Source of the DNA: Halapricum sp. CBA1109
GTDB lineage: Archaea; Halobacteriota; Halobacteria; Halobacteriales; Haloarculaceae
Assembly (NCBI RefSeq): GCF_009741825.1
Contig: NZ_WPCA01000002.1
Coordinates: forward strand, 1-64,000
Direction of reading: 5' to 3'
DNA: 64,000 nt
The position numbers and the translations under genes were made by a program. The notes under the pieces are model-generated. The model did no database searches. It was given only the letters and a program-made list of their open reading frames with translations, and had not been told where the DNA came from. This document shows positions 1 to 64,000 of the stretch, piece by piece. How positions within the stretch are numbered: position 1 is the stretch's first letter; each line of letters starts with the position of its first letter.

Positions 1-1893
1 CGTCGACGGCCGCAACGTGGTGAAATCGAAGTCGATGACCAGCGAGGAAATCGAGGTGAACGAGGCCCTACAAGCCGACGGCGCGGACGTCGTCGAGACC
101 GACCTCGCGGAGTTCGTCCTCCAAGTCGCCGACGAGGCCCCCTCCCACATCGTCGCGCCGGCCATCCACAAGTCCCGCGAGGAGATTGCGGCGCTGTTCA
201 ACGAGGTGTTCAACCCCGACCAGCGACTCGAAACCGCCGAGGAGTTGACGCGGTTCGCCCGGGAACACCTCGCGAGCGGATAGCCGACGCCGAGGTGGGG
301 ATGACGGGCGCGAACTTCCTCACGGCCGACACCGGGACGATGGCACTGGTCACCAGCGAGGGCAACGCCCGGAAGTGCGTGCAGGCGACGGACACCCACG
401 TCGCCGTCGCGGGCGTCGAGAAGATCATCCCGAGCGTCGAGGACCTCCAGCCGTTCGTCGAACTCATCGGCCGGTCGGGGACCGGACAGGACATCACCTC
501 CTACGTCTCGCTGTTCACGCCGCCCGGCGACTCCCCGACCGCCGGCGACGACGGGGAACTGGCCGCCGGCGACGACCGCGAGTTCCACCTCGTGTTGATC
601 GACAACGGCCGGATGGCGATGCGCGAGGACGACCAGTTGCGGGAGACGCTGTACTGCATCCGGTGTTCGGCGTGTGCCAACTCGTGTGCGAACTTTCAGC
701 ACGTCGGCGGACACGCCTTCGGCGGGGAGACGTACTCCGGCGGCATCGCCACCGGGTGGGAGGCCGGCGTCCACGGACAGGACAGCGCCGCCGAGTTCAA
801 CGACCTCTGTACGGGGTGTAGCCGCTGTGTGAACCAGTGCCCGGTGAACATCGACATTCCGTGGATCAACACCGTCGTCCGCGACCGCATCAACCGGGGC
901 GAGGAAGGCAACCTCGACTTCCTCGTCGAGGGGCTCACCCCCGACGCGGAACCGGGCGGCGTCGACCTCCAGAAGCGGCTGTTCGGGAACTTCGACACGC
1001 TGGCGAGGCTCGGCTCGGCGTTCGCGCCGCTGTCGAACTGGGTCGCCCGGGCCGGCCCCGCCCGGTCGGTGATGGAGCGGACCCTCGGGGTCGACAGCCG
1101 CCGCGAACTCCCGTCGTTCGAGCGCGAATCCCTCGTCGAGTGGTTCGACGACCGCGGCCCGCGCGTCCGCCCCGAGGACGCCCGCCGGCAGGTCACGCTC
1201 TACCCCGACGCCTACACCAACTACGTGCGCACCGACCGCGGGAAAGCCGCCATCCGCGTCCTCGAAGCCCTCGATGTTCGTGTCGACGTTCCCGCGGCCG
1301 GCGAGAGCGGCCGCGCCCCGCTCTCACAGGGGATGATAGCGACCGCGCGGGAGAACGCAGAAGCCGTCTACGAGGCGCTCGCGCCCGCCGTCGCGGCCGA
1401 CCACGACGTCGTCGTCATCGAGCCCTCCGACCTCGCGATGTTCCACCGGGAGTACGAACGGCTCCTTCCCGAGGACGACTTCGCCGCGCTGGAGGCCCAC
1501 AGCTACGAGATCATGGAGTACGTCTACGGCCTGCTGGAGGCGGGCGCGGACGCCGACGCCCTCCCCGACGGCGACGGCGAGCGAGTCGCCTACCACAGCC
1601 ACTGCCAGCAGCGTACGCTCGGCCTCGAACCCCACACCGTCGCGGTGCTCGAAGACCGCGGGTTCGACGTGGTGACCTCCGACGTGGAGTGTTGCGGGAT
1701 GGCCGGGAGCTTCGGCTACAAGTCCGAATACTACGACCTCAGCGTCGACGTCGGCGAGTCCCTCGTCGAGCAGTTCCGGACCGACGACACCGCAGACCGC
1801 ACCGTCGTCGCCAGCGGCACGTCCTGTCTCGAACAACTGGACGACCTGCTCTCCCGCCGGCCGGCACACCCCGTCCGACTGCTCGACAGGTAG
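1..1893 (+). CDS. LUD-domain iron-sulfur oxidoreductase (LutB-like with CCG domain), start outside window, one frameshift
   Basis: The opening residues (VVKSKSMTSEE, then ETDLAEFVLQ and SHIVAPAIHK) match the LUD domain of LutB, a subunit of the L-lactate oxidation complex. A ferredoxin-like pair of clusters follows, with CIRCSACANSC near base 655 and CTGCSRCVNQCP near base 811. The C-terminal part carries a CCG-type cysteine motif (VECCGMAGSFGYKSE), as in LutA and heterodisulfide reductase subunits. The frame changes near 270-282: frame 2 stops at 281 while frame 1 reads ERIADAEVGMTGANF straight into the conserved LUD region, so one base seems to be missing. The 5' end lies upstream of the window. 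It probably passes electrons from a hydroxy acid to quinones. The fusion reading is good; the substrate is inference. Confidence 0.82.
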   Translation, partial: RRRPQRGEIEVDDQRGNRGERGPTSRRRGRRRDRPRGVRPPSRRRGPLPHRRAGHPQVPRGDCGAVQRGVQPRPATRNRRGVDAVRPGTPRERIADAEVGMTGANFLTADTGTMALVTSEGNARKCVQATDTHVAVAGVEKIIPSVEDLQPFVELIGRSGTGQDITSYVSLFTPPGDSPTAGDDGELAAGDDREFHLVLIDNGRMAMREDDQLRETLYCIRCSACANSCANFQHVGGHAFGGETYSGGIATGWEAGVHGQDSAAEFNDLCTGCSRCVNQCPVNIDIPWINTVVRDRINRGEEGNLDFLVEGLTPDAEPGGVDLQKRLFGNFDTLARLGSAFAPLSNWVARAGPARSVMERTLGVDSRRELPSFERESLVEWFDDRGPRVRPEDARRQVTLYPDAYTNYVRTDRGKAAIRVLEALDVRVDVPAAGESGRAPLSQGMIATARENAEAVYEALAPAVAADHDVVVIEPSDLAMFHREYERLLPEDDFAALEAHSYEIMEYVYGLLEAGADADALPDGDGERVAYHSHCQQRTLGLEPHTVAVLEDRGFDVVTSDVECCGMAGSFGYKSEYYDLSVDVGESLVEQFRTDDTADRTVVASGTSCLEQLDDLLSRRPAHPVRLLDR

Positions 1894-2000
1894 GAGTGGC
1901 GCCGGTCCCAGTCGACCGGGACACGGTTCCGGCTGGGTAGTCAGACGAGCCCAGACACACCACAGTAAGGGTTAGGAGGGTTCACCCGTAGGATACAATA

Positions 2001-3560
2001 ATGGGTGGCATAGAGTATCGGGAACGACTCTATGCGGTTCTCAGTGATTCGGAGGTGTCGGTCGAGAGCCGCATCGACGACGCTCTCGATATCGGTGTCG
2101 ACTATCTCGGGCTACCGATCGGGTTCTTCACTCGGATCGAGGACGACACACAGACCGTCGTTCGAGCCACGGGAGAGCACGACCTGATCCAACCCGGCGA
2201 GACGTGTCCGCTCGACGACGCCTACTGCCGCCGGACGGTCGAACTAGAGAGCCCGCTTGCGATACAGGACGCCGTGGGCTCGTCGTCGGTCTCCGGGTCG
2301 GCCGTCGAGACGTTCGGTCTGGGCGCGTACATCGGCGCACGGGTCGTCGTCAAAGGCGAGACGTACGGGACCGTCTGTTTCGCCGACACCGAGACGCGCC
2401 CGGGCGGGTTCTCGGACGCCGAAAGCTACTTCGTGGAACTCGCCGCCCGACTCGTCGGCCAGATCCTCGAACAGCAGTCGTACGAACGCGAGTTGGATGA
2501 CCGCGAAGCCGAGATAGACACACAGGAGGAGGTCTACCGCGCGGTCGTCGACGCCAGTTTCGATCTGGTGTTTCAGATCGACCCGGGCGGACAGATCACG
2601 TACGTCTCAGACACCGTGACGGACCTCCTCGGCTATTCCGCCTCGGAGTGCATCGGGCAGTCGTGTGCGTTCGTCCTGCCGGACCGGGAGACGAGAGGGT
2701 ACGCCGCGGAGATATACGAGGCGGTGATGGCGGGCGATACGGTCGTTCGGGAGTTCTTTCCGCTCGAACACGAGAACGGTGAATCGGTGCTCGTGGACGT
2801 TCGGGTGACGCCGTTGTACTCTGGCACGGTGTCGCCGGCCGAACGCACCCCGGACGACATCGTCGGACTGCAGGGTATCGCCCGGGACGCACGGGACCGC
2901 CACCGCCGCCAGCGTATGATTCAGGTCCTCAACCGCGTGCTCCGGCACAACTTGCGGAACGATATGACCGTGATCAGGGGGTACGCGGAGATGCTCTACG
3001 AGACGCTCGACGCCGAGGGAGCGACACAGGCACGCAAAATCGTCGACAAGTCGGATCAGTTGCTGGCGCTCAGCGAGACGGCCCGCCAGTTCGAGACGAC
3101 CCTCGAAGCGCCGCCGAAGATCACGACGGCGGACGTCGTCCCGGTCGTCTCCCGCGCCGCCGCCCGGATCGACGACGAGTATCCCGGGGCGACGATAACG
3201 GTGCAGACGCCGGAGACAGCGACGGCGCGGTCCTCGCCGTCGCTGGAGACGGCGATAACGGAGTTGCTGGACAACGCGGCCAAACACGCCGGCGAACGGC
3301 CGTCGATAACCGTCACTGTGCTCGTCGACGACAGTACGACGGTCCGGATCGAGGACGACGGTCCCGGACTGCCCAACAACGAACGAGCGGTGCTGTCGTC
3401 GGGGGACGAAACGCCGCTGGAACACGGGGGCGGACTCGGACTGTGGCTCACGTACTGTATCGTCGAGAGCCTCGGAGGACGGCTCACGGTGCCGGAACAC
3501 GACGACGGGACGTGTATCGAGGTCACGCTTCGACGACCCGATGACGCGAAGGGCCGCTGA
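2001..3560 (+). CDS. GAF-PAS sensor histidine kinase
   Basis: A 519-residue soluble kinase. A GAF domain covers about residues 20-155, a PAS domain about 175-295 (DASFDLVFQIDPGG then the DLLGYSASE core), and a haloarchaeal HisKA segment has the phospho-accepting His316 in RVLRHNLRND. The HATPase domain shows the N box around Asn425 (ELLDNAAKH), DDGPGLP, and GGGLGLWL as the G2 box. There is no membrane segment or receiver domain, so it should sense a cytoplasmic signal (redox, light or ligand) and act on an unlinked regulator. It stands alone on the plus strand, and the ATG follows a short AT-rich leader. The ligand is unknown. Confidence 0.9.
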   Translation: MGGIEYRERLYAVLSDSEVSVESRIDDALDIGVDYLGLPIGFFTRIEDDTQTVVRATGEHDLIQPGETCPLDDAYCRRTVELESPLAIQDAVGSSSVSGSAVETFGLGAYIGARVVVKGETYGTVCFADTETRPGGFSDAESYFVELAARLVGQILEQQSYERELDDREAEIDTQEEVYRAVVDASFDLVFQIDPGGQITYVSDTVTDLLGYSASECIGQSCAFVLPDRETRGYAAEIYEAVMAGDTVVREFFPLEHENGESVLVDVRVTPLYSGTVSPAERTPDDIVGLQGIARDARDRHRRQRMIQVLNRVLRHNLRNDMTVIRGYAEMLYETLDAEGATQARKIVDKSDQLLALSETARQFETTLEAPPKITTADVVPVVSRAAARIDDEYPGATITVQTPETATARSSPSLETAITELLDNAAKHAGERPSITVTVLVDDSTTVRIEDDGPGLPNNERAVLSSGDETPLEHGGGLGLWLTYCIVESLGGRLTVPEHDDGTCIEVTLRRPDDAKGR

Positions 3561-3665
3561 GAGCGCCGTCGATCCGGGCGATACCGCAGACCGTCTCGTT
3601 GTCGCCGGCGGCTGTTTCGGAGACTCACGCGAGCCGACCGCGGGGAGCGAACCCAGTCCCGATGC
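3561..3665. other. short intergenic stretch between convergent genes
   Basis: The kinase and the permease operon converge here. No coding signal or clear terminator hairpin stands out. Confidence 0.4.
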
Positions 3666-4640
3666 TCACAGCAGGCCGGCGAACACGGTGTTGAACGACA
3701 CGCCCACCGTGATTCCGATGGTCACGACGGTCGTCGCGTAGACGGCCAGCAACCGGCGTTCGAAGAGTTTGTTCAGGAGTATGAGGTTCGGGATGCTGAT
3801 TCCCGCGCCGCCGATGACGAAGGCGATGACCGTCCCGATTGGAATCCCGGCCTGCGTGAGCGAGTGCGCGATGGGCAACATCCCGCTGATACTCACGTAC
3901 AGCGGCGCACCGGCGATTGCCGCAATCGGCGTCGCGAGCGGGTTCCCCGGCCCGGCGATGCGCTGGAGGTACTCCGCGGGCACTGCCCCGTGGATCAGCG
4001 CGCCGATAGCGATACCGACCGCGATGTACGGCAGCGTCTCCCTGAAAAACGAGAGCGCGCCGGTCCCGGCCGCACTCACGCGCTCGGTGTGCGTCCGGTT
4101 TTCGACGGCCGACCCACAGTCGCTACAGCCGCCAGTCGCGGCCGCGCCGCCGTCCGTCGCTATCTCTCGCCCGCCGGCCGTTATCCGGACGTCTTTGATG
4201 TACGGTTCGAGGTCGAACGTGCCGATTATCATCCCGCCGACGACGGCCGCGACCAGTGCAGTGGTCACGTACGCCGCGGTGACGCCCGGACCGAACAGAC
4301 CGAGCAACAACAGCACCGCGATCCAGTTGACGATCGGCGAGGCGAGCAGGAACGAGAACGCCATCCCGGTCGGCGCACCGGCCCCGAGCAGCCCGGCGAG
4401 GACCGGGACGGTCGAACACGAGCAGAAGGGCGTCACCGCGCCGAGACCGGCGGCGAGAACGTTGCCGCTGCCGTGGTCGCGCGACTGCAAGAGCGCCTCG
4501 ACGCGTTCCGGCGGGAGGTACTCCTGTGCGAGGCCGACGAGGAACGAGGCACCGATGAAAAGCGGCGTGAGAACTATCGCAAGGTGGAGGAAGTACTCCC
4601 ACGAATCCAGCAACGCCGCTTGCGTCCCGGGCGGTATCAC
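3666..4640 (-). CDS. permease of the COG0701 family (putative metal/metalloid efflux)
   Basis: A 324-residue membrane protein with about eight hydrophobic segments. It carries the family signature FCSCSTVPVLAGLL followed by FSFLLASPIVNW, typical of COG0701 permeases (ArsP and SO_0444-type Cu/Zn exporters). A cytoplasmic loop near residues 165-185 has CSDCGSAVE, a likely soft-metal site. It overlaps the upstream arsR-type gene by 4 bases and forms an operon with it and a Cys-Cys mini-protein. The likely role is export of arsenic species or a thiophilic metal across the cytoplasmic membrane. The substrate is inferred from family and context only. Confidence 0.85.
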   Translation of the reverse strand: MIPPGTQAALLDSWEYFLHLAIVLTPLFIGASFLVGLAQEYLPPERVEALLQSRDHGSGNVLAAGLGAVTPFCSCSTVPVLAGLLGAGAPTGMAFSFLLASPIVNWIAVLLLLGLFGPGVTAAYVTTALVAAVVGGMIIGTFDLEPYIKDVRITAGGREIATDGGAAATGGCSDCGSAVENRTHTERVSAAGTGALSFFRETLPYIAVGIAIGALIHGAVPAEYLQRIAGPGNPLATPIAAIAGAPLYVSISGMLPIAHSLTQAGIPIGTVIAFVIGGAGISIPNLILLNKLFERRLLAVYATTVVTIGITVGVSFNTVFAGLL

Positions 4641-5035
4641 TCGGCATCACCCAGCGCCGCGGCCAGATCGAGCAACTGGAGACTCGCCGTGTCCGCGATG
4701 CGGTAGTACGTCCACTTGCCCTCCTTTCGCGTGTGGACGATACCCGCGTCTTTGAGTTTCCGCAAGTGCGAGGCGACGGTCGACTGTGGCGCGTCCAGCA
4801 CGGTCTCTAGCTCACACGCGCAGAGTTCCCCCTGTCGAAGCGCGTGGACGACGGCCAGTCGTTTCTCGTTCGCCAGCGCTTTGAACGCCGAGAGTTCGGC
4901 CTCGACCACGTCGTCGTCGGGACGCCGCGTCTCCGGGAAGTGGCCGTCACAACAACGGTCGGGCTCCATCCGCCGGAGCGTCCCACTCGCCGACTCCGAG
5001 TCCCGCTCTGTGGCCGCGTTTGGGTCGTCAGCCAT
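4637..5035 (-). CDS. ArsR/SmtB-family metal-responsive repressor
   Basis: A 132-residue winged-helix protein. The DNA-binding helices are visible as CACELETVLDAPQSTVASHLRKL followed by the wing TRKEGKWTYYRI. The LCAC pair just before the recognition helix corresponds to the metal or arsenite sensing cysteines of ArsR, and an additional Cys pair lies near the N terminus (DRCCDGHF). It is the second gene of a three-gene operon and overlaps the permease start by 4 bases, so it probably represses the operon until the metal binds. Length and layout fit the family. Confidence 0.9.
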   Translation of the reverse strand: MADDPNAATERDSESASGTLRRMEPDRCCDGHFPETRRPDDDVVEAELSAFKALANEKRLAVVHALRQGELCACELETVLDAPQSTVASHLRKLKDAGIVHTRKEGKWTYYRIADTASLQLLDLAAALGDAE

Positions 5036-5041
5036 CCGTTC

Positions 5042-5167
5042 TCAGTCCCCCGTTTCGTCTATCGGCCCGTCGGCCGAGTCGTCCCCGTCGTCGACTTCCT
5101 CGATTTGCATATCACAACAGCTCTCGTCGCGTGACTCCGTGCCGAACAGCCGGTCGAGTATCGACAT
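5042..5167 (-). CDS. 41-residue Cys-Cys mini-protein leading the arsR-permease operon
   Basis: A small ORF from the ATG at 5167 to the TGA at 5042 encodes 41 residues: a short hydrophobic start (MSILDRLFGTES), an adjacent cysteine pair in ESCCDMQIEEV and a very acidic tail. It ends 6 bases before the arsR start and is the first gene after the promoter. Paired cysteines in a metal operon suggest a metal or arsenite chaperone or buffer. This is inference; I do not recognise a named family. Codon use and the tight spacing support it being real. Confidence 0.6.
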   Translation of the reverse strand: MSILDRLFGTESRDESCCDMQIEEVDDGDDSADGPIDETGD

Positions 5168-5200
5168 ACGTATCGGTATATCTCGATTTGACTTCAGTGT
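5164..5200 (-). promoter_or_regulatory. promoter and possible ArsR operator of the efflux operon
   Basis: Upstream of the ATG at 5167 the minus strand reads an AT-rich GAGATATA element about 20-27 bases before the start. The palindromic ATACGTAT overlaps the start codon (5166-5173). A TATA element at that distance implies a leaderless transcript. The palindrome is a candidate repressor site. Confidence 0.45.
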
Positions 5201-5350
5201 TGTGCTCGCCCTATACGGCCAGAGAATGATTTCACACGTCCAACACAGTCAGCTGAGAATATCGAATCGGGAAAACCAGATGTACAGTTACCGGCCGGTC
5301 CGCCCGAATTACGATGAGGGCCCCAGCGGGTGGGCCGAAAGTGGGGGTAG

Positions 5351-6367
5351 CTACTCGGCGCAGGTACACGCCCGAGTGACCTGCTGTATTGCGATGTCGG
5401 CGACGTTGCCGCCGTACTCAGCCGTCCGCCGGATGCTGTCCAGCAGGAGTCCCACGACGTACGCCTCGGCGGGGTCGTCGTGCGTGTAGAGGTCGCGGTC
5501 CAGCGCCCGGAGGTCAGCCGCCAGTTCCGTCCGGGTCGCAAGCGCCGTGTGTGCCGCCTCGATGTCGGCGTCGGCGAGGACAACGTCAGCCGCCGTGTCG
5601 ACGACCTGTCTGGCGTCCGACGCCACCGCGTCGATCCGGTCCTCGAACGCCGCGGGGACCGTCGCCTCCGGGTCGATGGCGAACCGGGCTATCTTCTCGG
5701 CGTGGTCTGCGATGCGTTCGAACTGCCGACTGACGTAGTAGTACTCGAACAGTTCGTCCCGGCTGTACCCCAGTTTCTCGACCTCCTGGAGGTCCGTCAG
5801 CGCCCGCCGGAAGTGCCGGGTGACCATCGCGAACAGTTTGTCCGCCTCGCTGTCCCGGTCGACGACCCGCCGGGCGAGCGTCTCGTCGCCGTCCAGCACC
5901 GCCGTCACCGCGTCCCGGTGCATCCCGAGCATCACGAGGCGAAGCCGGAGCGTCGACTTCCGGATGTCGACGTTGTCGGCGTCGATGAGGTTGGTCAGCC
6001 GGATTCGGGTGTCCCCGGCCTCCAGCAACTCGAACCCCGAGAGGTTCGAGACGGTGTCCTCGATCAGGGCGCGCGTCTCGGTAGCGTGGCCCGCTCTGTC
6101 GAGTAGCGTCACCGCGTCGAACCCGACGGCGTGGAGCGCGTGGATGCGCTGTCGGACAGCGTCGGCCGACGCCGTGGAGATGTCGATAGTCGCCGTGCGG
6201 GTGTCGGTCGACCTGTCGGCGTCCACCTCGACCAACAGCGTCCCGTCCCCGTTCGGGTACAGCGACAGCGTCGATCCGGCGTCGATGCCGTGCTCGTTCG
6301 CCCACGATTTCGGCAGCGAGACGGTGTAGGTCGTTCCCCCGGAGAGCTGGACCTTTCGTGTCTCCAT
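5351..6367 (-). CDS. AbrB-PhoU regulator
   Basis: A 338-residue protein. Residues 1-50 form a SpoVT/AbrB swapped-hairpin DNA-binding domain (METRKVQLSGGTTYTVSLPK). The rest is two PhoU-like helical repeats (VDRDSEADKLF, RQFERIADHAEKIA, then DSIRRTAEYGGNVADIA). I place the start at 6367 because METRKVQ is the conserved AbrB N terminus and the upstream extension is not family-like. Proteins of this shape regulate phosphate uptake in haloarchaea. Here no pst genes adjoin; the phosphonate locus lies 2-13 kb to the right. It is divergent from a second PhoU protein. Confidence 0.88.
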   Translation of the reverse strand: METRKVQLSGGTTYTVSLPKSWANEHGIDAGSTLSLYPNGDGTLLVEVDADRSTDTRTATIDISTASADAVRQRIHALHAVGFDAVTLLDRAGHATETRALIEDTVSNLSGFELLEAGDTRIRLTNLIDADNVDIRKSTLRLRLVMLGMHRDAVTAVLDGDETLARRVVDRDSEADKLFAMVTRHFRRALTDLQEVEKLGYSRDELFEYYYVSRQFERIADHAEKIARFAIDPEATVPAAFEDRIDAVASDARQVVDTAADVVLADADIEAAHTALATRTELAADLRALDRDLYTHDDPAEAYVVGLLLDSIRRTAEYGGNVADIAIQQVTRACTCAE

Positions 6368-6548
6368 ACAGTCTCGCTGGGACCGGGCCCGACCTAACCG
6401 TTGGTATGACCCGTCCATACCGGTACGGAGAGATACGTATCGAGTGTGGTGAGCGGCCACGACGGCGGCGGGTCCGGACGGGTCGAGTACGGACTAGTCC
6501 GGAGTGTCTGTTGACCACACCTATGCCGGCCAGTCGAGACGGGCAGGT
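6368..6548. promoter_or_regulatory. divergent promoter region with operator-like palindromes
   Basis: This 181-base gap between the divergent PhoU-type genes holds a 6-base inverted repeat with a 7-base loop (GGTATG at 6403-6408, CATACC at 6416-6421). A perfect 10-base palindrome, GATACGTATC, follows at 6432-6441. They are placed as expected for an autoregulatory AbrB or HTH site. Binding is inference. Confidence 0.45.
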
Positions 6549-7424
6549 ATGTCCCGCCAGATGTACGGGCGCTCGCTGGGCGTCGGCGGCCGCGAGGCGA
6601 CGCGTGTACAGGTCGTCGAGGCCATAGACCGGACGGCACCGCAGACGAAAGCGGAACTGGCCCGCGCCGTCGGTATCTCCGAGCAGTACCTCTCGGAGTT
6701 ACTCCAGGAACTGAAAGCCGAGGGGGCGGTCCGGAAGGGGTACGTCGTCGACGACGACGCCCTGTACGCCAGTGCCGACCACGTCTCGAAACTGCGCGGC
6801 GGACCCGGGGACGACAGCCCCGGAGCGGACGTGCTAGCGCTTCTGGACCGGCTGGAGTCGGTAACGACCCGACAGTACGACGCCGCGCGGGCCGCCTTCG
6901 CCGGCGAGTCGGTCGACCGCTCGGCCGAGACGCTGGAGTCGCTGACAAACGAGCGCTACGCCGCGACGCTGTCGGAACTGAAATCCTACACGCTGACGAC
7001 CGACTGGCCGGGCAACCGCGTCGCCGCCGACCTCGCAACCATCGCCACGGATCTGGAGATCATCGGCGACCGGGCCTGTTTCATCGCCGACGTGGTCGAC
7101 CGCGAGGACACCGACACGACGGGCATCGTCGGCGAGCGGATGGCCGACATCTTCGAGTCCGGCGCGGCCATCAACGACTACTTCTCGGCGATACTGTTCG
7201 ACTGTGAACTCGCCGCCCACGAGACGCTTCGGGACGAGGAGGAGGCGGTCCACCGCGATTTGGACGAGTTGTTCGAGTTGGTGACTGCCTACGACCCCGA
7301 TATGTACGGCTACCTCGTCGCCGTCACCCGGGCGCTGGAGCGGGCCATCTACTACTGGGTCGACGCCGCCGAACTAGCGGTCCGGCTCCACTCGGGCGTC
7401 CAGCCCGATCACGCCGAGATCTGA
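6549..7424 (+). CDS. HTH-PhoU family regulator
   Basis: A 291-residue protein. Residues 10-70 form a winged helix (RTAPQTKAELARAVGISEQYLSELLQELK) and the remainder is PhoU-like helices, with DLATIATDLEIIGDRACFIADVV resembling the metal-binding PhoU repeat. The start at 6549 (MSRQMYGRSL) is chosen because the conserved region begins there. It is divergent from the AbrB-PhoU gene, and its 3' end overlaps the next minus-strand gene by 16 bases. The pair probably senses phosphate status; control of the nearby phn genes is an inference. Confidence 0.86.
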   Translation: MSRQMYGRSLGVGGREATRVQVVEAIDRTAPQTKAELARAVGISEQYLSELLQELKAEGAVRKGYVVDDDALYASADHVSKLRGGPGDDSPGADVLALLDRLESVTTRQYDAARAAFAGESVDRSAETLESLTNERYAATLSELKSYTLTTDWPGNRVAADLATIATDLEIIGDRACFIADVVDREDTDTTGIVGERMADIFESGAAINDYFSAILFDCELAAHETLRDEEEAVHRDLDELFELVTAYDPDMYGYLVAVTRALERAIYYWVDAAELAVRLHSGVQPDHAEI

Positions 7425-8110
7425 GGGTCCCGGACCGACCGCCAGCCGCGGACGCTCAGTGTCGCCCCCACGGGGAACTGGAGGAGGATAGCCGTCCACC
7501 GCAACAGCGGGTCGCCATCGTCGAGACGGTCGCTCTTCAGGACGACGTAGCCGTCGTCGGTCCGGACCACGGTCCCAACAGCGGCAAGCGGTCGCTCGCC
7601 CGTCGTCGGTCCGGACAGCGCCCGTCGAGCGGGCTCCGAGAGACTCCCGGTGCCGACGGCGATTCGCTCGAAGACCGCCCGCTCGGAGACGGGCCGGAGG
7701 GCGATCTGACCGTCCTCGTGCGTCCGTTCGTAGTACTGGCCGTCGAACGGGTAGAACTCGCCCTTGTGAAACGCGAACCGGACGTCGCTACTGCCGACGG
7801 ACGCAGAGACCGTCACCGACACCGACGGCGTGGACTCGTTCGCCCGCGGTTGGCGTTCGAGCATCGACAACTCAAGCGCACAGAGGTGACTCTCCTCGTC
7901 CAGACAGTCGATGCCGTCGACGTGGTCGGGACTGTCTTCCGGGAACAACGTCGTCTCGCCGGGGGTCGCATCGACGGCCTGGTAGCGGTAGCGCTGCTCG
8001 CCCACTTCCACGAAGCCGAAGGCGACGTTGACGAGGAGAGCGGCACCGATCACGAGAACAACCGCGCCGGTCAGGCGGACAGCGCGCCGTTCAGATACGT
8101 CGTCTGGCAT
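7409..8110 (-). CDS. membrane-anchored hypothetical protein
   Basis: 233 residues. One transmembrane segment lies at about residues 10-31 (AVVLVIGAALLVNVAFGF), followed by a mostly extracellular acidic domain with a short Cys-containing stretch (GIDCLDEESHLCALE) and a second hydrophobic segment near residues 210-225. I recognise no family. It overlaps the end of the PhoU gene by 16 bases, tail to tail. It could be co-transcribed neither with phn nor with PhoU. Codon use looks native. Confidence 0.7.
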   Translation of the reverse strand: MPDDVSERRAVRLTGAVVLVIGAALLVNVAFGFVEVGEQRYRYQAVDATPGETTLFPEDSPDHVDGIDCLDEESHLCALELSMLERQPRANESTPSVSVTVSASVGSSDVRFAFHKGEFYPFDGQYYERTHEDGQIALRPVSERAVFERIAVGTGSLSEPARRALSGPTTGERPLAAVGTVVRTDDGYVVLKSDRLDDGDPLLRWTAILLQFPVGATLSVRGWRSVRDPQISA

Positions 8111-8157
8111 ACGTACAGAGGGGGATATCGATCCTACAGTCGATCGCTCGGGACGAG

Positions 8158-8823
8158 TCAGTCCGATGCCACGGAGTTGATCGCATCGGGAGCGTGGCGA
8201 TCCAGAAACGTCTCCAGATCACGGAACGACTCCAGACGGTCGGCCAGCGTCTCGTGGTCCCACTCCCACCACTCGGTCGCCTCGATGCGGGCGGCCACGT
8301 CCGCGGGAAAGCGCCGGCGGATCGGTTCGGCCGGGACGCCCGCGACGACGGTGTATGGGTCGACGTCGTCGGCGACGACTGCGCCCGCGCCGACGACGGC
8401 ACCGTTACCGATGGTGACGCCCGGCAGGACGACGGCGCCGTGACCGATCCACACGTCGTGGCCGACTTCGACCGGGTGGTCGGCCCGCCACTCGAACACC
8501 GAGTCGTCGTCCTCGCCGAGGCCGTACATCCCGGCGCGGTACGTGAAGTGATGGGCAGAGGGGCGGTCGATGGGATGGTTCGTCGGCCCCAACCGCGCGT
8601 CGGCGGCGACGTTACCGAACTTCCCGACGGTCGCGTGGTCCAGTTGGACTCGCTCCATCAGGTACGTGTAGTCGCCGATTGCCGACTCGTGCAGGCGCGC
8701 GTGCTCGCGGACCTCCGTCCACGCGCCGAGTTCGCTCTCGGTGATCGAGACGGGGTCGTGCAGCGTCGGTTCGGGCCCGAGGTCGCGTGTCCGCTCGGGG
8801 CCGTACGCCTCGTAGTAGGTCAT
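8158..8823 (-). CDS. phosphonate-locus hexapeptide acyltransferase
   Basis: 221 residues with left-handed beta-helix hexapeptide repeats ([31 protein letters not shown] split across residues 125-165, then [14 protein letters not shown]). It resembles the transferase-hexapeptide proteins found in phosphonate gene clusters, which are distinct from GNAT-type PhnO. It is the last gene of the phnDCE operon and overlaps phnE by 4 bases. It probably acylates an aminophosphonate or related intermediate; the substrate is unknown. Confidence 0.85.
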
Positions 8824-9851
8824 CGGTCGCGGCGGCCCATCGTCGAGGTGAGGATCTTCTTCGGCGCGTTGACGAAGGCTTCGAGGATGCCCGACTGCTC
8901 GACGTCGTCGTCCTCACGGAGCGACGAGCGGACCCGCTGGCTGATCAACTCGACCGAGGCCGCCAGCAGGAAGATCAGGATGATACAGGCCATCATATTG
9001 GTGTAGTTGAACGTCTGGCGCTGGATGTACAGCTCGAGCCCCAGACCGCCGGCCCCGATGATCCCGAGGCCGACCGCCGCGCGGACGTTGTGTTCGAGGT
9101 CGAAAGCGATCCACGCGATGAACTGCCGGAACACCTGACTCAACATCCCGAAGGAGACGATCTGTGTGCGGCTCGCGCCGGTCGAACGGATGCCCTCGAT
9201 GGGGCCGTCCTCTATCTCCTCGAGTTCGTCGGTGAACAGCCGACCCAGATACCCGGTGGTGTCGACCATAATCGCCAGCGCACCGGTGAAGGGCGTGACG
9301 CCCGCCAGCGGGATCAGGATGAGGAACCACACCAGCCCCGGGATGGCGCGGATGAGGCTCATCGTCCCGCGAAAGAGGAAGTTGAACGGGTAGGGGACGA
9401 CCCGTTCGCTGGACATCACGCCGAAGAAAAGCGCCAGCGGGAGGCCCAGCACCGTCCCGGCGAAGGCGACGGCCAGCGTGACGAACATCGCGCCCCAGAC
9501 GATCTGTCCGCCCTCGATAGTCAGGATCAGGTTCTCCGCGATCATGAAGTCGAGGTACGCGCCGAGGTCGACGAACGGGATGCCGAAGTACGTCGTCGGC
9601 GGGAAGTACTCCAGCAGCGCATCGTAGAACTGGCCGAGTTGCCCGACCAACTCCGCGAGGTTGAACTCGATGACCAGCAGGCTGGCGTAAAACAGCGCGT
9701 AGGTGGCGACGATGCCGGCCAGCGTCCAGAGCCGCCGCCGGGTCTTCCGGCGTTTCATATCCTGCAGCTTCTGTTCGGCGTCGGAGTCGCCGATCTCGCC
9801 GTAGCCGAAGTACGTCGCTATCGAGTTATCGTCGGACGACGGCGCGCTCAT
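8820..9851 (-). CDS. phnE: phosphonate ABC transporter permease PhnE
   Basis: 343 residues with an N-terminal cytoplasmic stretch, one early membrane segment near residue 40 and a BPD-type permease core. The EAA-like coupling loop is [22 protein letters not shown], followed by the PhnE-typical [18 protein letters not shown]. It overlaps phnC upstream and the acyltransferase downstream by 4 bases each, so the genes are translationally coupled. It forms the membrane channel for phosphonate import with PhnC and PhnD. Confidence 0.92.
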
Positions 9852-10675
9852 GCTTCGATCTCCTGCGGGACGGTCTCCGGCGGCGCGGTGTCGTCCGGGT
9901 CGTCCCCGTCGCCGTGTAGTATCTCCTCGACCGTCTCCTCCTGATCGGCGAGGCCGACGGTCTCGACGCTGCCGTAGAGGTCGTCGATCAGTTCCGGTGT
10001 GAGTTCCTCGCGCCGGACGTCGAACAGTTTCTCGCCGTCGCGGAGGCCGATGAACCGGTCGCCGAAGTACGCGGCGATGTTCACCTGATGGAGGCTCACC
10101 AAGGCGGTCACGTCGTGTTCGCCGGCGGCCTTCCGGAGGTAGCCCATCACCGTCTCGGCGCTCGAGGGGTCGAGGCTTGCGACCGGTTCGTCCGCGAGCA
10201 ACAGCCGCGGGTCCTGCACGAGAGCGCGAGCGATGCCGACCCGTTGCTGTTGGCCGCCGGACATCTGGGAGACGCGCTGGTGGCTCTCATCCAGCAACCC
10301 GACGGTCTCTAAGGCCTCGAGCGCCCGGAGTTTGTCCTCGCGGGACTGCCACTGGAGCATACTCTTGAGCATCGAGACGCGGTCGAGCGAGCCGGTGAGC
10401 GCGTTGAGATACGCCGAGACGCCGTCGACGAGGTTGTGCTGCTGGAAGATCATCCCCACGTCCGTCTGGGAGCCGCGGACCTCCTCGCCGTCGAGGGCGA
10501 TGTACCCCGAGGTGGGTTCGGTCAGCCCGTTGATACACCGGAGCAGCGTCGACTTGCCGGCGCCGGACTCGCCGAGCAACACCGCGAACTCGTCCTCTAT
10601 CTCGAAGGACACGTCCTCCAGCGCCGTCACGTCGCCGTACTGTTTCGAGAGGTTCTCTATTTTGAGTGTACTCAT
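9848..10675 (-). CDS. phnC: phosphonate ABC transporter ATPase PhnC
   Basis: 275 residues. Walker A is GESGAGKST near residue 35, the Q loop is FQQHNLVD, the ABC signature is [16 protein letters not shown], Walker B is [11 protein letters not shown] and the switch His lies in SLHQVNIA. The helical region [12 protein letters not shown] (here [12 protein letters not shown]) is characteristic of PhnC. An acidic tail after residue 240 is a halophilic extension. It lies 27 bases after phnD and overlaps phnE. Confidence 0.93.
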
Positions 10676-10702
10676 TGGAATTCCATCTCAGAACGTGGTC
10701 TG

Positions 10703-11725
10703 TTACGCCGCGGGGTCGATGCCGACGGCGTTCATCCGCTCGATGACTGGCTGGTAATCGTCGATAGAGGTGTCGTTCAACGTGGTGAACGGGAGTTCCT
10801 CCTCGTTGTAGTCGTCCGGATAGTGCTCCTCTATCTTGTCTTTCGTCGAGTTCCGGAGCACTTCGCCGGCCTCCGTCTTGATGTCGGATTCCCAGCTCTT
10901 GCGGGCGTACATCGGCTGTTTCGGGATCGGGAACGACCACCAGACCGCCTTGAACTGCGGCGTCTCGGTCCCCATCGTCTCGATGAACGAATCCTGTTCC
11001 TGAACGCGGTCCGGCAGGTCGTGGTCCTCCGGGAGGTGAGGAAGGCCGTTCCCGCTCCAGGTCGTCGCGCCGTCTGCCTTGCCCTGGCTGACCCGCTGGA
11101 GCGCCTGATCGTGGTCGGTCCAGCTACCGTCGAAGTCGACCGGGTCGCCCTTCGGCGCGTCGCCGATGTCGAGTCCGGCCTCTTGGAGGGCGTACAGCGC
11201 GAAGATCGAACCGCTGGTCGAGAGCCGGTCGGCGAACGCCCACGTCTTGCCCTCGACGTCCTCGGGGCCGCCGATGGTCGACTCCGGCGGCACGACCATC
11301 ATCGAAAAGTAGAACGCCGACCCCCCGGTGACGGTCGTGCCGTAGATATCCATCATATCCGGCTTCGAGAGCACCGTCACGTCGTCCATTCCGATCTCGG
11401 CCTGTTCGCTCTCCATAGCCGGACGGATCGCCGAGTAGTCCGTCGGGACCGTCATCTCGAACTCCGCGCCGTCGACCTCGGCGTTGAGGAGATTCTGGAC
11501 GGGCTTGTAGCGTCGCCGGGCGTCACTGGGTGTCCCGGGCGTGAGCAGCATCGTGACGGTCTCCGCGCCGGAGGAACTGCCGCCGCCGAGCACACCGCCA
11601 CACCCCGCGATTCCCATCGTCGCGGCCGTCGCGGCGCTCCCGGCGAGCAACCGCCGGCGACTGATCGAGGAACTGTCGTTTGCTGCCGGTACCCCCTCGC
11701 TCCTGCTCGTGTCGTCGGACATCAT
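10703..11725 (-). CDS. phnD: phosphonate-binding lipoprotein PhnD
   Basis: 340 residues with a twin-arginine lipoprotein signal ([24 protein letters not shown], residues 18-43; lipobox IAGC). The mature protein is a type 2 periplasmic-binding fold with the PhnD-like [20 protein letters not shown] and a helix-rich C terminus. It is the first gene of the leftward phnD-C-E-acyltransferase operon and divergent from phnG. It captures phosphonate at the cell surface, anchored to the membrane by a lipidated cysteine. Confidence 0.92.
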
Positions 11726-11947
11726 CTCTGTTCTTGCAAACGGGTCGAATAACGGTTGGCTGGGTAGAGTCCACAGCGTCCCTGTCGCACGCGCTCGATA
11801 GCGGCCGGAGTACTCGGCTACCGAGCGGCGTCCGTACTCGTCCGGACGCTCGATGCCGGGAGGGGGAACGAACCACTACGTCCGGGAGAGACCAGAGAGT
11901 ACCGAGCGAATTCTTATGCGGTAGTTGGGGTGTGTTTCCCCCGAGTG
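11726..11947. promoter_or_regulatory. shared divergent control region of the two phn operons
   Basis: The 222 bases separate phnD (leftward) from phnG (rightward), so import and lyase genes are fired from one region. On the plus strand an AT-rich GAATTCTTATGC stretch at about 11908-11919 lies 30-40 bases before the phnG ATG and could be its TATA element. I see no long palindrome, so no operator is assigned. Confidence 0.5.
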
Positions 11948-12391
11948 ATGGTTGATCCACACGACAGATCGGACCGGTTCGAGCTGATTGCCGCCTGCGA
12001 GGCGGCGACGCTCGCCCGGTTCGCCAACGAGGTACTCGAGGACGACCCGCCGCTGTCGGTCCGTCAGGAACCGCGGCCGCAGTTGCTGATGCAACGCGTC
12101 GAGGAACCGGTCGAACGGCGGCCGTTCAACCTCGGCGAGGTGCTGGTCACGCCCGCGGAGGTCGAACTGGCCGGCGAGCGCGGGTTCGCAATGGTCCCCG
12201 GCAAGGCCGAACGGGCCGCGCTCTCGGGCGCTATCGTCGACGCGGCGGTGGCCGGCGGTCACGAGCGGACACCCGCTATCGTCGACGCCCTCGAGGACAC
12301 AGCGACCCGCCAGCGCGAACGGCGCCGACAGTCGTGGGCCGAGAGCAAACACACCGCCGTCGAGTTCGAGACGATGGAGGACCAACAGTGA
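11948..12391 (+). CDS. phnG: C-P lyase subunit PhnG
   Basis: 147 residues. The PhnG pattern is visible: ELIAACEAATLARFANEV, then PFNLGEVLVTPAEVEL and GFAMVPGKAERAALSGAIVDAA. The start at 11948 is preferred over an in-frame upstream codon because MVDPHDRSDRFELIA aligns with the usual N terminus. PhnG forms the core C-P lyase complex with PhnH, PhnI and PhnJ and, with PhnI and PhnH-PhnL, helps form ribose triphosphate phosphonate. Its TGA overlaps the GTG of phnH. Confidence 0.92.
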   Translation: MVDPHDRSDRFELIAACEAATLARFANEVLEDDPPLSVRQEPRPQLLMQRVEEPVERRPFNLGEVLVTPAEVELAGERGFAMVPGKAERAALSGAIVDAAVAGGHERTPAIVDALEDTATRQRERRRQSWAESKHTAVEFETMEDQQ

Positions 12392-12933
12392 GGGCGCTCG
12401 GCATCGACCCGGTCCACGAGACGCGGCGGACCTTCGACGGCCTCCTCTCGGCGATGAGCCGACCGGGGACAGTGCAGGCGGTGCCCGCGCCCGCCGACCA
12501 CGCCGTCGTCGCCACCTTCGTCGACCACGAGGTGACGATAGCGACCGACGACGATTCGCTCCGGGACGCCCTCTCGGGGCAGGGCCGCCTCGAAGCGGCC
12601 GCCGCCGAGAACGCCGATATCGTCCACGTCCGGGACCACTCCCGCGTGGACGTGCGAGCCTGCAAGCGCGGGTCGCTTGTCGAACCCAGCGAGGGCGCGA
12701 CCGTCGTCTACCGCGTCGCGTCCGTCGCCGCCGGGTCCGGTGAAGGGACGACGGTGACGCTCTCGGGTCCCGGCGTCGACGGCACCGCGACGCTGTCGGT
12801 GTCCCTTCCCGAATCGGCACTGGCGGCGCTGGCCCAAGCCCAGTCCGACTACCCCCGGGGCGTCGACGCTATCTTCGCGGCCGAAAACCGGGTCGCTGCC
12901 GTCCCGCGGTCGGTGACGATGGAGGTGGCCTGA
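12388..12933 (+). CDS. phnH: C-P lyase subunit PhnH
   Basis: 181 residues starting at a GTG whose last two bases lie in the phnG stop codon. Family features are the N-terminal HETRRTFDGLLSAMSRPG, the central GTTVTLSGPGVDG and the late YPRGVDAIFAAENRVAAVPRSV. PhnH is a pyridoxal-transferase-like fold without PLP that packs against PhnG and PhnI in the lyase core. The gene abuts phnI with no gap. Confidence 0.92.
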   Translation: MRALGIDPVHETRRTFDGLLSAMSRPGTVQAVPAPADHAVVATFVDHEVTIATDDDSLRDALSGQGRLEAAAAENADIVHVRDHSRVDVRACKRGSLVEPSEGATVVYRVASVAAGSGEGTTVTLSGPGVDGTATLSVSLPESALAALAQAQSDYPRGVDAIFAAENRVAAVPRSVTMEVA

Positions 12934-14072
12934 ATGGGGTACGTCGCCGTCGCCGCCGGCGAGGAGATAATCCAGCGGGCGGCCGACCTCTTCGAGAAAC
13001 AGCGTCTCGCCGGCGACAGCGAGGACGTGAGCGTCGACCAACTGGACGAGCAACTCGGACGGCTCACCGCTCAGGCGATGAGCGAGGGCGGCCTCTACGC
13101 CCCGCGACTGGCCGCGCTGGCGGTCAAACAGGCCCAAGGCGACACCGTCGAGGCCGCCTTCCTGTTGCGGGCCTACCGCTCGACGCTGGAGCGGTACGAC
13201 GAGACGCCCGCGGTCGACCCGGGCGAGATGATCGCCTCCCGGCGGGTGTCCCCGGCGTTCAAGGACGTGCCCGGTGGGCAGATTCTCGGCGCGACGAAAG
13301 ACTACACCCAGCGGCTGCTTGATTTCGACCTCGAAGCGGGCGAGCAGACCGACCCGACCGAGGCGTGGGACCTTGCGACGAGGGTGACCCCGAGCGACTC
13401 ACGAACGTCACGGAACTCCTCCGGTCGGAGGGATTGCTCCACGAACCGGACGAACCCGACGTCGAGGAACCGACGGACACCACCCGGGAGTCGGTGACGC
13501 ATCCGCCCGACCGGGACGCGGTGCTCCAGGAACTCGCCCGCGGCGAGACGGGCGCAGTGACCGCGCTGGGCTACTCCGCGCTCCGGGGGTACGGGCAGGT
13601 CCACCCGACGCTGGCGGAGGTTCGGGTCGGCCGCCTCCCCGTGCGCATCGAGCATCCCTACACCGACGAGGAGGTGACGGTCACCCACGCCGACGTGACC
13701 GAGTCCGAAGCCGTCGTCCCCGTCTACGAGAAGCGGGCGGACCCGCAGTTCGCGTTCGGCTACGGCCTGACGTTCGGCCGCAACGAGCGCAAGGCAATCG
13801 GGATGACAATCCTCGACGCCTCGATCCAACTGGACAGCGACGACGAACCGGCCGAGAACGCCGAGTTCGTCCTCGATACTATCGACGGGATGGACGCCTT
13901 CGGCTTCATCGAACACCTCAAACTCCCCCACTACGTCACGTTCCAGTCCATTCTGGACCGAATCCGGTCGATCCGCGAACGGAAGGGCGTGGGCGAAGCG
14001 GGAGCGGTCGATTCGGGCGGCGACGACGCCGCCGAACAGCCACCGGTCGCGGAGGCGAGCAACGATGACTGA
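12934..14072 (+). CDS. phnI: C-P lyase nucleosidase subunit PhnI (one frameshift)
   Basis: The N-terminal half reads to about 13380 with PhnI features (VSVDQLDEQLGRLTAQAMSEGG, SPAFKDVPGGQILGATKDYTQRLLDF). The rest continues in another frame with RGYGQVHPTLAEVRVG, GYGLTFGRNERKAIGM and EHLKLPHYVTFQS. Joining them at about 13378-13383 (lost base) gives about 379 residues, the usual PhnI length. PhnI catalyses the displacement of adenine from ATP by phosphonate with PhnG, PhnH and PhnL. Because both flanking genes are intact and coupled, a base-calling error is more likely than decay. The 3' end overlaps phnJ by 8 bases. Confidence 0.88.
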
Positions 14073-15156
14073 ACACACCACTACCGAGTCACGGGACGAA
14101 TCGACAGGCGGCGGGACGGCGGTGCCGACAGACTCCGTCGACGCCGCGCTCTCGGCGGTCGAGACCGAGGGGTTGTCGGGGTACAACTACGCCTACCTCG
14201 ACGAACACACCAAACGGGAGGTCCGACGGTCGATGCTGAAGGCCGTCGCCATCCCCGGCCACCAAGTGCCGTACGCCTCGCGGCCGATGCCGCTGGCCCG
14301 GGGGTGGGGAACCGGCGGCATCCAGGCGTCGCTGTCGCTTCTGGGACCCGAGGACACGCTCAAGGTGATCGACCAAGGCGCGGACGAGAGCGTCAACGCC
14401 GCCAACATCCGGCGACTCGCGGCAAACACCGCCGAGGTGTCGACGACGGCCGACACGACCGAGGCGGACCTGATCCAGAGCCGCCACCGCATCCCCGAGG
14501 AGGTGCTGACCGACGACCAACGCCTCGTGTTGCAGGTTCCGATCACCGACGCCCTGCGGAAGGTCGACCCCTCGGACGCCGCGAACCGGCGGCGACACGC
14601 CCACGAGAACTACGGGAAGATGTGGGTCCACCTCTACGAGAACGTCGTCGAGTACGGCGAGATAAACATCGCCTCGCGGTACCCGACGATGGTCGCGGGC
14701 CGGTACCTGATGGACCCCTCGCCCATCCCGCGGTGGGACGTGCCGAAACTCGACGACGCCGACCACCTGACGATTCTGGCGGCGGGCCGGGAGGCCCGCA
14801 TCTACGCCGTGCCGCCGCATACGGCCGTCGAGCCGTTGGCCTTCGAGGACCGGGCGTTCACCGTCGAGCGCTTCGCCGAGCAGGAGTGTCACGCCTGCGG
14901 CTCGACCGACACCTATCTCGTGGAGGTCTCGGAGGAGCCCGGGTCGGCTGCGGGCGGAGCGGGTGGGGAGGGGAACGGCGGTGCGGACGACGACGCTGAC
15001 GGCTTCGAGACGCGCTACGCCTGCAACGATTCGAGCTTCTGTGCAAAACGCCGCGGGGACCCTGACCTGCTCAAAGACCACCATCTCGACCGCTCCGGGG
15101 TCGACTGGGGCCCGGCGACACCGGACGCCGACGGGAACGGGGGTGGTGAGGCGTGA
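14065..15156 (+). CDS. phnJ: C-P lyase radical SAM subunit PhnJ
   Basis: 363 residues. PhnJ cleaves the carbon-phosphorus bond of ribose-1-phosphonate 5-phosphate with a 4Fe-4S cluster and S-adenosylmethionine. Core blocks are YAYLDEHTKREVRRSMLKA, PYASRPMPLARGWGTGG and MDPSPIPRWDVPKLD. The cysteines are Cys275 and Cys278 (ECHACGS) and Cys320 and Cys326 (ACNDSSFC), giving C-x2-C-x41-C-x5-C. The known E. coli spacing is C-x2-C-x21-C-x5-C, so about 20 extra Gly/Asp-rich residues sit between the second and third cluster ligands. Start and stop overlap phnI and phnK. Confidence 0.94.
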   Translation: MTEHTTTESRDESTGGGTAVPTDSVDAALSAVETEGLSGYNYAYLDEHTKREVRRSMLKAVAIPGHQVPYASRPMPLARGWGTGGIQASLSLLGPEDTLKVIDQGADESVNAANIRRLAANTAEVSTTADTTEADLIQSRHRIPEEVLTDDQRLVLQVPITDALRKVDPSDAANRRRHAHENYGKMWVHLYENVVEYGEINIASRYPTMVAGRYLMDPSPIPRWDVPKLDDADHLTILAAGREARIYAVPPHTAVEPLAFEDRAFTVERFAEQECHACGSTDTYLVEVSEEPGSAAGGAGGEGNGGADDDADGFETRYACNDSSFCAKRRGDPDLLKDHHLDRSGVDWGPATPDADGNGGGEA

Positions 15157-15983
15157 CCCTGTTGGAGGCGTCGGGCGTCGAGACGCTGTACGGGCCGGGG
15201 TGTCCGGACTGCCGCGACGCGACCGGCGACCGCGCCGGGACCAACCAGTGTCCCCACTGCGGGACCGTCGTCGCCTGCGCCGAGGCCGACCTCGACGTCG
15301 AGGGAGGCGAAGTGCTTGGCATCGTCGGCGAGTCGGGGTCGGGCAAGTCAAGCCTCGCCGAGGCGCTGGCGCTGGAACGCGACCCGGAGGCGACCGTCGG
15401 CGGCGAGGTGTCCTACGCCGGCCACGACGGGAACCTGCTGGACGTGGACTACCAGACCCGCCACGACCTGCGGACGGGCGACATCTCTCTGGTCCACCAG
15501 CACGTCCGGGACGGCCTCGACTTGGAGTTCACCGGCGGCGGCAACGTCGCCGAGAAGCTCCTCTCGGCCGGGTGGCGCTCTTACGAGGACGTGCGAGCGC
15601 GCGTCCGGGAGTTGTTCGAGGAGACGGAGATACCGGTCGCCCGGATGGACGACCCCACGCGGACGTACTCGGGCGGGATGCAGCGCCGCGTCCAGATCGC
15701 CCGTGCGCTGGCGACCGACCCCGACCTGGTCGTCCTCGACGAACCGACGACGGGACTGGACGTCAGCGTCCAGGCCCGAGTGCTCGACACCTTCCGGCGC
15801 GTCCAACGCGAGGAGGGCGTCGCGGCAATCGTCGTCTCACACGACCTCGGTGTCGTCCGCTTGCTGGCCGACCGGACGCTGGTGATGCGCCACGGCCGCA
15901 TCGTCGAGTCCGGACTCACGGATCGCGTGATGGAGGACCCCCACCACGAGTACACCCAGACCCTCATCAACTCAGTACTATGA
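15153..15983 (+). CDS. phnK: C-P lyase ATPase PhnK with N-terminal CxxC pairs
   Basis: 276 residues, GTG start inside the phnJ stop. Walker A GESGSGKSS lies near residue 58, the signature is YSGGMQRRVQIARAL, Walker B is LVVLDEPTTGLD, and the family end PHHEYTQTLINSVL is present. Before the ATPase core, CPDCRDATGDRAGTNQCPHCG at residues 12-32 gives two CxxC pairs that look like a zinc ribbon. PhnK docks on the PhnGHIJ core and drives its conformational cycle with ATP. The zinc-like insert is not present in E. coli PhnK as I recall it. Confidence 0.92.
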   Translation: MTLLEASGVETLYGPGCPDCRDATGDRAGTNQCPHCGTVVACAEADLDVEGGEVLGIVGESGSGKSSLAEALALERDPEATVGGEVSYAGHDGNLLDVDYQTRHDLRTGDISLVHQHVRDGLDLEFTGGGNVAEKLLSAGWRSYEDVRARVRELFEETEIPVARMDDPTRTYSGGMQRRVQIARALATDPDLVVLDEPTTGLDVSVQARVLDTFRRVQREEGVAAIVVSHDLGVVRLLADRTLVMRHGRIVESGLTDRVMEDPHHEYTQTLINSVL

Positions 15984-16720
15984 CAGCCCTATCAGTCGAA
16001 GGCTTAGAGAAGACCTTCGACGTGCACGTGCTCGACGACACGCAAGTCGTCGGGCTAGACGGCGTATCGTTCGACGTCCGCGAGGGGGAGTTCCTCGCGG
16101 TCGTCGGGGAGTCCGGCAGCGGCAAGTCCTCGCTGTTGAAGTGTCTCTACCGGACGTACGATCCGACCGCCGGGAGCGTCCGCTACTACGGTGCCGAGGA
16201 CGAAGAGACGGTCGACTTAGCCTCCTGTGGCGACCGCACCGTGATGGGTCTCCGCGGGGACGCCATCGGCTACACCTCCCAGTTCCTCGACGAGATACCG
16301 CGGGTCCCCGCCGTCGACGTGGTGGCCCGACCGCTGGTCGAACAGGGGACGCCGACGGAGGCGGCCCGGGACCGCGCCCGTGAGTTGCTCGACGCCCTCT
16401 CGGTCCCCGAGGCGTTGTGGGACGCCTACCCCGCGACGTTCTCCGGCGGCGAGCGCCAGCGTGTCAACCTCGCGCAGGCGCTGGCTCCGGACCCGGACCT
16501 GCTGTTGCTGGACGAACCGACCAGCGCGCTGGACCCGGAGACGCGACGGGACGCTATCGACCTGCTGGAGACGTCCCTCGGGGACGGGACCACCGTCGTC
16601 GGCGTCTTCCACGATACGGACGTGGTCGCGGCCGTCGCCGACCGGGTGGTCGTGCTGGACGATGGCGCTCTGGAGGCGGTCCTGCCGGTCGAGGCGTTCG
16701 ACGGCGAGGTGGGCCGATGA
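15980..16720 (+). CDS. phnL: C-P lyase ATPase PhnL
   Basis: 246 residues from the ATG at 15980, overlapping the phnK stop by 4 bases. Walker A is GESGSGKSS, the signature FSGGERQRVNLAQAL, Walker B LLLLDEPTSALD, with the PhnL-type IGYTSQFLDEIPRVPAVDVV. PhnL pairs with PhnK as a heterodimeric ABC module on the lyase core and supports the PhnI reaction. It overlaps phnM by 4 bases. Confidence 0.92.
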   Translation: MTALSVEGLEKTFDVHVLDDTQVVGLDGVSFDVREGEFLAVVGESGSGKSSLLKCLYRTYDPTAGSVRYYGAEDEETVDLASCGDRTVMGLRGDAIGYTSQFLDEIPRVPAVDVVARPLVEQGTPTEAARDRARELLDALSVPEALWDAYPATFSGGERQRVNLAQALAPDPDLLLLDEPTSALDPETRRDAIDLLETSLGDGTTVVGVFHDTDVVAAVADRVVVLDDGALEAVLPVEAFDGEVGR

Positions 16721-17889
16721 GTTCGACCGCACAGGCCGCCGAGCGTTCCGTCGCGGTCGTCGGCGGGCGACTCGTCACGCCCGAGGCAGTGATAGAGGGC
16801 GGCGTCCGCATCGAGGGCGACCGCATCGTCTCGGTCGGCGACGTGGACGCCGGCGCGGACACTGTGATAGACGCCGAGGGCCGTCTCGTCCTGCCCGGAC
16901 TGATCGACCTCCACGGAGACGACATCGAGGGCCACCTCCACCCGCGCTCGGGCGCCCGGATGGACATTCCCCTCGCGCTGGCCTCGGCCGACCGCGCGAA
17001 CGTCGCCGCGGGCATCACCACGAAGTTCCACGCCATCTCTTTCGAACTGGACGAGGAGGCCGACCGCTCGCCGGAACTGGCGGCGACGCTGACCGACGCC
17101 ATCTCGGAAGCGACTGACCTGCTGGCCGACCACCGCCTGCACGCCCGGTGTGAGGTCACACAGACGCGGTGTGTCGAGGCCGTCCTCGACGTACTCGACA
17201 ACGGCGACGCCGACTTGGTGTCCGTGATGAGTCACGTCCCCGGCAAGGGCCAGTTCCGGGACGTCGAGGCCTTCCGGGAGTACTACGAGAGCGCCGACGA
17301 GCACACCGCCGAGGAGGCCGACGAGATAATCGACGAGCGCACCGACATCCCGATGGCGACGATACGCGACCGGATCGACCGGGTCGTCGACAGGGCACAC
17401 GCCGCCGGTGCGGTGACGGCCTCTCACGACGACGAGAACCCCGCGGAGGTCCGGCGACTCGCGGAGTCGGGCGTCGATATCACCGAGTATCCCATCACGC
17501 TTGAGACCGCACAAGCGGCGGCCGAGTCCGGGATGACGACGGCGATGGGCGCGCCGAACCTCGTCCGCGGCGGGAGCCAGTGGGGCAACCTCGCCACCGC
17601 CGAGGGAATCGACGCCGGCGTCGTCGATACGCTGGTCGCAGACTACCACCCGCCGTCGCTTTTGGCGTCGGTGTTCGTCGACACCGGCGAGTCCCTCCCC
17701 GAACGGGTCGCACGGGTCAGCGCGAACCCCGCCGACGCCGCGGGCGTTCCCGACCGGGGTCGGATCGAGGAGGACAAACGGGCGGACCTGATCGTCGTCG
17801 ACCGGGAGCCGGCACCGACGGTCACGAGCGCGCTGGTCGCCGGGCGGCCGGTGTACCGCGCCGACGCCACCGCGGGGGGCCGGCGATGA
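16717..17889 (+). CDS. phnM: PhnM amidohydrolase (ribose triphosphonate diphosphohydrolase)
   Basis: 390 residues. The amidohydrolase metal site is visible as GLIDLHGDDIEGHLHPRSG near residues 65-83, with later SHDDENP and the motif FHAISFE. PhnM removes pyrophosphate from the 5-triphosphate intermediate, giving ribose-1-phosphonate 5-phosphate for PhnJ. The start overlaps phnL and the end overlaps the next gene, each by 4 bases. Length matches the family. Confidence 0.93.
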   Translation: MSSTAQAAERSVAVVGGRLVTPEAVIEGGVRIEGDRIVSVGDVDAGADTVIDAEGRLVLPGLIDLHGDDIEGHLHPRSGARMDIPLALASADRANVAAGITTKFHAISFELDEEADRSPELAATLTDAISEATDLLADHRLHARCEVTQTRCVEAVLDVLDNGDADLVSVMSHVPGKGQFRDVEAFREYYESADEHTAEEADEIIDERTDIPMATIRDRIDRVVDRAHAAGAVTASHDDENPAEVRRLAESGVDITEYPITLETAQAAAESGMTTAMGAPNLVRGGSQWGNLATAEGIDAGVVDTLVADYHPPSLLASVFVDTGESLPERVARVSANPADAAGVPDRGRIEEDKRADLIVVDREPAPTVTSALVAGRPVYRADATAGGRR

Positions 17890-18695
17890 CGGACCACCGC
17901 ATCGGCGCGGCGATGGACGTCCGGTTCGGGACGAGCGTCGCGGAGTTCATGGAGTACGTCACGGCCATCGGGCTGGACCACGTCGAGTTCAAGCGGGAGT
18001 ATCTGGCCGGCCATCCCGACACGCCAGACCCCGAGCGCGTTCGGGAACTGGCCGACGACTACGGCGTCAGCGTCACCTACCACGCCCCGTTCCGGGACTG
18101 GAACGTCGGGAGCTACGACGAGACGGTCCGGCGGGACTCGGTCGAACGCGTCAAACAGACGTTAGACGATGCGGCCGCCGCAGGCGCCACGAGCGTCGTC
18201 GTCCACGGCGGGTCGGTCCCGAAGCGGTACCCCGAGTGGGTACGGGAGCAGGCCCGCGAGAACGCGCGCCGGTCGCTCGCCGAGTGCGCCGAGTACGCCC
18301 AGATGGTCGGCGTCTCGCTGTGTCTGGAGAACCAACCGATAGACGAGCGCAAACGGCGCTACACGACGACGCCGGCGGACTTGGCCGCGATGGTCGACTC
18401 CGTCGACGTGCCGCCACAGTACCTCAGCGTCACGCTGGACGTGGGCCACGCGAAGGCCAACGGCCACGACTGGCGGACGTTCGTCGAGCAGTTCGGCCAC
18501 CGCATCCGCGTCTGTCACCTCCACGACAACGACGGCACCGCCGACCAGCACCGGCCCTTACCCGACTACGAGTCCGTCGTCGATGCCGTGCCGGCGAACT
18601 ACTTCGTCTTCGAGATGAAGTCGGTCGCGGACGTGGCCCGGTGTGTCGGTGCCGACCACGCGCCGCCCGAGACGGAGGTGCCGGCCGATGACTGA
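17886..18695 (+). CDS. TIM-barrel isomerase/endonuclease-IV-like enzyme in the phn operon
   Basis: 269 residues of the xylose isomerase-like AP-endonuclease 2 fold: ITYHAP-type strand VSVTYHAPFRDWNVG, then SVVVHGGS, SLCLENQP, SVTLDVGHAKANG and RVCHLHDNDG, supplying His, Glu, Asp and His metal ligands. It overlaps phnM and the following HAD gene by 4-8 bases, so it belongs to the operon. Standard operons here have phnN and phnP; this enzyme may process the cyclic ribose phosphate made by PhnJ. Fold is clear, reaction is inferred. Confidence 0.85.
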   Translation: MTDHRIGAAMDVRFGTSVAEFMEYVTAIGLDHVEFKREYLAGHPDTPDPERVRELADDYGVSVTYHAPFRDWNVGSYDETVRRDSVERVKQTLDDAAAAGATSVVVHGGSVPKRYPEWVREQARENARRSLAECAEYAQMVGVSLCLENQPIDERKRRYTTTPADLAAMVDSVDVPPQYLSVTLDVGHAKANGHDWRTFVEQFGHRIRVCHLHDNDGTADQHRPLPDYESVVDAVPANYFVFEMKSVADVARCVGADHAPPETEVPADD

Positions 18696-19354
18696 CACCT
18701 ACGACGCCGTCGTCTTCGACTGTGACGGCGTGTTGGTCGAACCGACCGACACCGCGGTGCTGGTCGACGCCGTCGTCGACGCCTTCGACGCGTTCGGCGT
18801 CGACATCGACCGCTCGGTCGCCCGCCGGTCGGTCACCGAGGACGAGGTGCCGACCGAAACGGCCCGCGAGCACGGTATCGACCCCGAGGCGTTCTGGCAC
18901 TACCGCGAGTTGACCGCCAGCCTCGCACAGCAGACCCACGTCCGGGCGGGCGGTAAGCCCGTCTACGACGACGTGGCCGCGCTGGCCGACCTGTCCTGTC
19001 CCATCGCTGGTGAGCAACAACCAGCACGCGACCATCGAGTTCCTGCTGGCGTTCCACGACCTGCCGGAGTTCGAGACGGCGCGTGGACGGCGACCCACGC
19101 TGTCGGGTGCCGCGGCGCGCAAGCCCGAACCGGAGTACGTCGAGGCCGCGGTGGCTGATCTGGGCGTCGAGGACGCCCTGTACGTCGGCGACTCCGAGAA
19201 AGACGTTGTCGCCGCACAGCGGGCCGGCATCGACGCGGCCTACCTGCGGCGCGACCACGTCGCGGACGTGACGCTCTCGGCCGAACCGACCTTCGAGGTG
19301 CCGGATCTGGAGCGGTTGGTCGAGCGAGCGACCGCGACCGAGCGGCGCGTGTGA
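18688..19354 (+). CDS. HAD-family phosphatase of the phn operon (frameshifted)
   Basis: The start shows the HAD nucleophile motif VFDCDGVLVEPTD at residues 7-19. The frame changes at about 19006-19011: the first frame ends in a non-family tail while the second reads LVSNNQHATIEFLLA, then RKPEPEY and YVGDSEKDVVAAQRAG (motif IV). The joined product is about 220 residues, normal for HAD subfamily IA. A gain of one base or loss of two in a GC repeat would explain it. It overlaps the TIM-barrel gene and is the last operon gene. It likely dephosphorylates a sugar phosphate from C-P lysis. Confidence 0.8.
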
Positions 19355-19412
19355 CCCCGAGTCCGGACTCTACGGACGATACATTGAGGGCTGGCCTCCT
19401 TCCAGCGGGAGT

Positions 19413-19808
19413 ATGCACCGACGGACGTTCCTCGGGACGGCGGGAGCAGGCGCAGGGGTACTGTTGGCCGGATGCTCGCGGAACCGGGTCGACGGCGAAG
19501 TGGCGGCCAACGAGACGCCGCTGGTCTTCTCCCACGAGTACGCGACCCAAGGGACGGCGTCCGGGACCCGCGTCCTCGTCGAGGTCACCGCCGAGAACGA
19601 CGGCGACGAACGGATCACGACGGAGGGGCAGGTCCCGAACGTCACCTGTAGGTTTCTCGACGACGACGGCGAGAGGCTCCACGAGGCCGGCAGACAACTG
19701 GTCCAACCGGTCGGCGTCGGGGAGTCGACGGATATGGAGTTCCCCCTCACTATCGACACCGAGGACGTCACGCGGTACGAACTCCGGAGCGTGTGGGTCA
19801 AAGCGTAG
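19413..19808 (+). CDS. Tat-type lipoprotein
   Basis: 131 residues with a twin-arginine lipoprotein signal (MHRRTFLGTAGAGAG, lipobox LAGC at residues 18-21). The mature part is an acidic beta-rich domain of FxLD/TRADD-like immunoglobulin style (LVEVTAENDGDERITTEGQV). No enzyme motif is seen. It lies 58 bases after the phn operon and may be separately expressed. Function unknown. Confidence 0.8.
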   Translation: MHRRTFLGTAGAGAGVLLAGCSRNRVDGEVAANETPLVFSHEYATQGTASGTRVLVEVTAENDGDERITTEGQVPNVTCRFLDDDGERLHEAGRQLVQPVGVGESTDMEFPLTIDTEDVTRYELRSVWVKA

Positions 19809-19874
19809 GGTGCCACCGTCTCGTGACAGTCAACCGGTCGAAACGCTCTTTGGGCGGTCACGAGTCCAGTGGGT

Positions 19875-20461
19875 ATGTCCCCGACAGGCGACGCCGACGA
19901 CCTCCCGCTGAGGAGGGTGCCGTCGCCGGCGCTGCCGCGTGGATCGTCGGCTACGTGCTCACGGCACTGATCGTCCTCGCTCGCATCGAGGACTCCGAAC
20001 TGGGCGAGATAGCCGATGGCGCCGGTGATAGCGCCAGCGGCATCGACTTCGTCGGCTGGGTGTTCTTCAACGGCCACTTCGTCGACACCGTACTCGAGGG
20101 TAGCTTCCTCGGGTTCGGCGGGTCGAGTGCGGTGTCGTTCGTCGGCGGTGACGGGTTCACGCCACTCGTGTACCTGATTCCGGTGGCACTGCTTGTCGGC
20201 GCCGGGTTGGCGGTCGGGCGGTTCCACGGCGTCACCGAGGTGGGCGACGGCGCGGTCGTCGGTGGCCTCGTCGTCCCGCCGTATCTGGCGTTGTCGGTCG
20301 TCGGCGCAGTAGTGTTCCGCGTCTCGGCGGAGGGCGGGGGCGCCCGATTCAGCGGTTACCCCGAACTCCTGCCGGCGGTTCTCGTTGCCGGGGTCGTGTT
20401 CCCCGCCGTCTTCGGTGCCGTCGGCGGCATCGTCGCCGCACTCAGGAGTCCCGAGCGGTGA
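19875..20461 (+). CDS. multi-pass membrane protein (DUF7978-like), frameshifted
   Basis: The ATG at 19875 gives MSPTGDADDLPL; a lost base at about 19905-19912 moves to the frame GAVAGAAAWIVGYVLTALIVLARIED, which continues to 20461. The join resembles haloarchaeal small membrane proteins of the DUF7978 type, which begin with a short polar stretch, then LPL and GAVAG. About five hydrophobic segments follow. Function unknown. The family name is from memory and not certain. Confidence 0.65.
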
Positions 20462-20473
20462 GCGGGATGGGGA

Positions 20474-20539
20474 TCAGTCCTCCCGCATTTTCAGTATCGT
20501 TTTCCGCGGTGCGTTGCAGGCCAGACACCGTTCCGGCAT
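20474..20539 (-). CDS. possible 21-residue rubredoxin-type CxxCxxP peptide
   Basis: Minus-strand reading MPERCLACNAPRKTILKMRED ends at 20474. The CLACNAP pattern matches one knuckle of rubredoxin or rubrerythrin C-terminal domains. The frame stays open upstream to about 20580 without an initiator, so this may be the tail of a longer gene broken by a lost base. Kept as a weak call. Confidence 0.3.
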   Translation of the reverse strand: MPERCLACNAPRKTILKMRED

Positions 20540-20639
20540 CCCGTCCCCGACAGGCCGAACTGCGGTGGGACATCGCCCTCGTCACGAGTCTGGCGACGGT
20601 CGTCACCGCCCTCTACGACGGGTACACCGAGTGGCAGCC

Positions 20640-20927
20640 TCAGGCGCCGCTGGTGTCTCCCTCGAACGTGAGCGACGCCAGGATGAGCAACAGGCCGCCA
20701 GAGACGAGTGCCGCCTGGAGGAGCGCCGCCGACAGGAGCGACGTGCCGAGAACTTGATAGACGAGGCTCTCACAGATGGCGCCGACGCCGATGAACAGGA
20801 AGCCGGCGGCGACGTACCGCATCGCGTCGCGGTCGCTTCGCCGGTAGCCGTGGTACGCCAGCGAGGCGACGACGAGGCTGAGAACGAGCGTGATCAGCTT
20901 TGCGAGGAGTATCGGTGGCTGTATCAT
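20640..20927 (-). CDS. small membrane protein, DUF7521-like
   Basis: 95 residues with three hydrophobic segments (LAKLITLVLSLVVASLAYHGY, FLFIGVGAICESLVYQVLG, LLQAALVSGGLLLILASL). It overlaps the upstream HTH gene by 4 bases, and this HTH plus small membrane protein pairing is recurrent in haloarchaea. Function is unknown; the pair looks like a regulator and its membrane partner. Confidence 0.75.
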   Translation of the reverse strand: MIQPPILLAKLITLVLSLVVASLAYHGYRRSDRDAMRYVAAGFLFIGVGAICESLVYQVLGTSLLSAALLQAALVSGGLLLILASLTFEGDTSGA

Positions 20928-21283
20928 GTGCTGTCCCGGATATCCGTCCAGAGGGACGTGAAGGTATCAGCGAGTTCGTCACGTGTCGCCACCGAGAGGT
21001 CGAGGTCCCCGTCCGAGAGTTCGACGTGGAGTTCTTCGAGCGTCGTCTCGAACACCCGGCGGTGTGAGCCGTCGGCATCCACAGTCGAGTGCTCGTCGAC
21101 GAGGTCGTGCTCTTCGAGTGTGGATACGCGGCGGTAAACCGTCGCCAACGATGCGTCGCAGAAACGGCTGAGCTCCTTGGCCGTCTGTGGTTCCCTATCG
21201 GCCGCCAGCAGAATCCGTCGTGCGTACTCGTCGGCGAGCAACTGAAAGATGGCCTCGGGAGCCTGCTCGCCACCGTTGCTCAT
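20924..21283 (-). CDS. winged-helix transcriptional regulator
   Basis: 119 residues starting MSNGGEQAPEAIFQLLADEY at 21283. The HTH is ADREPQTAKELSRFCDASLATVYRRVSTLEEHDLV, followed by a wing (TVDADGSHRRVFETTLEELH). An upstream in-frame extension is not family-like, so the shorter start is taken. It overlaps the DUF7521-like gene. It may control that gene and the divergent CPxC membrane genes that begin at 21394. Confidence 0.82.
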   Translation of the reverse strand: MSNGGEQAPEAIFQLLADEYARRILLAADREPQTAKELSRFCDASLATVYRRVSTLEEHDLVDEHSTVDADGSHRRVFETTLEELHVELSDGDLDLSVATRDELADTFTSLWTDIRDST

Positions 21284-21393
21284 AGGACACTGTCCCACGG
21301 TGGCACTGAAAGAACCGACGGTTCGTACCTCGGTTTGCCGAGCGTGCAAATCGGCAGTCGACTTTACTTCCACAGGTGTGAACGGGTGCGTGT

Positions 21394-21837
21394 ATGCAGC
21401 AGTTCGGGAGGCGTCTCCGCAAGGCGACTGGGTTCGGCGTCGGGTCGTTCGCGTTGTTCGGTCTCGTGACGGGGCTGATACCGAACCCGGTGTACGTTCG
21501 GATGGTGCCGCGAACGGGCCTCGATTACGCGTTTCTCCTGTTGACCGCGGGCTTTCTGGGTCTGTACACCGTCCAGCGAGCGCCCGGCGGGACCGGAGCG
21601 GACACGACCGCCGGCGCGAGTACGGTTCTCGGATTTCTAGCGTTCGGCTGTCCAGTCTGTAACGCCGTCTTGCTGACACTGTTCGGCAGTTCCGCTCTTA
21701 TGACGTACTTCGACCCCCTTCGCCCGCTTTTCGGAGTTGTCAGTGTGGCTCTGTTCGGGGGCTTGCTCTACGTCCGCAGGCAGCGACCCTGCGAGCAGTG
21801 TGTCGACGGCGAACCGACGGGAACCACACCCGAGTGA
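21394..21837 (+). CDS. membrane protein with intramembrane GCPVC motif
   Basis: 147 residues with about four membrane segments. The third carries FLAFGCPVCNAVLLTLFG, placing a CPxC pair inside the membrane. A cytoplasmic tail ends with RRQRPCEQCVDG, a second CxxC. The arrangement recalls mercury-type or thiol carriers (MerT/VKOR-like logic) but I do not recognise the family. It lies 18 bases before the next plus-strand gene. See the companion minus-strand proteins at 22129 and 22668. Confidence 0.75.
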   Translation: MQQFGRRLRKATGFGVGSFALFGLVTGLIPNPVYVRMVPRTGLDYAFLLLTAGFLGLYTVQRAPGGTGADTTAGASTVLGFLAFGCPVCNAVLLTLFGSSALMTYFDPLRPLFGVVSVALFGGLLYVRRQRPCEQCVDGEPTGTTPE

Positions 21838-21855
21838 GTGTCCGGAGGGAGAACG

Positions 21856-22122
21856 ATGGCATCCACGGACACGACTTCGGACGGGGACGGCGAGACGACG
21901 ACTGCCCGGTGGCCACTGCTCGGGCTCGGTGGTGTCGTGAGCCTCTGCTGTCTGTTCGCAACACCGGCGGCGACTGGCGCGGCAGGCGCCACGGTCAGCG
22001 GCGGGGCGACGGCGGCGGTAGGTGGTGGGCTCGTCCGCGTGCTCGTCACGGCACTGACAGTCGGCCTCGTCGGCCTCGTGGTCCGCTATCGACTCGATAC
22101 GGACTGTTCCTGTGAGGCGTGA
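21856..22122 (+). CDS. small membrane protein with C-terminal CxC
   Basis: 88 residues from the ATG at 21856, which has a GGAGGGAGA Shine-Dalgarno-like stretch 5 bases ahead (a GTG at 21838 is an alternative). Two membrane segments (LLGLGGVVSLCCLFATPAA, VLVTALTVGLVGLVVRY) carry a Cys-Cys pair, and the tail ends DCSCEA. It follows the GCPVC protein and converges with the GCASC protein. Cysteine placement suggests a metal or thiol relay. Confidence 0.65.
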   Translation: MASTDTTSDGDGETTTARWPLLGLGGVVSLCCLFATPAATGAAGATVSGGATAAVGGGLVRVLVTALTVGLVGLVVRYRLDTDCSCEA

Positions 22123-22128
22123 CGGCCG

Positions 22129-22671
22129 CTACTCGGATTCGACTGCCGACGCGACGGTACAGTGTCGCGGGTCACCGAGCCGGGAGAGATAGCCCACGAG
22201 CAAGAGCAGGCCTGCCAGCCGGAGGAGGTTCCCGTCGAACGGCAGTGTCGCGAGTGCGCTGGCAAAGCCGACCAGTCCGAGGACGCCTGCCCCACAGCTC
22301 GCACAACCGGAGGCGAGGAGCCCGGGCAACACGGCAGAGAGCCCACGCGCGTCGGGTCGACCGGCCGACCGAACACGCCCGAGTGCGCCCGTCACCGCGA
22401 TACCGGTCGTGATGGCGTACACGACGACGAGCGCGAGGCCGCCCGCACCCGCAGTCCGGTAGGTGTTTCCCGTCAGCGCGATGACTGCATCGTCGACGTA
22501 CCCGAGATCGGCGCCCAACAGCTGCATCGAGTAGGTCGGGAACGAGCTCAAAACGAGCAGGCAGTAGGTCACGGCCGCGACGAGGAGTGTCAGGACTGTG
22601 CGCCGGGTCGTCGTGAGCGGATAGGCGAGCGCTCCGCGGAACCGAATCACGTGGGCCCGGAGGTCGATCAT
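22129..22671 (-). CDS. membrane protein with intramembrane GCASCGAG motif
   Basis: 180 residues with about four membrane segments. The motif LASGCASCGAGVLGLVGFASALATLPF lies in the third segment, similar in position to the GCPVC motif of the 21394 protein, so the two may be distant relatives. It overlaps the DsbA-like gene by 4 bases (ATGA) and is translated after it. It may be the redox partner or substrate channel of that protein. Confidence 0.75.
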   Translation of the reverse strand: MIDLRAHVIRFRGALAYPLTTTRRTVLTLLVAAVTYCLLVLSSFPTYSMQLLGADLGYVDDAVIALTGNTYRTAGAGGLALVVVYAITTGIAVTGALGRVRSAGRPDARGLSAVLPGLLASGCASCGAGVLGLVGFASALATLPFDGNLLRLAGLLLLVGYLSRLGDPRHCTVASAVESE

Positions 22672-23423
22672 ACGTTTTCGACGGTCGTGATGGCCTCGTC
22701 GAACCGCTCTTTCGGCTGTGCACCGACGAGTTTCCCCGCCTCGTCGGCGTCGCGGTTGTAGAGTACGAACGCCGGCGAGCCACGGAAACCGAGCTGGCGT
22801 GCGCGCTCGATATCGGTAGCGATAGCCGCCTCGATGTCCGTCCGGTCCTCGTCCATACAGGTTTCGACGGCCGCCGCATCGACACCGTCGACTCCCCGTG
22901 TGATCTCGAGGAGGTTCGACCTGCTGGCCCACCCCGATCCCTTCTCGCCTTGGGCATCGTACACCGACGAGTGCCACGCCCAGTATCGGCGCGGGTTCTC
23001 GTCGCGAACCTGTCGCCAGACACACCGGTCCATCACTGCCGCGGTCATCGACCCCGCACTCAGATAGGGGAACTCGATGAAGACGACGCGGACGGTACCG
23101 GGAGCGACGTGGTCGTCGACGAGTGCCGGAAACGTGTTCTCCTCGAACCGACGGCAGAACGGACACTGGTAGTCCCCCCAGTAGTACATATCGAGGGGTG
23201 CGTCCATACTCCCCATAACGGGATGTCCGTCGAGTTCGATGCCGAAACCGGTCGACCCGGTGGTTCTGTGAAACGCTACGTCGTCGGCCGAGGAGGTGGT
23301 GTCCGTGTCCGTCCCCCGATTGTCGAGCGTCGCGCCTGCGTAGACGACGCCACCGGTGACGGTCGCTGCCCCGAGACCGGCCACCACAGCGCGGCGTGTC
23401 GTCGACGCGTCTGGGCGTTCCAT
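22668..23423 (-). CDS. DsbA-family thiol oxidoreductase, Tat-exported
   Basis: 251 residues. An N-terminal twin-arginine signal (TTRRAVVAGLGAATVTGGVV) precedes a DsbA-like thioredoxin fold with YYWGDYQCPFCRRFEE as the CPFC active site and a later cis-Pro region (LGFRGSPAFVLYNR). The start at 23423 (MERPDAS) puts the signal at the correct place. It acts outside the membrane, oxidising thiols or passing electrons. The coupled membrane protein at 22129 with a CxxC is its natural partner. Confidence 0.85.
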   Translation of the reverse strand: MERPDASTTRRAVVAGLGAATVTGGVVYAGATLDNRGTDTDTTSSADDVAFHRTTGSTGFGIELDGHPVMGSMDAPLDMYYWGDYQCPFCRRFEENTFPALVDDHVAPGTVRVVFIEFPYLSAGSMTAAVMDRCVWRQVRDENPRRYWAWHSSVYDAQGEKGSGWASRSNLLEITRGVDGVDAAAVETCMDEDRTDIEAAIATDIERARQLGFRGSPAFVLYNRDADEAGKLVGAQPKERFDEAITTVENV

Positions 23424-23519
23424 ACCCCGCAGTCGAGGCGTCATCCTAATATGCCGACTGCCGATTCGCCGGCTCTGCAAAACGGGCGATGCGATCGGCC
23501 GGACGCGACGGCGCTGCCT

Positions 23520-24827
23520 TCAGGGCCACAGCCCACGGGTTTCGTGTGCCTCGGCGATGCGTGAGAGTGCGACGATGTAGGCCGCATCCCGCCACGTGAC
23601 GTCGCGGCGTTCGAACTCCGTCCGGACGGCCCGCCAGGCGGCCTGCATCTCCGTCTCGAGTTCGTCGTGCACCCGTTCGAGCGACCACGCCCGCCGATTG
23701 ATGTCCTGTAGCCACTCGAAGTAACTCACCGTGACACCGCCGGCGTTGGCGATGATGTCGGGGATCACGACGATGTCCCGCTCCGCGAGGATCGAATCGG
23801 CCGCCGACGTCGTCGGGCCGTTCGCCCCTTCGACGACGAACTCCGCAGCTATCGCGTCGGCGTTCTGTTCGGTGATCACGTTGCCCAGCGCTGCGGGAAC
23901 GAGGACGTCGACGTCGAGCGTGAGCAACTCGTCGTTCGATATCACGGTGTCCGCGTACGTCGTGACCGCCTCCGGTTCCTCGTCGTGTGACGGGACGGAC
24001 GCCGTATCGATGCCCTCGGGGTCGTACATCGCCCCGTTCACGTCGCTGATCGCGACGACAGTCCCGCCCCAGTCGTCGAGCAACCGTGCGGCGTTCGCCC
24101 CGACGCTCCCGTAGCCCTGGACCGCGACCGTCGTCTCCTCGAGTGGCCGGTCGTAGTACTCACAGACCTCCCGCGTGATGATCGCGACACTGCGACCGGG
24201 GGCTTCCTCGCGGCCTTCACTACCGCCGACGACCGGCGGCTTGCCGGTGACGACCCCCGGTATCGTCTCGCCCTCCTGCATCGAGTAGGCGTCCATCAAC
24301 CACGCCATCGTCTGGGGGTCAGTCCCCATATCCGGCGCTGGGATGTCCCGGTTGGGGCCGATGACGTCACGGAGTTCCTGTGCGAACCGACGAGTGAGTC
24401 GCTCTCTCTCCTCGGCGCTCAGCGCCTTGGGGTCGACGGCGACACCGCCTTTGGCCCCGCCGAACGGCAGGTCCATCACGGCGCATTTCCAGGTCATCCA
24501 CATCCCGAGACCGACACACTCGTCTCTGGTCACCTCGGGGTGATACCGGAGGCCGCCCTTGTACGGCCCTCTGACGCTGTCGTGGTGGGCCCGATAGCCC
24601 GTGAACACCTCGACGGTCCCGTCGTCACGCTCTACCGGGACCGTCACCTCGTGCACTGTCTTCGGGTGTCTGAGTCGCTCGACGACGTTGGGGTCGATAT
24701 CGAGGTGCTCGGCAGCGTGGTGCAGTTGGCGGCGGGCCGTTTCAAGCGCTGATTCCGACGTGGTTCGGTCCGTCGCCGACTCCGTGGACTCCTCGCCGGC
24801 GCTCCCGGGTGTGGAGGCCATCGTCAT
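23520..24827 (-). CDS. gdhB: glutamate dehydrogenase
   Basis: 435 residues. The substrate-binding and catalytic lysine region is [12 protein letters not shown] and [15 protein letters not shown]; the nucleotide site is [33 protein letters not shown] and the C-terminal [16 protein letters not shown] are family blocks. The start at 24827 overlaps the stop of the small upstream gene by 4 bases, which favours it over 24821. It interconverts glutamate and 2-oxoglutarate plus ammonium. The subtype letter is a best guess. Confidence 0.9.
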
Positions 24828-24967
24828 TCGAGGGGTATATGGCGATTGCGCATCGCCCCGCCACAATCCGGGCACTTATCGGGGCTGTCCGCTGCGAGGA
24901 CGATGTTGCCACACTCGAAACACTCGTAAGCGGTCTCTCGGTCTTGGTTGGGTTCGACATCTCTCAT
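24824..24967 (-). CDS. 47-residue rubrerythrin-like zinc ribbon protein
   Basis: A mini-protein: [20 protein letters not shown], then [16 protein letters not shown]. Two CxxC knuckles form a rubredoxin or zinc ribbon. The family is common in haloarchaea as rubrerythrin-like domain proteins. It overlaps the gdhB start by 4 bases, so the two are probably co-translated. The start at 24967 is chosen since the longer upstream reading is not conserved-looking. Role unknown. Confidence 0.78.
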
Positions 24968-25079
24968 AGTGAGGTCACGAGTGCCAACACTGGGTCGGGG
25001 CACTCTAGATGTGAGTAATAGGTGTATAAGGGAATAATCGGTAGTTAACAACCAAACACTGAGAGACAAAGAGGGTTCG

Positions 25080-27956
25080 TTATTCAACCTGCCTCGCGGA
25101 AGCGGGGAGATTGTGCTCCTCGAAGAGCGTCTCGAACAGTTTGCGCTGGACGGTCCGGGCGTGTGCGTAGAACGCAGGTGGCGAGATGCCCAGCGTCGCG
25201 GCGACGTCTTCCCCGGTGCTCTCGCGCGGTGACTCGAAGTACCCGCTGTAGTATGCGGTTTGGACGACCTCGAACTGTCGCTCGGTTAGCTTATCGAGGA
25301 CTCTCGAATACAGGTCGTGTGTGGCTGTCTGGTCGAGGGTCTGTTTGGCACGGAGTTCGACCGTAGCGAACGTCTCGCGGACGAGTTGCGTGATCGTTCG
25401 GACGTCGATACTGTCCGGGATGTCGACGACGAGCGTCGTGGCGGTCGGTGTGGCCGTCGCTTCGCGGAACACGGCACCGTGGTCGGCCAGTTCCAAGGCG
25501 AGAAACGGCTGCGTGAGCCGGAGTCGCAAGACGCCACCCTCGTCACCGGTACTGATGGTCTGGACGTCGTCGATACCGACGAGTTGCGAGGCGGCGTCGA
25601 CGACAGCCGACAGCGGCGCGTCCTCGACGGTGACGAACACGTAGCTCCCCTCCGCAGACTGCTGGATCCCGCCCTGATAGGAGAGCGTACAGTCGGCGTC
25701 CCGTGCGAGCCGCGAGAGGACGAACGCCGGATCGTCGACCGCGAACTCGACTCGCGTCATCGACGTCGTGAGCAGCGCGTTCTTCCGCTCGATGGCACTG
25801 AGAGCGGACGCGATCGTCTCGCCGAGTTCGGCCAAGACGGTCTTCGTCGTGTCGTCGAAGGCGTCCCGGGACGGTGTGTAGACTGTCAGAACCCCGTGGG
25901 AGAGGTCGTTGTACACGAGAGGGATACTCAGCACCGAGAGGTAATCACGGGCGAGTGCGTCTTTGCGCCACTGCTCCTCACGGAGCCCGTCGGCGACGTT
26001 CGTCACCATCGTCACGTCGCCGGTGGCCGCGGTTCGACCGGCCGGTTCCGCGGTCGTCCCGTCGACGGCGAACGATTGACTGTCCAGATACCCCTGTTCG
26101 GAACCCGCCCACGCCCGGGGCTCGACGGTGTCGGTCGTCGGGTCGACGGCGCCGATCCACGCGAACCGAAACCGGTCGTCGGCGGTCAACAGCTCACAGA
26201 CCGTGTGATCTATCTCCTCCCGCGTCTCGGCTCGCACGACCGCTTGATCGATCTCTCGAATGGTCTCGTTCGTTCGGTTCAGGGCGGTGAGCTGTTCGTT
26301 TTGCTGTTGGAGTGTGCGGTCCTGCTTGCGGAGTCGAGACTCCCGTGTGACGCGGTCGAGGGCGGCCTCGGCGGTCGCGGCGAGCAGGTCGGCCAGTTCC
26401 CGGGTCACGTCGTCGAACACACCGACGTGCTCCGAACCAGCGACGAACACGCCGTGGTCCCCGAGCGGGATGTAGGCGACGCTCCGGAGGTCGGTCGCCC
26501 GGTTTTCGAGTCGGTCCGCCTCGTGGACGTCGTCGAAAAACAGCGCCTCGTCCTCGACGAAACTGTAACCTACGAGCGTCTCGCCGTCGGCGTGGACGGT
26601 CGGGAGTGGTCCGTTGAGCGCCCGCATCGCCGCCGAGTGTGCCGTCGGGCGGAGGTCGTTGGCATCGACGTCGAAGAGGTAGACCGCGCTCGCGTCGAGG
26701 TCGGGGACACCGGACGTGTCGTCGACGATGTGCTGAGCGATCTCCTGGTGGGTTTCGGCGTACAGGAAGTCCCGGGCGGTTTCCTGGAGGGTCGCGAGCG
26801 CCTCCTCGCGTTGCTTGCGTTTCGTGATATCGCGACAGCTGAACAGGAGCGTCCCGTCCTGAATCGAGACTTCGCGAACGTTGATCAGGAGCGTGTGCTC
26901 GCGACCGGCCTTGTCCGTGGCCGTGGTTTCGATGTTCTTGAGGACGCCGTCCGCCGCGAGGTCGGCACGGTCGAAGAGGTCCGCCCCGAGGAGGTCGTCG
27001 ATCGTCCCTTGCTCGTGAATCTCCTCGGCTGTGTAGCCGAAGATGAAGTGAACGTTCGGACAGACGTAGGTGTACTCGCCGTCCTCGTTCGTGATGAGGA
27101 CCGTGTCGGTCATGTTGTTCAGCGTCACCCGGTGGAGTTCCTCCGATTGCCGGAGGTCGCGTTCGAGGTCGACACGTTCGGTGATATCGACGCCCTCGAC
27201 GACGACCGAGACCAGTTCACCGCGTTCGTTCTCGACGGGGCGAACGGAGAGGTCGACGACGCGCGGGTCGTCGGTGTCCAACGGCTGTTGGACGACTGCG
27301 TTCCCGAACGACCCGTCGAGTGCCTGCTCGACGAGACGCCGGACGTCGGCGTTCGCCGCGCCCGGTCGTGACCACCACGGGAGTGTCCAGAACGGGTCGC
27401 CGACGAGCGTGTCGACGTCCTCGGATAGCAGCTCCCGTGCAGTCTGGTTCACACGAGCGAGCGAGCCGTCCGGATCCAGTACCCACGTCGCCGCCCGGGA
27501 ATCGTTGAACACCGCGTCGAACTGTCTGGCCCGCTCTCGTTGCGTGGTCGACCGCTGTGCGGACCGAACCGCGCGTTCGGTTCGGTCGAGTATCTCGTCG
27601 GTCCGCTGCTCGGCCGAGTCCGCGAGCGCGATGTAATCGGTGACGCCGGCCTCGATGGCCGTACTGGCTATGGCCTCACTCCCGGTCGTCGTACCGAGGA
27701 GAACCGGGAGCGTGGTGGTCTCGGCGCGGACCGCTCTGAGGAGGTCGATGCCGGTCGTCTCCGGCAGCGCGTACGCGCTGACGAGACAGTCGATACCCCC
27801 GTCTTCGATGATATCGATCGCCGCCGATGTGGTTTCGGCCGTCCGGACGACGGCGTTCGTCCGTGATTCGAGCGTCGCTGCAAACTGGGTGAGCCACTCG
27901 CTCTCCCCGGCGAGCAGGACGGTCGACGAATCGAGAACGGATGAGGGAGCGACCAT
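25080..27956 (-). CDS. Bat-type PAS/GAF regulator with HTH-10 domain
   Basis: 958 residues from the ATG at 27956. A receiver-like domain (residues 10-125) is followed by two PAS domains (near 150-390, with DTVLITNEDGEYTYVCPN), two GAF domains (near 400-720), the bacterio-opsin-activator associated domain (near 745-890) and a C-terminal HTH-10 (LTERQFEVVQTAYYSGYFESPRES then LGISPPAFYAHARTVQRKL). These haloarchaeal proteins sense redox, light or ligands and switch transcription directly. Signal and targets unknown. Confidence 0.9.
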   Translation of the reverse strand: MVAPSSVLDSSTVLLAGESEWLTQFAATLESRTNAVVRTAETTSAAIDIIEDGGIDCLVSAYALPETTGIDLLRAVRAETTTLPVLLGTTTGSEAIASTAIEAGVTDYIALADSAEQRTDEILDRTERAVRSAQRSTTQRERARQFDAVFNDSRAATWVLDPDGSLARVNQTARELLSEDVDTLVGDPFWTLPWWSRPGAANADVRRLVEQALDGSFGNAVVQQPLDTDDPRVVDLSVRPVENERGELVSVVVEGVDITERVDLERDLRQSEELHRVTLNNMTDTVLITNEDGEYTYVCPNVHFIFGYTAEEIHEQGTIDDLLGADLFDRADLAADGVLKNIETTATDKAGREHTLLINVREVSIQDGTLLFSCRDITKRKQREEALATLQETARDFLYAETHQEIAQHIVDDTSGVPDLDASAVYLFDVDANDLRPTAHSAAMRALNGPLPTVHADGETLVGYSFVEDEALFFDDVHEADRLENRATDLRSVAYIPLGDHGVFVAGSEHVGVFDDVTRELADLLAATAEAALDRVTRESRLRKQDRTLQQQNEQLTALNRTNETIREIDQAVVRAETREEIDHTVCELLTADDRFRFAWIGAVDPTTDTVEPRAWAGSEQGYLDSQSFAVDGTTAEPAGRTAATGDVTMVTNVADGLREEQWRKDALARDYLSVLSIPLVYNDLSHGVLTVYTPSRDAFDDTTKTVLAELGETIASALSAIERKNALLTTSMTRVEFAVDDPAFVLSRLARDADCTLSYQGGIQQSAEGSYVFVTVEDAPLSAVVDAASQLVGIDDVQTISTGDEGGVLRLRLTQPFLALELADHGAVFREATATPTATTLVVDIPDSIDVRTITQLVRETFATVELRAKQTLDQTATHDLYSRVLDKLTERQFEVVQTAYYSGYFESPRESTGEDVAATLGISPPAFYAHARTVQRKLFETLFEEHNLPASARQVE

Positions 27957-28441
27957 TATTCGAAATCGGGAGCGCACTGGCGATATGGTGTGGTGGCGAT
28001 TCGAGCGAGGGTCGTGTGCCGCCGTGAGACTAGTCTGAGACGCATACCCGGAGCTACTTACGTATCTAACCGCCCGGTGACATAGGCATTTGCTACGCAC
28101 CCGAAACCGACCCTGTCGTTCCGCGACAGTACTCCGGCCTACCGGGTGTGCCTACGACCACCCGAAGACAGTTGATACGATCACTTTCAACATATGTGTC
28201 TCGGAGAGTGACGTGTAGACGGTTCGAGAGACCGATCGGACGCCAAGCGACGGAAACAGCCGGTTCGATGTCCCGTCAGAGGTCGGTTTCTCGTCGCCGG
28301 GATGCTCTGAGCGGACTGCTGTGGTTTCGAAGCGAGTGGCGGGTCGCTGTTCGGAGATAGTAGTCCGGCATTATCTTGTTACGGACACTCATTACAATCT
28401 CATCGAAACGTGATTGTTGTACTGCCGACACCTCGTTACCA
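27957..28441. other. 485-base intergenic region without recognised gene
   Basis: This gap separates the Bat regulator from the divergent LiaF-like gene. Arg/Ser-rich readings lack haloarchaeal codon bias. It probably holds both promoters; an AT-richer segment lies at 28361-28440. Nothing else was recognised. Confidence 0.5.
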
Positions 28442-29131
28442 ATGAACCCGAAAACGAATCGTCGTGTGCCAACCAGCCAGTTTCTCTTCGGATCCATCGT
28501 CATTCTGGTTGGGTTGTTGCTGTTGCTGGAGACGACAGGGCTCGTCTCCACGAGTGACTTGCTGGTGTACGTTCCGGTGTTGTTCGTCGGAATCGGCGTC
28601 TGGGCGCTCGTTCAGAGTCGGTTTCGGAACGTCGTCGGCCCGATCGTACTGATCTTCGTCGCTGGGGCGTGGCAACTCGTCGCGCTTGACTATGCGACCG
28701 GTGATGAAGTTGTCGCGTTCTGGCCAGTTCTGGTTATCGCGTTTGGCCTCTCGATACTTCTCGGACAGGTTCGATCACGTGCCCGGACGACCAATACTGC
28801 CTTTACTAACGCATTCGCCGCGTTCGGCGGTGTCGAGAAACGCAACACGTCGAAGGCGTTCGAAGGTGCAGACCTGACAGCTATGTTCGGAGGGGTAGAG
28901 CTTGACCTGCGTGACGCTGGCATCGAGGACCAACCGGCACAAATAAACGTGATTGCTCTATTCGGCGGTGTCGAGGTCGTCGTCCCCCGTGACTGGAACG
29001 TCCAGATGGATGTCCTGCCGGTTCTGGGTGGTGCCTCCGACGACCGCCCACGCCACGAGAACACTACTGACGAGACTGACCTCGTCGTAACCGGTTTCGC
29101 CGCCTTCGGCGGTGTCTCGATCACCGATTGA
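28442..29131 (+). CDS. LiaF-like membrane protein with FGGVE repeats
   Basis: 229 residues. Four hydrophobic segments cover residues 10-100 (LFGSIVILVGLLLLLETTGL, VYVPVLFVGIGVWAL, GPIVLIFVAGAWQLVALDY, WPVLVIAFGLSILL). The C-terminal half has recurring strands ending in FGG: AAFGGVEKR, MFGGVELDL, LFGGVEVVVP, AAFGGVSI. This is the LiaF/DUF1707-type beta-solenoid fold involved in bacterial envelope-stress signalling. The ATG at 28442 is preferred over an upstream in-frame start. Role in archaea unknown. Confidence 0.82.
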   Translation: MNPKTNRRVPTSQFLFGSIVILVGLLLLLETTGLVSTSDLLVYVPVLFVGIGVWALVQSRFRNVVGPIVLIFVAGAWQLVALDYATGDEVVAFWPVLVIAFGLSILLGQVRSRARTTNTAFTNAFAAFGGVEKRNTSKAFEGADLTAMFGGVELDLRDAGIEDQPAQINVIALFGGVEVVVPRDWNVQMDVLPVLGGASDDRPRHENTTDETDLVVTGFAAFGGVSITD

Positions 29132-29479
29132 CACCGAAGTTGAAATGCCGATGCTTCGAACGAAGATGCAGCTAAAGTAGTGCGTAGGGGCTCTGTCGAA
29201 ATATATTTTCATCTGTATTCTCGGCTGAAAAATGTTCGATAGCAGTCGATTGTTCCGGAACTGTGTAGCTGAATCGACGGAGATCGCGCTTGTGAATACT
29301 CACCGGAGCCCGTCTTTCCACGCTCGTCACCACCGACTATGGACTGGACAACGCTTTCGCTATCGGACTGTTCGCTTTCGCTTGGCTTCCAATGAGATAC
29401 CAATCGCAGAAAGACGACTGGGATACAACTCAGTCTGTTCGGTAGGGATCGGAGTTTACATACTCGTCCTTGACCTCCT
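29132..29479. other. AT-richer gap before the TnpB element
   Basis: About 350 bases with lower GC and only short, biased-poor readings on both strands. No gene is supported. The TnpB element inserted at its right edge. Confidence 0.4.
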
Positions 29480-29499
29480 CCTCCGCGTGAACGCGGAGG
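29480..29499. repeat. right-end hairpin of the TnpB element
   Basis: Perfect 8-base stem (CCTCCGCG / CGCGGAGG) with TGAA loop on the plus strand, just beyond the tnpB stop. In TnpB systems the 3' end of the element encodes the end of the guide RNA scaffold. Confidence 0.75.
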
Positions 29500-29660
29500 A
29501 ATCCCGACCGCACCGCAAGCGTTGGGATATTAGGGTTTACGCGTCACTCGGCGGGTGCTCGCGGTTGGAATCCGCGAGTCCGGCTGAACTGAATGACGCG
29601 AGGCTGGGCCAAACAGCCGTTACCGCTATCCCCTAATGGGGGAGTCACGGGTAGCGTTTT
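29480..29660 (-). ncRNA. candidate omega RNA scaffold (right-end RNA)
   Basis: By analogy with characterised TnpB systems, the RNA overlaps the tnpB 3' end and finishes at the element's right end. The strong hairpin at 29480-29499 would be its last stem, with the guide read from the flanking DNA below 29480. Position is inferred from element structure only. Confidence 0.35.
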
Positions 29661-30803
29661 CTGTCTGATATTATCGGCTCCATTCACATCACCGTGCGCA
29701 ACCACACCACAGCGGTCGCACTTCCACAGGCCACGTTCAATACGACTTTCACCGTCTTTATGCCCGCACACACTACATTTCGAGGACGTACCGCGTTCGT
29801 CCGGCATCTCCACCTCGATACCACGTTCACGGGCCTTGTAGTCGAGCAGATTCATCAGCCGCTTGTACGCCCAATTATCCAAGCGTTTGTTGCCGTGCCG
29901 ACCCCAATCATCTTCATCGACACCACTGGGGTCGCCCACAACGAGCGTTCCCACGTCGTGGGCAACACACCGTTCTACGATGTCTTTCGACAGGGCGTGC
30001 AGGAAGTGGTCTTTCCGCTGTGACACCTTCTCACGCGCCCACTGTGCCGTCTGACTGGGCCCGTGGGGCCCTTCTGTCTGGTATTCTTCGCGCTGGAAGT
30101 AATGCTTGTCTTCACGCAACGTGTTGCCCGGATACAGCAGAGCGTCATAAGGGAACGCGACAGCGGCTGGATTACAGATACCGAGGTCAACGCCTGCGGT
30201 TTTCTCACCGGGCGACTCTGCGGTGATTTCCGTTTCACAGACGACGTGTAACTCCCACCGTTGTTTGGTGTTACACCAGACAGCACGCACCTGCTGCATA
30301 TTCTCCAGTTCGACCGCTGGTGGTGCTTGGTACTCGCAGAGGATGAAGTCGTGTCCGTCTTTGTGGTTTTTGCCTTTGCTCAGACGGATTCTGTCGTGTT
30401 TAGTGTCATGGCGGATGCCCTTCTGTTTCCACGTCACCGTCGAGCGTGGGTGTTCTTCGTGAACTCTGTTGCCGTCGCTATCGTAGTAGTTGGTTTTGCG
30501 GTAGCCCGGTGGGTTGTCTCGGTCGTCGTTGGAGCCAAACCACGAACTGAAGGCTTCAGAAAGTTCTTCGAGAACGTTCTGACTGGACTGGCTATGCAGT
30601 CCTTTGTACTTAGGATGGGTTTTCAGCTCGCGTTTGAGTTGTTTTTCGTCGGGGATTTCACCGGTTTCGTCCCACTGTTGACGGGCGTAGTAGTTGGCAA
30701 CATTCCAGAGTTTGGATGCCGACCAGCCGTGCCTGTCTAGCGCACCAGCCACTTGTGAGTGGTTCTGGATACGGCAGACGTAGGTGCGGCGTGTTGTCGG
30801 CAT
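29544..30803 (-). CDS. tnpB: TnpB RNA-guided nuclease
   Basis: 419 residues. The RuvC catalytic acids appear as GVDLGICNPA near residue 207, the glutamate in VEMPDERGTSSKCSVCGH near residue 335, and the aspartate in HGDVNGADN near residue 383. The zinc ribbon has CSVCGH and CDRCG. An N-terminal HTH-like part has KLWNVANYYARQQW. All key residues are present, so it could be active. It uses a guide RNA from the right end to cut DNA and help keep the element. Length is typical. Confidence 0.93.
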   Translation of the reverse strand: MPTTRRTYVCRIQNHSQVAGALDRHGWSASKLWNVANYYARQQWDETGEIPDEKQLKRELKTHPKYKGLHSQSSQNVLEELSEAFSSWFGSNDDRDNPPGYRKTNYYDSDGNRVHEEHPRSTVTWKQKGIRHDTKHDRIRLSKGKNHKDGHDFILCEYQAPPAVELENMQQVRAVWCNTKQRWELHVVCETEITAESPGEKTAGVDLGICNPAAVAFPYDALLYPGNTLREDKHYFQREEYQTEGPHGPSQTAQWAREKVSQRKDHFLHALSKDIVERCVAHDVGTLVVGDPSGVDEDDWGRHGNKRLDNWAYKRLMNLLDYKARERGIEVEMPDERGTSSKCSVCGHKDGESRIERGLWKCDRCGVVAHGDVNGADNIRQKTLPVTPPLGDSGNGCLAQPRVIQFSRTRGFQPRAPAE

Positions 30804-30900
30804 CCGTCACATATTGTTATGAGTTTCTTATTTTTAAATACTCTAGAATATCCTGCCATGGTATAACCAGTGAATTGTTTCACGGAATGACGGCGCGTAT

Positions 30901-30920
30901 CCACGGCCTGAAGGCCGTGG
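30901..30920. repeat. left-end hairpin of the TnpB element
   Basis: Perfect 8-base stem (CCACGGCC / GGCCGTGG) with TGAA loop, about 100 bases upstream of the tnpB start. It mirrors the right-end hairpin in stem and loop size though the stem sequence differs. Confidence 0.75.
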
Positions 30921-30972
30921 TATTGCGCCTGTTCCACCTATAATCGACGGTGCGATATCCTGTCGAGTATAT

Positions 30973-31242
30973 TTATTCGATGTCCGGGTCTGCTTCTTCT
31001 TCCTCCCCTTCGAGAACCCGAGAGAGCACGACCCAGAGCGTGACGAACATCAGGACGAACACCGCCGCGCCCTGCAGGAACGTCGTGAAACTGGACTTCG
31101 ATGCGTGCTCTTCGGCTGATTCGGTCTCGTGGAATTCGTGGTCGAACGAGTCCTCGCCGTGGCCTGTGGGCGTCTCGAGGGAGGCTGGACCGAACTGTGC
31201 GCCGTCGAAGTGGGCTTCGAAGATGGTGATCTTAGAGACCAT
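30973..31242 (-). CDS. single-span membrane protein, unknown function
   Basis: 89 residues. A polar, acidic N-terminal region with His residues (DHEFHETESAEEHASK) is followed by one membrane segment (FLQGAAVFVLMFVTLWVVLSRVL) and an acidic tail. A strong TATA element lies about 25 bases ahead of the ATG, so the transcript is probably leaderless. No family recognised. Confidence 0.7.
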   Translation of the reverse strand: MVSKITIFEAHFDGAQFGPASLETPTGHGEDSFDHEFHETESAEEHASKSSFTTFLQGAAVFVLMFVTLWVVLSRVLEGEEEEADPDIE

Positions 31243-31260
31243 ACAAAGAGTGATGATTGG

Positions 31261-31272
31261 AATATATTTATA
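31261..31272 (-). promoter_or_regulatory. TATA element for the 30973-31242 gene
   Basis: AT-only run AATATATTTATA centred about 25 bases upstream of the ATG at 31242, the normal distance for a leaderless haloarchaeal transcript. Confidence 0.6.
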
Positions 31273-31449
31273 GATATCTTACACCGCACGCTTGTCTACC
31301 GATCGTTGTGTCCCGACATCCATAGGCCGCCCGGATACAACGTCCGTTCGCTCGAGGGGGTCTCAGACTATCAAAGCAGCCGATCGCCGCACAGCGACCG
31401 CTCGGGAACAGCTACAAACGGGCGTGTGCTATGACAGCTCCTGTCAGTA

Positions 31450-31457
31450 CGACTTTA
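31450..31457 (+). promoter_or_regulatory. TATA-like element for the 31479 gene
   Basis: CTTTATTA lies 22-29 bases before the ATG at 31479, supporting that start over the in-frame ATG at 31431. Confidence 0.5.
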
Positions 31458-31478
31458 TTATCTCGTTCGTTGTATTAT

Positions 31479-32246
31479 ATGACGAAAATGGCTTCGACAA
31501 ACACGTCCACAGAGTCGATGGTACAGCACGGCGACCGCACGTCCGAACCGCTGAGCGAACTCGTCGATTGGTTCGTCGCGGCCTTTCTCGTCCTGGGCGG
31601 GGTACTCGCGATGGCTGCCGGGGCCCTCTTCTACAGTTGGGCTGACCTCGGACTGATCACCGACTTCGTCGCCGAGGGCCGACTCCAGTCGACCGAACTC
31701 ACTGACCCCGAGTTGATAGATGTGACGTACGGCCTCCTCTGGTGGGGTGGCCTCGGTCTGGTCGGTACGGGCTTGTTGCTCGTACTCGCCGGCGTGGCCT
31801 TCGTGGCTTACAGAACCCGCGCCCGGCGTCGCCGGGAGGAGTCGGGCGTCGTCACGCCTGACACCGCTGCTATCGCCATCGCCGGTGGCGTCGTGAGCCT
31901 CGTCACCTCGTTCGTCCCACTCTCGCCGATCATCGGCGGGATCGTCTCGGGCCATCTCCGTGGCGGCGCCGGGCGCGACGGTGTCCGGATCGGTGCGTAC
32001 GCCGGTCTCGTGGCCGCGCTCCCCCTAACCCTCGTCGTGCTGATCGCCCTCGGAGGCTTCGCGGTTGTCGCGTCCGAGGTCGGACTCGCCGCGTCGATCT
32101 CGGTCTTCGTCGGCGTGGCCATCCTGTTCAGCGCCCTCGTGGGCGTCGCATATATGATCGGTCTCAGTGCTCTGGGCGGATACATCGGTGTCTCCCTCTC
32201 CGAGGACGAGGCCCCGACCGCTCGCGAGCAGAACCGACCTGTCTGA
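31479..32246 (+). CDS. DUF5518-like multi-pass membrane protein
   Basis: 255 residues from the ATG at 31479. Two N-terminal hydrophobic segments (VDWFVAAFLVLGGVLAMAAGALFYSW, LVGTGLLLVLAGVAFVAY) are followed by a four-segment DUF5518-style region (IAGGVVSLVTSFVPLSPIIGGIVSGHLRGG, with the GxxxGxxxxY repeat pattern). Function unknown. A TATA-like element 22-29 bases upstream decides the start. Confidence 0.72.
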   Translation: MTKMASTNTSTESMVQHGDRTSEPLSELVDWFVAAFLVLGGVLAMAAGALFYSWADLGLITDFVAEGRLQSTELTDPELIDVTYGLLWWGGLGLVGTGLLLVLAGVAFVAYRTRARRRREESGVVTPDTAAIAIAGGVVSLVTSFVPLSPIIGGIVSGHLRGGAGRDGVRIGAYAGLVAALPLTLVVLIALGGFAVVASEVGLAASISVFVGVAILFSALVGVAYMIGLSALGGYIGVSLSEDEAPTAREQNRPV

Positions 32247-32360
32247 GTCCGCTGTTTTCACGGGTGATCGTTTCCGAGTCGATCTGCTCTCTGTCCCGAC
32301 TGTCCGGTCTCCGAGAGTGTCACGTCTACTGAACGGTTGCGCCGTGCTACTACTGTTCAG

Positions 32361-32377
32361 TATATATTTATATATTA
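32361..32377 (+). promoter_or_regulatory. TATA element of the ABC exporter operon
   Basis: AT-only run of about 17 bases centred 28 bases before the ATG at 32396. It implies a leaderless operon transcript. Confidence 0.6.
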
Positions 32378-32395
32378 ACAAGTCGTCTATCTGGT

Positions 32396-33420
32396 ATGGC
32401 TTCTGCTATCGAGCTCAGTGGATTGACGAAACACTTCGACGAAGTGGTCGCCCTCGACGGTGTCGACCTCACGGTCGAGGACGGAGAGATATTCGGCTTC
32501 CTCGGGCCGAACGGCGCCGGCAAGTCCACGACTATCGATACGTTGCTCGACTTCGTCCGCCCCAACTCGGGGACCGTTCGCGTTCTGGGTATGGACGCTC
32601 AGGCTGACAGCCTCGAGATCCGACGCCGAACGGGCGTATTGCCGGACGCCTACCAAGTGTACGGTCGACTGACCGGTCGCCAGCACGTGCAGTTCGCGAT
32701 CGACTCCAAGGATAGCGACGACGACCCGCTCTACCTACTAGAGCGCGTCGCATCGCTGACGCGGCCGACCGCAAGGCCGGCGGTTACTCGAAAGGGATGC
32801 GCCAGCGCCTCGTCCTCGCGATGGCGCTGGTTGGCGACCCCGACATCCTGATTCTCGACGAACCCTCGACGGGACTGGACCCGAACGGGGCCCGTGAGAT
32901 GCGCCGGATCATACGCGAGGAGAACGAACGCGGCACGACCGTGTTCTTCTCCAGCCACATCCTCGAACAGGTCGAGGCTATCTGTGACCGTGTGGCTATC
33001 ATCGATCAGGGGCGAATCGTCACCGTCGACACGATAGACGGGCTACGGGAGGCGGCCGGGACGGGCACCCAACTGACGATCACCGTCGACGCCGTGCCCG
33101 AGGCCGCGCTGGCTACCATCGCGTCCATCGACGGCGTCCGCGAGGTGAGCGCGACCGACCGGACCGTCGCGGTCCACACTGAGGACGGCGGCAAAACCGC
33201 CATCCTCCACGCGCTGGAATCGGCGGGCGCCGAGATCCTTGATTTCACGACCAGCGAGATGTCCTTAGAAGAACTGTTCGCGGCCTACACCGGAGACGGT
33301 GCTATCGGGGCCGGAGAACAGGCTGAATCGGAAGACGCCGTCGAGGCTGGCAGCGACACCGAAAGCGAAGAACCGCTCGCTCCAGACACCTCAACCGAAT
33401 CCGTGGAGGTGGCGCGATGA
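32396..33420 (+). CDS. ABC-2 type exporter ATPase (frameshifted)
   Basis: The N-terminal frame carries [14 protein letters not shown] (Walker A). The remainder, in another frame, has [16 protein letters not shown] (signature), [19 protein letters not shown] (Walker B) and [15 protein letters not shown] (switch His). They join at about 32747-32753, where one G seems to be missing, giving about 341 residues. The acidic C-terminal tail past residue 300 is a halophilic extension. It overlaps its permease by 4 bases. It powers export of an unknown substrate. Confidence 0.85.
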
Positions 33421-34256
33421 GCTGGGCCGTCGTCGCGCGCAAGGACTTCAACGACGCTCGTCGGTCGCGGTCGCTGTGGGGACTCTCGGGAGCGTTCTTG
33501 CTGCTTGCGGTCCTGTTCGCGGGACTGTACGCCTTCGTCCCGGAAGTTTCGGCCGAGGCCGAACTCACGTCACTCGGTCTGATGGCATTCCTCGCAGCGC
33601 CGGTCGCGATATTCGTGGCCGTCGCCGCGCTCGTGACAGCCTACAAGTCCGTCGCCGGGGAGACCGAGTCCGGGTCGGGTAAACTCCTGTTGAGTCTGCC
33701 ACACACCCGCCGTGACGTCGTCCTCGGGAAGATCGTCGGTCGTACGCTCGTCCTCACGCTCCCGGTCCTCGTCGGACTGGTCGCGATGCTGGCCGTGATC
33801 TTCGTGGCCGACGTCTCCTTCGCCGCAAGCGAATACGCGCTGTTCACCGCCGTCACGATGCTGTTCGTTCTGGTCTATATGGCCCTGTTCGTCGGCATCT
33901 CGGCCAGCACGTCCTCGACGGCTCGTGCCGCTACGATCAGCGTGCTCGTGCTCGTGCTCGTGGAGTTCGCCTGGGACATCGTCCCGCTCGGCGCCTGGCT
34001 GATCGCCAACGGCTTCGTGGTCCCCGAGGGACTGCTCACCGGCAACCTCGCGGCGATGCCGAACTGGGTCGCCTTCCTGGCGAACGTGCCGCCGAGTGCG
34101 GCCTACCAGAACGCCGTCGGTGGCGTCCTCTCGGGAACGCTCAGCGGCGCGGGCCCGTGGTATCTCTCACAGGGCTTCAGCCTCGTCGTGCTGGCCCTCT
34201 GGGCGGTCATCCCCGTCGCCATCGGCTACCGGCGCTACGGCCGGTCGGACCTCTGA
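33417..34256 (+). CDS. ABC-2 type permease (NosY-like)
   Basis: 279 residues with six hydrophobic segments, beginning RKDFNDARRSRSLWGLSGAF as in NosY-type ABC-2 permeases. The polar loop SVAGETESGSGKLLLSLPHTRRDVVLGK is the family's coupling stretch. It overlaps the ATPase stop by 4 bases and forms the membrane part of the exporter. Confidence 0.86.
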   Translation: MSWAVVARKDFNDARRSRSLWGLSGAFLLLAVLFAGLYAFVPEVSAEAELTSLGLMAFLAAPVAIFVAVAALVTAYKSVAGETESGSGKLLLSLPHTRRDVVLGKIVGRTLVLTLPVLVGLVAMLAVIFVADVSFAASEYALFTAVTMLFVLVYMALFVGISASTSSTARAATISVLVLVLVEFAWDIVPLGAWLIANGFVVPEGLLTGNLAAMPNWVAFLANVPPSAAYQNAVGGVLSGTLSGAGPWYLSQGFSLVVLALWAVIPVAIGYRRYGRSDL

Positions 34257-34378
34257 ACGTATCTGTTCGATACGATCTGAGCGGCGTTTTTCGACACCTC
34301 CAACCCCCGAATCATTTCACAACCGAAGCTCGCACACCGGATGTATAATCGGACGAGAGCCGAACAGGGGCCGCCAGA

Positions 34379-35302
34379 TCACTTTTCACTCTCGCTGTGC
34401 AACCGGAACCGAGTGAACTCGGAGCGAAGAGCGTCTCGCTTCAAGATACCGAACCCGACGAGAATCAGCACGAACCCAACCACAGTGTAGGCCGTCGGCG
34501 TCTCACCGAGGAACAGCAGCCCCGTTACTGCCGCCACGACGGGCGCAGCATAGGAAACTAGATTGATCTCTATCGGCCCGAGGCGATCGAGAAGATCAAA
34601 GTAGATCAGGAATCCCAGTGCACTCGCTACGACGACGAGGTAGAGCAGCGCCAAGATGGCCTCTCCTGTCCATCGCACGTCGCTCACGGATTCAGCTAAG
34701 GCCACACTCGCTCCGTGCATCAACACCGCTCCGAGGAGCATCGACCACGCTTCCATCGTCTCTATCGGGAGGTCGCCATCGACGCGGCGGGTCAGAACGC
34801 TCCCGAGCGCGAACGAAGCGGCGGCCAAGAATATCAGAAACAGCGAGACTGTCCGCGTGTCGAAGAGGTTGTTCGGGTCGGGATTGCTCAACACACCGAC
34901 CCCAGCGAATCCGATGAGGAGCCCGACGGTTCCAACAATCGTGAGTCGTTCGTCCGGCAGGAACGCCCGTGCGAACCCCGTCGTGAGGATCGGCGAGAGG
35001 CTGACGATGATGGCGGCGGCAGCACTCGTCGTGCCCTGTTCCCCGACGAAGAGGAACGCGTGGTAGGCGGCTATCATAAGCGTGCCACCGATACCGACTA
35101 GAGCCCATTCGTTCCGAGTTCGGGGTATCCAGCGATCGGTAACAAATATTGCGTATCCAAGCATCAGCACGCCCGCCAAGTCGTACCTGAACGCCGCGAA
35201 GAGAACCGGTGGGAAGAACTCCAAGCCCGCCTTGATGGCGGTGAAGGCACTACCCCACGCGACGGCCAACGCCACGAAGAGGATCGCATTTCTGAATCTC
35301 AT
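34379..35302 (-). CDS. EamA/DMT-family transporter
   Basis: 307 residues, ten membrane segments in two EamA repeats (LFVALAVAWGSAFTAIKAGLEFFPPVLFAAFRY opens the first; NLVSYAAPVVAAVTGLLFLGETPTAYTVVGFVLILVGFGIL closes the second). The start at 35302 begins MRFRNAILFV; 35317 is an alternative. It likely exports metabolites or amino acids. It stands alone. Confidence 0.85.
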   Translation of the reverse strand: MRFRNAILFVALAVAWGSAFTAIKAGLEFFPPVLFAAFRYDLAGVLMLGYAIFVTDRWIPRTRNEWALVGIGGTLMIAAYHAFLFVGEQGTTSAAAAIIVSLSPILTTGFARAFLPDERLTIVGTVGLLIGFAGVGVLSNPDPNNLFDTRTVSLFLIFLAAASFALGSVLTRRVDGDLPIETMEAWSMLLGAVLMHGASVALAESVSDVRWTGEAILALLYLVVVASALGFLIYFDLLDRLGPIEINLVSYAAPVVAAVTGLLFLGETPTAYTVVGFVLILVGFGILKRDALRSEFTRFRLHSESEK

Positions 35303-35341
35303 TTGTTCCTCAAACACTCTTCTGTACGTGCTCAGTCACAC

Positions 35342-35360
35342 GGTTCACTCGGAGTGAACC
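35342..35360. repeat. 8-base inverted repeat
   Basis: GGTTCACT and AGTGAACC flank a 3-base spacer, about 40 bases upstream of the transporter start and overlapping the end of the neighbouring lipoprotein reading. It may be an operator for the transporter or a terminator stem for the lipoprotein. Confidence 0.4.
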
Positions 35361-35666
35361 AGTCGGTTACGGTTCGAGAGTGAACAGCAGTAGGCTGTGG
35401 GCTCACAGAGAGTGGGTCGGGGCACCCATCGATCCAGTGGACCGCCGCTGGGACGCCACGGTTCGTCGGAGCCCACGCTGGGCCCGGATGCTAGTGGTAT
35501 CTGGTCTGCTGATTCCGAATCGTCGGGTGTGTTCTGAGGGGCCTCGAATGGCTGGTCGGAATCGCGCGTCCCGCCACGGGTGGTCGCGTCACCAGTATCG
35601 CCACTGGGACATCCCGCGACGCCGGTGACTGTCAGCCCACCGAGCGTGAGAACGACCCGACGACAT
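35345..35666 (-). CDS. small Tat-type lipoprotein, probably frameshifted
   Basis: The ATG at 35666 reads MSS; a missing base at about 35656-35660 moves to a frame with VVLTLGGLTVTGVAGC, a lipobox signal, followed by CPSGDTGDATTRGG and a low-complexity acidic mature part to a TGA at 35345. The joined product is about 106 residues. The C-terminal 25 residues look less native and may be out of frame. Supported by the lipoprotein signal only. Confidence 0.45.
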
Positions 35667-35763
35667 ACTTCCAGTGGTTCGCCCTGTTCTCAATCACAAA
35701 ATTCTGCTGGACAGTGGGGTGAAAGCCTGTACAGAAAGACGAATTCTTGGCTTCGACACGCGA

Positions 35764-36768
35764 TCAGGCCACGACGAACTCGGTACCGAGGACGACGAGG
35801 CCGACGAGCGCAAACACGACGCCGAGGCCGGTCTCCATCAGTTCGCTCGGGACGTACTTCCCGGCCCGTGTCCCGACGGTGCCGCCGACGACGACGCCGG
35901 GAATCGACCACGCGACCACGTACCAGACCGGGGTGGCAGTCAGTGCGTGGACCAGTGCGCCGGCCGTGGCCGCGATGGCGAGGACGAACACGCTCGTCGC
36001 GACGGCGACCCGCGGGGGGATCCGACACCGGACGATGAGTTGTGTGGTCACGATCTCCGGGAGGCCGGCGCTGATCAGTCCCGTGACGAACCCGCCGACG
36101 GTCGAGAGGGTCACGCCCGGCGGCCGCCAGCACGTGTCGTAGGTGAACGTCTCGCCGTCGGCTGCCTCCACCGTCGTCGTCCCGCGCCCGGAGTTTTTCT
36201 CCCGGAGGAACTCGCCCTCGCACTCGCCGGGTTCACACTGCTCGGGCGACTCGTAGTAGACCAGGAACCCGCCGAGGACCAGCAACCCGACGCCGAAGAT
36301 TCCCTTCAGGACCCGCGTCGGGACGTAGTGGGTGGCGAGTGCGCCGGCGACCACGGCCGGGACCGCGCCCGCGAGGAGCCACTTCGCCGTCCGGAAGTCG
36401 ACGACGCGCTGTTTGACGTACGATCGCAGGCCGTTCCCCATCCCGAACACCTCGGTGAGGAGTCCGGCCCCGATGGCCTGAGACGGCGTCAGCCCGACGA
36501 CGAGCATGAAGAAGGGACTGAAAAACAGCGCACCGGAGACGCCCGACGCCAGCGCGACCGCCGAGAACAGGATCGAGACCGGGAACACCCACCAGTGGTT
36601 CACAAACTGCGCCGTGAACGCGGGGCCGAAGACGCTGTCGAGCTGTGCGACCACGGCCGACGGGAGCCCGAGGCCGGCGGTAGCCGACTGGCTCGCACCG
36701 ACGGCCGGGTCGACCAGCACGAACGTCCCGAGCGTAGCCAGGAGGACACCGGCGACCGTCCGTCTCAT
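35764..36768 (-). CDS. TauE/SafE-family anion exporter
   Basis: 334 residues with about eight membrane segments. Family features are GVSGALFFSPFFMLVVGLTPSQAIGAGLLTEVFGMGNG and a second repeat VGGFVTGLISAGLPEIVTTQLI. A central acidic loop (about residues 175-205) has Cys pairs (CEPGECEGE). TauE/SafE proteins move sulfite, sulfonates or similar anions. It overlaps the AhpD-like gene by 4 bases and is translated after it. Confidence 0.85.
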   Translation of the reverse strand: MRRTVAGVLLATLGTFVLVDPAVGASQSATAGLGLPSAVVAQLDSVFGPAFTAQFVNHWWVFPVSILFSAVALASGVSGALFFSPFFMLVVGLTPSQAIGAGLLTEVFGMGNGLRSYVKQRVVDFRTAKWLLAGAVPAVVAGALATHYVPTRVLKGIFGVGLLVLGGFLVYYESPEQCEPGECEGEFLREKNSGRGTTTVEAADGETFTYDTCWRPPGVTLSTVGGFVTGLISAGLPEIVTTQLIVRCRIPPRVAVATSVFVLAIAATAGALVHALTATPVWYVVAWSIPGVVVGGTVGTRAGKYVPSELMETGLGVVFALVGLVVLGTEFVVA

Positions 36769-37321
36769 TCGAACAGCGCGGAGACGGTCTCGTCGTCGGG
36801 CGTCCAGCCGACGAACGCCCCGCCCTCGAAGGGGAGGTCGACGGACGCGACGTAGTTACAGAGCCCGACGTAGAAGTCGACGAGCAGTCCGACCGCGACG
36901 ATTTCCGCCGGCGCGTACACCGCCGCCAGCGCGGCGTGAATCTGGTCGGTCACCGCACCAGTCGCGACCGCCTCGGCGTACTGCAGCAGGACGAACTCCT
37001 CGTCGTCGAATCCGGAGAAGTCCCACCCGCCGATGGCCCGCATCTCGTCGGTCCCGACGCCCTTCTCGCGGGCGATGTCCACGTGCTGGTGCCACTCGTA
37101 GCGCGCCCCGCGAACCCGGGCAACCGTCAGAATGACCAGTTCCTTCCGTCGCGGCGTCAACTGGTCGTACAGCGTCTCTAAGTACTCCAGGGTGCTTCGA
37201 GCACCTCGGGATTGTGGGCCCACACCCGGAAGATGTGCCGGTCGCCCAAGTAGTCGTCCGTGAAGAGATAGTGGTACTGTTCGGGTATCTCGTCTTTTTC
37301 GAGGCGGTCCAATCGGGTCAC
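36765..37321 (-). CDS. carboxymuconolactone decarboxylase/AhpD-like protein (frameshifted)
   Basis: A GTG at 37321 opens TRLDRLEKDEIPEQYHYLFTDDYLG and FRVWAHNPEVL. Near 37192-37197 a base seems lost, after which another frame continues STLEYLETLYDQLTPRRKELVILTVARVRGARYEWHQH to 36765, giving about 185 residues. The EWHQHVDIAREKG segment is the AhpD-like helix, with Glu and His but no CxxC, so this is not a thiol peroxidase reductase. It is operonic with the TauE exporter. Reaction unknown. Confidence 0.75.
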
Positions 37322-37395
37322 GTCGGTAGGTCGGGCGAGGAGGTCATTAACTGTCTCTCACGCGCGGGTAACCGGCTGCAGTAGCCGTGCCCGAC

Positions 37396-38106
37396 TCAGA
37401 GCGCGTCGAGTTCGATCCAGTACTCGTCCGCGAACGGACTCGCGTAGGGAATATCCAGCGCGTCGTAGACGCCGGCGGGAATCGCGATGTCTGCGAGAAA
37501 CAGGTCCGCGTCGAGGCCCGCCAGTCCGGTCTTCGGGAGCGCGAGCGTGACCACGCGGTCCGGACGGACGACCGGGCCGGAGCGGTCGCCGGTCGTCGCG
37601 TCTAGTCCCGACGGCACGTCCAGCGAGACGGTCGGGGCGTCGCCGATGGCGTCGGCGAGCGACGCCGCAGTGCCGCGCAGGGCCCCTTCCAGACCGTAGC
37701 CCACGAGCGCGTCCACGACCGTGCCCGGGCGGTCGTCGAGTGTGTCCGGACCGCTTTCGACCGGGACACCCATCGCGCGAAGCGTCTCGTACTGCGTGCG
37801 AGCGGCGCCGTCGAGGGCCTCCGGATCGCGATCCAGTACGACGGAGACCCGAACGCCCCGATTCGCGAGATGCCGCGCACAACAGAGCCCGCCGCCGCCG
37901 TTGCCGCCGCTCCCGGCCAGCACCGTGACGGGGCCCGCCCCGAGGTCCCGAACGTGCCAGGCCAGGTTCCGGCCGGCGTTCTCCATCATCTGGAGGAGCC
38001 CAAGGCCGAACTCCCCGACGGCGACGCGGTCGACCGCTCGCATCTCCGCGGCCGTCACGGCCGTGACCGAATCTCCGTTTGGCGTCTGAAACGTGTCCGT
38101 TTGCAT
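37396..38106 (-). CDS. nnrE: NAD(P)H-hydrate epimerase
   Basis: 236 residues of the YjeF N-terminal domain: MMENAGRNLAWHV, VLAGSGGNGGGGLCCARHL, DALVGYGLEGALRG and SLDVPSGLDATTG. It epimerises damaged NAD(P)HX for repair. The C-terminal ADP-dependent dehydratase domain usual in fused archaeal Nnr is absent, so the dehydratase must be elsewhere. Confident family call. Confidence 0.9.
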   Translation of the reverse strand: MQTDTFQTPNGDSVTAVTAAEMRAVDRVAVGEFGLGLLQMMENAGRNLAWHVRDLGAGPVTVLAGSGGNGGGGLCCARHLANRGVRVSVVLDRDPEALDGAARTQYETLRAMGVPVESGPDTLDDRPGTVVDALVGYGLEGALRGTAASLADAIGDAPTVSLDVPSGLDATTGDRSGPVVRPDRVVTLALPKTGLAGLDADLFLADIAIPAGVYDALDIPYASPFADEYWIELDAL

Positions 38107-38264
38107 GCGTTCGATTACCGTCCCGAGACGGGAGACGAGTCTTGATAGGACGGTCGTTGGCCGGGTCGTTAAAACTGCGCCGTGTGTGCGTTCCTAGCTG
38201 ACAGTTACCCGGACGTGAGGTGGCCTTATTCTGTCTGGACTCGATCGTACTGTTGTGACTTGTT

Positions 38265-39128
38265 ATGAGTGACGAAGAACTGGATCTCAGCGCCCCCGAA
38301 CTGACGCCCGAGGACGTCCTCACCATCGACGACCCGTACTTCCACGCGGACACCGTCGCGGTCGTGACGGGCGCGGCCTCCGGTATCGGGCGTGCGACGG
38401 CCGTCGCGCTCGCGGCGAACGGCCTCACCGTCGTCGGAGCCGACATCGACGAGGACGGACTGGCCGAGACCGAGGAGATGGTCGAGGACTTCGACCTCGA
38501 CGGGCGGTTCGTGGGATCGCTGACCGACCTCATGGACGACGACGACGTCGAGGCGGTCGTCGCGGCGGCGGCCGAGGAGGGCGACCTCCGGTTCGTCGCC
38601 AACATCGCCGGGATGCAACACATCGCGAGCATCCCCGAGTTCCCGATGGAGAAGTACGACCTCCTGTCGGACATCATGCTCCGCTCGCCGTTCAAAATGT
38701 CCCAGGCCGCGATGCCGCACATCCGAGAGACCGACGACGGGGTGGGCGCTATCGCCAATATGTCCTCCGTGCACGGCCACTACGCGACGAAGGACAAGCC
38801 TGCGTACATCACCGCCAAGCACGGGTTGACCGGCCTCACCCGCGCTATCGCCGCCGAGGGCGAGGGGTCCCTGCGGAGCTTCACCGTCAGCGTCGGCTAC
38901 GTGTTGACGCCGCTGATGGTCAACCAGATCGAGGACACCGCCGAAGAGCGCGGCCTCTCGAAACGGCAGGTCGTCGAGAACGTGATGCTCGGCCAGGCCC
39001 GCACGAAGGAGATGATGACGCCCGCGGAGGTCGCGAACCTCTTCGTCTTCGGCTTCTCCAGCCACGCCACACACCTCAACGGCGCGGACCTGCTGTTCGA
39101 CGGCGGGTACACCCACACGTATGAGTGA
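38265..39128 (+). CDS. SDR oxidoreductase, probable 3-hydroxybutyrate dehydrogenase
   Basis: 287 residues. NAD-binding VTGAASGIGRAT lies near residues 34-46, the NNAG-type NIAG loop follows, the catalytic Ser is in NMSSVHGHYA, and the Tyr/Lys pair is in AYITAKHG. The pattern TKDKPAYITAKHGLTGLTR resembles 3-hydroxybutyrate dehydrogenases. Its end overlaps a patatin gene by 8 bases. In Haloferax mediterranei a bdhA gene accompanies the patatin PHA depolymerase phaZh1, so this pair fits reuse of stored polyhydroxyalkanoate. Confidence 0.85.
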   Translation: MSDEELDLSAPELTPEDVLTIDDPYFHADTVAVVTGAASGIGRATAVALAANGLTVVGADIDEDGLAETEEMVEDFDLDGRFVGSLTDLMDDDDVEAVVAAAAEEGDLRFVANIAGMQHIASIPEFPMEKYDLLSDIMLRSPFKMSQAAMPHIRETDDGVGAIANMSSVHGHYATKDKPAYITAKHGLTGLTRAIAAEGEGSLRSFTVSVGYVLTPLMVNQIEDTAEERGLSKRQVVENVMLGQARTKEMMTPAEVANLFVFGFSSHATHLNGADLLFDGGYTHTYE

Positions 39129-40107
39129 GTCCTCCTCGGACGGCGGAAGCGACGCCGAGGAACCTACCAAGGTCGCCATCGCCTGCCAGGGCGGCGGGAG
39201 CCACACCGCGTTCACCTGCGGCGTCCTCCGGGAACTGCTCGACGACTGGGACGACCAGTACGAACTGGTCGGCATCAGCGGCACCTCCGGCGGCGCGTTC
39301 AACGCCCTCGCGGTGTGGTACGGCCTCGTCACCGAGGGGCCGGAGACGGCCAGACGGATCGTCGGCGAGTTGTGGGACGACCTGGCCGTCGATGGCGTCC
39401 AAGACCGCTGGCTCAACACGATGGTCACGACCCTCAACCGGATGGAGAGCGCCGGCTACCCCCTGCCGTCGGTCAGTCCCTACCAGATTCCCGGCCCGGA
39501 GGTCGGCAAGCGACGGATCCGGACCATCCTCGAACGCCACATCGACTTCGACGCGGTCCCCGACCTCTGTGGGACGACCGCGCCCGAACTGGTCGTCGGG
39601 ACCGTCGACATCAACGCGGGCGTCTTCGAGACGTTCACCAACGAGGACGTCACCGTCGACGCCGTCCTCGCGTCGGCGGCCGTGCCGAACCTCTTCGAGG
39701 CCGTCGAGATCAACGGCCACCTCCACTGGGACGGCCTGTTCTCCCAGAACCCGCCGGTGAGCGACCTGATGCACCAGCCACCGGAGCGCAAACCCGAGGA
39801 GCTGTGGGTGATCCAGATCAACGCCCAGGAGTTCGAGGGCGAACCCACCACCAACGAGGTCATCGCCGACCGGCGCAACGAACTGTCGGGCAACATCTCG
39901 CTGAACCAGGAGCTCAACTTCATCGAGCAGGTCAACGAGTGGGTCGAGACCGGCAAACTCCCCGCCGACGAGTTCGAACACACCGAGGTCCGCCGGATCC
40001 AGATGAGCGACCGGTTCCACTGCTCGACGAAGGTAGACCGGGACCCGGAGTTCCTCGACGAACTGCGGGAGCTTGGTGCCGAGCGCGCACGAGCGTTTCT
40101 GGGCTGA
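39121..40107 (+). CDS. patatin-like hydrolase, probable PHA depolymerase
   Basis: 328 residues. The oxyanion loop is CQGGGSHTAFTCGVL near residue 22; the nucleophile is Ser56 in GTSGG; the catalytic Asp204 sits in HWDGLFSQNPP. This Ser-Asp dyad defines patatin. The overlap with the dehydrogenase gene couples them. Haloarchaeal patatins can degrade native polyhydroxyalkanoate granules, and the neighbour supports that substrate here. A phospholipase role remains possible. Confidence 0.85.
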   Translation: MSESSSDGGSDAEEPTKVAIACQGGGSHTAFTCGVLRELLDDWDDQYELVGISGTSGGAFNALAVWYGLVTEGPETARRIVGELWDDLAVDGVQDRWLNTMVTTLNRMESAGYPLPSVSPYQIPGPEVGKRRIRTILERHIDFDAVPDLCGTTAPELVVGTVDINAGVFETFTNEDVTVDAVLASAAVPNLFEAVEINGHLHWDGLFSQNPPVSDLMHQPPERKPEELWVIQINAQEFEGEPTTNEVIADRRNELSGNISLNQELNFIEQVNEWVETGKLPADEFEHTEVRRIQMSDRFHCSTKVDRDPEFLDELRELGAERARAFLG

Positions 40108-40192
40108 CGGATCACCCGAAACGCGACGGCAGGGAGACGCCGGTGTCGTCGGCGTGATCGGTCCGGACTGTGGACGAGGCGACGGCAAACAC

Positions 40193-40930
40193 CTAGGCGC
40201 CGCCGATCCGCTCCTGCAGTTCGTTGGCCTGGTCGATCGCGTCGATCACCTTGCTCGCGAGGCCGTCGACATCGTCCGCGAACGCCTGCGTCGTGTCGGC
40301 CACCTCGTCGACGCTCCGGGAGGTCTCGACGGCGCTGTCGGCGATCCCATCGAGGTCCGTGACGGTCTCGGTGATCGAGTCGGCCGCGACCGCGGTCTTC
40401 TCGTCGACCGCTTCGATCTCGGCGATGGTGTCCTCGGCGTCGGACTGGACCTCCGCGACGATGGTCTCGATTTCGGTCGCCTGCTGTTGGGCCTGTTCGG
40501 CGAGGGTCTTGACCTCGTCGGCGACGACGGCGAACCCGTCGCCCTCCGCACCGACGCGAGCGGCCTCGATCGAAGCGTTCAGCGCCAGCATGTTCGTCTG
40601 GTCGGCGATCTCGTTCAGGATCGCGGTGATCTCGTCGATCTCGCTGACGGTCTGCTGGAGGGTTTCGAGACGGTCACGGGCCTCGGTCGCGGCCTCGTTG
40701 GCTTCGCCGACGGCGTCGTGGGCCTGTTGGGCCGAGTCCTGTGCCGTCTCCGCACGCTCGACCGTCTCCGTGCTCGACTGGTTGGCCTCGGCGGCGTTGC
40801 GGGACAGCGTCGCGATCACCTCGCTGGACTCGCTTAGTTCCGTCCCGATGACCGAGAGCAACTCGGCGTGGTTCAGCGTCAACTGTTCGACCTGCTCGTT
40901 CGCCGATTGTCCGGATTCGTGCTCACTCAT
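40193..40930 (-). CDS. soluble transducer (MCP signalling domain only)
   Basis: 245 residues starting [13 protein letters not shown]. It is nearly all coiled-coil with the chemoreceptor hairpin tip [21 protein letters not shown] and [14 protein letters not shown]. No membrane segment, HAMP or input domain was seen, so it is a stripped-down soluble transducer. The start at 40930 is preferred over one 54 bases upstream. It should couple to CheA/CheW to steer the archaellum; what it senses is unknown. Confidence 0.87.
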
Positions 40931-41029
40931 TGGTGCTTGCCGTGGGATTTCGTTTCGACGTGCGCATATGTGTCCCTTGTACACGCACGACAGAGGTATT
41001 TGAGGACAGGTCCCAGAGTATCGGACGCA

Positions 41030-41149
41030 ATGTCAGACGAAGATATCCACGCCTGTGACTGCGGGGCGACGTTCGACACGCTCGACCAACTGAAAGCACA
41101 CGCCAAGGAGAACCACCCCGACGCCTACGAGGAGAACTTCGAAGACTGA
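41030..41149 (+). CDS. 39-residue zinc-finger-like mini-protein
   Basis: [20 protein letters not shown] then [19 protein letters not shown]. CxC followed by His-x4-His is a C2H2-like finger. It is divergent from the transducer gene and convergent with the flavoprotein at 41173. Acidic and short. Role unknown. Confidence 0.7.
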
Positions 41150-41172
41150 ACCGCCCCTGCGCGATGACTCTT

Positions 41173-42537
41173 TTACAGTGAGACATCCTCGAAGGCGTAC
41201 TGCACCACCTTGTTGAGCGTCGGGTGCGCGTGGATGGTGTCGGTGATGTCCGAGACGTGGCCCGACCCCGCCCGCATCGCCACGACGACTTCGTGGATCA
41301 TCGTCGACGCCTCGTAGCCGAGCATATGACACCCCAGTATCTCGCCGTCCGGGGACGCGAGCATCTTCACGAAGCCGTGATCGAGTTTCTTCGCCCGGCC
41401 CATCGGCGTCCCGGGGAGGTCCTCGCGCCCGACGACGTACTCGGTGCCCGCCTCCTCCAGTTCGGCCTCGGTCTCGCCGACGCCGGCCATCTGCGGTTCG
41501 GTGAAGATAGCGTGGGGCATCGCGGTGAAGTCGGCCGCGGCGTCCCCGCCGTGGACGACGTTCTCGACAGTGACCTGTGTCTCGTAGTCGCCGGAGTGTT
41601 TGAACATCGCGTTGTCCGCGATGTCCCCCTGCGCCCAGACGCCCTCAGCGGAGGTCTGCAGGCGGTCGTCGGTCACGACGAACCCCCTGTCGTCGGTCTC
41701 GATACCCGCCGCCGCGACGTCCAGCGTGTCGGTGTTGGGCCGCCGGCCGAGCGCGACCAGCACGTCCTCGCCCCGGACGGCGACCGTGTCGCCGTTTTCG
41801 GCCTCCGCGTGGACGACGACGCCGTCGCCGTCCTCCTCGACGCGCGTCGCCCGGTAGCCCGTGTACACCTCGTGGCGCTCGCTCGCGATGTCGGTGAACG
41901 CTTCGGCCACGTCCGGGTCCTCGCGGGGCACCAGCGAATCCATCATCTCGACGATGGTCACGTCCGTCCCCAGCGACTCGAAGAAGTAGCCCAGTTCGAC
42001 CGCGATGTAGCCGCCGCCGAGGATCACCAGCGAGTCGGGCTGTTCGCGCTGGTACAGCGCCTCGGTGCTGGTTATGTAGTCGACCTCGTCTAGGCCGTCG
42101 ATGGGCGGCACCAGCGGACGGGACCCCGCGGCGACGACGACCTTGTCCGCGCTGACTCGCTCCCCGCCCACCTCGACGGTTCGCTCGTCCACGAAGACGG
42201 CCTCGTCTTTGTACATCGTCAGGTGCTCCTTCCTGCGGTATCTGTCCTCTATCCCCGCCGCCAGCGGCGAGAGCGTCTCGTCCATGTCGTCGATGATCGC
42301 CGCGTAGTCGACGTCTTCGAGGCTCGCGTCGAGGAAGAACCGGTCCGCGTCGCGGACGTGGTTGGCGGCGGTCGCCGCTTGAATCAGCATCTTCGAGGGG
42401 TTACAGCCGCGGTTGAGACAGGTCCCGCCGAGGGGCCCATTCTCGACGAGCGCCGTGTCGAGGCCGGCGTCGGCCGCGGCGGCGGCGACGTTGTTCCCGG
42501 TGCCGCCGCCGACCACGAGGACGTCGTGGTGGGGCAT
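41173..42537 (-). CDS. pyridine nucleotide-disulfide oxidoreductase (lipoyl dehydrogenase/MerA-like)
   Basis: 454 residues. FAD loop VVGGGTGNNVAAAAADAG; redox pair CLNRGCNPSKM (residues 40-50); NAD loop LVILGGGYIAVELG; dimerisation C terminus with the His-Pro pair near TIHAHPTLNKV. It lacks the extra N-terminal HMA domain of mercuric reductase. It follows an HxlR-type gene with no gap, so the two form an operon and a redox-stress role is likely. Specific substrate uncertain. Confidence 0.86.
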   Translation of the reverse strand: MPHHDVLVVGGGTGNNVAAAAADAGLDTALVENGPLGGTCLNRGCNPSKMLIQAATAANHVRDADRFFLDASLEDVDYAAIIDDMDETLSPLAAGIEDRYRRKEHLTMYKDEAVFVDERTVEVGGERVSADKVVVAAGSRPLVPPIDGLDEVDYITSTEALYQREQPDSLVILGGGYIAVELGYFFESLGTDVTIVEMMDSLVPREDPDVAEAFTDIASERHEVYTGYRATRVEEDGDGVVVHAEAENGDTVAVRGEDVLVALGRRPNTDTLDVAAAGIETDDRGFVVTDDRLQTSAEGVWAQGDIADNAMFKHSGDYETQVTVENVVHGGDAAADFTAMPHAIFTEPQMAGVGETEAELEEAGTEYVVGREDLPGTPMGRAKKLDHGFVKMLASPDGEILGCHMLGYEASTMIHEVVVAMRAGSGHVSDITDTIHAHPTLNKVVQYAFEDVSL

Positions 42538-42912
42538 CTACTCGCCCTCCGCCGGTCCGTACTCGGTCCCCCAGTGCACCACCGACGAGACGACTGGCTC
42601 GAGTGCCCGACCGCGCTCGGTCAGCGAGTACTCGACGCGCACGGGCTGGTCGTTGACGATAGTCCGGTCGACGATGCCGTCCGCCTCCAGCGTGGTCAGG
42701 CTCTCCGAGAGCATCTTCGAGGACACGTCGACCAGTTCGGACTTGAGCGCGCTGAACCCCATCGGGCCGTGCTCCAGCAGTCGGTAGACGATCCGTAGGT
42801 GCCACTTCCGGCCGAGGATATCCTGCACGTCGTCGAACAGTTCACTCGGGTTCGTGAACAGCGATTGTCCGTCGGCCACACCACGGCTCCGCGAGAGTGG
42901 TTCCGAACTCAT
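42538..42912 (-). CDS. HxlR-family transcriptional regulator
   Basis: 124 residues from MSSEPLSRSRG. HxlR features: FDDVQDILGRKWHLRIVYRLLEHGPMGFSALKSEL and SSKMLSESLTTLEADGIVDR with a wing VRVEYSLTERG. It ends immediately before the flavoprotein gene. It probably controls the operon in response to electrophiles or redox change. Confidence 0.9.
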   Translation of the reverse strand: MSSEPLSRSRGVADGQSLFTNPSELFDDVQDILGRKWHLRIVYRLLEHGPMGFSALKSELVDVSSKMLSESLTTLEADGIVDRTIVNDQPVRVEYSLTERGRALEPVVSSVVHWGTEYGPAEGE

Positions 42913-43046
42913 ACAGCCACAGACACACCGACCGGTAATCAAGCACAAACGGACGCGCGGCTCGAACCCCCGTCCCCGAAACCGTTATATACGAGAACGT
43001 CCCGCGGCGTCGCGATATCTGAGCGCCCCAGTTCACGAAGGGGGGT

Positions 43047-43676
43047 TCAGGAGTCCTCTCGCGCCTCGAAGCGCTCCCAGAACACCTCGTTGAGTCCGTC
43101 CTCGTACTCGCCGTCCCGATAGTCCTCCTTGGTGAGATTCGCCTCCTCGATGAGCGAGGCCGCCTCTCCCGCCCAGGCGTAGAACCCAACCAACGTCTCC
43201 TCGCGCATCTCGTCCAGATCGATAGAGTGGTAGACGTTGACGAACCCGCCGGACTCGCGGTTCAGCTGTGACTTCTGTAGGAGGCCGAACTCGACGAGTT
43301 CGTTCAGGTACTGCCGGACGGTGGTCTCGTCGTACTCCAGCCGCTCGGCGAGTTCGCTCGGGGAGAGCGGTCCCTCACCGATGACACAGAGACAGACGTC
43401 CAGCCCCGCCTTGGGCAGGCCGAAGGCGTCGAGCAGGACCTGCCGGACGTCCGGCGGCCGAATGTCCAGCGCGCACTCCTCGACGCGCTCCATCGGTTCG
43501 TCGTGACAGGTCATCCCGCCGTCGCAGTCCTGCATCGTCAGGACGACGTTGTTGCAGTCGGTACACCGGTAGATTGCGTACTCCCGGTCCGCGAGACTGA
43601 CCGACGACGCCGTCTCGTCGGCCTCGGTGGACCGGAGCGAGAGCGACGGCTCGCGCGCGGACTCGTCGTCAGTCAT
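43047..43676 (-). CDS. zinc ribbon plus winged-helix regulator
   Basis: 209 residues. Residues 35-65 hold a ribbon-like set (YRCTDCNN, DCDGGMTCHDEPM), then a winged helix at about 100-150 (GLDVCLCVIGEGPLSPSELAERLEYDETTVRQYLNEL). The C-terminal part is helical and acidic. This is the layout of haloarchaeal predicted transcriptional regulators. Target unknown. The start at 43676 (MTDDESARE) gives the usual acidic leader. Confidence 0.8.
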   Translation of the reverse strand: MTDDESAREPSLSLRSTEADETASSVSLADREYAIYRCTDCNNVVLTMQDCDGGMTCHDEPMERVEECALDIRPPDVRQVLLDAFGLPKAGLDVCLCVIGEGPLSPSELAERLEYDETTVRQYLNELVEFGLLQKSQLNRESGGFVNVYHSIDLDEMREETLVGFYAWAGEAASLIEEANLTKEDYRDGEYEDGLNEVFWERFEAREDS

Positions 43677-43753
43677 CGGTCGGTACACCGCCCCTCTGGT
43701 GGTCCATAGTCGACGGAAGGTACACGTGTCGGTGCATTAAATTTGAGCCCGTC

Positions 43754-44008
43754 TCAGTCGTCGACGACATCGAGCACGAGGACGTCGTCGGCGTCGACGT
43801 CGAGCGCCAGCAGTTCGTGTGCGGTGACCGTCGGACGATACCCGTCGCCGGTGGCCTCGAGTAGGTCGTGGCCCCGAAGCGACCGACACTGCGGCTCGAC
43901 AGTCTGATGATCGAGGGACGCGGCGACGGCCCTCGCCGTGACCGGGTCCCCGGACTGTCGGTACAGGTCGACAAGCGTTTCGAGGACGGTGTACAGTGAC
44001 GGGGACAT
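43754..44008 (-). CDS. small winged-helix protein
   Basis: 84 residues: TVLETLVDLYRQSGDPVTARAVAASLDHQTVEPQCRSLRGHDLLE is a compact HTH. An acidic C-terminal tail (DVDADDVLVLDVVDD) follows. It is likely a DNA-binding regulator. It is transcribed in the direction of the preceding regulator with a 77-base gap. Confidence 0.72.
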   Translation of the reverse strand: MSPSLYTVLETLVDLYRQSGDPVTARAVAASLDHQTVEPQCRSLRGHDLLEATGDGYRPTVTAHELLALDVDADDVLVLDVVDD

Positions 44009-44233
44009 ACGTGAGTCGTGGGGGTGCCGAGGACGGTCGCCGATGTGGAGAGTGTTCGTGGCCGACCGAATAGGACTTACTCACCGCCGCGAGACCGTGT
44101 TACTTCGGCCTCACGCGTCGTCTTCCCGTGGCGTAACCCGGTCACGCCGGCCTCAGATCAACACTATACGCTCCGGCGACGACTTGGTAACTAGAGGTAA
44201 CCGAACTCGGGCGCGGAGCCCGGAGACACAACA

Positions 44234-44662
44234 ATGGCTGACGTAAGCATCATCAACGGACTCGCAGGTGGATTGCTCGCAACTATCGTTATGACCGTGT
44301 TTATGATGGCTCTCGGCGACGACTCGCCGCCACCGACGGCCGCGCTCTGGGCGAAATACGTGGGCGACGGTCCCCCCGAGGAGTATATGATGCAGGGGAT
44401 GGCGCTGCACATACTGTACGGGATCAGCGCCGGCGCTGCGTTCGCGGTGTTGTTCACGGTGCTCGAATTCGGACTCTCGGTGGTGACGGCGGTCGGTCTC
44501 GGACTCGGGTACGGGGTCGTCCTGACGGTGGTCGGTGCCGTGTTCTGGATGAACGTCGTCCTCGATATGGACCCGGACCCGGCGATGGTCGGTACGTTCG
44601 CGCTGTTCCATCTCGTCTACGGGGCCGTGCTCGGCGGTTGGATCTCGCAGGGACTGCTGTGA
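44234..44662 (+). CDS. four-span membrane protein
   Basis: 142 residues with hydrophobic segments LAGGLLATIVMTVFMMALG, ALHILYGISAGAAFAVLFTVLEF, VTAVGLGLGYGVVLTVVGAVFWM and FALFHLVYGAVLGGWISQG. The short periplasmic loop is Pro-rich (DDSPPPTAALWAKYVGDGPPEEY). No family name recognised. Probably standalone. Confidence 0.75.
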   Translation: MADVSIINGLAGGLLATIVMTVFMMALGDDSPPPTAALWAKYVGDGPPEEYMMQGMALHILYGISAGAAFAVLFTVLEFGLSVVTAVGLGLGYGVVLTVVGAVFWMNVVLDMDPDPAMVGTFALFHLVYGAVLGGWISQGLL

Positions 44663-44714
44663 TCGGGACTCGACGGCTTGTCCGCGGCTAACGCCGGTGT
44701 TACCGCACTTATTG

Positions 44715-44891
44715 ATGATGACGGCCCTCCGCGCCGACGGGACGATTTGGAACCCCGCGGCGGGCGAGAGCGAGGAGGGGCGGGCACTCGACCGGATGCC
44801 TGCGCGGCGGTTGTTCGCGTTCGCCTGGCAGGACGACCACGGGCCGGACGCGCTCTACCGGCCCGAGAGTGATGTTTTACTGATAGGTTAG
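44715..44891 (+). pseudogene. short DUF3179-like C-terminal remnant
   Basis: About 58 residues: MMTALRADGTIWNPAAGESE then RRLFAFAWQDDHGPDALYRPE. It looks like the tail of a larger protein, perhaps DUF3179, with the N-terminal part missing. The gene start and product are uncertain. It could also be a genuine small protein, since a TATA-like CTTATTGA precedes it. Confidence 0.35.
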
Positions 44892-44927
44892 CTCGGTTTC
44901 AAGGAGACAGTCCGTGACAGTCCTGCT

Positions 44928-46394
44928 ATGGACGAGTTCGACTTTCTGGTCATCGGCTCCGGATCCGGCCTAGACGTGGCGAACGTCGCGACGAACCGAG
45001 GGCAGTCGGTCGCCGTCGTCGAGAAGGGGCACCTCGGCGGGACCTGTCTCAACCGCGGGTGCATCCCATCGAAACTGCTACTGTATCACGCGGACGTGCT
45101 GGAGACGGTCGAGCGCGCCGGGGAGTTCGACATCGACGCGACCGTCGAGAGCGTCGACTTCGCCGAGATCGTCCGCGAGGTCAACGAGGAAGTCAACAGC
45201 GACGCCGAGTCCATCCGGCGCGGACTGACCGCCTCGCCCGACCACGAACTGTACGACGGCGAGGCTCGCTTCGTCGACGACCGGACAGTCGAAGTCTCGG
45301 GCGGCGCGGACGACGGGGCCCGTCTCCGGGCCGAAACCGTCCTGATCGCGGCCGGGACGCGGCCGGCGGTCCCGGACGTCGACGGTATCGAGTCCGTCGA
45401 CTATCTGACCAGCACGGAGGCGTTGCAGTTAGAGACGCCGCCAGAGCACCTCCTGATCGTCGGCGGGGGCTACATCGCCGCCGAACTCGGGCACTTCTTC
45501 GGGACCTTCGGGAGCGACGTGACCATCGTCGGCCGGCGACCGAACCTCCTGCCCGAGGCCGACGAGGAGGTGGCGGCGGCGTTTACCGACCGCTACGCCG
45601 ACCGGTTCACCGTCCACACCGGGCACGCGGCCACGGCCGTCTCCCAAGACGGCGACGAGATTACGCTCGAGGCACAGCCCTACGAGTACGGGGACAGCGG
45701 GGGCGTCGGCGATGCCGAGGCCGGCGAGAGCGCAGGCATCGTCGAGGGCGCGGACGGCGTACGCGCTACCGGCGACGCACTGCTCGTCGCGGCTGGACGG
45801 GTCTCCAACGCCGACACGCTGAACCTCGAAGCGACGGGTGTCGAGACCGACGAGCGCGGTTTCGTCGAGACCGACGGGTACCTGCGGACGGACGCCGACG
45901 GCGTCTGGGCGCTGGGCGACATCGTCGGCGAGTACCTGCTCAAACACAGCGCCAACCACGAAGCCAAGGCGGCGGTCCGGAACATCTTTGGCGACGACCC
46001 ACAGCCCGTCGACTACAGCGCGATGCCGTTTGCCGTCTTTGCCTCGCCCGAAGTGGCCGGCGTCGGCGCGAAGGAAGCGGACCTGCGAGCGGCCAGTGAA
46101 GAGTACGCCACGAACACCTACCGATACGAGGACACCGCCCGCGGCGACGCGATGAAAGCCGAGGGCTTCGTGAAGGCCATCGTCGACCTCGACGGCGAGA
46201 TCCGCGGCTGTCACGTGATCGGCCCCGACGCCTCGACGCTGATACAAGAGGTCGTCGTCGCGATGAGGTCCGGGACGGGTTCGGTCCAGGACATCCGGAA
46301 CGCCGTCCACATCCACCCGGCGCTGCCCGAAGTCGTCGACCGGGCGTTCTCCGGGCAGTTCAGCCGCGGCGGGACCCACGAACACCGCCACTGA
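44928..46394 (+). CDS. dihydrolipoyl dehydrogenase-like flavoprotein
   Basis: 488 residues. FAD loop VIGSGSGLDVANVATNRG; redox pair CLNRGCIPSK at residues 44-53; NAD loop LLIVGGGYIAAELG; His-Pro pair in VHIHPALPEV. It has a Gly/Glu insert around residue 255 (about 25 residues, YGDSGGVGDAEAGE), longer than relatives. No 2-oxo acid dehydrogenase genes adjoin. A role with another redox partner is possible. It is a paralogue of the 41173 protein in this window. Confidence 0.88.
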   Translation: MDEFDFLVIGSGSGLDVANVATNRGQSVAVVEKGHLGGTCLNRGCIPSKLLLYHADVLETVERAGEFDIDATVESVDFAEIVREVNEEVNSDAESIRRGLTASPDHELYDGEARFVDDRTVEVSGGADDGARLRAETVLIAAGTRPAVPDVDGIESVDYLTSTEALQLETPPEHLLIVGGGYIAAELGHFFGTFGSDVTIVGRRPNLLPEADEEVAAAFTDRYADRFTVHTGHAATAVSQDGDEITLEAQPYEYGDSGGVGDAEAGESAGIVEGADGVRATGDALLVAAGRVSNADTLNLEATGVETDERGFVETDGYLRTDADGVWALGDIVGEYLLKHSANHEAKAAVRNIFGDDPQPVDYSAMPFAVFASPEVAGVGAKEADLRAASEEYATNTYRYEDTARGDAMKAEGFVKAIVDLDGEIRGCHVIGPDASTLIQEVVVAMRSGTGSVQDIRNAVHIHPALPEVVDRAFSGQFSRGGTHEHRH

Positions 46395-46553
46395 TCGTCC
46401 TGCCGCGCTCCGCGTGACGGGTCGGGACGACCGGGGACCCGCCGTCCGCGTGACTCACTGGCGAGTGATGGAACTACTCGTAACACGACTGTCACCGGCT
46501 TACGTTGACGTTCGCGCGGCCTTATCCCCCTGACCCGGCTACAGAGGAGTGGA

Positions 46554-46910
46554 ATGACCAAAGCAGCAGTCGTAATCCTCGCCGGTACGGAATCGCACGC
46601 GGACCACGGTCGCCTCGCCAACGGCCTCGAAGCGGCCAAGGAGTTCGCCGAGACCGAAGGCGACGAACTCGAACTGATCTTCGACGGCGCCGGGACACAG
46701 TGGATCCCGGAGCTCGAGGACGAGGACAGCGACTACCACGAGCTCTACCGGACGGTCAAGGCCGACTCCTCGGTCTGTGACTTCTGTTCGGGTGCCTTCG
46801 GCGTGACGGACGCCGTCGCCGACTCGGGCGTCCAACTGGTGGACGACCACGACGGCCACCCGAGCATCCGCTCGCTCGTCGACGACGACTACGAGATCAT
46901 CACGTTCTAG
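46554..46910 (+). CDS. DsrE-family protein
   Basis: 118 residues: AVVILAGTESHADHGRLANGLEAAKEFAE, LIFDGAGTQWIPELED and SVCDFCSGAFGVTDAVADSG. The fold and the Cys-x2-Cys near residue 77 match DsrE/DsrF-like sulfur-relay proteins. It may move sulfur or bind thiols. Alone, with a 150-base upstream gap. Confidence 0.85.
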   Translation: MTKAAVVILAGTESHADHGRLANGLEAAKEFAETEGDELELIFDGAGTQWIPELEDEDSDYHELYRTVKADSSVCDFCSGAFGVTDAVADSGVQLVDDHDGHPSIRSLVDDDYEIITF

Positions 46911-47057
46911 CCGGACGACCCGGAGCGAGGCCGGTCGAGCGGGAACGGCCGCAACCACCGCGGGTTTCTGGCTTCGCTGTGTCGCGTTCACCCGCCTGCC
47001 GTGTTCGAGCCGGATGGCGGCGGTGATCGTTGCAACCCCCGCGTTCGGGACGACACG

Positions 47058-47752
47058 TCATTCACCGATAGAGATGTCCGCCTCCTCACCGGGCAACCGC
47101 GGGGCGAGAACCTCGACCAGCGAATCCATATCGCGCGTCTGGTACCACGCTGTTCCCGGACCGGTGAACTCGAAGACGAGTCCCTCACCGCTCAGTAGCG
47201 TCGATTTGAGGTCACCGACCCGGCGAGTCGAATACTCGATTTCGTCGTCCCAAGCGATCAGGTGTTCGTTGTCCAGAACGTACGACTCGCCGCAGCCAAC
47301 TCGAGTTTTTCGAGGCCGCCGTACGCGTCGATGAACACCGTCCCGGTGCCTTTTAACGCAAGCGGGGTCAAGCCGGCTTCTCCCAGCACTGACTTGAGGC
47401 CGCCTATCTCGGAATCGATGTCGATACCATCTGTTCCCGCGATGAACGCACCGTCGGTGGAGTACAGCGTCTCACCCTCTAGCTCGTGGGACATAATGTC
47501 CCCGGGCGTCGGGGGCGCGAGGGTCACAGTTCCCGGCCCATCTTCGGCAGTGAACTCGTTGGTGAACATCGATTCACCGCCGAGCATCGACTTTGCGGAA
47601 CTGAGAAGGCCGTCGCGGCTCGTTCCGGTGTCTATCGAGATAGTCGTCGAGTGACCGACCATCGCGCCGGGTTCGGCAACGATCGATTCGCCACGGTCTA
47701 GTGTTATTTGTAGGTGAGTGTACGACGGTCGGTGTGAGAACTCGTAGTCCAT
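47058..47752 (-). CDS. AIM24/TIGR00266-family protein (frameshifted)
   Basis: The N-terminal frame has MDYEFSHRPSYTHLQITLDRGE, VAEPGAMVGHS, GGESMFTNEF and GTVFIDAYGGLEKLELAA. At about 47294-47300 one G seems lost; the next frame continues GESYVLDNEHLIAWDDEIEYS, EGLVFEFTGPGTAWYQTRD to the TGA at 47058. The join is about 231 residues, normal for the family. Family function is unsettled. A 47-residue membrane protein gene ends 20 bases upstream and is probably co-transcribed. Confidence 0.83.
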
Positions 47753-47772
47753 TGGTGGGTAGTCGGTGTCGG

Positions 47773-47916
47773 TCAGTCAGCGGCGGGGCGTTCCTGTTCG
47801 GCGGTGAACGCTCGTTCGTCTGTGCTGTCGGAAGCGTTACGCCATCTGGAGAGGCTGTACGCTGCGACGACTGCCACGGCCGTGACACCTGCAACGTACG
47901 TTCTGTTGAGTTTCAT
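47773..47916 (-). CDS. 47-residue single-span membrane protein
   Basis: MKLNRTYVAGVTAVAVVAAY then SLSRWRNASDSTDERAF and an acidic end. One membrane segment with a short basic start. It ends 20 bases before the AIM24-family gene, so an operon is likely. Codon use is native. No family recognised. Confidence 0.55.
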   Translation of the reverse strand: MKLNRTYVAGVTAVAVVAAYSLSRWRNASDSTDERAFTAEQERPAAD

Positions 47917-47958
47917 CTACGACCGAGACAACGTACCGAAGGGGAATAAAACGGGAAT

Positions 47959-47983
47959 CAGTGTTTCAGACGGAGAAACACTG
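47959..47983. repeat. perfect 9-base inverted repeat
   Basis: CAGTGTTTC and GAAACACTG flank a 7-base spacer in the gap between the minus-strand membrane peptide and plus-strand genes. It could be a regulator site for either side, or a transcript hairpin. Confidence 0.5.
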
Positions 47984-48022
47984 CTGAGGGATGGGTGGAG
48001 TAGCCCCACGGGTGTGTCATAG

Positions 48023-48139
48023 ATGCTGTCAAGTGTGGGCGAGATTACTGCCGAGGAGTCGACCGTGTACGCCGAGAGTACCGGTGAAGGGAACCGCACG
48101 TGGGGCGACGACCGCGACAACAATCGCTCCTCTCAGTAG
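48023..48139 (+). CDS. possible 38-residue acidic peptide
   Basis: ATG at 48023 reads MLSSVGEITAEESTVYAEST then GEGNRTWGDDRDNNRSSQ. Acidic composition fits halophilic proteins, and a stop codon sits directly upstream of the ATG. No family or motif. Weak call. Confidence 0.3.
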   Translation: MLSSVGEITAEESTVYAESTGEGNRTWGDDRDNNRSSQ

Positions 48140-48219
48140 CTACTGCGTGGCGGTACGTAGCTCGAACAGTGTTCTCCCGTGGTATTAATGTGGCTCACGA
48201 CAATCAAACGAGTGTTCGT

Positions 48220-50372
48220 ATGAGCGAGAGCCGCGGGAGGCCTGAGCTCGAAGTGCTGGTGGTCACGGAGGACCGGTCGTTCGGCAGTGGGGTGGTTGAT
48301 GCGATCGAAAGAACGGAAGGTGCGCCGAGCGGGGTGCGGGTCGAACCAGCGGTCGAGGAGGCGATACAGCGCGACACCAGCAGCCTCGGCGGGGCTGTTG
48401 TTGACGGGCAGATAGCCGAGCCGGTAGCCGTCATCGAACGGTTCATCGAAGAGGCGGGTCTGCCGGTTGTCGTCCTCAGTGAGTCGGGCTGGGACGACGA
48501 GACGATTGCCCGCGTCATCGAGGCGGGAGCGACCGACGTGTTTCCCCGGACGACAGCGAACGCACAGTACGAATCGCCGTCGAACGGCTCGTTACCGATA
48601 GCTCCCCCGCGAATACGCAAAAGGGAGGGTCGCCTTATGGGGAGGCATATGAGGCGCTGTTCGAGAAAATCTCCGAGGGGTTAGTCGTCCACGAGCCCGA
48701 AACCGGCGTGATCGTGGACGTGAACGAGCGATTCTGCGAGATGAACGGGTACGAGCAGTCGGAACTGATCGGTGAACCGATCGGGATCGTGATGACTGAC
48801 GACGAGGCCTACGGACCCCAAGCAGCCACGGAGATGATGCAGCAGGCGCGCACAGAGGGGCCACAGCGGTTCGAGTGGCGCAATCGGCGCAGAGATGGAA
48901 AAACGTTTCCGGTAGAAGTCGATCTGACGGTGATCGAACTGGATGGTGAGGAACGGGTCCTCGCGAGCGTCCAAGATATCACCGAGCGAAAGCGCAGGGA
49001 GCAGGAGTACGAACAGATCTTCAACGGGGTCGAAGATCCGATAGCGGTGTTCGATCCCGATACCGGCGACATCACGGAGGTCAACGAGCCGTATCGTGAT
49101 ATGATCGGATACGACGACCTCGAGACGATTCAAGAATTGGGTATCGAGGGGATGAGCCCAAGCGAAGGGGAGTACACCGCCGAGCGGGGTACGGCACTCA
49201 TCCGAGAGGTGAGTACCACCAGTGAGCCGAAAACCGTCGAATGGGAAGCCGAGACGGCCGGTGGTGACCGCCGGTATCTGGATATAACGCTATCGCCGGC
49301 CGTTATCCGGGGCGAGAAACGGGTGTTGAGCATCCAGCGAGACGTCACCGAGCGAAAGCGGCGGGAACAGGAGTACGAACAGATATTCAACGGAGTCCAA
49401 GACGCGATAGCCGTGTTCGATCCGGGGACATTGGAGTTCCTCGATGCCAACGAAGCCTATCTGGAGATGTTCGATCACGAGAGCCTCGGCGAACTTCGCG
49501 AGCGAGGGGTTTCCGGACTCAGTGTCACCAAGGAAGGGTACACGGAACAGCGGGGTCGAGAGGTCCACCAACGGGTCGTAGAGAGCGACGAGCCCGAAAT
49601 AGTCGAGTGGCAGGGAGAGACCAGTAGTGGCGAACGCGTCTGGCTTGAGGTCAAGGTCGCTCCGGCCGTTATTGGTGGCGAGCAGCGTACCGTCTCGATT
49701 CAGCGGGACATCACAGAGCGCAAGCGCCGCAAACAACGGTTAGAGGTTTTCAACCGGATTTTGCGCCACAACCTCCGAAACCGCCTCGACGTGATCCAGA
49801 GCCACGCCGAAGAGTTGCAAAGCCGGACGACTGGCGACCACGCAGAGCGCATCGTCGCTGCTGTCGACGACCTAGCCGGGGTCGGGAGACGCGCACGCCA
49901 AGTCGACCAGATCTTATCAAAAGAGGATAATTTTACCGAAATAGACATCACCCAGCGGTTACGTGAGATCGTCGAGACGATGGAAGCGATAGATAGTGAC
50001 ATCGTCGTGAGGACTGACTTCCCGAAAGAAGCGCGTCTGCAAACGGACGAGGAGAGCATAACGATGGCTGTCGAGAGCGCGCTGGAGAATGCACTCGGGC
50101 ACGCAGCATCGGCGGTGGCCGTTGCCGTCGATGACAGACCGACCGAACACGTGATTACGATTGCCGACGACGGCCCCGGTATTCCGGAGGAAGAACTCAG
50201 ACCGATCGAAGCCCAGACCGAGACGCGCCTCCAGCACGGGAGAGGCCTCGGTCTCTGGCAACTCCGATGGTGTGTAGATAACCTCAACGGCGAACTGACA
50301 ATCGAAACCGACACTGGCACAACCGTCCGCATTACGGTTCCCAAACGACGCAATCCGGGTCAGTCAGTCTGA
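48220..50372 (+). CDS. multi-PAS sensor histidine kinase (frameshifted)
   Basis: From MSESRGRPELEVLVVTEDRS a degenerate receiver domain runs to about residue 118. At about 48571 a base seems lost: the next frame reads IAVERLVTDSSPANTQKG, then three PAS domains in tandem (each ending in an ITERKRREQEYEQIFNGV-type linker), HisKA with His in RILRHNLRNRLD, and HATPase with DDGPGIPEEE and GRGLGLWQLRW. The joined protein is about 717 residues. Two PAS copies are near duplicates, so recent internal duplication is likely. Signal unknown. Confidence 0.85.
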
Positions 50373-50946
50373 CAGCACCCCGGCCTCGATTTCGCAAGAC
50401 AATAGCAGACCGGCTATGACTATCACGATGCGCAAAATCAGGTTTGGACCGAATACCTGCACTTCGAGTTTCCCCGATATCCTGACCGGAAAGAGCATTC
50501 GTCTTTAGATAAGACTCACATCCCGGTTGCGTAGCGGTAGCGAGCGTCTCCTGTAAGATCGGTCGTTGCTGGTGGATCTTCTGTACGTCGTCGATCAGTC
50601 GCTCCAACGGCGGCGGTGGCGAGTATCCGAGGTACTCACCGAGTTCGTGGAGGATGAGCCGAGCGTGCGACCGGAAGGTCGCCGCCCAGCGTTCCGGCGG
50701 AAACACGATCACATCGTCAGCCTGCTCCTCGTGGCGGGCCTGGAACTCATCAGCGAGGAACTCGTGCAACCGCAACACCGTTCCATCAGTGATCATCACG
50801 TCTCGGAGCCGGTCGATATCAGCGTCAACAGCGTCAGGAACAGCGACCTCGCCGAGCGCGGTCTCGGGAGTTCGCACGGCGTAGGTCTCAGGGGGTCCAG
50901 TGCTTCCATCAGATTCGTTCGTATGGGTGTCGGTCAAGGAATCCAT
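50332..50946 (-). CDS. hypothetical acidic protein
   Basis: 204 residues from MDSLTDTHTNES. The middle has ADIDRLRDVMITDGTVLRLH, EFLADEFQARHEEQADDVIVFPPERWAATFR and LERLIDDVQKIHQQRPIL. The last 60 residues are Arg/Ser-rich and overlap the kinase 3' end by 41 bases, so the true stop or frame may be earlier. I recognise no family. Confidence 0.55.
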   Translation of the reverse strand: MDSLTDTHTNESDGSTGPPETYAVRTPETALGEVAVPDAVDADIDRLRDVMITDGTVLRLHEFLADEFQARHEEQADDVIVFPPERWAATFRSHARLILHELGEYLGYSPPPPLERLIDDVQKIHQQRPILQETLATATQPGCESYLKTNALSGQDIGETRSAGIRSKPDFAHRDSHSRSAIVLRNRGRGAVRLTDPDCVVWEP

Positions 50947-50993
50947 ACCCTGTTCCCACGGGTTACTTTTCAGCTCACGCAGTAGGCGGTCGT

Positions 50994-52382
50994 ATGTGGA
51001 TATCCCTCCGCACAGTACTGTCAACGGGCGGCCTCCACCAGTACAACGTGCCGGTCGTCGGCCTCGAACTGAGCCAGACGGCAGTCACCGTGATCGGTAT
51101 CGGCTTGATTCTGCTTCTCCTGGTAGGGTCGGGATTCTTCTCGTCGTCGGAGATTGCGCTGTTCTCTCTACCGTCCCACCAAGTCGATGCGATGGTCGAG
51201 CAAGGCTTGCGCGGCGCACGGGCGGTTGCGTCTCTCAAGGAGGACCCCCACCGCCTGCTCGTAACGATTCTCGTGGGGAACAATATGGTCAACATCACGA
51301 TGTCCTCGATATCGACGACGATCGTTGGCTTCTACTTCGACGCGGGCACGGCAGTTATCGTCTCGTCGCTCGGCATCACATCGGTAGTGTTGATATTCGG
51401 CGAGAGCGCACCCAAATCCTACGCTGTGGAGAACACCGAACTACACGCACGGCGTGTCGCTCGGGGGCTGAAAATCGTCGAGAAGCCACTGTGGCCGCTT
51501 ATCACCGTGTTTCACTATCTGACGGGCGTCGTGAACAGACTTACTGGCGGCAGCCCGTCCATCGAGTCGACCTACGTCAGCCGGGACGAGATTCGGAATA
51601 TGATCCAGACGGGCGAGCGCGAGGGCGTCCTCGACGAGGAGGAACACCAGCGGCTCCAACGCGCCCTGCGATTCACCAATGCCACTGCCAAGGAGGTGAT
51701 GACCCCCCGACTCGATATGGCGGCTATCTCCAGTGATGCGACCGTCGAAGCGGCAATTCGAAAATGTATCTCAAGTGGTCACGCGGACCTCCCAGTCTAC
51801 GATGGGTCGCTGGACAACGTGATCGGCGTCTTCGACATCCGTGACCTGCAGGATGCAGACTACGACACGTTCGATGACCTCGACGTAGAGGACGTGATCA
51901 CTCCGACGCTCCACATCCCCGAGTCGAAGAACGTCGACGATCTCCTCTCGGAGATGCGCGAGAAACGGATGCAGATGGCTATCGTCGTCGACGAGTTCGG
52001 TGCTACTGAGGGCCTCATCACCATAGAGGATATGACCGAGGAAATCGTCGGCGAAATACTGGCGGGTGATGAAGAGGATCCGATCGAGTTCGTCGATGAC
52101 GACACCGTCCTCGTGAACGGGGAGGTTAATATCGAGGAAATCAACGAGGCGCTCGACATTGTCCTGCCGGAAGGCGAGGAGTTCGAGAGTATCGCGGGCT
52201 TCGTCTTCAACCTCTCTGGCCGCCTCGTCGAGCAGAACGAGGAGTTCGAGTACGAGAACGTCACGCTGCGGGCCGAACAGGTCGAAAACACACGGATCCA
52301 GAAGGTCCGGGTAACCGTCGACCGTGACCTCGCCGAATCGCTCGAAGAGGAGACACCGGGAAGCGAGGGCAATTCCGAGTGA
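50994..52382 (+). CDS. CNNM/DUF21 membrane protein with CBS pair and CorC domain
   Basis: 462 residues. The DUF21 domain (residues 25-200) has SGFFSSSEIALFSLPSHQV and GESAPKSYAVEN. A CBS pair follows (EVMTPRLDMAAISSDATVE, HADLPVYDG, IVVDEFGATEGLITIEDMTEEIVGEI). The CorC/HlyC domain closes the chain (SIAGFVFNLSGRLVEQNEEFEYENVTLRAEQVENTRIQKVRV). Such proteins move or sense divalent metals, often Mg2+ or cobalt. Complete and standalone. Confidence 0.9.
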   Translation: MWISLRTVLSTGGLHQYNVPVVGLELSQTAVTVIGIGLILLLLVGSGFFSSSEIALFSLPSHQVDAMVEQGLRGARAVASLKEDPHRLLVTILVGNNMVNITMSSISTTIVGFYFDAGTAVIVSSLGITSVVLIFGESAPKSYAVENTELHARRVARGLKIVEKPLWPLITVFHYLTGVVNRLTGGSPSIESTYVSRDEIRNMIQTGEREGVLDEEEHQRLQRALRFTNATAKEVMTPRLDMAAISSDATVEAAIRKCISSGHADLPVYDGSLDNVIGVFDIRDLQDADYDTFDDLDVEDVITPTLHIPESKNVDDLLSEMREKRMQMAIVVDEFGATEGLITIEDMTEEIVGEILAGDEEDPIEFVDDDTVLVNGEVNIEEINEALDIVLPEGEEFESIAGFVFNLSGRLVEQNEEFEYENVTLRAEQVENTRIQKVRVTVDRDLAESLEEETPGSEGNSE

Positions 52383-52471
52383 CCGGCAATATCCTGAGTG
52401 TCCGAGCTACAGGACGTGGTGTTTCTGGGGGGCTGTTCAGCAGTGGAGACAAAGATTAGAGGGTCACGGCA

Positions 52472-52693
52472 CTACGCTCCCAACTTGTCCATCCGATATA
52501 TTTGACGTAGCACAGCAAATATAACGATTATAAATACGGCACCTAATACGAACCCCAATTGACCTGCGTAGGGAATATCGAATGGTGAAAGTCGTGACCC
52601 GACGATTTGTCCTGAACGGATCATTGCTATACTCAACCCTAAGATCAGAATAGATTTCACAATGAAATCAGAGACCGTCGATCTGTTCACCAT
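52472..52693 (-). CDS. small two-span membrane protein in AT-rich region
   Basis: 73 residues from the ATG at 52693 (MVNRSTVSDFIVKSIL). Two hydrophobic segments: ILILGLSIAMIRSGQIV and LGFVLGAVFIIVIFAVLRQIY. A longer start at 52831 is possible. Codon use is AT-richer than neighbours, suggesting recent transfer. No family recognised. Confidence 0.55.
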   Translation of the reverse strand: MVNRSTVSDFIVKSILILGLSIAMIRSGQIVGSRLSPFDIPYAGQLGFVLGAVFIIVIFAVLRQIYRMDKLGA

Positions 52694-52749
52694 ACCGCGA
52701 TTTATTTTCGAACAGTGATATATGTACCCCAGATATATCGAGTAACAAT

Positions 52750-52827
52750 CATCTGTACTGAGCGGCTTTTTTACCCCAAAATCAAAAAACACCGCAATGT
52801 GAGGTGTAGGTTCGGCCAGTACAGATG
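52750..52827. repeat. 11-base perfect inverted repeat pair 56 bases apart
   Basis: CATCTGTACTG at 52750-52760 and its exact complement CAGTACAGATG at 52817-52827 bracket an AT-rich stretch containing a T6 run. They may be binding sites or the ends of a very small inserted piece. Confidence 0.45.
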
Positions 52828-52928
52828 TCATATTTATTGACAGATACAGGAGTTGAAACTGGTCGTCTCAATGCATACGGCTCACACCGTGGACCCAAAC
52901 GTTTACTGTTCCGAGTTTCGTAACTCTA

Positions 52929-53240
52929 TTGTCGATTACACCTGCGCTGGTGGCTGTACTGAGCCACCGAGACGAATACCCCGTCATCGACCGCGTCCTC
53001 GAAGAGCACGGCCTGCTGACCTTCGCTCTCGCACACGACCTCGTGATGGATCACAACGATGGGGACGTTCCGATACGCCAGATCAGTGACCTCACAGGTC
53101 TCTCCTCCGGGATGACCTACGATCTCGTCGACGCGATCTACGCGATTCGAGACTTTGATACGACTGCGTCCAGCCCAGAGACGTACACCCCATCCAACGT
53201 CGACAGTGATCAGTACGACGTCGACGTGACTGAGGAATGA
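52929..53240 (+). CDS. winged-helix protein upstream of a PIN-type toxin
   Basis: About 103 residues from a TTG at 52929 (start uncertain). DNA-binding helices are suggested by HGLLTFALAHDLVMDHNDGDVPIRQISDLTGLSSGMTYDLVDAIYAI. The tail is acidic. It overlaps the next gene by 4 bases, the layout of an antitoxin before its toxin. Antitoxin role is inferred. Confidence 0.6.
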   Translation: MSITPALVAVLSHRDEYPVIDRVLEEHGLLTFALAHDLVMDHNDGDVPIRQISDLTGLSSGMTYDLVDAIYAIRDFDTTASSPETYTPSNVDSDQYDVDVTEE

Positions 53241-53812
53241 GTGCGGGTGAACAAAGGCGGATGTTCACGGCCAACATCGTCGATACAGTTGTCTTTCGGA
53301 GTCTTGGGAAACACCCGAACCCGCATCTCGACAGACCCGAAGACGCCGTCGAGCAAGCACAGACTGAGATTTGGGTTCCAGAACTCATCTACGAGGAACT
53401 GGCAGACCACGGACCAGACGGCACGACGAACCCGTATCTGGATCACGGAATCGACGACGAGTGGATTCGAGTTGTATCGTTACCAGACTCAGAGCGTAAC
53501 TCGGCCGACGGTGAGTCCGATCCCGCTACGGAGGCGTGGCAGGAGGCAAACCACTTCCTCGACCAGCACAGCAAGTACCCCACGACGAACAACCGGCGAG
53601 ATGCGGCGATTGTAGCTCTCGCAGTTCGCCTCTTCGAGCAGAATACACGGATTCGCGTCATCACCCATACCGCGGACGAACTGCTGGCAAGAGCCTGTGC
53701 GATCATCCCGCCGGAGTTCGGCTACCACGAGGTTGCATCACGATACTACCATCCGCCTGCGACTGCGAAAGAGCAATTCCTCACAATCGCCAGTCTCACG
53801 TGGGAAAAGTAG
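53237..53812 (+). CDS. PIN-domain-like toxin candidate
   Basis: 191 residues. PIN-like acids: VDTVVFRSLG near residue 15, EIWVPELIYEEL near 45, RRDAAIVALAVRLFEQ near 118 and VITHTADELLARA near 140 are arranged as in VapC-type RNases, though the first Asp context is unusual. It overlaps the HTH gene upstream and a short acidic gene downstream. A three-gene toxin-antitoxin unit is plausible. No activity can be claimed. Confidence 0.65.
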   Translation: MSAGEQRRMFTANIVDTVVFRSLGKHPNPHLDRPEDAVEQAQTEIWVPELIYEELADHGPDGTTNPYLDHGIDDEWIRVVSLPDSERNSADGESDPATEAWQEANHFLDQHSKYPTTNNRRDAAIVALAVRLFEQNTRIRVITHTADELLARACAIIPPEFGYHEVASRYYHPPATAKEQFLTIASLTWEK

Positions 53813-54018
53813 TCGACGAAGAGGAACTCCTAGAGGGAGCCATCGACCCAGAGGAGGTCGATACGGAGGAACACCGACGACGGGATCTCTATCGCCGGCA
53901 GCGTGATCGCGACGGAACCGATCTGCCCGAAGAATCAGAGGAGCAATCGTCCAGTACCCGTGGCAGTCACCAGCTCTTCGTTGCTGCTACACAGTACTAC
54001 GTCCCCGAACACGTCTAG
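53800..54018 (+). CDS. 72-residue acidic protein coupled to the PIN gene
   Basis: GTG at 53800, overlapping the PIN gene by 13 bases. Sequence begins GKVVDEEELLEGAIDPEEVD and continues EEHRRRDLYRRQRDRDG with a hydrophobic end (FVAATQYYV). Very acidic and helical. It may be a third component or antitoxin of the unit. Start is not certain. Confidence 0.5.
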   Translation: MGKVVDEEELLEGAIDPEEVDTEEHRRRDLYRRQRDRDGTDLPEESEEQSSSTRGSHQLFVAATQYYVPEHV

Positions 54019-54103
54019 GTCAGTCTGGTGTAGAGATCCAGAGTCTCCACACCGCGTGACGGGCGTTCGATTGTGAGCGTGGAGCGTTGCTGGAAAGCCT
54101 CAC

Positions 54104-54809
54104 TCACACAGATTCGTAGTCGTCGAGAGGGATGTTCCACGAGAAAGACGGCTTCCACCATATCAGTAACGCCAAACCGGATTTGAAGAGGCCGCCATTG
54201 GTGGCCTGTCGGTACAGTACCAGCCGGTCTCCGATTGTTTCTGCCTCCTCAGTAGTTACTGACTGGCAATCGATCGGTTTGAGCTACTCTGGAACCGGAC
54301 CACAGGGCATTCCAAGGTCATCTCGTCGCATAGGCGGTGTGACTGCTCTGTTCACAGCCACGATGGGAGTGAACGTGAGCAAATGGTCGGAGATCAGCTG
54401 ATCACACTGGTGTGTCGATCCGTACTCTGGCGGTGGCCCTGAATAGCGGCATACCCGGAAGAGTCATTGCCGGAATTTCCGAAAAGCTCGCTCGGCAGTT
54501 CCCCGACAAAAGAAAACAAGAGCAGAGAACGACTCACCCTGCCTATGATGTTCCTTACTTCCCTCTGATAGAATTGCTACTGCATCACGCAGTCGATCCC
54601 GAGCAGTACTAGATTTGTCGAGATGTGTCAGTTTCCGTTTGATTTGTAGAATCTCATCTGCCGAAACTCTGGAACAGCGAGCGATTTTCTGTATAGCAAT
54701 ATATAATTTATAATCTCTGTCTTTCCGGTTAAGAGGGCTCAGATAGGCGTTAATCGCGGTATCCGGGAAATAGCAATGTGGACGTGATTACTCCAATAAT
54801 CACGATCAC
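54104..54809 (-). pseudogene. decayed membrane-protein gene with two nonsense codons and a frameshift
   Basis: From a GTG at 54809 the minus strand reads IVIIGVITSTLLFP, then (after a frame change near 54770) DTAINAYLSPLNRKDRDYKL, IAIQKIARCSRVSADEILQI, RDAVAILSEGSKEHHRQGES and FSALVFFCRGTAERAFRKF. The frame then passes a TGA at 54464-54466 and a TAG at about 54284-54286, and still reads DRLVLYRQATNGGLFKSGL and ALLIWWKPSFSWNIPLDDY to a TGA at 54104. Joined, this would be about 230 residues. The family is unknown. It is AT-richer than the core genes. Confidence 0.55.
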
Positions 54810-54924
54810 TTTGAAGTACCACGCCGCCGTCGGTGAAGCACGAATGCTGCAATCGGCTCAGAACGGTGCTTTCCCCGGAGTAGAGCCGCCGAAACCGAAC
54901 GCACGGAGGCGAGGGGGCCGATAG

Positions 54925-56166
54925 ATGGCTGACCGGACGCTTTCGACGCCGCTCGACGGGACGTTCGAACAGTACCTCCAGGACAAGGGCAAAGGTCGCG
55001 GCGGCGACGGCGGGAACTACCGACGGAACGCGGCGCGGGAACTCGACCGGTTCGTGGAATGGGCCGCCGGCGACCGCGGTGCCGACGACTGGCACGGAAT
55101 CGTGCCGGACGGCGCGGACCGCGAACCCTCCTTCGAAGACCTCGACGAGCGGGTCTTCCGGGAGTACGCCCGACATCTCGCCGGCGACCGCGGCCTCAAG
55201 CAGAACACCGTGCAAACCTACTACCGCTATATTTCCGCGTGGTGTGGCTGGTGTGTCAACGAGGGGTACCTCGGGGCGCACTACGCCCAGCGGGCGAGTG
55301 CGATGGCACCGCTGCCGGAGGACGACGGCCGCAAGCCCGGCGACCAGCAGGCCTGGACGTCCGACCAGCGCCACGCCCTGACCCGGTACGTCGACGAACA
55401 GGCCCGCGACGCCATCGAGGCGTACACCACACGTCCGGAGGGGACCGAGCCCATCGACGGACAGCGGGCGCGCTACGCGGCGCTGAAGGCGGCGCGGGAC
55501 CGGGCGCTCGTGTTCGTCCTCGCGTACAGCGCCGTCCGCGTGGGTGAGCTCCTCCGGGACCCGGACGACCCGCGTCGGCGTGGCGTCCGCTGGGAGGACA
55601 TCGACCTCGAAGACGGGCGGATGGACGTCTACCGGAAGAAACAGCAGTGGGACGCCGCGAGCCTGCCCGATCCGGTGATCGCTCCGCTGAGAAGCTATCG
55701 CCAGTTGATGGCCCCGCCGTCCGAGCGGTGGCCCGTGTTTCCGACGTTCGACCGGCGGACGCTCGCGGGACTCCTCGAAGAGGGGCTAGCCGACCGAGGG
55801 AAGCGCCCGGACGCAATCGCCGAGCGACGCGACGAGTACGCCCGTGACCTCCTGTTGGCGCTCGACGCGGACGTTCGGCCGCCGTCGCTCACGACGGACG
55901 GCGCGCGGTCGGTACTCCGGCGGCTCTCGGCGGCGTCGCCGGTCGACATCGACCACCCGAAACACGACTATCTCGCGCCCCACGGCGGCCGCCGCGGGAT
56001 GGGCGAGGTGCTCGTCCGGGCGTTCGGGTACACGGTCGCGGCCCGATACCTCGACAACTCCGAGGAGATGGTCCGGGAGCGATACTCGCATATCGAGGCC
56101 GGCGAACTCGGTGACGTCGCAACGGAGGCGCTCGCAGAGGTAGACGGCTCGCTGGCTCCGGAGTGA
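54925..56166 (+). CDS. tyrosine recombinase (integrase)
   Basis: 413 residues. A core-binding domain (residues 15-125, KQNTVQTYYRYISAWCGWCVNEG) precedes the catalytic domain: Arg205 in YSAVRVGELL, His353 and Arg in HGGRRGMGE, and Tyr387 in VRERYSHIE. A basic and acidic insert at 165-190 (DAIEAYTTRPEGTEP) is unusual. All key residues are visible. No att site or tRNA was found nearby. It may be a resident XerC-like enzyme or the scar of an integrated element. Confidence 0.88.
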   Translation: MADRTLSTPLDGTFEQYLQDKGKGRGGDGGNYRRNAARELDRFVEWAAGDRGADDWHGIVPDGADREPSFEDLDERVFREYARHLAGDRGLKQNTVQTYYRYISAWCGWCVNEGYLGAHYAQRASAMAPLPEDDGRKPGDQQAWTSDQRHALTRYVDEQARDAIEAYTTRPEGTEPIDGQRARYAALKAARDRALVFVLAYSAVRVGELLRDPDDPRRRGVRWEDIDLEDGRMDVYRKKQQWDAASLPDPVIAPLRSYRQLMAPPSERWPVFPTFDRRTLAGLLEEGLADRGKRPDAIAERRDEYARDLLLALDADVRPPSLTTDGARSVLRRLSAASPVDIDHPKHDYLAPHGGRRGMGEVLVRAFGYTVAARYLDNSEEMVRERYSHIEAGELGDVATEALAEVDGSLAPE

Positions 56167-56168
56167 GG

Positions 56169-56321
56169 TGCACTCGCGTCGAACTACCCCGAGACGAACA
56201 CAGAGACTACTGTCGGTTGTTGTCGGGGACGAACCTCGAAGTCGACGGGTCGGCGCTGACCGGCGAGTCCGCACCGGTCCTGAATGACCCCGATTGGCAG
56301 GATGCGGAGAACGCCCACTGA
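56169..56321 (+). pseudogene. P-type ATPase fragment
   Basis: Directly after the recombinase, a reading with RLLSGTNLEVDGSALTGES then APVLNDPDW ends at a TGA at 56319. The VDxSxLTGESxPV core is the actuator-domain loop of cation-transporting P-type ATPases. The rest of the gene is absent and no start is seen. It is a remnant. Confidence 0.6.
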
Positions 56322-56377
56322 GGGATCGCCGTGACTCCGCCGGATTTCTTCATCGGCTCGCTTCACGGTTACCGCCC

Positions 56378-57010
56378 CTAGTCTTCGGTTCTGTCAAGAT
56401 AGGCTTTCGCTCGTTCGTCGGAAACCTGCTCGAACGACTCGTAGAACTGGCCCACTGCGCCAAAGTGGGGCGGGGATTCGACACAGATTACGTCGTCGGC
56501 TTCTGACCGGAGTTTTTCAATCGTCTCAGGAGGCGCGACCGGGATGGCGAGAATCACGCGTTCGGCACCCGCGTTGTTGATTTGCCTGATGCACGCGATA
56601 GTTGTCGCCCCCGTTGCAACACCGTCATCGACGATAAGTACCGTTTTTCCACTGTACTCCAGTGGCGGTCGTTCTCCACGGTATCGCTTTATTTTGTCGA
56701 GGGCGGCTTGGCGCTGGTGTTCGATCTGGTCTTCGAGGTATGTGTCCTCGATCGCCAACTCGCCGATCAACGGCTCGTTTCGCCACACCGTTCCGTCACT
56801 AGCGACCGCACCGACGGCGAGTTCCGGATTTTGCGGCGCTCCGATTTTTCGGGCAGATACGATATCGAGCGGGATCTGAAGGCTGTTCGCAACAACTCGT
56901 CCCACCGGGAGTCCGCCGCGAGGGATCGCCAGAACGACGTCTGCCTCGACATCGTAGTCGTCGAGGAGACGAGCGAGTTGCCGGCCGGCCTCGGTGCGAG
57001 TTTGGAACAT
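56378..57010 (-). CDS. phosphoribosyltransferase
   Basis: 210 residues. The PRPP loop is KTVLIVDDGVATGATTIACI near residues 120-139; IPRGGLPVGRVVANSL and ARKIGAPQNPELAVGAV precede it. It belongs to the type I PRTase group often found in haloarchaeal stress islands next to Hsp20. Substrate unknown; ComF- and dienelactone-linked relatives exist. Probably transcribed alone, since the Hsp20 start lies 587 bases upstream. Confidence 0.85.
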   Translation of the reverse strand: MFQTRTEAGRQLARLLDDYDVEADVVLAIPRGGLPVGRVVANSLQIPLDIVSARKIGAPQNPELAVGAVASDGTVWRNEPLIGELAIEDTYLEDQIEHQRQAALDKIKRYRGERPPLEYSGKTVLIVDDGVATGATTIACIRQINNAGAERVILAIPVAPPETIEKLRSEADDVICVESPPHFGAVGQFYESFEQVSDERAKAYLDRTED

Positions 57011-57144
57011 AGGGGTCCTGTTCTCGGAGCCGTTCCCAGTGAACCGCTTGCTCGGTCAGTCGAGCGCACTGTTTGACGGGCGGGACCGACTGTCATCGTC
57101 TCTCCGACCATCGGCCCGTTCCGGGGACGAGAGATGGGATCCGA

Positions 57145-57597
57145 CTACGTTCCCTCGATCTCGATGTTGCGGGCCGCTTCAGTCGCGAGTTTCGGAAGTG
57201 TCACAGTCAGCACACCGTTTTTCATATGAGCTTTCACACCGTCTTTGTCGACTTCTTCGGGGAGCCGAATCGACCGCTTCGTCGACTCGTGGCGGCGTTC
57301 GTGTCGAATGAATCGCTCTTCCTCTTCGTCGAGTGTCTCCTCGTGTTCGGCCTCGATTCGGAGCGTATGGTCCGTGATCTGAATGTCGATATCGTCGCGT
57401 TCGAAGCCGGGGAGGTCGACCGTCGCGACGAACTCGTCGTCCCGGTCGACCAGATCGATCGCCATCGCCTCGGCCGCCGATGTCCACCGACCGAAGGGAC
57501 CATCCGACTCCCACATACGGGACGTGTCGTCGAATTGTCTGCTCATACGCTCGAAGAGCTGTTCTAATTCCGTGAAGGGGTTGCCGCGAGTGCTCAT
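57145..57597 (-). CDS. Hsp20 small heat-shock protein
   Basis: 150 residues. The alpha-crystallin domain runs from DDEFVATVDLPGFERDDIDIQIT to GVKAHMKNGVLTVTLPK, with the strand LRIEAEHEE between. An acidic N-terminal arm (TELEQLFERMSRQFDD) precedes it. The start at 57597 is favoured over 57609. It holds denatured proteins against aggregation. Confidence 0.93.
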   Translation of the reverse strand: MSTRGNPFTELEQLFERMSRQFDDTSRMWESDGPFGRWTSAAEAMAIDLVDRDDEFVATVDLPGFERDDIDIQITDHTLRIEAEHEETLDEEEERFIRHERRHESTKRSIRLPEEVDKDGVKAHMKNGVLTVTLPKLATEAARNIEIEGT

Positions 57598-57765
57598 CGT
57601 TTGGATCACCCACTACGTCCACGGCGCCCGTCACGGATTAGTATGCGTACCCTTACCACGAGTTGGAGTGAACATCCCCTCGCTACGCTCGGCCCCCTGT
57701 AGCTAGTACCCGGTGTAGACGGAACGGAAACGCCGAACTACCGTCGAGGGGCGGCCCCATCGTTC

Positions 57766-58527
57766 TCACATAAACATACTGTCTTCCGGGTAGTCCCGCG
57801 TCGCGAGTGACTGTTCCCCTTCGGCGAGAGACTCCATCCGTTGGGTTAGCTCCTGGTAGTATTGTTTCAGTTCCTCAGAGCGCGCTCGTAGTTCCGCTTC
57901 GTCGACAGTGAACCCGTAGATCTGCTGGATAGTATCCAACAACAGGAGCGAGGCGTCGATGTCCGGCCCCGGCGGGTGGGTGGGAGTAATGTATACACCG
58001 ACGGGCGGTGCATCCGCATCGAGCCCTTGGGTTACGAGTTCGCCGACCACGCCGTCGAGGAAGCCGCCTTGGAGCGGTTCGATGTCGGCGTCGACGAGGC
58101 GCCGTTCCCGATAGTCTGGGGTTGCGACGCTGAACGCAGCGTGCTCTTCCGGTCCGTGTGGGAACGGGACGCCGTGGAGAATCGCGATCTCCTCGACGTC
58201 AACGGACGACACCCACTCGATAAGTGCATCGGTGAAGGAGTGAGCAGCCCACACCGGCACGAACAGTTCACCGAGCAGCACCGATAACTCCGTGCCCGCG
58301 AGGTTGTAGAGGCGCGTGGGGTGGCGTGGCTCCCCGTTTTGAAACGGCGTGATAGCCGGGAAGTTGTGAGCCGATACGTGCCCGATCTGTTCGGAATCAG
58401 CGTGTCTGACGAGGTAGTCTGCCGCCGTCACCCCGGCCATACCCAGATGGGAGAGTCCGACGAGGAGCGTTTTTCCGGGATCCGTCTCGGTCGGTACACG
58501 CACCTCAAACGTCGGATCTGCGGCCAT
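57766..58527 (-). CDS. PAC2-family protein (proteasome assembly chaperone-like)
   Basis: 253 residues: KTLLVGLSHLGMAGVTAADYLV, IGHVSAHNFPAITPFQNG, AILHGVPFPHGPEEHA and PPVGVYITPTHPPGPDIDASLLLLDTI. These are PAC2 features; the C terminus is helical. Archaeal PAC2 proteins help assemble the 20S proteasome or act near it. It is the left end of the same-strand Hsp20 stretch. Confidence 0.87.
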   Translation of the reverse strand: MAADPTFEVRVPTETDPGKTLLVGLSHLGMAGVTAADYLVRHADSEQIGHVSAHNFPAITPFQNGEPRHPTRLYNLAGTELSVLLGELFVPVWAAHSFTDALIEWVSSVDVEEIAILHGVPFPHGPEEHAAFSVATPDYRERRLVDADIEPLQGGFLDGVVGELVTQGLDADAPPVGVYITPTHPPGPDIDASLLLLDTIQQIYGFTVDEAELRARSEELKQYYQELTQRMESLAEGEQSLATRDYPEDSMFM

Positions 58528-58697
58528 ATCGGTACGTTACAAAGAGAGGACATAAAATGATTTCTCAGAGTAGAGGGTGGGGCGGGCAGGGGCCGGTCGC
58601 TGTTGGGGCCTGTGAGCGGTCCGGATACGTCCCGTCAGCGCTGCCGGGAACGGGCCGTTGGGGGTTCCACTGGCGAAGTCGAGACGCGGTACTGTGA

Positions 58698-59453
58698 TCA
58701 CCGTCGCCGGACACCGACGAAAAAGGCAGGGTTCCGGCTCCACTGTCGTTCGAATATCGTCTCGAACGCAAAGATGATCTCCCATCCCCCGGCGCGTCCG
58801 AATCGCTGCCGGAGTTCACGCGGGGAAATGCCGTAGGCAGACCGCTCGTCCCGACGAGCATCGCCGAGCACACAGTAGAGCCCGCCGCTCGGGATGACAT
58901 CGGCGAGGCCGGCGACGAACCGGTCCCGTTCGGCGTCGCTGAAAATATGGAACATCGCCGAATCGACCACGGTCCGGAACGTGAATCCGCGTTCACGGAG
59001 TCCGGAGAGATCGAGCGCGTCCCAGACGAGAAACTGTGCGGCGATCCGTCGCCAGCGAGCTTTCTCCGTCGCTTGTCGGATCGCAAGCGGGGACAGGTCG
59101 ATCCCGAGTACTTCGTGTCCGTGCCGGGCAAGAAACAGCGACAGTTCGCCCGTTCCGCAGCCGACATCGAGGACGGGACTCCGAACGAGACCTGCCTCGA
59201 GACTCCGGACGAACGCCCGCTGGGGGCGGCCGATATCCCAGTTCGGAACACCGGCGTACGCCGCGTCATAAACGTGGGCGATCGGCCGCAGTCTGGAGGG
59301 GATCGAAACGGTCGGCGTATCTCCGAACCGATCTCCCGGATGCTGTGCACGCCGGGTTCGGTCGGCCCTCGCGGCGCCTCGGTCCGGGTTGCCGGCTTGC
59401 CCGACTCGCGGATCCTCGTTAGTCCGCCACATCAGTCGAGTCAGATCCCACAC
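58698..59453 (-). CDS. SAM-dependent methyltransferase
   Basis: Up to 251 residues. The SAM site is PVLDVGCGTGELSLFLARHGHEVLGIDLSP; motif VVDSAMFHIF and GGLYCVLGDARRDERSAYGISP follow. The first 50 residues (Arg-rich) look non-native; a start at 59432 (MWRTNED) or further in is possible. It overlaps the membrane-protein gene upstream by 14-35 bases. Substrate unknown. Confidence 0.8.
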   Translation of the reverse strand: MWDLTRLMWRTNEDPRVGQAGNPDRGAARADRTRRAQHPGDRFGDTPTVSIPSRLRPIAHVYDAAYAGVPNWDIGRPQRAFVRSLEAGLVRSPVLDVGCGTGELSLFLARHGHEVLGIDLSPLAIRQATEKARWRRIAAQFLVWDALDLSGLRERGFTFRTVVDSAMFHIFSDAERDRFVAGLADVIPSGGLYCVLGDARRDERSAYGISPRELRQRFGRAGGWEIIFAFETIFERQWSRNPAFFVGVRRR

Positions 59454-59883
59454 GCCGGTTCCCGATAGCGCCGGCGACGAATGCGACTATCGGGACCGCG
59501 ACCACCACGTGATACAGCACGAGGACCCCTTGGCCGGTTGGAGTAACGCCCATCGAGGGGGTGACGGACACGACCGGTACGAGCATAACAGCGAAGACAG
59601 CGACGGCGACGACGAGGAAATTCCGAACGGGCCTGTCAGTGACCGTGATCAGAGCGCCGTACACGACGGCGGCGCCGATTCCGGCGGCAATGGTCGTTGC
59701 GACCAGCGGAACCGCCGCGAACGGCGACGCCGGCCCGGACGCGCCGACGTCGACGGCGAGTGCGTCGACCAGCGTCTGGGAGAGTAGGACGCCGACGAGT
59801 GCGACGACGACGCCGACTGTGGTACGGCGCGCGAGCGATCCCCCGGTCCGGGGGACTGAAAACCGAAGCGTCGTCTGTTCCAT
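59419..59883 (-). CDS. four-span membrane protein (DUF6069-like)
   Basis: 154 residues from MEQTTLRF. Four hydrophobic segments (TVGVVVALVGVLLSQTLVDA, VPLVATTIAAGIGAAVVYGAL, FLVVAVAVFAVMLVPVV, GVLVLYHVVVAVPIVAFVAG) match small DUF6069-type proteins. Function unknown. It overlaps the methyltransferase 5' end. Confidence 0.75.
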   Translation of the reverse strand: MEQTTLRFSVPRTGGSLARRTTVGVVVALVGVLLSQTLVDALAVDVGASGPASPFAAVPLVATTIAAGIGAAVVYGALITVTDRPVRNFLVVAVAVFAVMLVPVVSVTPSMGVTPTGQGVLVLYHVVVAVPIVAFVAGAIGNRRVGSDSTDVAD

Positions 59884-60054
59884 CCGCACAGTAGGTACGC
59901 CGGACGTAAAGAAAAGCGGCAGATATTCAGAGTAACACCGTCCTACGGCCGGATAAGCTCCTTCGTTTGGGAGGCAATGCGACGCCGGTGCCCCGAGTGA
60001 CGGGCTAGCGTGACCGGGACGGCGGCGATTGCCCGCTCACCTCGTCGGCACGGA

Positions 60055-60302
60055 TCACAAATACGACCCGCTGCTATCCACTCGGCCCGGGGTAGCGTCG
60101 GCCAGTCCGTCGAGATAGTCCCGCGCTCCGTCCTCGCGCCGTTCGATTACCTCGCCACGGATCGAGAGGTACCGATACGGGTTCTCCGGGTCAGCTATCG
60201 CCAGTGCGAGGCGAGGGTCCTTCCGGACGTTCCTGTCCTTTCGGTTGTCTCGAACAGTGTTGACGAGCACGTGTTCGCCGTCGAAATCGACCCAGGAGGA
60301 TG
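60055..60302 (-). pseudogene. 5'-truncated pyridoxamine oxidase-like (F420/FMN) gene
   Basis: The reading WVDFDGEHVLVNTVRDNRKDRNVRKDPRLALAI then PYRYLSIRGEV is the PPOX strand set. The N-terminal third is missing: the frame runs into the end of the MFS gene at 60303 and no initiator precedes the conserved part. This marks a deletion junction exactly at the MFS stop. Confidence 0.7.
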
Positions 60303-61622
60303 TCAGCGCCGCAACAACAGCGCGACCGGCACCAACAGGAGTGCCCCGACGACGAACGGTGACCAGTAGACCACGACGTAGGCGACGGCGGCGAGCGGTG
60401 GCCCGACAGTCCGCCCGAGGCTCCCCGCGCCTTGGGTGACGCCGAAGGCAGCACCCTGAGCGTTCTCGGTGGCTCCTTCCGACACGAGTGCCGCGAGGCC
60501 GACCGTTATCGCACCGTTGCCGAACGAAGCTAATGCGCCGAACACCACCAACACGAGGAATCCCCCAGTCACCCATCCGGGACCACTACCGAGGAGAGGA
60601 GCCGTTCCCGCCAGCGGGGACACCGCGAGCAGGACGAGCGCGAGGAACAGCGCCACGACGCCCCCTCTGACGACGGACCGCAGACCGACGTTCCGCGAGA
60701 GCCAGCCGACGAGTACCCCCTGATTGACGATCCCCAACACACCGATGTAGGCGAGAAATATCGCCGCCGCAGTGGCATCGTACCCGAAGAGATCGGCCAA
60801 GAACGGGACGAACATCACGGTCATACCAGCGAACGAGAGCGAGGTCAGAAAGAACGCGACGACCAGCGGACGGAGGGTCGGATCGGCGAGGGCCGTCCGG
60901 AACTGAGCGACGAACGTGACACGCGCCGTGGGACTGCGGTGTCGGTCCGGTTCCTCCAGTACGACGACCGTTGCGGCGAGCGCGAGAAACGAGAAGCCCG
61001 CTGCGGCGAAACTCGGCAGCGAGAAACGAGTCACCGGGACGAACGAGGGGAAGACGGCGCTGACGGTCGATACCACCGCGTCACTGGCGAGGAGACCACC
61101 GATCGCCGGGCCGAACACGAACCCCAGACCGAAGGCTGCGCCGACGAGGCCGAGCGCGCCGGGTCGCTCTTCGCGGGTCGTCACGTCGGCGATGTACGCC
61201 TGAGCGGTGGCGATGTTCCCGCCGGCTGCCCCGGCGAGCAACCGGGCGCTGAACAGGACGACGAGTCCGAACGTCAGCCCGAGAGCCGCACCGATCTCGG
61301 CGGCGATGCCGAACAGAAGCCAGGCAACGCCCGAGACCCCGACCGAGAGCATCAACACCGGCCGCCGGCCGCGCTCGTCTGAGAGCCGACCCAGCACCGG
61401 CGCCGCTCCGAACTGGGCAAGCGAGTACGAGGCGGCCAACAGTCCGATGAACACGTCGCTGACGCCGAACGAGCGGACGTAGAACGGAAGGATCGGGATG
61501 ATGATTCCGAAGCCGAGCAGATCGATGAAGACGATGCCGACAACGACTGCGATCCGGCGCCGGGTTCCCGACGGGGGGGCTGACGCCGCCTGCGAACTCG
61601 CCGCCGCTCTACTGGAGGCCAC
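60303..61622 (-). CDS. MFS drug exporter (TetA-like)
   Basis: 439 residues from a GTG at 61622. Twelve membrane segments; the first loop signature is GRLSDERGRRPVLM and segment 5 carries GLVGAAFGLGFVFGPAIGGLL, both typical of 12-span drug antiporters. It ends with LLLRR just at the PPOX fragment. It likely exports a hydrophobic compound using the proton gradient. Confidence 0.87.
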   Translation of the reverse strand: MASSRAAASSQAASAPPSGTRRRIAVVVGIVFIDLLGFGIIIPILPFYVRSFGVSDVFIGLLAASYSLAQFGAAPVLGRLSDERGRRPVLMLSVGVSGVAWLLFGIAAEIGAALGLTFGLVVLFSARLLAGAAGGNIATAQAYIADVTTREERPGALGLVGAAFGLGFVFGPAIGGLLASDAVVSTVSAVFPSFVPVTRFSLPSFAAAGFSFLALAATVVVLEEPDRHRSPTARVTFVAQFRTALADPTLRPLVVAFFLTSLSFAGMTVMFVPFLADLFGYDATAAAIFLAYIGVLGIVNQGVLVGWLSRNVGLRSVVRGGVVALFLALVLLAVSPLAGTAPLLGSGPGWVTGGFLVLVVFGALASFGNGAITVGLAALVSEGATENAQGAAFGVTQGAGSLGRTVGPPLAAVAYVVVYWSPFVVGALLLVPVALLLRR

Positions 61623-61758
61623 GTGAAACAGAAACCCTGATGGGCGGAGAGACGGGTGTCGCAACTCCACCTGTCCCGCGTTCGAATTGGTCTGTGATCG
61701 GAACCACTGCTTGGACGCTGAGCATAGGGCTGGATTCCCCGAGTTCGTCGCTGACGGT

Positions 61759-61986
61759 TCAGGCGGCGGAGCGAGTCGACTTGAACGCGTCGATTTTCGA
61801 GGGATGCGACGCGAGGTCGTTCGGGCCGATGCCGTACGATTCGGCGTCGGCCATCGGGTTCGACCCGTAGCCGATGTCCTCGAACCAGTTGTACGTCTCG
61901 GCCGTCTCCTCGCCGGCCACCTCGCGGTAGAGACCAGTTCGGGCCCGTACTACGTCGATGGGTCCGAGACTTCGGCTGGATAGCAA
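61759..61986 (-). pseudogene. 3' remnant of an NmrA-like reductase gene
   Basis: The reading GLYREVAGEETAETYNWFED then IGYGSNPMADAESYG resembles the C-terminal region of NmrA/SDR-atypical proteins. The N-terminal NAD-binding part is absent and the start is arbitrary. It sits in the gap upstream of the DoxX gene, suggesting a deletion. Confidence 0.5.
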
Positions 61987-61994
61987 TATGACCC

Positions 61995-62006
61995 GTATAT
62001 TTAAGT
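61995..62006 (+). promoter_or_regulatory. TATA element of the DoxX gene
   Basis: CGTATATTTAAG is centred about 31 bases before the ATG at 62033. This supports the start and a leaderless or near-leaderless transcript. Confidence 0.5.
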
Positions 62007-62032
62007 TCTTTATACGAGTGGTTCGTTATGTT

Positions 62033-62587
62033 ATGTCATCCCAAGAGGTTCGGCTCGAGAGTACGATCGGCGGCTTCACGGCGAGCGGGCAACTGCACAC
62101 ACTGAGCGTCTGGTTCATCCTCGCGCTCCGGTTGATGATGGGGATCGCGTTCTTCCAGAGCGGCCTCGATAAGGTACTGTCGGGGAGTTTCAGCGCCGCG
62201 GGCTACCTGCAGAACGCGCCGCCGGCCAACGGGAGTCCGGCCGCGGACCTCTTCGTCGCGATGGGCGAGACAGGCTGGTTCGTCGACTTCGTGAACATCG
62301 CCGTCCCGTGGGGCGAAGTTCTCATCGGGTTAGGCCTAATCGTCGGTTGTCTGACCCGGCTGGCGGCCTTCTGGGGCGCGTTCCTGATGTTGCTGTTCTA
62401 CCTCGGCAACTGGGACGTTACCCACGGGTACATCAACGGCGACTTCGCGTACATGCTCGTGTTCCTCGCCGTCGCCGCGTTCGGCGCCGGACGGATCCTC
62501 GGCCTCGACGCCTACATCGAGCAGTACGACGTGGGCGGCCAACCGCTCGTCGAACGGTTCCCGTTGAGCCGGTATCTCCTCGGGTGA
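62033..62587 (+). CDS. DoxX-family membrane protein
   Basis: 184 residues with four membrane segments: the first ends in RLMMGIAFFQSGLDKVLSG, then VDFVNIAVPWGEVLIGLGLIVGCLTRLAAFWGAFLMLLFYLGNWD, and VFLAVAAFGAGRILGLDAYIE. These are DoxX features (terminal quinol oxidase subunit or thiosulfate:quinone-like). ATG at 62033 fits the TATA distance. Partner unknown. Confidence 0.87.
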   Translation: MSSQEVRLESTIGGFTASGQLHTLSVWFILALRLMMGIAFFQSGLDKVLSGSFSAAGYLQNAPPANGSPAADLFVAMGETGWFVDFVNIAVPWGEVLIGLGLIVGCLTRLAAFWGAFLMLLFYLGNWDVTHGYINGDFAYMLVFLAVAAFGAGRILGLDAYIEQYDVGGQPLVERFPLSRYLLG

Positions 62588-62630
62588 GCCACTCGCTACT
62601 TTGATAGCGCTGGCCGGCGAGCCAGCCGGT

Positions 62631-63127
62631 ATGACCGTCTACGAGAGCGACCTTCCCGGCGTCGGGAAGAAGTTCGAGATCGAACTGGACGACGGGGAAC
62701 GGCTCGTCGTCGTCATCCACAACACCGGCAAGCGAGAACTGTTCCACAAGTCCGCCCCCGACGCGACGGCGAGAAGGTCGTCGAACTCTCCGACCGCCTC
62801 GCACAGACGGTCGGGTCGATCATCGAGGGCGGACACTTCCAACCGGTCGAGAGCGACAGCGTCCGAACGATGCTGGCCGAGGGAACGCTACTGGAGTGGT
62901 ACAACGTCGACGCAGACACGGACTTGGTCGGTCGGACGCTCGCCGACGCCCGGGTGCGCGAGCGGACCGGCGTCTCCGTCGTCGCGATCCAGCGCGACGA
63001 CGAACTCCTCCCCTCGCCGGGGCCTGACTCGACGATCGAGGCCGGGGACACGCTGGTCGTCATCGGGAGTCAGGAGGACATCCGCGCGTTCGACGCGGTG
63101 GTCTCGGCCGACGGCGACGAGCAATGA
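62631..63127 (+). CDS. KhtT-like TrkA-C regulatory subunit (frameshifted)
   Basis: MTVYESDLPGVGKKFEIELDDGERLVVVIHNTGKREL is the KhtT-like N-terminal part. Near 62763 a base seems lost; the next frame continues DGEKVVELSDRLAQTVGSIIE, LEWYNVDADTDLVGRTLADA and the TrkA-C end ERTGVSVVAIQRDDELLPSP, IEAGDTLVVIGSQEDIRAF. Joined length is about 166 residues, as in KhtT. It gates the antiporter encoded 15 bases downstream in response to a nucleotide or ion. Confidence 0.84.
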
Positions 63128-63142
63128 CGGGAGTGAGCGGCC

Positions 63143-64000
63143 GTGGCGAGTGAGACGGCCCTGCTGGAGATCGGACTGCTGTTCGCGGCAGTCGCGACGG
63201 TCGGAGCGGTCGCACGACGCGTCCGCCAGTCCGTCATCCCCTTCTACATCGCCGCGGGCATCGCGCTCGGCCCCTACGTCACCGGTCGCCTCGCGCCGTT
63301 CTCGCTGACGGAGACGGAGTTCGTCGCCGTCGGGGCCGAACTCGGTATCGTCCTCCTGTTGCTCTTTCTCGGACTGGAGTTCAACCTGTCCCGGCTGGCC
63401 GCTGACCGCGACCGGATCGGCAAGGCAGGGACGCTGGATCTGTTCGTCAACTTCGGCGTCGGGTTCGCCCTCGGCTATCTCCTGTTCGGTGCCGTCCTCC
63501 CGGCGTTTCTGGTCGCCGGCGCCGTCTACATCTCCTCGTCGGCGATCATCTCGAAGTCGCTGATCGACCTCGGCTGGATCGCGAACGACGAGGCGGGGCC
63601 GATGCTCGGCATCCTCGTCTACGAGGACCTCGTCATCGCCGTCTATCTCGTCGTCGCGTCCACGCTGGTGCTCGGCGGCGGTGACCTCGAATCAGCGGCC
63701 CAGTCGATGGCCGTCGCCGTCGGGTTCATCCTCGCGTTGCTGGTGCTCGTCGCCAAGGGGACGCCGCTGTTCCAGCGGCTATTGTCCACCGATTCGCGGG
63801 AGTCGCTCGTCCTCCGAGCGGTCGGGATCACCGTCCCCGTCGCCGGGCTCGCGCTCTATCTCGGCGTCAGCGAGGCCGTTGCGGCCTTCTTCGTCGGGAT
63901 GGCCGTCTCCTCGACCGACCACGTCCACGACATCGAGGGCCTGCTTGAACCGCTCCGGGACGTCTTCGCGGCCGTGTTCTTCTTCTGGATCGGACTGGTG
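63143..64000 (+). CDS. CPA2 K+/H+ antiporter (KhtU/KefB-like), 3' end outside window
   Basis: GTG at 63143 opens ASETALLEIGLLFAAVATVGAV; at least seven membrane segments are visible, including GLEFNLSRLAADRDRIG, YISSSAIISKSLIDLGW, LGILVYEDLVIAVYLV (the E-D motif) and EAVAAFFVGMAVSST. No stop occurs before the window end. With the TrkA-C gene upstream it forms a two-part antiporter that exports K+. Confidence 0.88.
   Translation, partial: MASETALLEIGLLFAAVATVGAVARRVRQSVIPFYIAAGIALGPYVTGRLAPFSLTETEFVAVGAELGIVLLLLFLGLEFNLSRLAADRDRIGKAGTLDLFVNFGVGFALGYLLFGAVLPAFLVAGAVYISSSAIISKSLIDLGWIANDEAGPMLGILVYEDLVIAVYLVVASTLVLGGGDLESAAQSMAVAVGFILALLVLVAKGTPLFQRLLSTDSRESLVLRAVGITVPVAGLALYLGVSEAVAAFFVGMAVSSTDHVHDIEGLLEPLRDVFAAVFFFWIGLV

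Follow-up and report, generated by a model that had tools for sequence, protein, structure and literature searches.

A locus in the haloarchaeon Halapricum sp. CBA1109 raises the question of whether three cysteine-bearing membrane proteins and an exported DsbA-like protein, encoded side by side, act together in thiol chemistry across the membrane. To our knowledge, few scaffolds move electrons across a membrane for extracytoplasmic thiol chemistry, namely DsbD/CcdA, DsbB and VKOR. The window analyzed here is a stretch of 64,000 nucleotides (contig NZ_WPCA01000002.1, positions 1 to 64,000), for which an initial annotation had suggested a transmembrane electron or metal relay resembling VKOR-DsbA logic on other scaffolds. 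We refer to the genes concerned as A to F:

A, 21394-21837, plus strand: 147 aa, predicted 4-TM protein, GCPVC (C86, C89) in TM3, C-terminal CEQC (C133, C136)
B, 21856-22122, plus strand: 88 aa, predicted 2-TM protein, CC (C31, C32) in TM1, CSC near the end
C, 22129-22671, minus strand: 180 aa, predicted 4-TM protein, GCASC (C123, C126) in TM3, C171 near the C terminus
D, 22668-23423, minus strand: 251 aa, twin-Arg (RR) N terminus, BdbD/DsbA-like, CPFC (C87, C90), second cysteine pair C134/C189
E, 20924-21283, minus strand: HTH_20-type regulator
F, 20640-20927, minus strand: DUF7521 membrane protein

The gene caller did not pick up A in the window, and it was recovered through homology; the start of B is best placed at 21856 rather than at 21838. 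What the initial annotation had read from the DNA holds: A and C, each predicted to have four TM segments, both carry a GCxxC motif in hydrophobic segment 3, B is a third membrane protein with a CC and a CxC motif, and the exported CPFC protein is coupled to a membrane protein, the stop codon of D and the start codon of C sharing ATGA. An HTH regulator does adjoin these genes; it overlaps F, also part of the conserved block, in the same manner (F start, E stop). This gene pattern exceeds chance, as judged from the conserved cysteines and the conserved neighborhood described below.

Neighbors of the module are a glutamate dehydrogenase gene and a C-P lyase (phosphonate) operon (13365-18695, plus strand) encoding PhnI, PhnJ, two ABC ATPases, a PhnM-like amidohydrolase and a TIM-barrel isomerase-like protein; as called, the PhnI gene matches the model in its C-terminal part only. 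A HAD-type hydrolase gene (18643-19354, plus strand) is seemingly split across two frames near 19.0 kb, which suggests a frameshift or an assembly error. The source assembly comprises 266 contigs and is 78.65% complete. No sulfur genes are found within a few kb of the module in the window, and we therefore take its functional context from relatives.

Conserved cysteines in four protein families

Cysteine conservation, on which the proposal of a thiol system depends, was confirmed for all four proteins, with the module cysteines invariant or nearly so. C86, C89, C133 and C136 are invariant among 33 homologues of A, as are C123, C126 and C171 among 49 sequences of C. In B, C31 and C32 are invariant and the last cysteine is at least 90% conserved (20 sequences); in D, C87 and C90 are invariant, with C134 and C189 conserved to at least 90% (30 sequences). 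When bacterial homologues of A are added to the alignment, C86-P-x-C89-N and R36 stay invariant and the C-terminal cysteine pair becomes variable.

D scores 68 bits against Thioredoxin_4 (PF13462, cut-off 23.2) and 35.5 bits against DSBA (PF01323, cut-off 25.6), and its best match in the PDB is BdbD. The twin-Arg N terminus and the CPFC motif are conserved in its homologues, and by these sequence criteria D is a predicted exported DsbA/BdbD protein. Its second cysteine pair is spaced like Cys140-Cys192 of Mycobacterium tuberculosis DsbA, a VKOR-linked oxidase (PMC3792642).

Hydropathy and charge predict four transmembrane segments for A and C and two for B, and the charge bias suggests that both termini of A and C are cytosolic. 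An AlphaFold2 model of C is of moderate quality, has a helix break at GCASC and finds no PDB match at E<=0.001; the model of A is poor. None of the three membrane proteins scores above a curated cut-off in Pfam or NCBIfam, and their families look undescribed in the resources searched. We considered A as a selenoprotein and rejected this reading, since the TGA codons "inside" its matches are normal stops just past the C-terminal CxxC. A common ancestry of A and C was likewise rejected: their similarity is largely lost once the cysteines are masked, and we thus claim a shared motif and layout and nothing more.

A clustered module in Halobacteria and its bacterial relatives

The expectation that these genes co-occur in other haloarchaea is borne out. 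Across the order (146 genomes), A is strongly matched in 35 genomes, B in 45, C in 35 and a close D (E<1e-50) in 35, and C and close D occupy exactly the same genomes (35/35). A and C occur together in 27 genomes (odds ratio 43, p=1.6e-15; related genomes are not independent). Scanning the alignment of C against GTDB genomes yielded 70 named loci, all from Halobacteria; strong matches to C are confined to the order in a search across the phylum and to Halobacteria in a search of plasmids. Within 6 kb of C we find D in 68/70 loci, E/F in 45/70, A in 44/70 and B in 30/70, and no module genes in 40 random windows of similar size taken elsewhere in the same genomes. The set remains clustered despite varied gene orders, which include a single D-C-A-B operon, D-C facing A-B with E-F behind, and D divergent from C-A. 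Same-strand ATGA overlaps link D to C in 27 of 38 pairs and C to A in 22 of 32. C is the constant genetic partner of D.

When the two closest genes outside the module were counted without preselection, thioredoxin ranked first; it lies near C in 28/70 loci compared with 0/40 random windows. Further neighbors at the 70 loci are a Sta1-like HTH protein (18), a methyltransferase (17), DUF302 (15), SCO1/SenC (15), CoA-disulfide-reductase-like (13) and TlpA-like (10) proteins, and a CcdA-like protein (8; labeled from its motif and a weak match). MBL-rhodanese, persulfide-dioxygenase-like genes are present in 14/70 loci versus 1/40 random windows. TusA, DsrE2 and thioredoxin reductase also recur, YeeE halves are among the recurrent genes of sulfur islands, and many C-D loci have none of the sulfur genes (TusA, DsrE2, rhodanese, YeeE, TauE) within 6 kb. 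The conserved module with its cysteines, the translational coupling and the sulfur/thiol context are thereby established. In several loci a family of ~130 aa proteins with no Pfam match (c28; e.g. L139:8899-9297, L125:7332-7730) sits between thioredoxin and D.

Homologues of A found on bacterial plasmids extend the family to Actinomycetota, Alphaproteobacteria and Thermomicrobiota, where they repeatedly adjoin DsbA-like and CcdA/DsbD genes within rhodanese, TauE and DUF302 islands. Azospirillum has DsbD-DsbA-A, followed by a sulfurtransferase and an MBL hydrolase and, at a greater distance, by TauE, YeeE/YedE and ArsR. Pseudonocardia has DsbA-CcdA-A with 4-nt overlaps, and Streptomyces has A-DsbA-like-CcdA together with rhodaneses and TauE. 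In Rhodococcus, CcdA and DsbA-like genes face A-DUF302; DsrE is also present, as is a peroxiredoxin in two records. A is paired with TlpA in Mycolicibacterium and lies between ArsR and a rhodanese in Rubrobacter; the Thermomicrobium locus is without DsbA/CcdA-type partners, and in Sinorhizobium, Gemmobacter and Tabrizicola A has other (copper or cytochrome) surroundings. The CPFC motif is also present in the actinomycete DsbA-like partners. A is tied to DsbA-like and CcdA/DsbD genes across both domains, and its bacterial link to them is the strongest functional clue that we have, strengthening the reading as a transmembrane relay.

SUL and CYT modules described on Arthrobacter plasmids contain CcdA, DsbA and DsrE near sulfur dioxygenase, rhodanese, TauE and DUF302 (PMC6305408), and thus share with the loci described here the presence of CcdA, DsbA and DsrE among sulfur genes. 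The Arthrobacter plasmid records contain homologues of A, whereas the accessible part of that report names no A-like protein and reports no C, B, E or F.

A possible thiol relay and its rivals

We propose that A, B, C and D work together as a thiol relay of the envelope, which spans the membrane with D outside and serves reactive-sulfur/thiol homeostasis; to this reading we give an even chance. Once exported, D would use its CPFC motif for thiol-disulfide (or persulfide) chemistry on the outer side of the membrane, with C and A conveying reducing equivalents across it. In A these might pass from cytosolic thioredoxin to the C-terminal CxxC, on to the mid-membrane CPxC and finally to the CPFC motif of D; C could act likewise via its C-terminal cysteine and GCASC, and B may be a small accessory protein. 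The module would then shield thiols outside the cytoplasm from stress by reactive sulfur, oxidants or metals. The initial suggestion, a relay of electrons or metal built on other scaffolds, is still the best reading, with the bacterial DsbA/CcdA context in its favor; from these data we infer topology, direct electron transfer, its direction, any role of metals and the cargo (electrons, sulfane sulfur or a soft metal). Several findings speak against a thiol relay: the gene neighborhood fits electron, metal and sulfur cargo alike, the C-terminal cysteine pair is absent from some bacterial homologues of A, some of these lie in copper or cytochrome surroundings, and the window locus itself is without sulfur genes.

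CcdA/DsbD-type reductive relays, which include SoxV-SoxW, are among the closest known systems. As in DsbD-DsbC, CcdA-TlpA/ResA and ScsB-ScsC, membrane cysteines are combined with an exported thioredoxin-fold partner, a cytosolic thioredoxin is encoded nearby, and bacterial A genes adjoin CcdA/DsbD genes. In contrast to these systems, A, B and C are unrelated to CcdA and are shorter (2 to 4 TM), and A and C place the GCxxC pair in one helix, whereas CcdA/DsbD have a single cysteine in each of two helices. A CcdA ancestry of A and C was rejected, comparison with CcdA profiles giving E 0.18-0.3, no similarity; the PC(x)LLP-type CcdA motif is borne by a separate neighboring protein. With thioredoxin, CcdA and TlpA genes nearby, and with the C-terminal cysteines of A and C predicted to lie in the cytosol, reductive logic of the DsbD/CcdA type is favored over that of VKOR, and a reductive direction is more likely than an oxidative one.

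The main rival is an oxidative pair, in which C (or A), though unrelated in scaffold, would re-oxidize D in the manner of DsbB/VKOR. We consider this unlikely, and the same holds for its corollary that electrons from D would enter the respiratory chain and so let D form disulfides in exported proteins. As in DsbA-DsbB, BdbD-BdbC and DsbA-VKOR, a BdbD-like protein is genetically tied to a 4-TM cysteine protein, here C as its obligate partner, and the second cysteine pair of D recalls the VKOR-linked M. tuberculosis enzyme. DsbB is also scarcer in genomes with C (5/35 versus 49/111; p=0.001, uncorrected for kinship). However, depletion is not significant for VKOR and DsbB combined (p=0.24), so that C as a plain substitute for DsbB/VKOR was rejected. 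A DsbA-DsbB pair is also encoded elsewhere in at least one genome, G098. The cysteines of A and C also differ in number and side from those of DsbB and VKOR: these use two cysteine pairs, whereas C has a single CxxC plus another cysteine, its last, which is predicted to be cytosolic, and the neighboring genes are of the thioredoxin and CcdA type. Neither VKOR nor DsbB was found in the source genome, as far as it is complete (78.65%), and A, B and C match neither VKOR (PF07884) nor DsbB (PF02600) in Pfam scans. The likeness to VKOR-DsbA logic drawn in the initial annotation is thus an analogy at most. A relay of sulfane sulfur, with D taking it up outside as a persulfide and C/A delivering it to TusA, DsrE or rhodanese on the inside, would account for the recurrence of TusA, DsrE2, rhodanese/persulfide-dioxygenase-like genes, YeeE halves and TauE in the islands of both domains. 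We find it very improbable, considering that many C-D loci are without these genes within 6 kb, that the YeeE and TauE transporters already handle sulfur transport there, and that a dithiol CxxC fits disulfide exchange at least equally.

The MerT profile bears on a soft-metal relay, in which A (and B) would be MerT/MerF-like carriers of Cu(I)/Hg(II) between the exported thiol protein and the cytosol. The archaeal A reaches 14.5 bits against MerT (PF02411), under the gathering cut-off of 32.9, and a weak match is seen in 4/33 homologues. Profiles of bacterial A compare with MerT at E 7e-7, and at 1.2e-6 with cysteines masked (a 64-column match, with only 6 sequences on the MerT side); the best of 41 decoys gave 3.5e-3 and unrelated membrane families >=0.03. 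The last hairpin of A aligns with TM1-TM2 of MerT, including the first transmembrane cysteine and a P-x-R-P stretch, and A resembles MerT (by layout MerC/MerF) in having a transmembrane and a C-terminal cysteine pair; SCO1 in 15/70 loci and, in some bacteria, copper genes in the vicinity of A point the same way. Yet A differs from MerT in its two extra N-terminal transmembrane segments, in CPxCN instead of CC and in its DsbA/CcdA partners, and merA, merP and merR were not seen in annotated bacterial A loci or among the leading families of the neighbor census. Profile comparison shows no similarity between C and MerT, and the neighbors are more commonly thioredoxin, CcdA and persulfide genes. 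Metal carriage is accordingly improbable in our view, and equally so the role that it would assign to D, namely to keep thiols reduced for metal binding.

Returning to the thiol relay, we tentatively suggest, at somewhat less than an even chance, that A and C represent a new class of trans-membrane relay, in which a GCxxC hairpin would connect thioredoxin in the cytosol with an exported CPFC protein. The hairpin of A would share ancestry with MerT, the cargo would be electrons (or sulfane sulfur) and not mercury, and the class would serve archaea and bacteria, beside or replacing CcdA/DsbD. Conserved operons here combine three unnamed membrane families, one of them (A) common to archaea and bacteria, with a DsbA-like enzyme and genes for sulfur stress. 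For haloarchaea, and for the reactive-sulfur islands on plasmids of bacteria, these families are candidates for missing envelope redox parts, and they may connect MerT-type hairpins to thiol redox.

Related and damaged copies

Halobacteria have a second family, C' (GAGCAACGS), to which C is related (profile comparison E 3e-12). Members of C' (loci L236-L246, e.g. L236:4868-5464) have a C-terminal GCP and lie directly behind a DsbA-like gene; like bacterial A, C' matches no Pfam or NCBIfam family above cut-off. Among the halobacterial loci we also noticed a D homologue with an in-frame TGA (L139:8095-8820), a frameshifted C homologue (L105:10658-11206) and a short remnant resembling C/A (L152:7526-7837), which together suggest turnover of the module.
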